Shown: piece by piece, positions 1 through 40,704 of the stretch
Layout: every line of letters begins with the position of its first letter
How positions within the stretch are numbered: the first letter of the stretch is position 1
NCBI GenBank assembly: GCA_002067705.1
Contig: MVRL01000199.1
Location: 1-40,704 of the forward strand
Length of the DNA: 40,704 nt
Source of the DNA: Methanosaeta sp. PtaU1.Bin112
GTDB taxonomy: Archaea; Halobacteriota; Methanosarcinia; Methanotrichales; Methanotrichaceae
Direction of reading: 5' to 3'
Notes under the pieces: generated by a model
Database searches by the model: none
Told to the model about the DNA's origin: nothing
Seen by the model: only the letters and a program-made list of their open reading frames with translations
Program-made: the position numbers and the translations under genes

Positions 1-159
1 CTTCTGGCCGTTAAAGCCAGTCTGGGTGGAAATGATCATCTCTACGTTCTTGTATCCTACGCCCTTGACCGATGCCTTCTCGTACATGTAGTTGGCTGCA
101 CCGGCCATGCCTACCACGGCCATGGCGATAATAACCAAAACAGCTATTAGTTTTCTCAT
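1..159 (-). CDS. Exported protein of unknown function, N-terminal part only
   Basis: Only the first 53 codons are inside the window; the gene runs off the left edge. The N-terminus has a short positive stretch (MRKL), a hydrophobic core (IAVLVIIAMAVVGMA) and a small-residue cleavage region (GAA), so it is a probable Sec signal peptide. The mature part begins NYMYEKASVKG. The start is well fixed by a strong Shine-Dalgarno sequence, AAGGAGGTG, on the minus strand at 176-168, 8 nt before the ATG. I do not recognise the family from this fragment. Presumed to be an extracellular or envelope protein. Confidence 0.7.
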   Translation of the reverse strand, partial: MRKLIAVLVIIAMAVVGMAGAANYMYEKASVKGVGYKNVEMIISTQTGFNGQK

Positions 160-711
160 TTCTTTCCCACCTCCTTAGATTACCGTAAACCTTTATGAGA
201 TCTAAGCCATCGATTATGGCTCAAATCCCTGGCCCCTCGTTGACGGAGACAACATAGCCCATGCCCAGGCTTAGCCCGGCATGTGCCATCATACTGAAAC
301 TCCATCACAAGGAGTACCTGACACTCATCCATCTCCGCTCGTATTTGAGTATTTTGCTCAAACACAATCCAAATCGATCAGCCTATAGATAATAAGTGCT
401 TAAGGATTTTAAGGGATTAACGCTATCAATAGATCCATTTATCAGGAGTTGTGAGCAAATGAGCTGGATAGCACCCCCTGTTTGGCTTGATGACTGCAAC
501 CTCCCCAGAAGTCGCGCCGAATCCGGCGGGATGGTTTCATGTGAGATAGGATCTGATACGGCCCGGCAATCAATGGACTCTTCTCGGGCAACAATATCAT
601 TTCACGATAGATGCATTATGCTAATGCATGCAATAACGGGTGCCTGAAGCACGCTTTAGAACCAATGAATAGGCAAGTCGAGTTGCGAGGAAAAAAATGC
701 TGACCATAAAA
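160..711. other. Intergenic region without a supported gene
   Basis: About 550 bases between the exported-protein gene and tRNA-Glu. Open stretches on both strands lack ribosome-binding sites and protein-like composition, so I call no gene. The only clear structure is a perfect inverted repeat at 611-629, listed separately. Confidence 0.5.
611..629. repeat. Perfect inverted repeat, 8-bp arms
   Basis: ATGCATTA at 611-618 and TAATGCAT at 622-629 are exact reverse complements separated by TGC. The dyad lies about 80 bp beyond the 3' end of tRNA-Glu. It could be a protein-binding site or a transcript-end hairpin. There is no adjacent T-run on either strand, which argues against a simple terminator. 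Confidence 0.35.
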
Positions 712-786
712 TGCTCCGGCCGGGATTTGAACCCGAGTCTTCGGCTTGAAAGGCCGAAATGATTGGCCGGGCTACACTACCGGAGC
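712..786 (-). tRNA. tRNA-Glu (anticodon UUC)
   Basis: The minus strand folds into a complete cloverleaf: acceptor GCTCCGG/CCGGAGC with discriminator A, anticodon stem TCGGC/GCCGA with loop CTTTCAA (anticodon TTC), and T-arm GGGTTCAAATCCC. The 3' CCA is not encoded, so it must be added after transcription, a job for the CCA-adding enzyme encoded at about 8-9.3 kb. No intron. It lies 98 bp downstream of tRNA-Gln on the same strand and may share its transcript. Confidence 0.95.
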
Positions 787-884
787 AATTTTCGCGACAT
801 AATGCCAGGCAGGTTATGCACTGGCCTTCACCCCATAGATATGAACGAATATATCTACGTTTCCAATGAGCTGCGAGTTGGAAG

Positions 885-957
885 TAGTCCCGGGCGGATT
901 CGAACCGCCGTCGCGGGCTCCAAAGGCCCTCAGGATTGACCGCTACCCCACGGGACT
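885..957 (-). tRNA. tRNA-Gln (anticodon UUG)
   Basis: The minus strand gives acceptor AGTCCCG/CGGGACT with discriminator A, anticodon loop CTTTGGA (anticodon TTG) and T-arm GGCGGTTCGAATCCGCC. The A1-U72 first pair is typical of tRNA-Gln charged through Glu-tRNA(Gln) amidation in archaea. The top of the anticodon stem appears to be an A27-G43 mismatch (AGGGC/GCCCG). CCA is not encoded. Confidence 0.93.
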
Positions 958-982
958 ATGATTCTGGTGCCATTTATTTGAT

Positions 983-991
983 CATTTAAAC
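983..991 (-). promoter_or_regulatory. TATA box of tRNA-Gln
   Basis: On the minus strand GTTTAAATG lies about 30 bp before the tRNA-Gln 5' end, the right distance for an archaeal TATA box. Confidence 0.45.
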
Positions 992-1034
992 TGACATAAG
1001 CTGATCCTATGCCGGGCGGGTATTATCCACATAA

Positions 1035-1044
1035 GATATATATG
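1035..1044 (+). promoter_or_regulatory. TATA box of the nrpR-like gene
   Basis: GATATATATG is centred about 29 bp before the ATG at 1069. If used, transcription begins near 1066, making the mRNA almost leaderless and ruling out the in-frame upstream ATG at 1009. Confidence 0.4.
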
Positions 1045-1068
1045 GCCTTTCCCGGAGGAGCAAGGAAG

Positions 1069-2061
1069 ATGAAACTTCTCACCAAGGCACATGTGAGCCA
1101 GAGAAGGCTCATTGAGATCCTGCGTGTTATCGAAAATTCCAGCGCGCCCATAGGAGCCAGAGCAATCTCGGATTGCCTTTGCAGTCGCGGCTATGACCTG
1201 GGAGAGAGGGCAGTGCGCTATAACCTCAAGATCCTGGACGAGCTGGGTTTCACGAAAAAGAAAGGTTACAGCGGCAGGGTGCTCACCCCCCTGGGATTAA
1301 GAGAGCTGGATGACGCATTGGTCGACGATCGAATCGGCTTTGTCAATACCAGGATTGAAGAGTACATGTTCAAGACCAGCTTCGATCCCAAAAGCTGTCG
1401 CGGCGATGTAATCGCCAATACCAGCATCATCGACAAATCAAATGCTGAAGAGGTCTTCGAGATACTGCAGAACGCATTTGTCGCTGGCTACACCATAAGC
1501 CGTCGCGTGCTCATTTTGGAAGAGGAGGAATGCATCAGCAATCTTGAGATTCCGAGAGGCGCTATAGGAATAGCCACCCTTTGCAGCATCACTTTAGATG
1601 GCATGCTCATGAAGAGGGGCATTCCCGTCCTGACCAGCTTCGCGGGGCTTGCAGAAGTCATGGAAAAGCAGACTGCCAGATTCACAGACCTCATCGCTTA
1701 CGCGGGTTCATCTCTTGATCCCATTAAGGTCTTCATGGGGCGAAAGGTGACAAGAGTCGCTGATGCCATCTTTAAGGGTTCGGGAACCGTTCTCGCCAAT
1801 GTAAGAGAGGTGCCCGTCGCAGCGGCAGCGCCTGTGCGCGCGCTCCTGGATGAGACGCAAAACGCAGGCCTAGGCGGGCTGATAAGAATTGGAGAGCCAT
1901 CCGAGCCGATACTGGGCTGCCCAGTGGGCTCAGGAAAAATAGGCATAGCCTTTTATGCGGGGGTCAATGGAGTGGTGGCCGCGGAGGAGATGGGAATAGA
2001 GATTAAAACGGCGCCTATTTCCATTCTGATCGACTACGCCAAGACCCATGAGCTGAGATGA
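1069..2061 (+). CDS. nrpR: NrpR-family transcriptional regulator (HTH plus one NrpR/DUF128 domain)
   Basis: A 330-aa protein. Residues about 5-75 form a winged helix-turn-helix (RRLIEILRVIENSS, then RAVRYNLKILDELGF), followed by one NrpR regulatory domain (DUF128) to the C-terminus. In methanogens NrpR represses nitrogen-assimilation genes such as nif and glnK-amt at GGAA-N6-TTCC operators and is released by 2-oxoglutarate. The single-domain layout matches the NrpRI type, which works with a separate NrpRII partner not seen here. The start at 1069 is preferred to the in-frame ATG at 1009: GGAGG lies at 1054-1058 and the TATA box lies between the two ATGs. No perfect operator was found next to it, so the targets lie elsewhere. 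Confidence 0.85.
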   Translation: MKLLTKAHVSQRRLIEILRVIENSSAPIGARAISDCLCSRGYDLGERAVRYNLKILDELGFTKKKGYSGRVLTPLGLRELDDALVDDRIGFVNTRIEEYMFKTSFDPKSCRGDVIANTSIIDKSNAEEVFEILQNAFVAGYTISRRVLILEEEECISNLEIPRGAIGIATLCSITLDGMLMKRGIPVLTSFAGLAEVMEKQTARFTDLIAYAGSSLDPIKVFMGRKVTRVADAIFKGSGTVLANVREVPVAAAAPVRALLDETQNAGLGGLIRIGEPSEPILGCPVGSGKIGIAFYAGVNGVVAAEEMGIEIKTAPISILIDYAKTHELR

Positions 2062-2085
2062 TTGAGCAGCACGGGCAAGATAATG

Positions 2086-2093
2086 TTTTATAG
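2086..2093 (+). promoter_or_regulatory. TATA box of rps6e
   Basis: TTTTATAG at 2086-2093 predicts transcription from about 2116, leaving a leader of about 29 nt that contains GAGGAA at 2134-2139. Confidence 0.4.
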
Positions 2094-2144
2094 AGCATCA
2101 ATCTCTAGAGAGACAGTTACGTTTGCATTTGATGAGGAAGAAAG

Positions 2145-2543
2145 ATGGATTTTAGAGTTGTAGTCTCAGATCCGAAGAGCGGTAAGGCCTATCAGGTAGA
2201 GCTTAAGGAGCCAGGAGCAGGCAAGCTTCTGGGGAAACATATCGGCGATAAGATCGAAGGCGATGTTCTCGGCATGCCCGGATACTCAGTACAGGTTACG
2301 GGCGGCAGCGATCGCGAGGGATTTCCTATGCGTGCAGATCTGCCCGGCACAAAGCGCAGAAAGATCCTGCTCTCCAAGGGAACAGGATACCACCCCGCTG
2401 CCGAAGGAAAGAAAAAGAGAATGAGCATTCACGGCAGGGATATCTCGCCTGATATCGGCCAGATAAATGTAAAGGTTGTTGAGGCTGGGGCCAAGTCAGT
2501 CGAAGAGTTGCTTGGCAAGACACCCAAAGAAGAAAAAGCGTAA
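2145..2543 (+). CDS. rps6e: 30S ribosomal protein S6e
   Basis: 132 aa, beginning MDFRVVVSDPKSGKAYQVEL, a clear match to archaeal S6e, including the LLGKHIGDKIEGD segment and the basic KRRKILLSKGTGYHP stretch. It is a small-subunit ribosomal protein shared by archaea and eukaryotes. Length is normal for archaeal S6e, which lacks the phosphorylated C-terminal extension of eukaryotes. The start has GAGGAA 5 nt upstream. It appears to have its own promoter and faces the flavoprotein gene across a 119-bp gap. Confidence 0.95.
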   Translation: MDFRVVVSDPKSGKAYQVELKEPGAGKLLGKHIGDKIEGDVLGMPGYSVQVTGGSDREGFPMRADLPGTKRRKILLSKGTGYHPAAEGKKKRMSIHGRDISPDIGQINVKVVEAGAKSVEELLGKTPKEEKA

Positions 2544-2662
2544 ATCTCAGGATACCGGGGGGATCGGGCTGGCCCATCCTTCCCCGACCAACCCTTTTAT
2601 TATTGCATTTGCACTCGGGGCTAAATCTGCGAGCGCAGGCGTTACTGATTCTGCAGGTCCAA

Positions 2663-3814
2663 TCAGCCGGAAATCCAGGCACCTGATGCGAGAGGCAGAG
2701 GGATCTGAGCGCGCATTACTGATTTCATCTGCTCGGGACTTAAGGCGGCAAAGAGGGCATTCATGAGCCGATCGCTCTTCATGGCCACATCCACCATCTT
2801 TCTTATCCGGACCGATCGCGAAAGCTGTGCCCCGAACTCCTCGCGAATGCGCGACGCATATTCGCCCAGAGCCATCTCACCCCGCAAATGAGCTATTGCC
2901 GCTTCACCCGCAACTCTTCCCGCCACCACTGCCAATGGTATGCCTCCCCCGCTGGTAGCCATGACATGCCCGGCGGCATCTCCCGCCAAGAGCATGTTGC
3001 TTTTTTGAACAACGCCACAGGTCCCTCCCGAGGGAACCAGGCCCTTCATGACGGACAGAACCTCTCCACCAGCCAATTTTTCTGACGCGATGGGATGCTC
3101 GCGGATGAACCTGCCAAGTATGACTGAGAGCTTCTCGCCCGCCATATAAGAGGACCGAACCCCAATGCCTACATTGGCCCTGTCCTGGCCGAGAGGGATT
3201 ATCCAGGCATATCCACCTGGAGCATAACGAGCTGAGAAGTACATCTCCGCGGCCTTTGCGTCGATATTCGCATCAACAATCTCGTATTCCAGGCAGATTC
3301 CCGTCTCCTGCACCGGATTTCCCATGGCGCGGGATACCGCTGAGTGCGGGCCGTCCGCACCTATTATTATCTGCGGCCTGATCTCGCCGCGAAAGTGGCC
3401 GGAAAGCCTCACTGAGCTTTCCACAAGGCGGGCGCGGGTCGCGGGCAGGACTCTCGCCCCGGCACTCGCTGCGCGGGCGGCAAGATGGCGATCGTATGCC
3501 CGCCGGTCCAGGACCCGACCGGCTACTGCGAATTGCTTGTACTCGCCAGAAGGAGAATATATCCGCTGCCACTGGGTGCGATGCAAGATGATGCGCTCAG
3601 GAATCTCCCTGAGCGTCAGAGGCAGTCTGGCGCGGGGCATGAGCTTCTCCAGCTCGAATGCCTCAGGGAGAAAACCGCCGCATTGCACCGGGCTGCCAAT
3701 CTCGCTCTTCCTGTCGACCAGCAAAACCTCCATGCCAGAAGCAGCGACGGTCTCCGCGGCAGTGCTGCCAGCCGGGCCTGCTCCCACCACTGCTACCGCA
3801 ATATCTTCTTTCAT
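2663..3814 (-). CDS. Geranylgeranyl reductase family FAD-dependent oxidoreductase
   Basis: 383 aa. The N-terminal Rossmann motif VVGAGPAGSTAAE (residues about 9-21) and VDRKSEIGSPVQCGG bind FAD; IIGADGPHSAVSRAMG and LLAGDAAGHVMATSGGG are the second and third nucleotide-binding signatures of this family. Members reduce isoprenoid double bonds, in archaea mostly geranylgeranyl chains of membrane lipids or quinone-like molecules. Archaea carry several paralogues, so the exact substrate is open. The ATG overlaps the stop of the upstream symporter gene as ATGA, indicating translational coupling, an unusual pairing. Confidence 0.85.
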   Translation of the reverse strand: MKEDIAVAVVGAGPAGSTAAETVAASGMEVLLVDRKSEIGSPVQCGGFLPEAFELEKLMPRARLPLTLREIPERIILHRTQWQRIYSPSGEYKQFAVAGRVLDRRAYDRHLAARAASAGARVLPATRARLVESSVRLSGHFRGEIRPQIIIGADGPHSAVSRAMGNPVQETGICLEYEIVDANIDAKAAEMYFSARYAPGGYAWIIPLGQDRANVGIGVRSSYMAGEKLSVILGRFIREHPIASEKLAGGEVLSVMKGLVPSGGTCGVVQKSNMLLAGDAAGHVMATSGGGIPLAVVAGRVAGEAAIAHLRGEMALGEYASRIREEFGAQLSRSVRIRKMVDVAMKSDRLMNALFAALSPEQMKSVMRAQIPLPLASGAWISG

Positions 3815-5706
3815 CGTCCCTTCATGCCAAGAGAAGAAAGCGTCTCTTCTATCTCCCCGTATGCCAGGAAAAGCTCATCCTTCATCCTCTCCGTCTGCTC
3901 GCGCCTCGGCTCAGCAGATAGCCAGATGTGGCTCTCATCGCCGCGCACCATCTTTACGCAGGCCAGCATGTCCGCCTGAGAGAGACGGTAGACGATGTGG
4001 CTTCCCGTAGGCGTAAACCAGACCGGGTATTTCTGAGTGATCATCGCCACAAAGCGCTCCCACGGCAGCTTTGCCGTTCCATCAACCGTTCTCGCTTTGC
4101 CGGCGGCATTATGGCTGACGGCCAGGTTGAGATGAGATCGCTCTCCAGCGATCTTCTCATCTGCCTGGGAGACAACATCCCGGTAGCGCGCGCTCTTTCT
4201 GTCGACTCGTGGCAGATCGCGACTGAAGACCTTCTCGGCAATCTCTGGGAAGAAGGGTGCCAGATGAATTTCCGGCTCCGGCTTTGTAGCCAGTGAGACA
4301 CCGACAAAGAATAGTGCGCTCAAAGTCAGGCCCACCAGAACACCATGCTCGGTCAGATAGGGTGAGATGCTGTCCAGCGGCTTCGCGAGCCAGAATTGCT
4401 CATAGGCGACGAGAAGGATCTGTGTCCCGCCACCGACGATTAGGGCCGCCATAGCCCCCCATCTGTTGGCGCGCTTCCAATACAGCCCGCCGATAATGGG
4501 AAAGAAGTAGGATGTTGTGCCGATCACCGTGGCTATGATAACGGCATCGACGATGCTGCTCGCATGCAGAGCGATGGACGCCGAGATGAAGATCATAATG
4601 ATAACCAGAATTCTGTTGATGACCAGCATCTCCTTCATAGTGGCAGCAGGCCGCAGGTGCCGCTGCACCAGGTCGCGAGAGACACAGGATGCAGCAGATG
4701 TGGCAAAGGTGTCGGTACAGGACATGGAGGCGGCAGCAAAGCCGATGGTTAGAAGGGCTAAGAGCCATCCGGGAACGTTATCGCTGATGATCTTGAGATA
4801 AAGCATCTCCGCCTCAACCTCACCACTCGGTCGGGGATAAAGCACGGAAAGGCCGACAGCCGTGAGGAAGCAGCAGAGGTAGACTAAAGCCAGCAAAAAG
4901 CTGGCCAGGACCAGGCCCCTCTTCGCGGAACGGCCATCGCGAGCCGCCCAGATCTTCTGCCAGGGATCCTGTTCCGCCACCCAGCCGGGCAAGAGAGCCA
5001 CCAGAAAGACCAGAGCCCCCATGAGACCGCCCAGAAGAAGCGGGTCCCACCATTCTTCGCCCAGAGAGGACGCGGCGACCATCAAGCTGACCCCCTTGGC
5101 GGCAGATAGATCCAGGGCTAGTGAGGCCACATAAACGGCAAGGCCTGCCAGAAGTATATACTGCAGGATATCGGTCCAAACCACGGCGCGAAAGCCGCCC
5201 ACGCTGACATAAAGTGCAACAGAGACTGCCATCAGTGCCACGGCATAAAAGGGATCGATGCCGAAGAATGTGCCCAAAACCAGCTTGAATCCGATGAAAT
5301 CCGTCACGGAAAAGAGTATCATCATAATAGTGACTGCTATGGCCACCGGAGCCCTGATCATGGGATCATATCTGATCTCCATGAGTTCAGGCTGAGTTAA
5401 GGCGGGAATATTCTTGATCCTGCCGGAGATCGCGGCAATTATCAAGAGCCCGGCGATATTGGGAAAGACCCAGATCCAGATCGATCCTACGCCTATAAGC
5501 AAGAATAGTCCTGTGGCCAAGAGCAATGCGCTCGCCGTGATCCATGCGGACGCTGCGGAGAATCCAATGGTAATCGGCCCCAGCTCCCTTCCCGCCAGCC
5601 AGAAGTCGGTTACAGACTTCTGCTGACGGGAAGAATATAGACCGATGCCCAGTAAGACCGCAATGTAGATGGCGAGAAATATCAGGAACAACGAATAATC
5701 ATCCAA
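3811..5706 (-). CDS. Sodium:solute symporter (SSS family) with C-terminal cytosolic extension
   Basis: About 631 aa. The first roughly 485 residues form a typical SSS core with about 13 membrane segments: a first helix then SVTDFWLAGRELGP, GGFRAVVWTDILQYILL, and FAAASMSCTDTFATSAAS in the Na-site region. After the last helix there are about 150 hydrophilic residues (from TKPEPEIHLAPFFP) that plain transporters lack; I recognise no domain in them. The start is placed at a TTG at 5706 (LDDYSLFLIF), 7 nt after GGTGG; an ATG at 5781 would add 25 non-conserved-looking residues. Substrate unknown. It is coupled by ATGA to the flavoprotein gene. Confidence 0.8.
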   Translation of the reverse strand: MDDYSLFLIFLAIYIAVLLGIGLYSSRQQKSVTDFWLAGRELGPITIGFSAASAWITASALLLATGLFLLIGVGSIWIWVFPNIAGLLIIAAISGRIKNIPALTQPELMEIRYDPMIRAPVAIAVTIMMILFSVTDFIGFKLVLGTFFGIDPFYAVALMAVSVALYVSVGGFRAVVWTDILQYILLAGLAVYVASLALDLSAAKGVSLMVAASSLGEEWWDPLLLGGLMGALVFLVALLPGWVAEQDPWQKIWAARDGRSAKRGLVLASFLLALVYLCCFLTAVGLSVLYPRPSGEVEAEMLYLKIISDNVPGWLLALLTIGFAAASMSCTDTFATSAASCVSRDLVQRHLRPAATMKEMLVINRILVIIMIFISASIALHASSIVDAVIIATVIGTTSYFFPIIGGLYWKRANRWGAMAALIVGGGTQILLVAYEQFWLAKPLDSISPYLTEHGVLVGLTLSALFFVGVSLATKPEPEIHLAPFFPEIAEKVFSRDLPRVDRKSARYRDVVSQADEKIAGERSHLNLAVSHNAAGKARTVDGTAKLPWERFVAMITQKYPVWFTPTGSHIVYRLSQADMLACVKMVRGDESHIWLSAEPRREQTERMKDELFLAYGEIEETLSSLGMKGR

Positions 5707-5827
5707 GGTTTTTCCACCACTGGCGGCTAGTATTTTGTGGTATTTAACATGTAGGACAAGGCCGCTTCTCAAGGCAAGCAACTACTTAAACGGAGGAGTA
5801 GCAAAACCCGGAAATGAGGTTTTCTAA

Positions 5828-7474
5828 ATGAGGAGCGATGTCACTAAAGTGGGCAGAGAGAGAGCACCTCATAGGGCTCTTTTGAAGGCCACCGGCCTAT
5901 GCGATGAAGAGATCCGTCGTCCCTTCATAGGAGTAGTCAACTCGTTTAACGATTTCATCCCAGGGCATATCCATCTGGACAAGCTGGGAGAAGCAGTAAA
6001 AGCAGGCATACTCGCTGCAGGAGGCGTTCCCTTCGAATTTCAGACCATCGGCGTCTGCGACGGCATAGCTATGGGCCATAAGGGCATGAGATACTCGTTG
6101 CCCAGTCGCGAGCTGATCGAAGACTCCATCGAGATCATGGCAGAGGCCCATCAGCTCGACGGATTGGTAATGATTCCCACTTGTGACAAGATCGTTCCCG
6201 GTCATATCATGGCGGCAGGGAGACTGGACCTTCCCACAATCATAGTCACGGGCGGGCCCATGATGCCAGGCTTTGCCTGCGACAAGGAGCTGGACCTGAT
6301 CAACGTCTTTGAAGGCTGGCAGGCAGGAGGAAAAACGCTTGACGCCCTGGAGGAGATGGCCTGTCCAGGCGCAGGATCGTGTGCCGGCTTATTTACTGCC
6401 AATACCATGGCCTGCCTCACCGAAGCTATGGGACTATCCCTGCCCGGCTGCGCCACCACTCATGCCGTTGACGCGCGAAAGATGCGCCTGGCAAAGCTTT
6501 CCGGCATGAAGATCATGGATTTGGTAAAGCAGGGAATCACCGCCCGGCAGATAGTAACAAGCGAATCGCTGGACAATGCCATTCGCGTGGACATGGCCAT
6601 CGGCGGGTCCACAAATACCGTCCTGCACGTGATGGCCATAGCCGCGGAGTTCGGCCTGGATCTGAACATCGAGCGCTTCGACCAATTGAGTCGCGAGACG
6701 CCTCATCTGGTCAACCTGAGGCCAGGCGGGCCCCATCATATTCTCGATCTGGAACGGGCAGGGGGAATTCCTGCGGTCATGAACCGTCTCGGCTCGCTGC
6801 TTCATCTGGACTCCCTAACAGTCACAGGCAAGGAGCTGGGCGAGAACCTGTCAGCCTTCAGCCCAGTCAATCCTGAGACCAACAGGACGGTCATAGCCAC
6901 GTTGGATGCGCCTGTGCACGACCAGGGTGGAATCGCCGTAATGTTCGGCAACCTCGCGCCCGAAGGAGGAGTGGTCAAGCAGACGGCAGTGTCTCCATCC
7001 ATGCTCAAGCACACCGGCCCGGCCAAGGTATACGACTCAGAGGAAGAGTCCATGAAGGGCATCGTAGACGGCGACGTGAAGGCCGGAAATGTGGTCATAA
7101 TAAGATACGAGGGTCCAAGAGGCGGCCCGGGCATGAGAGAGATGCTCGCACCCACCTCTGCCATTGCAGGAGCGGGCCTATCCGAATCAGTGGCCCTCAT
7201 TACCGATGGACGCTTCAGCGGCGGAACCCGTGGCCCATGCATCGGCCATGTCTCTCCCGAGGCAGCCGCCGGTGGGCCCATCGCCCTGGTAAAGGACGGA
7301 GATCTCATCTCAATAGATATCCCTGCCAGAAGGATCGATCTGCATGTCGATGCAAAGATACTGGAAACAAGAAAGAAGGCATGGGTCCCGCCTGAGCCCA
7401 CAATAAAAAGCGGCATTCTCGCTCGCTACAGAAGCTCGGTCACCTCCGCCAGCAGAGGCAGTGTCCTTAGATGA
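5828..7474 (+). CDS. ilvD: Dihydroxy-acid dehydratase
   Basis: 548 aa, full length. Converts 2,3-dihydroxy-isovalerate and its isoleucine-pathway homologue to 2-oxo acids in branched-chain amino acid synthesis. Signatures: [10 protein letters not shown] (about 38-47), [13 protein letters not shown] (C77), [10 protein letters not shown] (C119), [16 protein letters not shown] (C185), and [20 protein letters not shown] near the C-terminus. The PGH in the first motif resembles the oxygen-sensitive [4Fe-4S] enzymes rather than the PCN type with [2Fe-2S], fitting an anaerobe. GAGG at 5816-5819 precedes the start. First gene of ilvD-thpR-cca; thpR overlaps its stop. Confidence 0.95.
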
Positions 7475-8016
7475 CGGGATTAAGGTGCTTTGTGGCGGTA
7501 GAGCTTCCCAGTTCCATGCGCGAGGAGATCGGACGCCTGCAAAGCCAGATCGCGACCAAAGGCCTCAGGCTGGTGAGGCCAGAGCTGGTTCATGTCACCA
7601 TAAAATTCCTGGGGGATGTTCCGCGAGAGGATATAGGGCTTGTTACCGAGGCTCTGGGAAAGGTCAAAGCATCGCCTTTCCCTGCCAGGGTTTTGGGCAT
7701 GGGCGCTTTTTCCGGACGAGCGGTGCGCGTGGTGTGGCTGGGCCTGACCGGAGATTTCCAGGAGCTTTACAGGAATGTGGAGCAAGCCCTCAGGCCTCTG
7801 GGATTTGCGCCCGAGGATCGAGGCTTTTCAGCACATGTAACCCTGGGCAGGGTAGCTCGACCCAATCCTGAGATGAGCCGCCTGCTGGGAGAAAAGATCG
7901 CAGAATTCTCCACCCAGGACCTGGGCAGCTTCAATGTGGACAGATTCTACCTTAAGAAGAGCACACTCACTGCAGGAGGGCCGATCTACGAAGACCTTGC
8001 AGCATTCCCTCTCTGA
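7471..8016 (+). CDS. thpR: RNA 2',3'-cyclic phosphodiesterase / 2'-5' RNA ligase family
   Basis: 181 aa with the two HxTx motifs that define this 2H phosphoesterase family: HVTI (H41, T43) and HVTL (H122, T124). The enzyme opens 2',3'-cyclic phosphates on RNA ends and can join tRNA halves through 2'-5' bonds in vitro. The ATG overlaps the ilvD stop as ATGA, and the following cca gene begins inside its last codons, so all three are probably translated from one mRNA. Placement next to the CCA-adding enzyme suggests a tRNA end-processing role. Confidence 0.92.
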
Positions 8017-9343
8017 GATTCAGGAGGTCGTGCTCAGCCAGGTCAGGCCCAAACCGGCAGACAGGACGCGAATTGAGAAGACCTCAACTGCCATTATAAC
8101 CCGCGTGGAGAAGCTGGCTAGTGAGCATGGCCTGCATCTTCAGGCCATGCTGGTGGGCTCGGCTGCCAGGGGCACGTGGCTTTCCGGCGACCACGACCTG
8201 GATATCTTCTTAGCAGTTCCTCCAGAGGAAGATCTGGCTGCCGCCCTGGATATTGCCAGAATTGCAGCTCAGGATTATGAGGAGAAATATGCCGAGCACG
8301 CCTATATCCACGCCCGGATGGACGGATTTGAGGTCGACCTGGTTCCCTGCTACCTGGTGGATGATGCCGCCCACCTGAAGAGCGCAGTGGACCGCACCCC
8401 CTTTCACACAAGATATCTCAGCAGAAAGATCACAGGCAAAGAGGATGACGTCCTCCTTTTAAAGCAGTTCATGAAGGGCGTGAATGTCTACGGATCGGAG
8501 CTGAAGGTAGGCGGATTTTCCGGCTATCTGACAGAGCTGCTCGTTCTCTGCTACGGCTCATTCGTTGAAGTGCTGCAGGCGGCATCCTCCTGGAGGCCAG
8601 GCAAGCGACTGGACCTGGAAGGGCACGGCGCCGGAAAGCATTCCGATCCCTTGATCGTCATAGATCCTGTAGACCCGAAGAGAAACGTGGCCGCTGCACT
8701 GACTCTTGACAAAATGCTCCAGTTCGCCGTGGCGGCGCGCTCCTTTCTGGCCGGGCCGAAGCTTGATTTCTTCTTCCCGCAACCGCTTCCTCCCCTATCC
8801 GATGAAGAGCTAATTGCCGAGCTGGACTGCCGAGCAACAATGCCCATACTCCTGGAGTTTTCCGCGCCCGATGTGGTGGAAGATGTGCTATATCCTCAGC
8901 TTCGCAAGGCGGAAAGCTCAATCAAAGCGCTTCTTGAGCGAAACGGCTTTTGTTTGCTGCGAAGCGACGTCTCGACCTATCGCGACAGAGCGGTGATGCT
9001 CTTTGAGATGCAGGTCTGGCAGCTCTCTAAAGCCAGCAGGCGCGAGGGTCCCCCAGCCTGGGAAGCTGAACACACCGCTCGCTTCCTGGCAGCCCATCCT
9101 AGCCCCCTTTCCGGCCCCTACATCTGCGACGGCAAAATGGTGGTGGAAGAGGCCCGCCAGTACACCTCTGCTCGTGAGCTTCTCTCTTGCCAGATCGAAA
9201 ACCTCTCTTTAGGAAAGCATCTCTGTGCCTCTATTCGCGAGGGGCACAACATATATGTGGGACAGGAGCTTCTGGGCATCAAAGATGATGGCTTTCGATC
9301 ATTTCTGGCCCACTATTTTTGCGCCAAGCTGCACATCGGCTAA
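7997..9343 (+). CDS. cca: CCA tRNA nucleotidyltransferase (archaeal class I)
   Basis: About 448 aa. Adds or repairs the 3'-CCA of tRNAs, needed here because both tRNAs in the window lack an encoded CCA. The nucleotidyltransferase signature is [18 protein letters not shown] with metal ligands D67 and D69. [28 protein letters not shown], and [19 protein letters not shown] follow as in the Archaeoglobus enzyme. I place the start at TTG 7997, 20 bp inside thpR, because similarity begins at [14 protein letters not shown]. The in-frame ATG at 7934 and GTG at 8030 fit less well; no ideal ribosome site marks any of them. Its TAA overlaps the stop of the convergent hydrolase gene. Confidence 0.9.
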
Positions 9344-10356
9344 GCAAAGCAGCTCCAGTAGCGGCTCTGGATCTTTTTAACCTCCTCGATTCTCCTGGCA
9401 GCGTCTGTGTCCGTGCCTCTTATCTGCGCTGATTCGCCGCCAAAGGCTCTGATCTCAGAAACAACCGCTTCTGCCTGGGCCTGCAAGTTGTAGCCGCCCT
9501 CCAGGGATGCGGCCAGCCTTCCCCGGCAGCAGGCATTAGCTATCTCCTTGACCTGGAAAGCGATCGCTCCAAAGCCGTCCGTGGTAAGGCGCATGCCGCC
9601 CAGAGGATCATCCTTATGGGGATCCTGGCCGGCGGATACGAGAACTATGTCGGGCTTATACTCCATGGCGATCGGCCGCAGGATCTCCCGGTAAGCCATA
9701 AGATAGCCGGCATCCCCAGTGCCTGAGGGAAGAGGCACATTTACCGTGAAGCCTTCGCCGCCGTCTTCTCCCACCTCGTCGGCTCTTCCCGTGCCTGGAT
9801 AGTGCGGGTACTGGTGGGTGGAGAAATATAGTACACTGGAATCCGAATAGAAGGCGTCGTTGGTGCCGTTACCGTGATGCACATCCCAGTCTACGATAAG
9901 CACTTTTTTCGCCCCCAGCGACTGGGCATGCTTCGCGGCAATGGCAATATTATTGAAGATGCAAAATCCCATGCCGCGATTGGGCATGGCGTGGTGCCCG
10001 GGGGGCCGGACCAGGGCGAAAGCGCTGCCATATTCACCGAGAACGGCTTCAACCGCAGCCATCGCGCCGCCTGCTGCCATCAGAGCGGCATCGTAGGAGC
10101 TCTTGGAAAGGACAGTATCGACATCCAGATAGCCGCCACCGTGCTCACAGATGGCCTTTACCTGATCGATATATCTCAATGAGTGTATAGCTGCGACGGA
10201 AGAGACAGTCGCGAACTTTGGCGTAACGAAGTCCACATCGAGTCTCTCAGATTGAATCTTATCCAGGATCGCAGTGAGACGCTCTTTTTTCTCCGGATGT
10301 CCGTTAGTTTCATGCTGCAGATAGATAGGATGATAAACCAGGCAGGTTCGAGTCAT
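9340..10356 (-). CDS. Histone deacetylase superfamily hydrolase
   Basis: 338 aa, arginase/deacetylase fold. Visible active-site features: VRPPGHHAM (H121-H122 general acid-base pair), [11 protein letters not shown] (zinc ligands D158 and H160), [14 protein letters not shown] (third ligand D245), and LEGGYN with the transition-state Tyr. The usual SAGFDAH is SAGQDPH here. Archaeal members remove acetyl groups from lysine (for example on Alba) or from acetylpolyamines; the sequence alone does not decide. Stands alone on the minus strand, stop codon overlapping cca. No clear ribosome site precedes the ATG. Confidence 0.85.
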
Positions 10357-11098
10357 AATTTGCCATTATAATGCCATCTGCAAAAACGGTTTTCCCCCGT
10401 TTTCCGGAAGAGATATTCTGCAACAGATCATCTTATGGCAATACAATGAGTCTTGCTTGAAGGCTGAGAGGATTTGCCTAGAGCTCAAGAATATGGCTCA
10501 TATGGCTCCGATAGCCTTCCTGGTAGCAGGCCCAAAAGAAGAAGAATAATAGATCAGCATCGTTGCCACACAAAGAAGTCGGTCTTGATTTGCCAGAAAT
10601 AGTCCGCCGGAATTAATGCTAAAATAGCCATCTAATGAATGATATGCTCCAAGAGACTGCTATCGGTTCCTGACTGTTTGTTGTCAAATTTGCACAAATA
10701 TAATCATTCGAGATTGCTTATGCCACATGCGGCATTGAATCGTCCCCCCGGAGAATAGTCTTTAAATAGGTAGTGATTAATGAAGGTTTGAGCCTTGTAA
10801 AGCTCTTTGGTATTGCAGACTAAGCAGAGAAGAACGACACCAAGCTGCTGGTAGAAGACCAAAAAAGATATAATAGGGAAATACTCTATCACTACCCTAT
10901 ATCCCTTATGGGATTTTGAGGAGGGTGACGTAGCTATATACATGTCTGAGAAACGCCAGGCAGCAGTGGCATCGCAGGAAATCTCGGTCCACGATATGTA
11001 GCTAGGCGGTCGAAGACTTTATTCAGGCAATAGTTTTAAGAATAATCAGACTGTATGCTGCTGAACGTGATCGTGAAGGGAAAATAGGAGGTTAAAGG
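10357..11098. other. Long intergenic region upstream of the S-layer gene
   Basis: About 740 bp. It holds the divergent promoters of the hydrolase (a CATTATAATG palindrome at 10363-10372) and of the S-layer gene. Several TATA-like stretches occur (TTTAAATAG near 10760, CTATATAC near 10932). Open stretches here, including one on the minus strand at 10704-10943, lack ribosome sites and family resemblance, so I call no gene. A large upstream region fits a very highly expressed surface protein gene. Confidence 0.5.
11033..11041 (+). promoter_or_regulatory. Probable TATA box of the S-layer gene
   Basis: GTTTTAAGA at 11033-11041 would start the transcript near 11063, giving a leader of about 36 nt with a strong AGGAGGT at 11086-11092. 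Other TATA-like sites further up cannot be excluded. Confidence 0.35.
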
Positions 11099-13252
11099 AT
11101 GAAGAAATTAGCTGCAATTACGCTTACATCGATGTTTCTGCTATTAGCGGCAGCGATGGTAGTTGGAGCTGTCGACTCTGTCGAGATCCGCGGACAGGTT
11201 GCCACTGGCAACTTCGAGTGGACCGCCCAGAATTTCGCTGGCTTCTACTACGATATCGATGATGACCTGGGAACTGAGAAGCTCACCACGTCTATTACTG
11301 AGGGCAACAAGCTCCAGGAACCCAGCGGTGTATCTTACACCACAACTGTACAGAAGAATGACTTCGACTTCGATGAATGGGGATTCTACAACGTTATCGG
11401 ATTCCAGGCCAACAAGTACTTCGCTGGCTACCTCAACGACGAAGCAGTCGATGATGCCAACGAGATCCTGTTCAAGGAATCCACCGACGAGAACTCCCTC
11501 TCTGACGAGCAGCTCGAAGCCATCCTGATGGATAATGATGATGAGATGACCGTCACATCCGGCACACCCCTCAAGCTGGAAGAGGGATACGAGCTGGCTA
11601 TCAAGTCCATTGATATCGACGGCAACAAGGTTTACCTCGAGCTCTCCAAGGATGGAGCCGTTGTAGACAGCAAAGTCATCTCCCCGTCCAAGGATAACCC
11701 GACCATGTCCGACAAGACCTACTACTACAAGAAGGATGTCGGAGACTCCAAGGATCTGGTAGTTATCGCTGCTCACTTCAAGAACGCTTTCCGCGGCTCT
11801 GACTCAAACCTGGCAACCGTTGACGGCATCTGGCAGATTTCCGATGTTCCAACCGAGGTCAAGGTCGACACTGAGTACGAGAAGATGAGAATCGCAAGCG
11901 TCTCTGCCGATACCATCACCATGGACAACAAGGATAACACAGTCACTCTGAGCAAGAACAAGGACATCGATCTGATGGGCGACGTCAAGATCATAACCTC
12001 CGATCAGGATGTAGTCGACGACGCTAACCCACAGAGGTACTACATAGCCAAGGAAATAACAGCACCCGGCACCTATGAGGTTCGCGGACAGGTTGCCACC
12101 GGCAACTTCGAGTGGACTGCCAAGAATTTCGCTGGCTTCTACTACGATATCGATGACGACCTGGGAACTGAGAAGCTCACCACCACAATCACAGAAGGCA
12201 ACAAGCTTCAGGAACCCAGCGGCGTAGCCTACACCACAACCGTCCAGAAGAACGACTTCGACTTCGATGAATGGGGATTCTACAACGTCATCGGATTCCA
12301 GGCCAACAAGTACTTCGCTGGCTACCTCAACGACGAAGCAGTCGATGATGCCAACGAGATCCTGTTCAAGGAATCCACCGACGAGAACTCCCTCTCTGAC
12401 GAGCAGCTCGAAGCCATCCTGATGGATAATGATGATGAGATGACCGTCACATCCGGCACACCCCTCAAGCTGGAAGAGGGATACGAGCTGGCTATCAAGT
12501 CCATTGATATCGACGGCAACAAAGTTTACCTCGAGCTCTCCAAGGATGGAGCCGTTGTAGACAGCAAAGTCATCTCCCCGTCCAAGGATAACCCGACCAT
12601 GTCCGACAAGACCTACTACTACAAGAAGGATGTCGGAGACTCCAAGGATCTGGTAGTTATCGCTGCTCACTTCAAGAACGCTTTCCGCGGCTCTGACTCA
12701 AACCTGGCAACCGTTGACGGCATCTGGCAGATTTCCGATGTTCCAACCGAGGTCAAGGTCGACACAGAGTACGACAAGATGAGAATCGCTAGCGTCTCTG
12801 CCGACACAATCACCATGGACAACAAGGACAACACAGTCACTCTGAGCAAGAACAAGGACATCGATCTGATGGGCGACGTCAAGATCAAGACATCCGATCA
12901 GGATGTAGTCGACGACGCTAACCCGCAGAGATACTACATATACAAGGAAGTCACCATCGAGGGCGCTGCTGCACCCGTCGCTGAGGCTGCACCTGTCGTT
13001 GAGGCCGCTCCCGCTGCCGAAGCCGCACCCGTAGCTGAAGCCCCCGCAGCTGAAGCTGCTCCAGTAGTTGAAGAGAACAAGACCGAAGAGGCACCCGCCG
13101 CTGAGGCACCCGCTGCTGAGCACGCTGCTGAGCCCGCCAAGGAAGAGAACAAGACCGAGACAGGCGCTAAGGAGCAGCCCGGATTCGAGAGCATTCTCGC
13201 CATAACCGGCCTCCTGGCAGTCGCCTTCCTGGTACTTGGCAGAAGAGAGTAA
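11099..13252 (+). CDS. S-layer protein with tandem S-layer (DUF1608-type) domains and PGF-CTERM tail
   Basis: 717 aa. Signal peptide at 1-24 (MKKLAAITLTSMFLLLAAAM, cut after VGA). Two consecutive copies of a roughly 290-residue domain begin EIRGQVATGNFEWTAQNF (about 29) and EVRGQVATGNFEWTAKNF (about 327), the tandem arrangement of Methanosarcina-type S-layer proteins. Both are strongly acidic. A Pro/Ala/Glu-rich stalk (about 625-690, repeats of EAAPVAEA) leads to a PGF-CTERM signal: PGF at 694-696, a hydrophobic helix and a final GRRE. That signal is recognised by archaeosortase A, which cuts it and attaches a lipid anchor. AGGAGGT lies 6 nt before the ATG. The copies are unusually alike at DNA level. 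Confidence 0.9.
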   Translation: MKKLAAITLTSMFLLLAAAMVVGAVDSVEIRGQVATGNFEWTAQNFAGFYYDIDDDLGTEKLTTSITEGNKLQEPSGVSYTTTVQKNDFDFDEWGFYNVIGFQANKYFAGYLNDEAVDDANEILFKESTDENSLSDEQLEAILMDNDDEMTVTSGTPLKLEEGYELAIKSIDIDGNKVYLELSKDGAVVDSKVISPSKDNPTMSDKTYYYKKDVGDSKDLVVIAAHFKNAFRGSDSNLATVDGIWQISDVPTEVKVDTEYEKMRIASVSADTITMDNKDNTVTLSKNKDIDLMGDVKIITSDQDVVDDANPQRYYIAKEITAPGTYEVRGQVATGNFEWTAKNFAGFYYDIDDDLGTEKLTTTITEGNKLQEPSGVAYTTTVQKNDFDFDEWGFYNVIGFQANKYFAGYLNDEAVDDANEILFKESTDENSLSDEQLEAILMDNDDEMTVTSGTPLKLEEGYELAIKSIDIDGNKVYLELSKDGAVVDSKVISPSKDNPTMSDKTYYYKKDVGDSKDLVVIAAHFKNAFRGSDSNLATVDGIWQISDVPTEVKVDTEYDKMRIASVSADTITMDNKDNTVTLSKNKDIDLMGDVKIKTSDQDVVDDANPQRYYIYKEVTIEGAAAPVAEAAPVVEAAPAAEAAPVAEAPAAEAAPVVEENKTEEAPAAEAPAAEHAAEPAKEENKTETGAKEQPGFESILAITGLLAVAFLVLGRRE
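11183..12046 (+). repeat. S-layer internal duplication, copy 1
   Basis: Aligns with 12077-12940 at a constant offset of 894 bp. Bases 11396-11871 match copy 2 with one synonymous mismatch (g11629 against a12523), while the about 210 bp before and the stretch after show many differences, mostly synonymous. Confidence 0.9.
12077..12940 (+). repeat. S-layer internal duplication, copy 2
   Basis: Second copy of the domain-coding duplication. The near-identical core is 12290-12765. The ends carry their own synonymous changes and a few replacements, for example Q to K after WTA, and E to D near YEKMRIAS. Confidence 0.9.
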
Positions 13253-13262
13253 GAGCAAATAG

Positions 13263-13302
13263 CTGGAGCGCTTTCGGGCACTCCAGAACTATTTCCTTTT
13301 TT
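13263..13302 (+). terminator. Hairpin plus T-run after the S-layer gene
   Basis: CTGGAG (13263-13268) pairs with CTCCAG (13281-13286), with an inner GC/GC pair across one mismatch around a TTTCGG loop, followed by six T at 13297-13302. It begins 10 bp after the stop, so it may separate the S-layer message from the next gene. Confidence 0.6.
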
Positions 13303-13388
13303 AAGTCAATTCATTCAAATTAAACCTATATCACACCAGAAAAGATATGGATTGCTAGGAAATGCAAATCAAAGGAGGACCAACAATA

Positions 13389-13769
13389 ATGAAGCTTGTA
13401 TCAATAATGCTCATAGCTTTGATGATGCTATTCTCAGTGGCTATGGCCGAAAACGCTGAAGAGACCGCCGTTAAAGAAGCTGCAGAGGCGGATATCAATG
13501 CCACAGAGCATGCCGTCGCGGAAGAGGCAAAAGAGACCGCAGCTGCAGTTTCCGAGAGTGCAAGCGCCGAGGCTAAGCAGGTAGAAGAGAAGGCTACTGA
13601 AGCCGTTAAGACCGAAGAGCAGAAAGCTACTGAAGCCGTCAAGACCGAAGAGCAGAAAGCTACTGAAGCTGTCAAGACCGAAGAGCAGAAAGCTACTGGA
13701 TTTGAGGGCATCCTCGCAGCTGCCGGCCTGCTGGCAATTGCATTACTAGTTCAGAGCAGAAGAGAGTAG
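13389..13769 (+). CDS. Small exported Ala/Glu/Lys-rich repeat protein with TGF variant of the PGF-CTERM tail
   Basis: 126 aa. Signal peptide MKLVSIMLIALMMLFSVAMA, then a low-complexity region rich in Ala, Glu and Lys predicted to be helical, with three 11-residue repeats ATEAVKTEEQK. The C-terminus (from residue 103) reads TGFEGILAAAGLLAIALL and ends SRRE, parallel to the S-layer tail, but with Thr in place of the Pro of PGF. AAAGGAGG at 13371-13378 precedes the ATG by 10 nt, so the in-frame ATG at 13362 is rejected. Probably a cell-surface stalk or spacer protein made alongside the S-layer protein. I know of no named family. Confidence 0.75.
   Translation: MKLVSIMLIALMMLFSVAMAENAEETAVKEAAEADINATEHAVAEEAKETAAAVSESASAEAKQVEEKATEAVKTEEQKATEAVKTEEQKATEAVKTEEQKATGFEGILAAAGLLAIALLVQSRRE
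13593..13697 (+). repeat. 33-bp tandem repeat inside the small surface protein gene
   Basis: Three copies of a 33-bp unit start at 13593, 13626 and 13659, each encoding ATEAVKTEEQK, plus a partial fourth at 13692. Copies differ only at synonymous positions (GTT/GTC, GCC/GCT), so copy number could change by slippage. Confidence 0.9.
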
Positions 13770-13887
13770 AAGGGCAGCTTCTATTTTAAATTTATTTTTA
13801 AGAATAATTAATAAAATTCCTTGCATCAATGCTTCTAACACCATTATTATACATATTATAAGCACTACAAGTAATCAGGTGAATTTC

Positions 13888-14904
13888 ATGGCAGCAGAGA
13901 CAATTAGAGAAGCACTATTTTACAAGAAGCTTGACGGCGACGTTATGTGCGGCCTTTGCCATCAGCAATGTCATATTCGGCCAGAAAAGAGAGGTTTTTG
14001 TGGCGTTCGGGAAAATCAGGGCGGGAACCTCATGACTCTGGTATACGGAAGCCTAATAGCGGCCAATGTTGACCCCATTGAGAAAAAGCCCTTCTATCAT
14101 TTTCTGCCGGGCAGCCTCGCCTATTCCATAGCTACAGTAGGATGCAACTTTCGCTGCCTTCATTGCCAGAACGCAGATATCTCCCAACTGCCTCGAGAGA
14201 CCGGCCAGATACCAGGAAATTTCGTCAGTCCGGAAAGCGTAGTCGCAGAGGCCAGCGCTCTCGGCTGCCAGTCAATTGCCTACACATATTCTGAGCCCAC
14301 CGTTTTCTTCGAGTATGCCTTCGATGTAGCTACCCTCGCCCATGAGGCCAGCTTGAAAAATGTTTTTGTCAGCAACGGATACATTGGCGAAGAGCCAGCA
14401 GAAAAAATCATCCCCCTGCTGGACGGAATCAACATAGATCTAAAAGGCGACGATCAATTCTACCGAAAGGTCTGCGGGGCAAAGCTTGAGCCTGTAAAGC
14501 ATAACATCGATCTTTTCTATAAGAGAGGCGTTCATGTGGAAGTGACGACTCTCCTCATCCCCGGACTTAACGACTCTAAGGCAGTTCTGGCTGACCTGGC
14601 TGCCTTTCTGGCAGGGGTAAGCATGGATATACCCTGGCATATTTCGGCCTTCTATCCTATGTATAAAATGAGAGATGTCCCCAGGACCAGGCCCGACTCA
14701 ATTCGCAGAGGAATAGCGGCGGGCCTCGATGCCGGACTGAAGCACGTTTATGCAGGAAACCTCTCCGGTGAAAGCGATAACACCATTTGCCCAAAATGCA
14801 AAGAGCCTCTCATTGAACGGTCCGGATACCAGATTCTGAAGAATTCCGTGATCGATGGGCATTGCAGCAAATGCAACACACCTCTTTATGGCGTCTGGAG
14901 CTGA
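13888..14904 (+). CDS. amrS: AmmeMemoRadiSam-system radical SAM enzyme (AmrS type)
   Basis: 338 aa. The radical SAM cluster motif is VGCNFRCLHCQNADISQ (CxxxCxxC). Before it lies a four-Cys N-terminal region (MCGLCHQQCHIRPEKRGFCG) and after it SEPTVFFEYAFDVA, both typical of the AmrS branch of PflA-like proteins. Cys pairs CPKC and CSKC near the C-terminus form a zinc-ribbon-like tail. The family usually goes with MEMO1 and AMMECR1 homologues (AmrB, AmrA), not present in this window; the reaction is unsettled. ATG 13888 follows CAGGTG by 6 nt and is preferred to GTG 13879. Confidence 0.85.
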   Translation: MAAETIREALFYKKLDGDVMCGLCHQQCHIRPEKRGFCGVRENQGGNLMTLVYGSLIAANVDPIEKKPFYHFLPGSLAYSIATVGCNFRCLHCQNADISQLPRETGQIPGNFVSPESVVAEASALGCQSIAYTYSEPTVFFEYAFDVATLAHEASLKNVFVSNGYIGEEPAEKIIPLLDGINIDLKGDDQFYRKVCGAKLEPVKHNIDLFYKRGVHVEVTTLLIPGLNDSKAVLADLAAFLAGVSMDIPWHISAFYPMYKMRDVPRTRPDSIRRGIAAGLDAGLKHVYAGNLSGESDNTICPKCKEPLIERSGYQILKNSVIDGHCSKCNTPLYGVWS

Positions 14905-14958
14905 TCAGAGAAATCTGCAAAACTCTTAAGTATCGGCCTGCGGGAATAAGCATTCCAT

Positions 14959-16167
14959 ATGCCATTTTGCTCTGTAGAGGAAGCGATTTCCGACCTGCAA
15001 TCAGGCCGCTTCATCATCGTCCTGGATGATGAGAATCGGGAGAACGAAGGAGATCTATTGATGGCTGCAGAAATGGTGACTCCTGATGCCATCAATTTCA
15101 TGGCCCGGTTCGCTCGCGGACTTATTTGCATGCCCATGACCGCGGAACGGCTGAGGGAGCTTGACCTGCAGCTCATGACCGCCCAGAATTCAGAATCAAT
15201 GGGCACGGCATTTACGATCACGGTTGATGCCAAGGCCAATACTACCACCGGCATTTCTGCATTTGATCGGGCCACGACGGTCAAGACTCTCATAGATCCC
15301 ATGACAAAGAGGAGCGATATAGTTACTCCCGGCCACCTCTTTCCCTTGCAGGCCAAAGAAGGAGGCGTCCTGCGGCGTACCGGCCATACTGAGGCATGCG
15401 TGGACCTGGCAACGCTGGCGGGACTCTACCCGGCAGGCGTCATCTGCGAGATCATGAATGAAGACGGCAGCATGGCCAGGCTGCCACAACTCGAGATCTT
15501 TGCCGAGCAGCACGGCATCAGAATGCTGACCATAGAGAGCCTCATCAGCTACCGCATGCAACGAGAGAAGCTTATCCGCAAGGTCTCAGATGTGAGCATG
15601 CCCACTGAGTACGGATACTTCCGGGCTATCGGCTACGAATCGGTTCTGGACGGCCAGTGTCATGTGGCCTTTGTGGCCGGCGACCCACAGGCCCCTGACG
15701 CTCTGGTCAGAGTACACTCCGAGTGCCTCACCGGCGATGTCTTCTTCTCAAAACGCTGCGACTGCGGCGAGCAGCTCAGGAGAGCTCTGCAACTCATTGC
15801 CGAGAACGGAAATGGAGTGCTGCTTTACATGCGCCAGGAAGGAAGAGGCATTGGTCTGGCCAACAAGCTGCGCGCCTACGCCCTGCAGGACGCGGGATCG
15901 GATACCGTTGAGGCCAATAACAAGCTGGGCTACCCTGCCGACCTCAGGGATTACGGCATTGGCGCCCAAATTCTTGTAGATCTGGGCATAAAGGAGATTC
16001 GCCTCCTGACCAACAATCCTCGAAAAGTAGTTGGCCTGGAAGGATACGGCCTGAAGATAACAGAACGCATTCCTCTGGAGATCGAGCCCAATAATATCAA
16101 CAGACGATATCTTGAGACGAAAAGGGATAAACTGCACCATCTGCTTCTTCAAGACAACGCGCCCTGA
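14959..16167 (+). CDS. ribBA: Bifunctional DHBP synthase / GTP cyclohydrolase II
   Basis: 402 aa. The N-terminal half is 3,4-dihydroxy-2-butanone 4-phosphate synthase ([16 protein letters not shown] at about 24-39, [13 protein letters not shown]). The C-terminal half is GTP cyclohydrolase II: zinc ligands C256, C267 and C269, then [20 protein letters not shown] and LTNNPRKV. Together they supply both precursors of riboflavin, hence of FAD and F420. The fused RibBA form is bacterial; most archaea use GTP cyclohydrolase III (ArfA) and a separate RibB, so this gene was probably acquired from bacteria. Its codon use does not stand out by eye. Weak ribosome site. Confidence 0.93.
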
Positions 16168-16178
16168 AAACCCGACGC

Positions 16179-16679
16179 TCAATCGCTTAAAGCAGAGAGA
16201 TATGCTTCCTGAATTTTCACCACCTCGGCGGAGTTCTTGGCGGCGGCATACTCCTGCAGCGGTTCATGGTTGAGCTTTAAAAACACATGGCCCCAATTGA
16301 ACTTGGAGAGAATTAATTCCGCCTGGCTCCTCTCTCCTAATATTATCAGCCCTGCTGCCAGTGCCTCCACTGTGGAGAGACAGAAGGCCTTCCCATAGTT
16401 CACCGGATTTGCGGCTACCAGGAACGGCAGCGCTCTCTCCGTGAGATGAAATCGCATGAAGACCTCCTCGGCGCGAGCCCAGCTGCAGTCCAGTGCAGCC
16501 AGTCCCCTTGCACCTCTGTCTTCGGGAGAGAGCGCTTTTTGAGAAAAGGGACTTAGGACCAAAAACATGCGAATCTGCTCGATTTTATTGGTCAGGGCAG
16601 CCAGACCGAAACGAGCCAGCCTCTTTGCCGAGCATTTCTTGGGATTGCACTGATTTGCATGATAGATGAGAAGTTGCAT
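16179..16679 (-). CDS. tsr3: rRNA aminocarboxypropyltransferase Tsr3 (DUF367)
   Basis: 166 aa, normal for archaeal Tsr3. It transfers the 3-amino-3-carboxypropyl group of S-adenosylmethionine to a (methyl)pseudouridine of small-subunit rRNA. Family signatures: NQCNPKKCSAKRLARFGLA (about 10-28), ALDCSWARAEEVF, and LPFLVAANPVNYGKAF with the following STVEALAAGLIILGE. Convergent with ribBA, stops 11 bp apart. Confidence 0.9.
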   Translation of the reverse strand: MQLLIYHANQCNPKKCSAKRLARFGLAALTNKIEQIRMFLVLSPFSQKALSPEDRGARGLAALDCSWARAEEVFMRFHLTERALPFLVAANPVNYGKAFCLSTVEALAAGLIILGERSQAELILSKFNWGHVFLKLNHEPLQEYAAAKNSAEVVKIQEAYLSALSD

Positions 16680-16755
16680 ATTGCTAATGGTCTACCGATA
16701 ATCCTATTAACATTGTGTTCAACAGCTCAAGCAGCCAAAGAGCAGGAGCATTCTG

Positions 16756-19332
16756 ATGAGCGAGGTCTCCAAGGAGTACAACTTTACTGAAGTTGAAAAC
16801 AAATGGGTGCAGAGCTGGGACAGCACTATTTATCACTTTGATTGGGATTCGAAAAAACCGCAATATATAATCGATACGCCACCACCCTACCCTACTGGGG
16901 ACTTTCATATCGGAAATGCTCTAAACTGGTGCTACATCGACTACGTGGCACGCTACAAACGCATGCGTGGCTACAATGTCATGTTTCCGCAAGGCTGGGA
17001 CTGCCACGGCCTCCCTACTGAGGTTAAGGTGGAACAGATAAATCATATCACCAAGAACCAGGTACCCAGAGAGGAGTTCAGGCGATTGTGCGAGAAGCTG
17101 ACCTTTGAAGCCATCGAACGCTTTCATAAATCCATGGGCAGGCTAGGCCTTTCCATAGACTGGTCCAACGAATATGTAACCATGAAGCCGGAGTACTACG
17201 CCAAGACTCAAACCTCTTTTGTGCGCATGTGCGAGAGCGGCCAAATATACCGGGCCAACCATCCAGTCAACTGGTGCCCGCGTTGCGGGACTGCCATTGC
17301 CTTTGCGGAAGTGGAATATGATTCCCGAACCACGACTCTGAACTACATGCGCTTTTCCGCAGAGGACGGCGAGATGCAGATCGCTACCTCCAGGCCTGAG
17401 CTGCTTTCGGCCTGCGTGGCAGTAGCTGTCAATCCCGAAGATGAGCGCTACCGCAAATACATCGGCGGAAAGGTCTCCGTTCCCCTATTCGATTATGATG
17501 TTCCGGTTATATCTGATCCTGTGGTAGATACGAGCTTTGGCACGGGAATAGTCATGATCTGCACCTTCGGCGACCGGCAGGACGTCAGATGGTGGATGGA
17601 GCATCACCTCCCCCTGCGCCAGGCCATAGATCGCGAGGGAATGCTCACGGAGATCGCCGGACCCTACCGCGGCCTATCCGTTTCCGAGGCCAAGAAAAAG
17701 ATAACCCAAGACATGGTTGAAAAGGGAATAATCTTCAAGCAGGAGCCTCTGGAGCAGAATGTGGGACTGTGCTGGCGGTGCAAAACCCCAATTGAGATTC
17801 TATCCGAGCAGCAGTGGTTCGTCAAGATCAACCGGGAGGAGATCAAGAAGACGGCGGAGGAGATCGAGTGGGTTCCACCTCACATGCAGGTCCGACTGAG
17901 GAACTGGGCCGATTCAATGGAATGGGACTGGTGCATCTCCAGGCAGAGGATCTTTGCCACGCCCATACCGGTCTGGTACTGCCGCCATTGCCATGAGCCA
18001 ATGATCGCCCGAGAGGAGTGGCTGCCGCTTGATCCCAATCAGACCAATCCCCCTGAGAAATGCAAATGCGGAAGCTCTGATTTCGTGCCTGAGCAGGATG
18101 TCCTGGACACCTGGATGGACAGCTCCATATCTGCCCTGTCAGTAGCCGGCTGGCCGAAGAGAGCGGATCTGCGCATGCCAACGCAGCTGAGGCCACAGGG
18201 CCATGACATCATCCGCACCTGGGCCTTTTACACCATTCTGCGCACCAAATCCCTGGAGGATGTCAGGCCCTGGGATACCATTCTCATCAACGGCATGGCT
18301 CTGGGCGAGGATGGACACAAGATGTCCAAGTCTCTGAACAATTTCATACGCCCGGAGGAGGTCTTCCAGAGCAACGGTGCCGATGCGCTCCGCCAATGGG
18401 CGGCAATGGGAGGTTCTCCCGGAAACGACATCATGTTCCAGTGGAAGGAGATCACGGCTGCTAGCCGCTTCCAGCAGAAGCTCTGGTCGATCTATCGCTT
18501 CTCGCTGCCCCTGATCGCCAAAGTCGATGCAATTCCCGGTCAGGTGGATCGCTGGCTTCTGGGTGAGCTGGACTCGCTCATTTCGAAAGCGACCGCTGCC
18601 ATGGACGCCTTCCAGTTTGATGAGACCATGAAGGCCATTCGCGGCTTTGCCTGGGAGGTCCTGGCCGACAACTACATCGAGCTGGTCAAGGCGCGCCTCT
18701 ACGGCCCGGACAGTCCCGAGAAAAGAGCCGCTCAGAATACCCTTTACACGGCTCTGGTGACCATCTCCAGACTCATGGCTCCCTTTACTCCCTTTATATC
18801 AGAGGAGATTCATCATACCCTCACAGGAGAGAGCGTACATATGCAGAGCTGGCCTGAGCCCTCGGGCATAGCCGTGGACCCGGCCGGGCTTGCCATCAAG
18901 GAGATTGCCGCCGCTCTGCGTCGCTATAAAGCGGAAAAGGGAATGGCACTCAACTGCCCTCTGCAGGGAATAGTAGTATACTCAGACCTTGCTCTGGAGA
19001 CCGTTGACCTCGTAGGCGTTGCCAACTCTCAGGTGGAGAGCCGCACTGGAATCCCCCAGATAGAGATGAGACCTGTGGCGGTTAAGCCGCAGATGAAGGT
19101 AATAGGCCCCAGGTTCAAGGACAAGAGCGGCAAGATCATCAAGGCCCTGAGCGGCATGGACCCGGCATTGGTCGCGGATCAGAAAGCCAGGGGTGCAATT
19201 TCTGTCCCAGTAGACGGTGAGACGATAGAGGTCCCAGAACAGGCTGCAGAGATCGTTGTGGAGAGCCTTTCCGCAGGTGAGGCGGTGGATATTCTGCGCC
19301 TGGATAGAGCCACCGTGCTGGTCCGAAGATGA
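16756..19332 (+). CDS. valS: Valyl-tRNA synthetase
   Basis: 858 aa class I synthetase. Signatures: [15 protein letters not shown] (HIGH-type motif HIGN at 51-54), [14 protein letters not shown], the editing-domain segment [32 protein letters not shown], and [11 protein letters not shown] (KMSKS at 522-526). Zinc-binding Cys pairs [10 protein letters not shown] and WYCRHC are also visible. The GDR-DV-W and [15 protein letters not shown] segments separate it from IleRS. GGAG precedes the ATG by 7 nt. Heads a run with the CYTH protein (ATGA overlap) and the presenilin-like gene. Confidence 0.95.
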
Positions 19333-19880
19333 TCGAGGTCGAGGTTAAGGCCCGCGCCCCAGAGGATATCGAGGAGAGGATTGCTGCCCTGGGAGCAATC
19401 CCTCTGGCGGTGGAAAATCACCACGACCTTTATTTTGCCTCCACCCAGCGCGACTTTAGGCGCAGCGATGAGGCTCTGCGCATTCGCATTAAGGAGGAGG
19501 GAGCGCGCCTTACCTACAAGGGTCCAAAGCTCGATTTGACCACCAAGTCCCGCCTGGAGATGACGGTGAAGATAGACGATCCCAGGCAGATGGAACTGAT
19601 CCTCTCTGCTCTGGGATTTGCTCTCTCCGCCCAGGTGAAGAAGCAAAGAAAGAAGTACGCCTGGGAAGGGGTGATCATTGCCCTTGACAGGGTGGAGGGT
19701 CTGGGCGGCTTCATTGAGGTGGAAGCAGAGGGTCCTGGCGAGTATGAAGAGCAGAAGCGCAGGGTCATGTCGGCAATGAGCAAGCTTGGTCTTCATGAGT
19801 CGATTAGAAGCTCCTATCTCGAACTTCTGGAAGAGAAAAGAAGGAATACCGAGAACAAAGGGGCCGGGCGGAGCTCTTAG
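19329..19880 (+). CDS. CYTH-domain protein (class IV adenylate cyclase/thiamine triphosphatase-like)
   Basis: 183 aa. Starts MIEVEVKA, the ExExK signature of the CYTH tunnel fold, followed by family residues [18 protein letters not shown] and [12 protein letters not shown] enzymes bind triphosphates with metal ions; archaeal members are annotated as class IV adenylate cyclases but may hydrolyse triphosphate or triphosphorylated compounds. The activity cannot be decided from sequence. The ATG overlaps the valS stop, so it is co-translated with valS. The last 20 residues are polar and probably disordered. Confidence 0.85.
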
Positions 19881-19892
19881 GCGGCAAGAAAG

Positions 19893-20807
19893 ATGCCAGC
19901 GAATTCGAGAGTTCCAGTCCTGGTGATGCTGCTCTTCATAATAGCGGTTCAGCTTCTGGCCATCGCCATCACCCCCGCCATCTCAGCCACCGACAATAGG
20001 GTCTTTGCCGATCCCTCATCAACCTCCAATCCCTTTGTCTATATGCTCCTCATCCTGGCCTTCACAGCCCTTCTTCTCCTGGCCATCAAGAAGAAGAAGA
20101 ACTGGATCGTCAATGGATTCATACAGCTATCTATCGCTACAAGCATCTATTATCTGATGGGTGCATTTGTCTCACCTCTGCTGGCGCTGCTGCCAACAGC
20201 GGGATCGCTTGTCCTGCTCCGCTACTATCCGGAGTGGTATATCATTGACCTCTTCGGCATCGCCGTATGCGCCGGCATAAGCTCTCTATTCGGAGTGAGC
20301 ATGACCATCCTTCCCGCTCTGCTGCTATTGATCATTCTGGCGGTCTACGATGCCCTCTCCGTCTACAAGACCCGCCATATGGTCTCCCTGGCTGAGGGAG
20401 TGATTAAGATCAAAGCCCCACTACTATTTGTGGTGCCGAAGAGCCGAAGCTACAGCTTCCGGAAAGATGCGGCGCCAGTTTCAGCTTCGCAGATCAGGGA
20501 CAAGTCAAGCGAAAGCACCGAGAGCAGCAGCCCGGCAGACAGAAAGAAGGGTGCATTCTTTCTGGGGCTGGGAGATGCAATTATTCCCACCATTCTGGTC
20601 ATATCGGCCTATGCATCACTTCCCGCCGGAGGATTTATGGGCATAAATCTGCCGACCATCGGTGCCATGCTGGGGACCTATCTCGGTTTTCTGGCACTCA
20701 TGACCACATCGCGGGACAAGCCGCAGGCAGGACTGCCCTTCCTCAATTCCGGGGTGATCCTTGGATTTCTTGCGGGATGCGCAGCCGCCGGCATCGCGCC
20801 ATTCTAG
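19893..20807 (+). CDS. Presenilin/signal peptide peptidase-like intramembrane aspartyl protease
   Basis: 304 aa, about nine membrane segments. The catalytic pair is visible: VYDALSVYKTRHM (D153, YD motif) and FLGLGDAIIPTIL (D228, GxGD motif). The C-terminal PAL motif is represented by PFL in AGLPFLNSGVILGF, as in archaeal presenilin homologues. A polar loop of about 45 residues (180-220, Ser-rich) lies between the two Asp helices. Such proteases cut substrates within the membrane, including leftover signal peptides. Starts 12 bp after the CYTH gene, in the valS operon. Confidence 0.85.
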   Translation: MPANSRVPVLVMLLFIIAVQLLAIAITPAISATDNRVFADPSSTSNPFVYMLLILAFTALLLLAIKKKKNWIVNGFIQLSIATSIYYLMGAFVSPLLALLPTAGSLVLLRYYPEWYIIDLFGIAVCAGISSLFGVSMTILPALLLLIILAVYDALSVYKTRHMVSLAEGVIKIKAPLLFVVPKSRSYSFRKDAAPVSASQIRDKSSESTESSSPADRKKGAFFLGLGDAIIPTILVISAYASLPAGGFMGINLPTIGAMLGTYLGFLALMTTSRDKPQAGLPFLNSGVILGFLAGCAAAGIAPF

Positions 20808-20823
20808 TCAGCTAAAGATAATT

Positions 20824-20832
20824 TTTTATAAT
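20824..20832 (+). promoter_or_regulatory. Possible TATA box of the membrane-protein gene
   Basis: TTTTATAAT lies just after the presenilin-like gene and predicts transcription from about 20852. It would give the next gene its own promoter in addition to any read-through. Confidence 0.35.
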
Positions 20833-20914
20833 CAGCAGAGGATAACCATTGACCATATCGACCACGAATAGCAGTATCACATCTGCATTCCGGGTCTTTG
20901 CCAGGAGGGCTCTG

Positions 20915-21958
20915 ATGAAGCTGTTCAACCGCCACATGATGCGAAACCAGGAAGCCTCCAATCTCCTGGAGCTGTTCCTTGTCATTTCCGTCCTTTCCGT
21001 TCTGGCCATTCGCTTTTTCTTAGCCTTGACCGGCTATCCCAGCTTTCGACCAGGCAACCTGCATATCGCCCATGTCCTTTTGGGCGGAGTGCTCATGATG
21101 ATCGCTCTGGTCATCGCCCTGGCCTACATCAACAAGTCCTCTTACTATCTGGTTGCCGTCCTGGGGGGCCTCGGCTTTGGGGCTTTTATAGACGAGCTGG
21201 GAAAATTCATCACCGGAGACAATGACTACTTCTACCGGCCCACCGTGGCCCTGATTTACATAGTATTCGTCCTGATCTATCTGCTCATAGAGAACTTTGT
21301 TAAAAAGCCGGTTCTGAGCGAGCAGGAGAAGCTGATCAACGCCCTGGAGATTGCCAAGGAGGTGGTCTTAGAGGACCTGGATCACCGGGAGAGAAGAAAA
21401 GCGCTGGATCTGCTCAAAGAGTGCTCTCCATCCGATCCGGTGACAAAAGCCCTGCGGGCGCTTCTTTATGCCACTCAGTCTGTGCCGGTCCCAAAGCCCG
21501 ACATTTACACCGCAGCCAAGTATCGGGGCAGGAGGATTTACCGCAGGCTGGTAGCAAAATCGTGGTTCGTAAATGCGATGATTGCGTTCTTCGTACTGCA
21601 ATCGCTCTCCGCCCTGGCTCTGGACTTCTTCCTGCTCTATGTCAAGCTGGAGATGGCGGTGGATCTGCATACCATCTTTCCCACTCTCTCTCTCTTTGAT
21701 ATGGTCGGGCTGCTCTCAGCGACGCTGGCAGCGGCACTGGTAATTTTGGCGGCAATAAAGATAAGAAAAGACAGGCTAGATTCTTATCTGATCTTCAAGA
21801 ATGCCGTTTTAGTGCAGATCTTTCTGGTGCAGGTGTTTCTCTTCTACCGGGCTCAGTTTCTGGCATTGCTGGGGCTGGCAGGCAACATCTGCGTTCTCTT
21901 CGTGCTCTACTACATGATCCGGCAGGAGAAGGCAGCAAATGGTGTTTGTGAGGGGTGA
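20915..21958 (+). CDS. Multi-span membrane protein of unknown function
   Basis: 347 aa. I do not recognise the family. Three or four hydrophobic helices in the first 130 residues (LLELFLVISVLSVLAIRFFL, then HVLLGGVLMMIALVIALAYI, then LIYIVFVLIYLLIENFV) are followed by a charged cytosolic stretch of about 90 residues, then four more helices. The tetrad GFGAFIDELGKFITGDNDYF at a membrane edge is the most distinctive polar element. ATG 20915 has a perfect AGGAGG at 20903-20908; an in-frame TTG at 20849 lies close to the predicted transcript start and would add 22 residues. Confidence 0.65.
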   Translation: MKLFNRHMMRNQEASNLLELFLVISVLSVLAIRFFLALTGYPSFRPGNLHIAHVLLGGVLMMIALVIALAYINKSSYYLVAVLGGLGFGAFIDELGKFITGDNDYFYRPTVALIYIVFVLIYLLIENFVKKPVLSEQEKLINALEIAKEVVLEDLDHRERRKALDLLKECSPSDPVTKALRALLYATQSVPVPKPDIYTAAKYRGRRIYRRLVAKSWFVNAMIAFFVLQSLSALALDFFLLYVKLEMAVDLHTIFPTLSLFDMVGLLSATLAAALVILAAIKIRKDRLDSYLIFKNAVLVQIFLVQVFLFYRAQFLALLGLAGNICVLFVLYYMIRQEKAANGVCEG

Positions 21959-21988
21959 TTCAGAACTCAGACGGATCATCCGACAAAA

Positions 21989-21996
21989 CTATATAC
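21989..21996 (+). promoter_or_regulatory. TATA box of the vapBC pair
   Basis: CTATATAC is centred about 25 bp before the antitoxin ATG at 22018, so the mRNA is predicted to be leaderless. No Shine-Dalgarno sequence precedes that ATG, consistent with this. Confidence 0.55.
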
Positions 21997-22017
21997 TTTT
22001 TATGCAGACAGAAAATT

Positions 22018-22245
22018 ATGACAACGAATGTTTACAGCATACGTCTGGAATCAGAAATTCGCCAAATGATGGAGGAGATGAACGACATCAATTGGCAGAA
22101 CGAAATCAAGCAGATCGTGGAGAAGACGGTCAAGGAACACAAGAAGCAGAGAATCTTGGCCAGGGCCCAGGAAAGATGGAAAGACCAGGTTTCCAATGAG
22201 AGAGGGGCAGCTGAAATGATAAGGGAGGATAGGGATGCCAGGTAG
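22018..22245 (+). CDS. vapB: VapB-type antitoxin
   Basis: 75 aa. Begins MTTNVYSIRLESEIRQMMEE, which looks like a ribbon-helix-helix DNA-binding N-terminus, then a charged helical tail (about 30-75) suited to wrapping the toxin. It is followed with an 11-bp overlap by a PIN-domain toxin, the standard antitoxin-first order. In-frame codons reach up to 21955, but the TATA position and the sequence favour the ATG at 22018. Confidence 0.75.
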   Translation: MTTNVYSIRLESEIRQMMEEMNDINWQNEIKQIVEKTVKEHKKQRILARAQERWKDQVSNERGAAEMIREDRDAR

Positions 22246-22645
22246 AGCATTATTCGATTCAAGCATTCTCGCCGCCATGTTCTTTAAGGAAGCATCATCA
22301 TCAAAAGCCTTGAAATGTGCGGATGAATGCGATCCTGTCACCTTGGATTTGGCCATCGCCGAGATTGGCAATGTGGCCTGGAAGATGGTCGTCTTTTCTG
22401 GAGAAAACAAAGAGAGAGCATTGGAGGCATTCCGAGATTGCCAGGATTTTATTGCGACGGCATGCACCCTCATGAAAGCCTCCGATCTGACGGAGGAAGC
22501 ATTTGAGATTGCAGTGGCAAATAGGACTTCATATTATGATTCTCTTTTCATGGCGGCTGCAGAGGTGGAAAAGGTGCCACTGTTGACTCTGGACAGAAAA
22601 CTGTATGAGAAAGCAAAATCGAAACGAAATGTTCGTCTGATCTGA
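22235..22645 (+). CDS. vapC: VapC-type PIN-domain toxin
   Basis: 136 aa PIN-domain ribonuclease. The acidic metal-binding residues are in place: D8 (ALFDSSILAA), E43 (LAIAEIGNV), D102 (TSYYDSLFMAAA) and D120 (LLTLDRKLYEKA). VapC toxins cut tRNA or rRNA and are neutralised by the upstream VapB. A strong GGAGG about 6 nt before the ATG contrasts with the leaderless antitoxin start, so the two starts may be translated at different rates. Full length, no sign of inactivation. Confidence 0.85.
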   Translation: MPGRALFDSSILAAMFFKEASSSKALKCADECDPVTLDLAIAEIGNVAWKMVVFSGENKERALEAFRDCQDFIATACTLMKASDLTEEAFEIAVANRTSYYDSLFMAAAEVEKVPLLTLDRKLYEKAKSKRNVRLI

Positions 22646-22681
22646 TGGTAATCAAAGGGCCCAAAGCGATTTGCGCATACT

Positions 22682-22899
22682 ATGAAATATTCTTATCCAA
22701 AGATGACGCATTGGCCCTATGAGGAGCACCGGGTCAATGAAGTCGGCGAGAAGCGGCGTACTCTAACTAGCGGTAGGTCGCCCAGCTTTCCGAAAGCGAG
22801 CCTCAGGGTCACTCAGGCGCGGGAATGCTGGGGCGCGAGCTGACCGAGGTCCGCATAGCAGAGGGCCAGGTTGTCGAGGAGATCGGGATTTTCAGATAA
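22682..22899 (+). pseudogene. Possible gene remnant after vapC
   Basis: Two short open frames overlap here. One begins ATG 22682 (KYSYPKMTHWPYEEHRVNEV) and stops at 22843. The other is open from 22777 to a TAA at 22897-22899 and ends GRELTEVRIAEGQVVEEIG, which looks like the end of a real protein. A single frameshift near 22777-22843 would join them. I recognise no family. GC content resembles the core genome more than the AT-rich patch downstream. Confidence 0.25.
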
Positions 22900-22949
22900 T
22901 TGCTGGATATTTGATTTTTTACTTTCAATGAGTTAAGAGGACATGCTCC

Positions 22950-23144
22950 TTAACTCTCCAATTCACGTTCGTACCTCTCTAACGTCCTCCGAAGTTCATC
23001 ATACCTTTTTTGTATCTTTGGCGTTAACTCGGTAATCGATTGATCAAATAAGATTTTTACCGCAGTAAGTTCTTCACCAGCAGTACTGTAATCCCTTCTG
23101 GCTTTTCTATATTTTTGTCTTGCATCTAATAATTGATTAAACAT
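22950..23144 (-). CDS. Small coiled-coil protein or C-terminal part of a broken gene
   Basis: 64 aa, highly charged, and strongly helical (LLDARQKYRKARRDYS, then IQKRYDELRRTLERYERE). Its ATG overlaps the end of the upstream small membrane protein by 19 bp, with no ribosome site. It may be a separate gene coupled to it, or the continuation of the same protein after a frameshift. The region is richer in A+T than its neighbours, consistent with recent acquisition. Confidence 0.4.
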   Translation of the reverse strand: MFNQLLDARQKYRKARRDYSTAGEELTAVKILFDQSITELTPKIQKRYDELRRTLERYERELES

Positions 23145-23491
23145 TCTCTCAGATCACCAGGAGCTAAATACATATTTTTTTTGATATCCCTCCAAAAAGC
23201 ATATATTTCTTGGAAAACTGGCCCGCCCTCACTACTATGAGTAACCGCTGTAAAAAACGGAGCCGTATGGTCGTCCATCTTTGAATATAATGGTCCGATA
23301 AGATTATCCATTTCTTTAACGAGTCGCTCATATTTTTTTGTGAGCTGGTCCCGTTCCATGCTAGCCCGCATAATCTTGCCTTGTTCTGCCATTGTATCAG
23401 ATTGCTCTTTCACCAACCTAACGTACCTATAAGTAATGAATGCTAAGGTAATAGATGCAAAAGCACTTATCCAAGTGGGCAAGTCTCCCAT
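23126..23491 (-). CDS. Small membrane-anchored coiled-coil protein of unknown function
   Basis: About 121 aa from ATG 23491 (MGDLPTWISAFASITLAFIT). One N-terminal membrane helix (WISAFASITLAFITYRYVRL) is followed by a coiled coil (KEQSDTMAEQGKIMRASMER) and a globular-looking tail. This layout is common among unassigned accessory proteins. No family recognised. In-frame codons extend upstream to an ATG at 23527 without a better ribosome site. It is oriented against vapBC and the thermosome. Confidence 0.45.
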   Translation of the reverse strand: MGDLPTWISAFASITLAFITYRYVRLVKEQSDTMAEQGKIMRASMERDQLTKKYERLVKEMDNLIGPLYSKMDDHTAPFFTAVTHSSEGGPVFQEIYAFWRDIKKNMYLAPGDLRECLINY

Positions 23492-23527
23492 GGCAATACC
23501 AGTATGATCCAATGTGGTGTAGCACAT

Positions 23528-23947
23528 ATATCATGCCAGATGAGCGGAAAGGTAAAAAGGCTTACCAAAAAAAGAAAACAATCAGAAACATCAGGAATAT
23601 ATTATGGCAAATTTTAGTGCTTGATGCTGCCCCAAAGCATCTTTCTTCAGGTCCATCTTCTTCCTGCCAGACTCCTTCTTGCGTATGCACAGGCGCGAAA
23701 CCGGGAGCAGTATTCAACCAGCCGAGGCTGTAGCTTGATCGCCTCGACTCTGCAGCGGCCGCCTCGCTTCAGCCCTTGCCACTAGCAGAGGGTTGGGCCT
23801 GAAAATAAGAGTGCAACCAGGAAGGTGTTCAACATTTGTAACCATCGCATAATACTGGTTTTCCCCCGCAGCAGCCACAAAGTCAGACGGCACACCCCGC
23901 TGCAATCTGAGGGGTATTCATTTAAAAATAAAAACTGGACCGCTACC
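23528..23947. other. Intergenic region without a supported gene
   Basis: About 420 bp between the small coiled-coil ORFs and the thermosome promoter. Open stretches show Pro/Ser/Cys-rich, non-protein-like translations. GAGGC (near 23723) can pair with GCCTC (near 23740), a weak hairpin only. Confidence 0.4.
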
Positions 23948-23955
23948 TTTATATA
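23948..23955 (+). promoter_or_regulatory. TATA box of the thermosome gene
   Basis: TTTATATA at 23948-23955 predicts a transcript start near 23977 and a leader of about 32 nt containing GGAGG at 23998-24002. Confidence 0.6.
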
Positions 23956-24009
23956 GACGTTCAAACACCGGGTATCTCACTTTGAGATAAAGCGATTGGA
24001 GGTATTAAA

Positions 24010-25656
24010 TTGGCAGCAGGACAATTTGGTGGAACGCCCGTACTTATTCTTAAGGAAGGAAGCCAGAGAACAGCTGGAAAGGAAGCACAGAGATCGAACA
24101 TCATGGCCGCCAAGGCCGTGGCAGGAGCAGTCAGGACCACTCTCGGTCCCAAAGGCATGGACAAGATGCTCGTCGATACTCTCGGCGACGTAGTAATAAC
24201 CAACGATGGTGTCACCATTCTCAAGGAGATGGATATCGAGCACCCCGCCGCCAAAATGATGGTGGAGATCGCCAAGACCCAGGATGCTGAGGTCGGAGAT
24301 GGCACCACCACCGCCGTTGTTCTCGCCGGCGAATTGCTCAAGCAGGCCGAGGCTCTGCTGGATCAGGAGATCCATCCCACGGTCATCGCCGCCGGCTACC
24401 GGGCCGCTGCGGACAAGTCCATGGAGATCCTCAAGACCATCGCCGTGGATGTTTCCGTTAAAGATACTGAATTTCTCAAGAAGATCGCAGTCACCGCCAT
24501 GACCGGCAAGGGCTCTGGCTCAGCCCGTGAAGAGCTGGCCAACCTGGCTGTCAAGGCAGTCGAGGCCGTTGTGGATGAGGACGGATCTGTCGATACCGAT
24601 AATATCACTGTAGAGAAGAAAGTGGGCGGAGGAATCACCGATTCCGAGCTGGTGCCGGGCATGGTCATCGATAAAGACCGGCTGCACCCCAATATGCCCA
24701 AGAAGGTCGCTGGCGCCAAGATCGCACTGCTCAATGCTGCCATAGAGATTGAGAAGACTGAGGTTGACGCCAAGATAGAGATCACCTCCCCCGATCAGCT
24801 CCAGGCCTTCCTGGACCAGGAAGAGAGCATGCTCAAGGGAATGGTGGATGACATCATGGCCACCGGCGCTAACGTCGTCTTCTGCCAGAAGGGCATCGAT
24901 GACCTGGCCCAGCACTTCCTGGCCAAGGCAGGCATCTACACCGTACGCCGCGTCAAGAAGAGCGACATGGAGAAGCTCGCCCGCGCTACTGGCGGAAGGG
25001 TTGTCACCAGCATCCACGATCTGACCAAGAACGACCTGGGCAAAGCAGGCCTGGTCGAGGAGAGAAAGATCGGCGACGAGAAGATGACATTCGTCGAAGA
25101 GTGCGAGAATCCCAAGTCAGTTTCCATCATCCTGAGGGGCGGAACCGAGCATGTTGTCGATGAGCTGAACAGGGCTATGGAAGACGCACTGCGCGTTGTG
25201 GGCGTTGTTGTAGAGGACAAGAAGCTCGTTCCCGGAGGCGGCGCTCCTGAGGTAGAGCTGGCCCTGCGGCTGCGTGAGTACGCGGCAACCGTGGGTGGCC
25301 GTGAGCAGCTCTCCATCGAGGCTTTTGCGGACGCTATGGAGGTAATACCCAAGACCCTGGCAGAGAATGCGGGACTGGATCAGATCGATTCCCTGGTCTC
25401 ACTGAGAAGCCAACATGAGAAGGGCGTCAAGAGCTCCGGCCTGGATATGGACACCGGCGAGCCCGTAGACATGCTGAACCTCGGCGTGGTTGAACCCCTG
25501 CGAGTCAAGACCCAGGCGATCAACAGCGCTACTGAGGCAGCAGTCATGATCCTGCGCATTGACGATGTCATCGCATCCAAGTCAGGCGGACCGGCCGGCG
25601 GAATGCCAGGCGCAGGCGGCATGCCCGGAGGCATGGGCGGAGAGGACTTCGATTAG
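24010..25656 (+). CDS. ths: Thermosome subunit (group II chaperonin)
   Basis: 548 aa. ATP-driven protein-folding chamber subunit of the archaeal cytosol. Signatures: [22 protein letters not shown]-type segment [34 protein letters not shown] with the catalytic Asp, and [16 protein letters not shown]. The C-terminus has the usual Gly/Met repeats ([15 protein letters not shown]). The start is a UUG at 24010, read as [20 protein letters not shown], 7 nt after a strong GGAGG; no ATG fits. Single-gene unit with its own promoter and T-run terminator. Confidence 0.97.
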
Positions 25657-25672
25657 ACCACTCTTATCCTCC

Positions 25673-25693
25673 TTTTTTTCTGATCTTCTTTTT
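25673..25693 (+). terminator. T-run terminator after the thermosome gene
   Basis: Seven T at 25673-25679 and five more at 25689-25693, starting 17 bp after the stop, with no hairpin, as is common for archaeal termination. Confidence 0.5.
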
Positions 25694-25826
25694 CCAGTTT
25701 TCTACGAAGAGCACATGGCAGCGCCCAATGCAAACGTATTTCCATCGTCGTCCCCAAATATCCCAAATTCCATCATCATCAATTATTTATTTAAGACTAA
25801 AAAGCGATACATAATAGGTGAAACAA

Positions 25827-25898
25827 ATGAAATTCCTTCGAACTAGCCTTATGTCGACATCGCTTATTCTGGCACTATTTTTGAATGGTGAAGAATAA
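25827..25898 (+). CDS. Possible 23-aa hydrophobic peptide upstream of purC
   Basis: ATG at 25827 preceded 5 nt upstream by AGGTGA (25816-25821), and a TATA-like TTATTTAA near 25785-25792. The translation is MKFLRTSLMSTSLILALFLN followed by GEE, resembling a short signal or membrane peptide. Could be a small membrane protein or a chance ORF in the purC leader. No homologue known to me. Confidence 0.25.
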   Translation: MKFLRTSLMSTSLILALFLNGEE

Positions 25899-25960
25899 CC
25901 GTCTGCCAGTCCTTTGCTCAGCAAAAGGATTATTATCCAATGACGAAGTAACAACCGACG

Positions 25961-26881
25961 ATGCAGCGCAAGCTTTTGATGAAGGGCAAGGTCAAAGAGG
26001 CCTACGACCTGGGCGACCGACTGGAATTCCGATTTACTGACAACATTTCCGTCTTTGATAAGATCATTCCCAGCCAGATCCCCTTCAAGGGCGAGACCCT
26101 CAGCCGAGAGGGCATGTATTGGTTTAACAGAGCCGAGAAAATGGGCATCAAAACGCACTTTCTGGAATACCTCCCGCCCGCAGGCATGATCTGCAAAAAG
26201 GTCGATATAATTCAGCCGCAGCAGATCACCGCCTCATCCAGAAACTACCTCATTCCACTGGAGTGGATCTGCCGCTGGTTTGTGGCCGGCTCTCTCTACG
26301 ACCGGGTAAAAGAGGGAAAGATCCAGGCCACTGATCTGGGCTTTGCCCCAGGCCACAAGATCTCTTCCGGCGAGGCTCTTCCCGAACCGTTCATAGAGGT
26401 CTCGACGAAGCTTGAGAAGACAGACAGACTACTGAAAAAAGATGAAGCCCTACAGATCTCCGGGCTGTCGCCCAAGGAATATGAAGATGCGAGGGAGGTC
26501 GTGCTTAAAATCGACGAAGACATCGGCAGGAGCGTTGCCTCGCGCGGCCTGATTCACGTAGACGGAAAGAAGGAGCTGGCCTTTGATAATGATAGGCAGA
26601 TCATGGTGATCGATGTATACGGCACTGCTGACGAAGACCGCTTCTGGGACAAAGCCCGCTACGATCAGGGTGAGTTTGTGGACCTATCCAAGGAGTACGT
26701 CCGCCAGTACTATCGCCAGACGGGCTACAAAGACAGGCTCTACTCTGCACGCGACGCCGGTCAGGATGAGCCGTCCATTCCAGCATTGCCGCCTGAAGTG
26801 GTGCAAGAGACCAGCCGAATATATATAAAACTATTCGAGATGATCACAGGCGAAAAGTTTTTGCCATCAAGGCAAGATTAA
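25961..26881 (+). CDS. purC: Phosphoribosylaminoimidazole-succinocarboxamide synthase
   Basis: 306 aa. Joins aspartate to CAIR in purine synthesis (SAICAR synthetase). Signatures: KGKVKEAYDLGDRLEFRFTD with the ATP-binding loop, SVFDKIIPSQIPFKG, RNYLIPLEWICRWFVAGSLY, and SRGLIHVDGKKELAFD. No clear Shine-Dalgarno site; a TATA-like TTATTAT about 30 bp upstream would make the mRNA nearly leaderless. An alternative ATG at 25979 gives MKGKVKEAYD and cannot be excluded. Confidence 0.95.
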   Translation: MQRKLLMKGKVKEAYDLGDRLEFRFTDNISVFDKIIPSQIPFKGETLSREGMYWFNRAEKMGIKTHFLEYLPPAGMICKKVDIIQPQQITASSRNYLIPLEWICRWFVAGSLYDRVKEGKIQATDLGFAPGHKISSGEALPEPFIEVSTKLEKTDRLLKKDEALQISGLSPKEYEDAREVVLKIDEDIGRSVASRGLIHVDGKKELAFDNDRQIMVIDVYGTADEDRFWDKARYDQGEFVDLSKEYVRQYYRQTGYKDRLYSARDAGQDEPSIPALPPEVVQETSRIYIKLFEMITGEKFLPSRQD

Positions 26882-26911
26882 TCGCGATTGATTGAGATGG
26901 AGATGAAAAAT

Positions 26912-27868
26912 ATGAAGAGATTATTACTAGTTCTGGTATTAATTGTCGTGGCGTTCTCCGGCTGCACAGAGAATAGCCCGAGCGTTGCAGGAAAGAGTCC
27001 AGCAGAACTTAAGACCCTGTCCGTTGCGGCTGCAGAAAACCTGACCAGCTACAGCATCAAGAGTTCAATGACACAGACGCTGAAGCTGGAAGCAGGGGAC
27101 AATGCAACTGCGGAAAAATCGACCACAATTACAGAAAACGCTGAGACTGCTGCCACAGTAAATCTCTCGAGCCTAGAGGCTCATGCTACCGGCTCTACAG
27201 AGAATCAAATGGAAATATCAGGCCAGCCTGCGAACACCAGCACCACCAACGCCGATGTGTATCAGATTGGAAATTCAACCTACGTAAACGATGAGAGCGG
27301 CAACTGGACACACCTTGCAGATCCGCGATCCAAGGAAGAGGTCTGGGGACCGGACAAAAACAATCAGGCAAAGGCAATAGCGGCAACATTTAATCTGTCC
27401 ACGACTGAAGAGCTAGGTTCAGAGGCGATCAATGGCGAAGATGCCTATAAATTAAAAATAGTTACCGGAAGTGGGGATCAAAGCAATCTGCAGAATGCCG
27501 CCTTTGCCATAGCTGCTAAAGTTACCCAGTATCCTATGTATCTGCCCTCGATTAACAGAACCGAGCTGAATGAGACCGGCAAGATTGAAAAGACGATTTG
27601 GATCTCCAAGAGATCGTACCTGCCTGTAAAATACCAGAGCAGCATGAGCTTCTCCATGACACCAGAGATCATAGGTGCACTGGATCCCAGCACAAGCCAG
27701 ATGAAGATGTTCAATCAGTCCATTCGACTGGGAGAGATCTCTGTGAGCATAGAAACGGAAGACATATATTACGACTTCGACAAGCCAACAGAGATAACTC
27801 TGCCAGAGCAGGCACTCTCCGCGCCGGTCATAACACCCACTCAGGTACCGATGCTTGCGGAAGCATAG
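26912..27868 (+). CDS. Exported lipoprotein, LolA-like/DUF6612-like fold suspected
   Basis: About 318 aa. Signal MKRLLLVLVLIVVAFSG followed by a lipobox Cys (FSGCTEN), so the protein is probably lipid-anchored outside the cell. The mature part is Thr/Ser/Asn-rich, with about ten N-glycosylation sequons (for example NLT, NAT, NST, NWT, NRT). The segment YQIGNSTYVNDESGNWTHL and later KTIWISKRSYLPVKYQSSM resemble LolA-like lipoproteins that carry hydrophobic ligands; this is a tentative match. Starts tested: ATG 26912 with GGAG 9 nt upstream is chosen over 26888, 26897 and 26903. The next gene starts 25 bp after its stop. Confidence 0.65.
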   Translation: MKRLLLVLVLIVVAFSGCTENSPSVAGKSPAELKTLSVAAAENLTSYSIKSSMTQTLKLEAGDNATAEKSTTITENAETAATVNLSSLEAHATGSTENQMEISGQPANTSTTNADVYQIGNSTYVNDESGNWTHLADPRSKEEVWGPDKNNQAKAIAATFNLSTTEELGSEAINGEDAYKLKIVTGSGDQSNLQNAAFAIAAKVTQYPMYLPSINRTELNETGKIEKTIWISKRSYLPVKYQSSMSFSMTPEIIGALDPSTSQMKMFNQSIRLGEISVSIETEDIYYDFDKPTEITLPEQALSAPVITPTQVPMLAEA

Positions 27869-27893
27869 GCCCGAAAAACGAAGAGAACAGAAA

Positions 27894-28349
27894 ATGCGTG
27901 GACAATTAGAACGGCTTTTCCTTCGGGAAAAGCCTGTCTTAGCATTGATCGCGGTAGATGAGATGGATAATGCCTATGCAGCGCTGATTGCTAAGCGCAT
28001 CAATTCCACCGTGCCTCATACTAGCAGCATCTTTCGTGAGCTGGAAGAGCAAGGGTTGATCAAGTCGCGACCAGAGGGAAGGATCAACTACCTCGAGCTG
28101 ACAGCACGCGGCAAGAGCATCGCCAAGATCCTGCGAGAACTGTCGGAACTGCTCAACAAGAAAGATGAAACGAGGCTTAGGCTGGAGAAGTTGCAGCAGA
28201 TGGTCTACACTACAGGGATAACGAACGCGAGCTTGCGTCTGGGCCCATTGCGTCGGGATCTGGCAAAGCTCAAGAACCAAGGGGATCAACTGCTGCGAAC
28301 GGATGCAGAAGAACTGGATCGAGCTATTGCATCCATTTTATCAGGATAG
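27894..28349 (+). CDS. Winged-helix transcriptional regulator
   Basis: 151 aa. The N-terminal half is a MarR/PadR-like winged helix: YAALIAKRINSTVPHTSSIF as the helix-turn-helix, then RELEEQGLIKSRPEGRINYL as recognition helix end and wing, then LTARGKSIAKILRELSELL. The C-terminal half is a charged helical region likely to mediate dimerisation. ATG 27894 is chosen because the 13 codons before it are basic and lie between the two genes. Follows the lipoprotein gene by 25 bp and may control it. Confidence 0.7.
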   Translation: MRGQLERLFLREKPVLALIAVDEMDNAYAALIAKRINSTVPHTSSIFRELEEQGLIKSRPEGRINYLELTARGKSIAKILRELSELLNKKDETRLRLEKLQQMVYTTGITNASLRLGPLRRDLAKLKNQGDQLLRTDAEELDRAIASILSG

Positions 28350-28359
28350 TGGCATTTTT

Positions 28360-28388
28360 TATGCAGCAGATATAGAATATGCTGCATA
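28360..28388. repeat. Perfect inverted repeat after the winged-helix gene
   Basis: TATGCAGCA at 28360-28368 and TGCTGCATA at 28380-28388 are exact complements around an 11-nt loop, 11 bp after the stop. Six T lie before, not after, the stem, so on the plus strand it is not a classical terminator. It may protect the 3' end, act as terminator for the opposite strand, or bind a regulator. Confidence 0.4.
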
Positions 28389-28551
28389 GAAGAGCGTTAA
28401 TGTAGAGTTTTCCCATGAAAATCTCTCGTTACGTATCGATTTTTATCTTCTGTGTATGAGTCAACGAATCATGAGGGTTTTAAATTCATAGGTATTTGTT
28501 ATCCAAAAAAATACATAAGATCAAAGTTACGAAAGTTTTATCAGTATCTAA

Positions 28552-28559
28552 TTTATAAG
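28552..28559 (+). promoter_or_regulatory. TATA-like box of the small winged-helix gene
   Basis: TTTATAAG at 28552-28559, about 40 bp before the ATG at 28595, with AAGGAGGAG at 28577-28585 between. The transcript start would fall close to the ribosome site, so a weaker box near 28536 may be the one used. Confidence 0.35.
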
Positions 28560-28594
28560 ACATAAGGGGGCTATAAAGGAGGAGAAATCAGTAG

Positions 28595-28882
28595 ATGACA
28601 CGAAGGAATAAGCTGGAAATACTTGGAGGTATTCTCAGTATATGCAGAACAGAAGGATCAAGCAAAACCAAGATAGTCTATCAGGTCAACCTCAATTTCA
28701 AGAATGCAGGACAATACCTAGATTGGCTGACTTCACACGGTTATCTAGTCAAAGAAGAACGGTTATATAAGACAACATCTTCCGGAAACGAGCTGCTAAA
28801 AAATATAGATAATATTAATTCGACAATAAATGAAGATCTGGAAGGAGAATTAACAAATAATGAAAAAATAGATACCGTCTAA
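28595..28882 (+). CDS. Small winged-helix DNA-binding protein (HTH_45/Sso10a-like)
   Basis: 95 aa. Begins MTRRNKLEILGGILSICRTE, then SKTKIVYQVNLNFKNAGQYL (the helix-turn-helix) and DWLTSHGYLVKEERLYKTTS (the wing), followed by SSGNELLKNIDNINSTINED, a typical archaeal one-domain winged helix of the HTH_45/Sso10a type. The C-terminal 20 residues are acidic. Such proteins act as local regulators or chromosome-associated proteins. Target unknown. Its TAA overlaps the stop of the convergent membrane gene. Confidence 0.75.
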   Translation: MTRRNKLEILGGILSICRTEGSSKTKIVYQVNLNFKNAGQYLDWLTSHGYLVKEERLYKTTSSGNELLKNIDNINSTINEDLEGELTNNEKIDTV

Positions 28883-29121
28883 ATTCCAAACCCCAAGAAG
28901 TGAAGCAGTATCACCAGGAATGCACCCAGAACACCACCTATGCCGCAGATCAATATCACCAGCCAGCTATAGCCAATCCCGAGGCCGGCCACTGCATTTG
29001 CCAGAATAAGAATCAACAGCCCCATTACGGCATTGATCACGAAATTCTTAATGGATCTCAAGATCAAGAAAGTGCCAAATACTATGACGATCAACAATAA
29101 TACTAGTCCTGCATCATACAT
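28879..29121 (-). CDS. BofA-like small membrane protein
   Basis: 80 aa, nearly all hydrophobic: two or three helices (AGLVLLLIVIVFGTFLILRS; NAVMGLLILILANAVAGLGI; WLVILICGIGGVLGAFLVIL). The pattern of KNFVINAVMGLLILILAN and the Gly-rich turn GIGGVLGAFLVILLHFLG match the archaeal branch of the pro-sigmaK-processing inhibitor BofA family. There is no sigmaK in archaea, so its role is unknown; BofA in Bacillus controls an intramembrane protease. ATG 29121 is chosen over TTG 29136: a TATA-like TTTTAATA about 27 bp upstream would give a leaderless mRNA. Confidence 0.65.
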   Translation of the reverse strand: MYDAGLVLLLIVIVFGTFLILRSIKNFVINAVMGLLILILANAVAGLGIGYSWLVILICGIGGVLGAFLVILLHFLGFGI

Positions 29122-29165
29122 GACTTCGGGTATCAATCGCTAACTATTAAAAGGCTCTTTCCAAA

Positions 29166-32100
29166 TTATGCATTGAAGGTCTCCATTTCGCTGCTCAAAC
29201 GATGCAGCTCCTTTGTATCCAGAGAGAGTGGATCGATATGCACAAGCATTATAGCGTTCTTTAGAGCGATCTCATCTCTCTGAGACTGAACAAACCTGAG
29301 CACGGTCTCGTAGTTGCTCTGCGTGATGAGATATCCCATTCCCTCCAGCAATATAATAGGATAATTGGCCCTGGCCAGGAAGTCAGAGATTATGCTGGAA
29401 AGACGGGGAAAGTTGGTCGGGTCCACGGTCTTGTATCCAGGCTCGCTCTTCTGCGTCAGCCATATTACCGTATCCGTGGGTACATTGAACCTCTCACTGA
29501 GGGTAGCGGGATTATAGCGACTCATGCAAAGGCCATCCATGCCGTGCCTCACCAGCTCGCTAAATAACTCCAGGCTCTTTTGCGGCTTTTCTTCGGCGAT
29601 AATGTATGTAGTCCCAGGAATAAGAGAGATCTCATACGGACTTCGTCCATAGCTCTTCATGAGCTCTGCCAGAGTGGTAACAATGTCGAAGGCGGGATCG
29701 TATGACTTTATGATCTTGCCCAGCCTTCTTACTGCCACAAAGAAGCTGCGCCTTGTCAGCGACAGATCCGGGCGGACGTTTAGAGACATGCCGAACTGCA
29801 ATGCGCTGTTCATCTCAGGCTCGCAGGCGCTGACTGAATCATCTGAGAGCGACTGCATTTTCTTTGCAGTCTCAAAGAATTCTCCGGAGGCTATTTGATC
29901 ATTGGCTTGCATAACTGCTTCTCTTCTCGCATCATCGTGAAGTTGGGAGAGCATGGCATCGGAGAAGACCTGGAAGAGATAGCTGGAGAGGGGACCTAAC
30001 GAAAAGAGCAGCTCTTTTGCCTCATTAATGCTCTCAGTCATCTCCATATGGACAAAATCCGGGTCTTCTGCCAATAAGAAATGTGATTTGCGGGCCAGAA
30101 GCTCTATTTGGTAGACATAGTCGAGCATCTCTCTATGCGGGACTCGCCCTTCGTTTTCTTTGATGAGCCGTCCAATGCTGTCTATGAGAACGATGCTGTT
30201 CTTGCTGGACTCGACGAACGACTTTATAGTTACAAAGAGCAGAGGCAGATTTCTGGGAGAGATGTATCGATCGCTTCCTTTTTCATCGGAAAGTTTGATG
30301 ATGGGCGTCTCGGTAAATCCCCATTGCCTCCTCACATCTTCAGGAGCGTAATGCGTGATGCATAGCCCCTCTACGCCATGAGTGATCTGATCGGTGAAGA
30401 CCTCGTAGGCAATCTCAGGCACGATATAGATCTTTCCCCGCGCCAGAGCATACGCAGGGAGGGTCTCCTTGGCCGCCTCAATCACCGGTTTCACAGCCAC
30501 ATGATATTGCACAATCATCTTGGTAGCCGAAGGTCCCACCGAACCGGTAAGCGTCTTTTCAAATTGGCCCCACAACTGTCGAAGCTGGTCCGACCCGATC
30601 TTCTCGCGGCTGGTTCCCAGACGCTCGAGGTAGGCATCGACCTCTATCCTGGCAGGAGTCTCACCAATGTAATGCGCCAGCGTTGACTCCATCTCTTCAA
30701 CAGTTCCCTGGTGTATAGGTTTTTTGTCCAGCAAATGAGAAGATCTTTCCTGCTGGTAGGCATCAACGAAGCAAGCTGCAGTGCTTTCTTCATCCGAACT
30801 GGGTTTGCTTGCCAAAGATACGAGAACATACAGGCTGCAGTTGATGAGAAGGGTCCAGAATGCAGAATTTGTCCAGATATCCAGGTCGAGCCCGAAGAGA
30901 TTGGTGGGCCTGAGGACGGCTATGTCCAGCGGCCCGTCTCTTACCAGTTCTACCAGCCAGTCATTGCCTTTTGCAATTGTAGGAATCAGGGCCGTATAAG
31001 CCCAGAGCAAAAATCCAGAGGTCAGGCCCGTCATGGCGCCTTTTCGGTTGCCATTCTTCCAGTAGAGGCCACCCAAAGCGGCTGGTGCAAGCTGACTGGC
31101 CGCAAGAAAAGAGACTACACCGATATCTGCGAGAGTCTGGTAAGCGACCGCGCGGGAGAAAAGATATCCCAAGAGAACAACCAGAAGTATATTTGCCCTT
31201 CTCGTATTGAGGAGTGTACTGGCCAGATTTCCATCCTTCTTGATATGACCCAGGACATAAGGCATCTCCAGATCGTTGAGCAGCATGGTACCTACAGCAA
31301 CCGATTCGATCAGGATCATAGCCGTAGCGGCTGAAGTGCCGCCTATGAACACGAAAAGAGAGAGAGCATCCTGGCCCATTGTGTAAGGTATGGTTATTAC
31401 AAAGGCATCCTTCAGGCCAGGCGTATTGAGTAGCACACCGCCCCAGGCGATTGCAGGAACAAATAAATTGATCAGCAACAGATAAAGAGGAAATAGCCAC
31501 ATAGCCGTCTTGAGATGCGACTCATCGGAGTTTTCCACAACCATGACATGAAACTGCCTGGGCAGAAACAATATGGCAAAGAAGGAGGATAGCGTCAAGG
31601 TGAACCAGAGCACCGGCTCTATGTCCATCAGCGTATCGTATGCCGGATTTTTTACAGCCAGATCTATCATTCCGCTCGTAATATACCCATATCCGGAAAA
31701 AATGCCGTAGGCGACGTAGAATCCTACAAAGAGAAAGGCTACCAGCTTTACCAGGGACTCAAAGGCCACCACGGCGATTAAGCCCTCATGTCGCTCCATG
31801 GGATCGAGGTGTCGGGCTCCAAAGATCACAGCGAAGGCCCCCAGGAGAACAGCTACTACCAGCTTGCTTTCCACATTAAGGCCCAGGAGCACGATGTTCG
31901 ATCCACTCAATATATCAAGAGATGTGGAGATAGCAATGAGCTGCAGTGCGACATAAGGCGTTACTAGAATCATGCTCAATGCTGCCACTACGGCACCTAT
32001 GGTGTAGCTTCGTCCGTAGCGAAAGCTGATAAAATCGGAAATTGATGTCAGGCGATGCTCTTTTGAGACGCGAATCATCTTTCGGATTATGATCCATCCG

Positions 32101-32345
32101 ACAGTCATGGCCAAGACTGGCCCCAGGTAAATAGGCAGAAATTCCAGGCCGGTGGAAGCCGCTCTTCCGATAGAGCCGTAAAAGGTCCATGCCGAGACAT
32201 AAACACATAGAGAGAGGGCATAGACATAGGGATTGGCAACGATGCTCTTTCCCAAACGCTTTTTTGTATCCGCATACCTGGCTATGCCAAAGAGCAGCAG
32301 CAGATAAAGAATCATTAAGACCAGAGCGACATGCGGGCCGATCAA
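29166..32345 (-). CDS. Sodium:solute symporter-type receptor fused to two DUF835-like domains
   Basis: 1059 aa. Residues 1 to about 510 are an SSS transporter core with about 13 helices (YVSAWTFYGSIGRAASTGLE, VAFESLVKLVAFLFVGFYVA, FIGGTSAATAMILIESVAVG). This subtype resembles the sensor-linked SSS modules of CbrA-like kinases. A linker of about 530-630 (QLWGQFEKTLTGSVGPSATK) resembles the STAC domain found between SSS and kinase. Two DUF835-like domains follow, about 635-760 (KIYIVPE, GVEGLCITHYAPEDVR, SIVLIDSIGRLI) and about 920-1050 (TTYIIAEEKP, GMDGLCMSRYNPATLS, PIILLEGMGYLI). No kinase is present. Starts at a TTG overlapping the preceding stop as TTGA, with GGGGGAA upstream. Last gene of a three-gene operon. 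Confidence 0.85.
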   Translation of the reverse strand: MIGPHVALVLMILYLLLLFGIARYADTKKRLGKSIVANPYVYALSLCVYVSAWTFYGSIGRAASTGLEFLPIYLGPVLAMTVGWIIIRKMIRVSKEHRLTSISDFISFRYGRSYTIGAVVAALSMILVTPYVALQLIAISTSLDILSGSNIVLLGLNVESKLVVAVLLGAFAVIFGARHLDPMERHEGLIAVVAFESLVKLVAFLFVGFYVAYGIFSGYGYITSGMIDLAVKNPAYDTLMDIEPVLWFTLTLSSFFAILFLPRQFHVMVVENSDESHLKTAMWLFPLYLLLINLFVPAIAWGGVLLNTPGLKDAFVITIPYTMGQDALSLFVFIGGTSAATAMILIESVAVGTMLLNDLEMPYVLGHIKKDGNLASTLLNTRRANILLVVLLGYLFSRAVAYQTLADIGVVSFLAASQLAPAALGGLYWKNGNRKGAMTGLTSGFLLWAYTALIPTIAKGNDWLVELVRDGPLDIAVLRPTNLFGLDLDIWTNSAFWTLLINCSLYVLVSLASKPSSDEESTAACFVDAYQQERSSHLLDKKPIHQGTVEEMESTLAHYIGETPARIEVDAYLERLGTSREKIGSDQLRQLWGQFEKTLTGSVGPSATKMIVQYHVAVKPVIEAAKETLPAYALARGKIYIVPEIAYEVFTDQITHGVEGLCITHYAPEDVRRQWGFTETPIIKLSDEKGSDRYISPRNLPLLFVTIKSFVESSKNSIVLIDSIGRLIKENEGRVPHREMLDYVYQIELLARKSHFLLAEDPDFVHMEMTESINEAKELLFSLGPLSSYLFQVFSDAMLSQLHDDARREAVMQANDQIASGEFFETAKKMQSLSDDSVSACEPEMNSALQFGMSLNVRPDLSLTRRSFFVAVRRLGKIIKSYDPAFDIVTTLAELMKSYGRSPYEISLIPGTTYIIAEEKPQKSLELFSELVRHGMDGLCMSRYNPATLSERFNVPTDTVIWLTQKSEPGYKTVDPTNFPRLSSIISDFLARANYPIILLEGMGYLITQSNYETVLRFVQSQRDEIALKNAIMLVHIDPLSLDTKELHRLSSEMETFNA

Positions 32346-32551
32346 TCATAATTCCCCCGATCGAAGAGATACAGAGCCAGGATGAGGATAAACCAGATAG
32401 ATAGAACATAAATCAGTATAGCGGGCATGCCCAATAGAACATAACCATCGGCCAGCTCAATTAAAGGCCAGTTGAAGAGCACCCAACCGATGGCGAAGAG
32501 AAAGATCCAGAATTCCTTCTTGCCCAGGAGATTCTGCATGGATATCGTCAT
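32342..32551 (-). CDS. Small membrane protein, probable symporter accessory subunit
   Basis: 69 aa with two predicted helices (KEFWIFLFAIGWVLFNWPLI and MPAILIYVLSIWFILILALY) and a short charged C-terminus DRGNYD. Small two-helix proteins often precede SSS genes and are co-translated with them; here the stop overlaps the TTG of the large symporter gene. It starts 2 bp after the KaiC-like gene, so all three are one transcript. I do not recognise a named family. Confidence 0.75.
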   Translation of the reverse strand: MTISMQNLLGKKEFWIFLFAIGWVLFNWPLIELADGYVLLGMPAILIYVLSIWFILILALYLFDRGNYD

Positions 32552-32553
32552 AA

Positions 32554-33222
32554 TTACAGACCCGGATAGACAACTAAGCCTTTGACAGATATATCTACTG
32601 CATGCTTTCCCAAATGGTGAGATGTACCTGACATCTTCAGGATCTCAATCGACCTTCTCCTTGCGAAATTGATCACTTCGTTCTGTAGCAGGATTATTCC
32701 ATCTGCAACCTGGGCGATATTTGCAGGATAAGGTATGCCCGGCTGTGCGTCCTCAGTAACCAATGCCACCATTGATCTAGATTTGATCATATGAGACAGC
32801 TTGAGAAGAAAACGCCAGTACTCTTCTTTGAGAACACCCTCCAGAACGGAGAGGTTTTCAATGACGATTCGAGCCGGCTTTAACAAATCTATCTCCCTTT
32901 CCAATAGGTCTAAAAAATCCTTCGATTTGCATGCATTTTCGACCATCTCCTCAAGCTCCAGATAGAAGATCTCATTGCCGAAATATGCGCTTTTAACAAA
33001 CTCATAGCTGGAGGCATAATTGATCTGCAGATCGGACGGACCGCCAAAGGTTAGCAGATATAGGCCGTGCTCGCCCAGATCAGCACCCTTGCAGAGAAAC
33101 TGAGTGCAAAATGTGGTCTTTCCTGCCCCAGCATCGCCCGCTAGAAGGGTAAGAGACGGACTGGGAAGACCCCCTTCGATCATGTTGTCCAGACCTGGAA
33201 TTCCTGTGGATATCCTTTTCAT
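32554..33222 (-). CDS. KaiC-like RecA-superfamily ATPase lacking the catalytic Glu pair
   Basis: 222 aa, one KaiC domain. Starts MKRISTGIPGLDNMIEGGLP, then Walker A AGDAGAGKTTFC (K35, T36). The strand after it reads LYLLTFGGPSDL, where canonical KaiC has TFEE, so the two catalytic Glu are Gly-Gly (residues 60-61). Walker B reads ARIVIENLSVL with Glu122 in place of the usual Asp. The C-terminal RRRSIEILKMSGTSHH is typical. Nucleotide binding is likely but hydrolysis is probably weak or absent. ATG 33222 follows GGTGG by 10 nt. First gene of the operon with the symporter-DUF835 protein. Confidence 0.85.
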   Translation of the reverse strand: MKRISTGIPGLDNMIEGGLPSPSLTLLAGDAGAGKTTFCTQFLCKGADLGEHGLYLLTFGGPSDLQINYASSYEFVKSAYFGNEIFYLELEEMVENACKSKDFLDLLEREIDLLKPARIVIENLSVLEGVLKEEYWRFLLKLSHMIKSRSMVALVTEDAQPGIPYPANIAQVADGIILLQNEVINFARRRSIEILKMSGTSHHLGKHAVDISVKGLVVYPGL

Positions 33223-33362
33223 CAAATTCAATCCACCACCCCATATCAATATTCAGGAGGAGCTATTTTGCAGGGAAGTGAATAGCAGCTTTAAGCGGCA
33301 TATTAGAGCCACAGATGAATTATTGCCGCTCATCTTATTTGTCTTTATCTTATGCAGACGGC

Positions 33363-33370
33363 TTTTATAT
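33363..33370 (+). promoter_or_regulatory. TATA box of aspS
   Basis: TTTTATAT at 33363-33370 predicts transcription from about 33392, leaving a leader of about 10 nt before the TTG start. Confidence 0.5.
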
Positions 33371-33401
33371 CAGGAATTCATTCTCGCTCCCGTGAGACGA
33401 C

Positions 33402-34706
33402 TTGATCCTTAGAACTCATTATTCAGGCGATATTGACGCACAGCTGGATGGAAAAGAGGTTATACTGGCCGGCTTTGCTCATGAGATGCGCGACCTGGGA
33501 GGCATAGCCTTCCTGGTTTTGCGAGACCGAAAAGGGCTGGCACAGGTAACGCTCGTCAAGAAGCTTCTGGGAAAAGAGGCTTTCAAGAGTGCGCGATCCA
33601 TCAGCAGAGAGAGCGCAATTATGGTGCGGGGAAATGTCAAAGCAGAGCCGAAGGCCCCTCGCGGATATGAGATCCTCCCCACAGAGATCCAGGTGTTGAA
33701 TCCCGCCCAGGTGCCATTGCCCCTGGACCCCACTGAGAAGGTGGAGTGCGAGCTGGACACACGCCTTGACTCCAGATTCATGGATATTAGAAGGCCCTGC
33801 GTTCTGGCCGCCTTTGAGATCGAGAGCGCAGTCCTGCAATACCTGAGAGGCTTCTTCACACAAAGAGGGTTGACCGAGGTCTTCACCCCCAAGATCGTAG
33901 CTGCGGCTACAGAGGGCGGAACTGATCTCTTCCCCATCAGCTACTTTGAAAAGGAGGCGTTCCTCAATCAGAGCCCCCAGCTCTTTAAACAAATGCTGAT
34001 GGGTGCAGGAATGGATCGGGTCTTTGAGATAGGCCCCATCTTCCGGGCGGAGGAGCACGACACCCGCCGCCATCTTAATGAGGCCATCTCCATCGATATT
34101 GAGGTCAGCTTTGCCGATGACAAGGACGTTATGGAGATATTAGAAGAAGCGGTGGCAGGGGCCTATCAGCATGTTGCTGAGACCTGCGCCTATCAGCTGA
34201 GCGTCTTAGACCTGAAACTGGAGGTTCCAAAGCTTCCCTTCCGGAGAATCACTTACACCGAGGCGCTGGAAATGGCTTCTCTGAAGGCAGGCGTCAAGAT
34301 GCAGTGGGGCGATGATCTGGATACCGAGACGGAGAGGTTCCTGGGCGAGACCATAGGCGAGCACTACTTCCTCACCGATTGGCCTTCCTCTATAAAGCCA
34401 TACTACACTCTGCCCTACGAAGACAAGCCGGAGGTTTGCAGGGGATTTGACCTCATGCACCCCACCATGGAGCTGGCCAGCGGGGCGCAGAGAGTGCATG
34501 ACTACAATCAGCTTGTAGAGCGCATAAAAGAGAAGGGGCTGGACCCGGACGGATTTGAGTTCTACCTCAAGGCATTCCGCTACGGCATGCCGCCTCATGC
34601 CGGCTGGGGACTGGGACTCTCCCGCCTGGTCATGACCATGCTCAAGCTGGAAAATATTCGCGATGCTGTGCTCTTTCCACGAGACAGAAGGCGGCTGGTG
34701 CCTTAG
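33402..34706 (+). CDS. aspS: Aspartyl-tRNA synthetase, non-discriminating type predicted
   Basis: 434 aa class IIb synthetase. N-terminal OB-fold (about 1-105), then the class II core: [45 protein letters not shown] (motif 2) and [14 protein letters not shown] (motif 3). The two anticodon-domain positions that separate discriminating from relaxed archaeal AspRS are H27 (in AGFAHEMRD) and P86 (in PKAPRGYE), where discriminating enzymes have Trp and Lys. It should charge both tRNA-Asp and tRNA-Asn, so Asn-tRNA would be made by amidation. UUG start at 33402, GTGAG shortly upstream. Confidence 0.93.
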
Positions 34707-34730
34707 AGGCAAAGTCGCCTTATTTTTTTT
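34707..34730 (+). terminator. Intrinsic terminator of aspS
   Basis: AGGC (34707-34710) pairs with GCCT (34717-34720) around AAAGTC, followed by eight T at 34723-34730, immediately after the stop codon. A perfect palindrome GCAAATTTGC follows at 34732-34741. Confidence 0.65.
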
Positions 34731-34983
34731 AGCAAATTTGCAGTATTCGCTCTTCCCTTGATCCCTTTGGCTATTTCGGATGCCTCAAATCGATTCTGCT
34801 AATCGCCATTAAAATAATATACTCATACTGAGATATAACTAATCCTATTGAAACTAATTTTTTTAGAGTTATAAGTTGACTATGTGAGTTGATCATGTCA
34901 TTCATTTATCGAAATACAATTCTTTAAGTAAAAAATATATATTACTTGTCTACAAATTAGCTGATACGAAAAGAGATGATCTC

Positions 34984-36192
34984 ATGATTAAACGGCAGTT
35001 ACTGCGAAAGAAGCAGGCGATTGCGGCCATGACAGGGATTCTGATGCTGCTCTTAGCGGCATCGTGTCTAGCCCAAACTCCTCTGGAAAAAGACGGCGCG
35101 GGGAATTCGGATACTTGCACGAACTGCAATGATGATTCCTCCGGTCTGCTAATCACGAATGATACCGATTTATCGGAATTCTCGATCGGTCCGGACCTCG
35201 GAGCGCCCGAACTTGTATCGCCATGGGGAATTCAGAATAGCGGAAAACTCACCTATACCTGGAAAGGAGTTAGCGGAAGCCAGACCTACTGTCTGGTAGT
35301 AAAGGACAGTCAAGACCGGGTGGTCATTAAGGAATGCTGCAGTGCCTTGTCAGCCAAAAAGAAATACTCCATAACACCTCGAAAGATACTGCCTTCCGGA
35401 GAGTATACCTGGAGAATCTCATATCGAGTCCGCGGCCATACTCTGTGGAGCGACCAGATGGAATTTACCGTCTGCACATCCCTGCCGGGCAGGGCAACTC
35501 TCATCTCGCCCAAAGATGACATAGGCAGCAAGAATCCGACCTTTAGATGGTATCACATAAATGGCGCCACACAGTATCGTCTAAAGGTGGCCAAGGCAGC
35601 CAGTCCAGATACGCCGATCTTTGAGAACACCTATGACACCGAAGATGTTTACTCAGACATAGATCAGACCTGCTCAGTTGGACCCGTCCTGCCTCAGGAT
35701 CTCGAAGAGGCAGTCTATTACAGATGGTGGATTCAGACCATCAATTGCATGGGAGAAAGGCCCTGGAGCTTTTTTAAGGACTTTAGATACATGCCGGTGA
35801 CGCCTGGAAAACCCACACCAATATCCCCCAGCGGCCTAATCTCCACCAACACGCCAGCTTACTTTTGGACGAAAGCCTCTGCAGCCACTGACTATCATTT
35901 AGAGGTGTATATTCGCAATAAAAGCCCGGCGGACGATTTCATTCTCGTGGATGAGGGGTGGTTTGATGCCAACAAGGTGACAAAGGGATCCAGATGCTCA
36001 GGCTCATTGGGAACCCTGCCTGATGAAGACTCCGTATTCTTCTGGCGCGTGCAGGCCAGCAACGATGCTGCGGATGGACCCTGGAGCGTCTGGAAGTATT
36101 TCGAGACCGTATGCGCCTTCAAACCAGGAAAAGATGCAAAAAAGAGCACGGACGGTAGATCCTCTCGCAAAGATGCGAAAAAGCGGGGGTGA
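34984..36192 (+). CDS. Secreted protein with three fibronectin-III-like repeats and basic C-terminal tail
   Basis: 402 aa. Signal peptide region with RKKQAIAAMTGILMLLLAAS and cleavage near CLAQ. A short Cys-containing polar stretch follows, then three related beta-sandwich-like repeats: about 72-162 (APELVSPWG, LPSGEYTWRISYRV), about 166-270 (RATLISPKDD, VYYRWWIQTINCMG) and about 272-378 (KPTPISPSG, VFFWRVQASNDA). Each ends with a W-S or equivalent motif. The final 25 residues are strongly basic (KDAKKSTDGRSSRKDAKKRG). Probably an extracellular adhesin or matrix protein. A TATA-like AAATATATATT lies about 45 bp upstream; the ribosome site is weak. Confidence 0.7.
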   Translation: MIKRQLLRKKQAIAAMTGILMLLLAASCLAQTPLEKDGAGNSDTCTNCNDDSSGLLITNDTDLSEFSIGPDLGAPELVSPWGIQNSGKLTYTWKGVSGSQTYCLVVKDSQDRVVIKECCSALSAKKKYSITPRKILPSGEYTWRISYRVRGHTLWSDQMEFTVCTSLPGRATLISPKDDIGSKNPTFRWYHINGATQYRLKVAKAASPDTPIFENTYDTEDVYSDIDQTCSVGPVLPQDLEEAVYYRWWIQTINCMGERPWSFFKDFRYMPVTPGKPTPISPSGLISTNTPAYFWTKASAATDYHLEVYIRNKSPADDFILVDEGWFDANKVTKGSRCSGSLGTLPDEDSVFFWRVQASNDAADGPWSVWKYFETVCAFKPGKDAKKSTDGRSSRKDAKKRG

Positions 36193-36231
36193 GGCAAACC
36201 GCGACCTCATCGTCCCATAACCATTTTTCGA

Positions 36232-36498
36232 CTATTCCAGTCTCTCGATGCCGACCTTCTTTACCTTGGGCTTCCAAATCTTATCCGGCATCCAGGCCGG
36301 TGCACCGGCGGGTTTGTCCACCTGCACTCGCTCTCCCGTAAACACATGCACCTTCTTGGTTCCGCGTTCACGCAGCTTGATATCGGTATAGCCCCGGTTA
36401 GCTGCCTTTAGGGCTGCCTGTCTGGGTGATTTTCCTGTAAAAACTCCAATCTCATTTCCCTCAGCATCACGCAGGGCAAAATTTCTCATCTCAGCCAT
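36232..36498 (-). CDS. Chromosomal protein MC1 family, shortened loop
   Basis: 88 aa. MC1 is an abundant DNA-bending protein of Methanosarcinales and haloarchaea. Recognisable pieces: RNFALRDAEGNEIGVFTGKS, PRQAALKAANRG, LRERGTKKVHVFTGERV, and PAWMPDKIWKPKVKK. From memory, Methanosarcina MC1 has several more residues between AANRG and LRERG and an Ala-Trp after VFK; both are absent here. The start has GGAGGGAA 5 nt upstream, and TTAATATA at 36548-36541 serves as TATA box. Own transcription unit, convergent with the repeat protein. Confidence 0.88.
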   Translation of the reverse strand: MAEMRNFALRDAEGNEIGVFTGKSPRQAALKAANRGYTDIKLRERGTKKVHVFTGERVQVDKPAGAPAWMPDKIWKPKVKKVGIERLE

Positions 36499-36540
36499 AT
36501 ATTCCCTCCTTCGTGGATATGAATAGCCTCTCTGATTCGG

Positions 36541-36548
36541 TATATTAA
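36541..36548 (-). promoter_or_regulatory. TATA box of the MC1 gene
   Basis: TTAATATA on the minus strand, 26 bp before a predicted transcript start near 36519. Confidence 0.45.
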
Positions 36549-36634
36549 TTTAATCCAAGTTAAAGCCGAAAAAGGGACAAAAAACCGGAAGACACTGCCG
36601 CAAACGCTTCTTCCAATTAGATAGAGATTTCAGC

Positions 36635-36693
36635 AAAAAATAAATTATCTAAAAATAGAATTAGCAAAGAGCCTGATGAGTTCTCCTCTTTGC
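36635..36693 (-). terminator. Terminator of the ActP-like symporter gene
   Basis: On the minus strand an exact 8-bp stem GCAAAGAG/CTCTTTGC (36693-36686 with 36671-36664) starts 7 bases after the stop, followed by T-rich tracts TATTTTTAG and TTATTTTTTG. Confidence 0.6.
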
Positions 36694-36699
36694 CATTCC

Positions 36700-38127
36700 T
36701 TAAGCGGCTTTATCCCCCAGTGCATCCCGCACCCCGCCAGGGCGACTCGTCGCCAGACTTGCTAGCACATAAGCCGCCGTTCCGCACACGAGGCCTATGA
36801 AGACCGGGTGGATGAGCGGATTGCCGTAGAAGTTCCAGACGACAACCGATGCAAAAGAGGCCAGAAGGCTGGCGATAAGACCCATGTAGTTGCCCCGATC
36901 CCAGAAGAGGCCGAAGATCAGAGGCACAAATACACAGCAGGCTATGACACCCATGCTCACGGAGACCAGAGGCACGATCTGCTGAGGTACATCGACCGCA
37001 GATATGGCAGCGATCATAATGATGGTCACACCCACAATGCGAGTGAGCAGCAGAATCTTCTTGTCGGAGATCTCAGGATGCAGGTATCGCAGAATATCTG
37101 AGGTCAGGGATGTGGTGGTAACCAACACAATAGCGCTCATGGTCGACATCGCCGCAGAGATTGCCGCCAGCAAAATGATGGCGTCAAATCCCGGCGGAAG
37201 CAAGGTTGTGGCCAGGAAGGGCACCAAGCCATCGGGATTCTTGAAGAACGGTGCCAGCTGCTCTTCGCTCAACACTCCATAGGCGAGGATGCCCAGGGAG
37301 AAGATGCAGAGAGCATAAATCGCGATGGAGATCGGCCCCCAGATGCCGGCAAAGCGGACTACCCTTCGGTCTTTAGCTGAGAATATCATGATGAGCAGAT
37401 CGGGCAGAGCCAAAAGGCCCAGGCTTATGGAAAAAGCCATCCCCAGGGTCTTCTGCCAGGGCACATTCAGGCCTTGCATGGAGAGCACGTTTGCGGGAAT
37501 ATTCTGCCAGATCTCAGATCCGCCGCCCGCAGAAAAAAGGCCCCCGTAGAGCAGGATCGCTCCGGCGAGCATCAGAACGCCCTGAATGAACCCGATCCAG
37601 ATGATGGCCGGCAGTCCGCCGATGGCATAATAGATGGCCACAATGGCCACGGCAATCATCAGACCCTGCAGATAGCTGACCCCTATCAGTCCCTGGAAGA
37701 GCGTGGCGCATCCCTTGAAGATGGGAACCAGATATACCGCATAAAGGATCAGCATGATAGCGGCCAGAATTACCTTGCCCGTGGGTGAGTTGTATCTCTT
37801 CTCCAGAAGCTGGGGGACGGTCTTGGCATCATAATGCTTGGCCATGGCCCAGATCCGTCCCGCAAGAAGCCAGGCGAGACATGCGAAGCCCACATGGAAG
37901 AAGGTGCAGAATACCACCCAGGGCATGCCGGCGATCAGTCCGTACCCGCCGCCGCCCAGGAAGGATGCGGCACTGAAATAGGCTGCAGTAAAGGCGATGC
38001 CAATGACTGCCGGATAGGCGATGTTGCGATCGGAGAGAACGAAGCCAGAGAAGGTCCCCTGGCGCAGCTTGAATGAGAGCAGGACTATGAGGGCTACGTA
38101 AGCGAAGAGCAGCAGTTCATTGATCAT
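36700..38127 (-). CDS. Sodium:solute symporter, possibly monocarboxylate/acetate type
   Basis: 475 aa from ATG 38127 (MINELLLFAYVALIVLLSFK), with about 13 helices and no extra domain. SSS features: DRNIAYPAVIGIAFTAAYFS, FSAASFLGGGGYGLIAGMPW, YAIGGLPAIIWIGFIQGVLM, and AAISAAMSTMSAIVLVTTTS in the sodium-site helix. The GGGGYG segment is reminiscent of acetate/monocarboxylate permeases; substrate assignment is inference but would suit an acetate-using methanogen. GGAGGGAA precedes the ATG by 3-4 nt. Overlaps the stop of the 28-aa ORF as ATGA. An in-frame start at 38226 would swallow that ORF and is rejected. Confidence 0.8.
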   Translation of the reverse strand: MINELLLFAYVALIVLLSFKLRQGTFSGFVLSDRNIAYPAVIGIAFTAAYFSAASFLGGGGYGLIAGMPWVVFCTFFHVGFACLAWLLAGRIWAMAKHYDAKTVPQLLEKRYNSPTGKVILAAIMLILYAVYLVPIFKGCATLFQGLIGVSYLQGLMIAVAIVAIYYAIGGLPAIIWIGFIQGVLMLAGAILLYGGLFSAGGGSEIWQNIPANVLSMQGLNVPWQKTLGMAFSISLGLLALPDLLIMIFSAKDRRVVRFAGIWGPISIAIYALCIFSLGILAYGVLSEEQLAPFFKNPDGLVPFLATTLLPPGFDAIILLAAISAAMSTMSAIVLVTTTSLTSDILRYLHPEISDKKILLLTRIVGVTIIMIAAISAVDVPQQIVPLVSVSMGVIACCVFVPLIFGLFWDRGNYMGLIASLLASFASVVVWNFYGNPLIHPVFIGLVCGTAAYVLASLATSRPGGVRDALGDKAA

Positions 38128-38210
38128 TGTTCCCTCCTCAGCAGAATGAAGATCGTTATCGAAAGCATTAATATAATTGATATCAGCAAGCCAAAATAAG
38201 GCGAAGGCAT
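38124..38210 (-). CDS. 28-aa single-span membrane peptide, probable symporter small accessory protein
   Basis: Too small for standard gene finders. Reads MPSPYFGLLISIILMLSITI then FILLRREQ: one membrane helix ending in a basic tail. Its TGA overlaps the symporter ATG (ATGA at 38127-38124), so the two are translationally coupled. AGAGG lies about 9 nt before its ATG. Short one-helix peptides upstream of SSS symporters are known in methanogens and annotated as small accessory proteins; this one fits by position and size. Function unproven. Confidence 0.6.
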   Translation of the reverse strand: MPSPYFGLLISIILMLSITIFILLRREQ

Positions 38211-38296
38211 AACAGTTTCCTCTCATCAGTGCAGATAGGCTCCTGCACTCCCTGAAGTCATGAGCATATTCATATTCATATTTCTACTCCCGACTA

Positions 38297-38313
38297 TGTA
38301 CTAAGTTGTACTA
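38297..38313. promoter_or_regulatory. Direct repeat TGTACTA with 10-bp period, operator candidate
   Basis: TGTACTA at 38297-38303 is repeated at 38307-38313, separated by AGT, so both lie on the same face of the helix. It sits in the divergent region between the symporter pair and iorAB, just upstream of AT-rich TATA-like sequence for the minus-strand genes. Confidence 0.35.
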
Positions 38314-38497
38314 CAATGTGCTTTGTCGATCAATTTGTTTAAAAACGTTTCCCTTCACAGATCCAGACTTTATGAATCCACCACAAGAAATATAAGCCAA
38401 AATCAGTTATCGCCTCGTGTATCTTTGATGTATTAGATTGCGCATAAACGATTAACAACAATCACCATAGATTTTGCATACGAGACCAAGGAGATAA

Positions 38498-40264
38498 ATG
38501 GCATTGAGACGTTTGATGTCCGGCAACGAGGCCCTGGCGAGAGGCGCCTTTGAAGCCGGTGTGACGGTTGGAGCGGGCTATCCGGGAACTCCCTCTACCG
38601 AGATCCTGGAGAATCTGGCCCACTACAAGCCGGAAGTGTACTGCGAGTGGTCGCCCAATGAGAAGGTTGCCTTTGAGGTGGCGGCAGGAGCATCCCTGGC
38701 CGGGGCCCGCAGCATTGTGACCATGAAGCATGTGGGGCTGAATGTAGCGGCTGATCCGCTCATGACGCTGAGCTACATCAGCGTGGAGGGAGGATTTGTG
38801 GCCTGCGTGGCCGATGATCCTGGCATGCACTCCTCACAGAACGAGCAGGATACCCGCAATTATGCCCGTTTTGCAAAGATTCCCCTTTTCGAGCCCGCCG
38901 ACAGCCAGGAAGCCTGTGATTTTCTTAAGCAGGCCATCGAGGTCTCAGAGGAGTTCAAGACGCCGGTAATTCTGCGCACCACCACCCGGGTCAGCCACTC
39001 CCGAAGCCTCGTAGAGCTGTCTGAGAAAAAGCCCTCCCGCAAGAAGATTGGCATGATAAAGAATCCGCCCCGCTTCGTTCCAATACCCGTCTGGGGCAGG
39101 CCCATGCGCCAGAGGGTCGAGGACCGGCTAATTCGCCTGAAGGCGCTCTCGGAAAGCTCGCCCGCCAACCGCATTGAGTGGCGGGACCGGAGCCTGGGTA
39201 TCATCACCTCCTCCATCTCTTACCAGTACGCCAGAGAGGTCTGGCCTGAGGCAAGCGTCCTCAAGCTGGGGATGTCCTATCCCTTCCCGGATGCCATGAT
39301 AAAGGAATTTGCAGCTGGCGTATCCAATCTGCTGATCGTAGAAGAGCTGGACGACTTCATCGAGCAGCATGTCAGGACTCTGGGCCTGGCCTGCCGTGGA
39401 AGGGATGTTGTTCCCGGAATCATGGAGCTTTCTGTGGACCGACTACTGGCTGCAAAAGCGCTCTTGGAAGGAAGGACCCCGCCAGTGAGCAAGCCTTCCG
39501 CATTCGCCGACCGGCTGCCGCCCCGTCCGCCGGTGCTCTGTCCAGGCTGCCCGCACCGGGGAATCTTCTATTCCCTGAGAAAGAAGAAGGTGCTGGTTAC
39601 TGGTGACATCGGCTGCTACAGCCTGGGGGCTTTCCCGCCCCTGGACAGGATGGACAGCATCCTCTGCATGGGTGCCGGCATCTCCATGGCGCACGGCCTG
39701 GAGAAAGCGGGCGAGCCCTCAAAGGTCGTAGGCATCGTGGGCGATTCGACATTCTTTCACTCAGGCATCACCGGTCTATTGGACATCGCCTACAATAGCG
39801 GCCACAGCACCATAATCGTGCTTGACAACCGCACCACCGCCATGACCGGCCATCAGGATCATCCCGGTACAGGCAGAACGCTCATGGGCGAGAGAGCAAA
39901 AGCCATCTCCATCGAGGACATCGGCAGAGCCTGCGGAATCGAGCGAGTCTCTGTTATCAATCCCTACAACCTGGACCAGGCGGATCGGGTCATATCTGAG
40001 GAGATCGCTGCCGACAAGCCATCTCTGATCGTCTCCCGCGCTCCCTGCCCGCTGCGAGAGAGAAAGAGGGTGGGCGAGAGGCGCAAGATTCAGGCAGACG
40101 AGTGCAAGGGCTGCGAGCTGTGCCTGAATTTGGGCTGCCCGGCCATCGAAGGCACTGAGGCCGGACCAAGGATAAACGAGACCCTTTGTGCAGGCTGCGG
40201 CCTGTGCGAGCAGGTCTGTCCGGCAGGAGCCATTGGAAGTATTGTCAGGGGGCAGAAAGAATGA
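38498..40264 (+). CDS. iorA: Indolepyruvate:ferredoxin oxidoreductase, alpha subunit
   Basis: 588 aa. Oxidises or, in reverse, forms aryl pyruvates with ferredoxin and CoA. N-terminal pyrimidine-binding region: GYPGTPSTEILENL, WSPNEKVAFEVAAGASLAGA. Thiamine diphosphate region: CPGCPHRGIFYSLR, TGDIGCYSLGAFPPLDRMDS, GIVGDSTFFHSGITGLLDIA. Two [4Fe-4S] motifs close the protein (about 535-580): CKGCELCLNLGCP and CAGCGLCEQVCP. GGAG at 38490-38493 precedes the ATG. The iorB start overlaps its stop as ATGA. Confidence 0.96.
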   Translation: MALRRLMSGNEALARGAFEAGVTVGAGYPGTPSTEILENLAHYKPEVYCEWSPNEKVAFEVAAGASLAGARSIVTMKHVGLNVAADPLMTLSYISVEGGFVACVADDPGMHSSQNEQDTRNYARFAKIPLFEPADSQEACDFLKQAIEVSEEFKTPVILRTTTRVSHSRSLVELSEKKPSRKKIGMIKNPPRFVPIPVWGRPMRQRVEDRLIRLKALSESSPANRIEWRDRSLGIITSSISYQYAREVWPEASVLKLGMSYPFPDAMIKEFAAGVSNLLIVEELDDFIEQHVRTLGLACRGRDVVPGIMELSVDRLLAAKALLEGRTPPVSKPSAFADRLPPRPPVLCPGCPHRGIFYSLRKKKVLVTGDIGCYSLGAFPPLDRMDSILCMGAGISMAHGLEKAGEPSKVVGIVGDSTFFHSGITGLLDIAYNSGHSTIIVLDNRTTAMTGHQDHPGTGRTLMGERAKAISIEDIGRACGIERVSVINPYNLDQADRVISEEIAADKPSLIVSRAPCPLRERKRVGERRKIQADECKGCELCLNLGCPAIEGTEAGPRINETLCAGCGLCEQVCPAGAIGSIVRGQKE

Positions 40265-40704
40265 ACGAGCAGACAAGGAGCATAGTAATAGTCGGTGTAG
40301 GCGGCCAGGGAATATTGCTCGCCAGCGAGATCCTGGCTCAGGCGGCTATGCTGGAGGGCTACGATGTCAAGACCAATGAGGTGCACGGCATGGCACAGCG
40401 GGGCGGCTCGGTGATGGCCCAGATAAGATACGGAAGAGAGGTTCACAGCCCCCTGGTGGCCAGAAATGAAGCCCACATTCTGGGCGCCTTAGAGAAGATT
40501 GAGGCGCTTCGTTATGCTGATTACCTTAAGCCGGAAGGACTTGCGGCCGTCAGCACTCAGGCGATCATGCCGGTTACCGTCTCCTCAGGCGGGGCCAGGT
40601 ATCCTGAGAACGCAGAAGAGCTGCTGAGACAGGCATTTCCCAGGCTGCTTTACATCGATGCGGCAAAGATCGCCAGCGACCTCGGCGACATCCGGGCGGC
40701 CAAT
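40261..40704 (+). CDS. iorB: Indolepyruvate:ferredoxin oxidoreductase, beta subunit (partial)
   Basis: 148 codons before the right edge. Begins MNEQTRSIVIVGVGGQGILL and contains EVHGMAQRGGSVMAQIRYG, the signatures of the gamma-type (KorC/IorB) domain of 2-oxoacid:ferredoxin oxidoreductases. Partner of IorA; ATGA overlap gives coupled translation. The C-terminus lies outside the window. Confidence 0.95.
   Translation, partial: MNEQTRSIVIVGVGGQGILLASEILAQAAMLEGYDVKTNEVHGMAQRGGSVMAQIRYGREVHSPLVARNEAHILGALEKIEALRYADYLKPEGLAAVSTQAIMPVTVSSGGARYPENAEELLRQAFPRLLYIDAAKIASDLGDIRAAN

Follow-up and report, generated by a model that had tools for sequence, protein, structure and literature searches.

The S-layer protein gene described here contains two tandem domains that stem from an old duplication, and it very probably evolves in partial concert, through an ancient tandem duplication followed by recurrent intragenic gene conversion that spares the domain ends. 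The gene lies in a window (the whole stretch of DNA that was analyzed, 40,704 bp) corresponding to one entire contig (C199) of a draft genome of 3.44 Mb, which comprises 200 contigs with 3.7% contamination.

Results

A tandem-domain S-layer gene of the Methanosarcina type

Based on its protein features, the gene (Table 1) is predicted to be the Methanothrix form of the tandem-domain S-layer protein of the Methanosarcina type. PF07752 matches the product in two stretches (592 bits, above the curated cut-off). A PF18204 match (PGF-CTERM) marks the C-terminal anchor, and an N-terminal hydrophobic, signal-like segment can be read from the sequence. Among solved structures, the sole match to the gene product is 3u2g/3u2h, which represents MA0829 of Methanosarcina acetivorans. 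The predicted layout is like that of the major S-layer proteins of Methanosarcina (MA0829, Mbar_A1758, and MM1976; tandem DUF1608/PF07752), in which a signal peptide, two tandem domains, and a C-terminal anchor are likewise combined (PMC3361143).

Table 1. Coordinates of the S-layer gene and its parts in the window
Feature	Coordinates	Strand	Evidence or remarks
S-layer protein gene, 717 aa	11099..13252	+	Pfam PF07752 E 8e-179, PF18204 E 4e-7
Layout of the gene product (predicted)			Signal peptide, two PF07752 domains, Ala/Pro/Glu-rich tail, PGF-CTERM anchor
Domain copy 1 (d1)	11183..12064	+	PF07752 match 11201-12004; repeat alignment
Domain copy 2 (d2)	12077..12958	+	PF07752 match 12095-12898; repeat alignment
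Homogenized core, copy 1	11396..11871	+	1 mismatch/476 bp versus 12290-12765; dS 0.01
Homogenized core, copy 2	12290..12765	+	1 mismatch/476 bp versus 11396-11871
Diverged left flank, copy 1	11186..11395	+	Partner 12080-12289; 20/210 bp differ, dS 0.47
Diverged right flank, copy 1	11873..12046	+	Partner 12767-12940; 10/174 bp differ, dS 0.26
Junction between d1 and d2 (AKEITAPGTYEVRGQ)	12047..12091	+	Type shared with orthologues, escapes homogenization; junction motifs of 65 two-domain genes
PGF-CTERM motif	13175..13234	+	PF18204, residues 693-712

Sharp borders of a nearly identical core

The two domain copies are offset by 894 bp and differ at 32 of 864 aligned bases. The initial annotation had described 476 bp with a single synonymous mismatch, a description that proved exact to the base: the sole difference within the core is at 11629/12523, where AAG and AAA encode Lys in both copies, and mismatches at 11395/12289 and 11872/12766 bracket the tract exactly. 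Its estimate of about 18 differences in the approximately 205 bp before the tract, and its mention of more differences past it, agree with the flank counts listed in Table 1. No run of 476 positions with at most one mismatch was obtained in 200,000 random placements of the differences, and a codon-level version of this test likewise gave 0 of 200,000. A stricter run test, which employed trimmed domains and fully identical codons, yielded p = 0.005 for the window gene.

By the NG86 method, dS between d1 and d2 amounts to 0.47 in the left flank, 0.0097 in the core, and 0.26 in the right flank. The gene therefore carries paralogous tracts with locally lowered divergence and sharp borders, which is the pattern by which gene conversion is recognized. 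Note that dN in the flanks is only ~0.02 at dS values of 0.26 to 0.47, which indicates that selection alone keeps the flank protein alike and that conversion is unnecessary for amino acid uniformity.

An old duplication with a core homogenized later

The nearest relative found (G021) is ~92% identical at the DNA level. Its contig stops inside the core of copy 1 and thus provides copy 1 only, to residue 189. In the left flank, the two domains of the window gene differ from each other at 20 of 210 positions, and copy 1 of the window gene differs from copy 1 of G021 at 17 of 210. For the part of the core that is comparable with G021, the counts are 1 of 271 within the window gene versus 14 of 271 between species, and this switch between flank and core in relation to G021 yields a Fisher p value of 0.0016. 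Among 21 diagnostic sites (those of the left flank plus 11629), 13 match copy 1 of G021 and 6 match d2.

Copy-specific residues at the right end, namely Ile/Lys at the codon at 11993 and Ala/Tyr at the codon at 12047, are common to copies 1 and 2 of the congeneric assembly G011. Most orthologues share a junction of the type ITEPGTYE(V/I/L)RG, and paralogues and family f2 of the class have similar junctions. Because the junction and the copy-specific ends are common to other species, the duplication must predate these species, with homogenization of the core following afterwards. A split between d1 and d2 also extends across genera and families in other paralogue groups. These data are best explained if the 476-bp core, which is seen in one draft contig, was homogenized after the split from G021, with the flanks retaining older copy-specific differences.

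Homogenization recurs across the genus

Domain pairs within a gene are nearest neighbors in 13 of the 14 focal-type two-domain genes of the genus. In a tree built from the core region, domains of the same gene are sisters in 12 of these 14 genes, and a single clade of all d1 domains was rejected on this region (AU p = 0.0002). Paralogous copies are nearer to each other than to their orthologues, as occurs under concerted evolution.

A comparison of both copies in relatives, which the initial annotation had proposed as a check, revealed similar tracts at other positions in most orthologues. The orthologue in G001, a 2-contig genome of 3.0 Mb, has a 413-bp exact tract between its domains, and near-identical patches of 629 bp (G003), 281 bp (G002), 150 bp (G020), and 134 bp (G013) are found elsewhere along the domain. 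In 12 of 15 genes, runs of identical codons are longer than expected by chance. Those that lack significant clustering are Ch14, G012, and G003, the last of which is almost wholly homogenized, with one difference remaining. Part of the clustering reflects constraint, since divergence between species ranges from 18 to 41%, or about twofold, along the domain, with the left part of the domain evolving faster. At the outer ends of the domain, over ~30 codons at the start and ~15 at the finish, the two copies differ in every species. Where the initial reading saw one tract, this survey shows a recurrent process: as judged from the aligned genes, homogenization has occurred repeatedly within this gene across Methanothrix.

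At least 9 of the 26 congeneric assemblies (G004, G007, G008, G009, G011, G014, G018, G021, and G022) break or have a gap within the gene's domains, which is to be expected of long near-identical repeats. A survey of draft genomes is therefore biased toward genes with less homogenization.

Paralogues and other two-domain genes

Homogenization is absent from most of the other two-domain PF07752 proteins in the class, whose domains share 45-63% DNA identity. Values of 54-59% were obtained for two-domain paralogues in the same genome (contigs C107, C102, and C196), and values for the genes sampled from other families of the class are mostly 55-63%. In every well-sampled paralogue group, d1 clusters with d1 and d2 with d2 in separate clades. 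Unlike the window gene, most sampled two-domain genes of family f2 have 56-63% domain identity, group by domain position, and carry no long homogenized tract.

Two genes in genus g11 of family f2, from G031 (L096) and G079 (L094), are partial exceptions, with 75% domain identity and exact patches of 43 and 82 bp, versus 55-63% identity in their relatives. They point to a possible second, independent case of domain homogenization.

A hybrid S-layer paralogue (L037) is located at 717-2543 of contig C30 in the same genome bin (G000). Its domain 1 and the start of its domain 2 closely match the focal gene of G011, after which the sequence switches abruptly to a domain that is ~50% diverged. The gene may be a domain-swap recombinant, or the contig may belong to another species. 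We rejected this paralogue as the donor of the window core because its d1 differs from the core by 18%.

Alternative explanations for the nearly identical core

The faster evolution of the left part of the domain between species could point to an old duplication that is diverging normally except for a core held under strong constraint at the codon or protein level, and the initial annotation had named codon constraint, with the same pattern in orthologues, as a reading to set against homogenization. However, core dS reaches 0.71 against G022, 0.73 against G011, and 0.89-0.92 against contig C30, compared with a value of 0.01, or ~70-fold less, within the gene, and the position of the tract varies among species. 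Synonymous sites in the core are thus free to change between species, and codon constraint, to which we assign almost no probability, was rejected. We also rejected, as highly improbable, a scenario in which the entire domain was duplicated recently and the diverged flanks were brought in later from other alleles or paralogues. Although mosaic genes exist, such as that on contig C30, the junction and the ends typical of each copy recur in other species, and copy 1 of the window gene has a left flank that resembles copy 1 of G021 more than its own copy 2. The earlier preference for local homogenization over a simple recent duplication is supported by the dS contrast along the gene, the core dS between species, the shared ends and junction, and the tracts in orthologues.

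Given a draft of 200 contigs with measurable contamination, and given the many related assemblies that break in this gene, we also considered whether a gap filler or a mis-resolved repeat had pasted one core into the other. Yet the mismatch at 11629 leaves exact runs of 233 bp and 242 bp on its two sides, which does not fit a plain paste, and paired reads should be able to resolve runs of this length. Moreover, distinct flanks are present at both sides of both copies. The runs split by this mismatch and the same behavior in the 2-contig genome, with its long exact tract in the same gene, make an artifact very unlikely. The same footprint, including the spared ends, is predicted by a cycle of unequal crossing-over, in which misaligned sister chromosomes generate alleles with three domains and with one, after which a deletion brings the number back to two, leaving the interior homogenized and the ends old. 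Single-domain forms that start as d1 and end as d2 are indeed present in the drafts of G017 (L028) and G025 (L032), and the G025 form tracks d1 of G010 almost throughout and is of the d2 type only at its extreme end. Nevertheless, these forms may be products of assembly collapse, no three-domain allele was seen among the orthologues, and the cycle takes two steps where conversion takes one. We consider this cycle, the main rival to conversion, unlikely.

Discussion

Homogenization, probably by intragenic conversion

The observed pattern most likely arose through intragenic gene conversion that depends on homologous recombination. Recombination between d1 and d2, located either on the same chromosome or on different chromosome copies, would repeatedly copy internal stretches across the domains, and we infer that this conversion is non-reciprocal. 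The 476-bp core would then represent the latest conversion tract of this lineage, or several such tracts. Two domains are retained in most species, and the chimeric one-domain genes of G017 and G025 are either real or collapsed. The domain ends may be spared because such short, diverged stretches restrict recombination or because the linker residues have different functions. Conversion is probably self-sustaining, in that high identity would invite more exchange and paralogues that have diverged past a threshold would stop converting. Two reports on the polyploid archaeon Haloferax volcanii describe gene conversion between chromosome copies (PMC8223754, PMC11276520).

The hybrid gene on contig C30 suggests reshuffling between S-layer genes. 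It is very improbable, however, that S-layer domain exchange in Methanothrix represents selected surface variation, in which whole domains and sub-domain patches reshuffled within and between S-layer genes would alter the surface that viruses see and the conserved ends would serve as fixed joints.

Relation to known cases of concerted evolution

Long-lasting gene conversion has been reported for tandem mtrA copies in methanogens (PMC4632066), and 26 recurrently concerted genes have been described in prokaryotes in a study that includes seven archaeal genes (PMC6053082). The window gene is like these cases (PMC4632066, PMC6053082) in that old duplicates in methanogens are kept similar by recurrent conversion in many species. 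However, mtrA and the concerted genes are separate genes, whereas the exchange described here takes place between two domains of one gene. No S-layer gene is present in the archaeal table of recurrently concerted genes (PMC6053082). Intragenic homogenization is known in repeat proteins such as spider silk (PMC3933166), where, as here, repeats in one structural protein gene are homogenized and the ends are not. Unlike the long array of spider silk, the window gene is archaeal and has just two long domains. Our search of the open-licence literature for gene conversion or concerted evolution of S-layer genes, and for gene conversion in Methanothrix, found no description of this case. Recurrent concerted evolution of archaeal protein genes has been documented for few genes, none of which is an S-layer gene or an intragenic case in the literature searched.

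If confirmed, the gene would serve as a naturally occurring assay for intragenic conversion in a methanogen that grows slowly and is of global importance, and tract lengths, borders, and the identity threshold could be read from populations. Two cautions follow for users of these data: short-read Methanothrix assemblies break or collapse in this gene, and domain trees of the gene do not follow the history of the two domains.

Other features of the window

A 1059-aa open frame at 29166-32345 on the minus strand has a C-terminal DUF835 domain as its only Pfam match. Just downstream of the S-layer gene, at 13362-13769, is a gene for a small, predicted secreted protein that is rich in Ala, Lys, and Glu and carries a PGF-CTERM motif. 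This gene contains three 33-bp repeats at 13583-13698, and its final 71 bp share 75% identity with the end of the S-layer gene.
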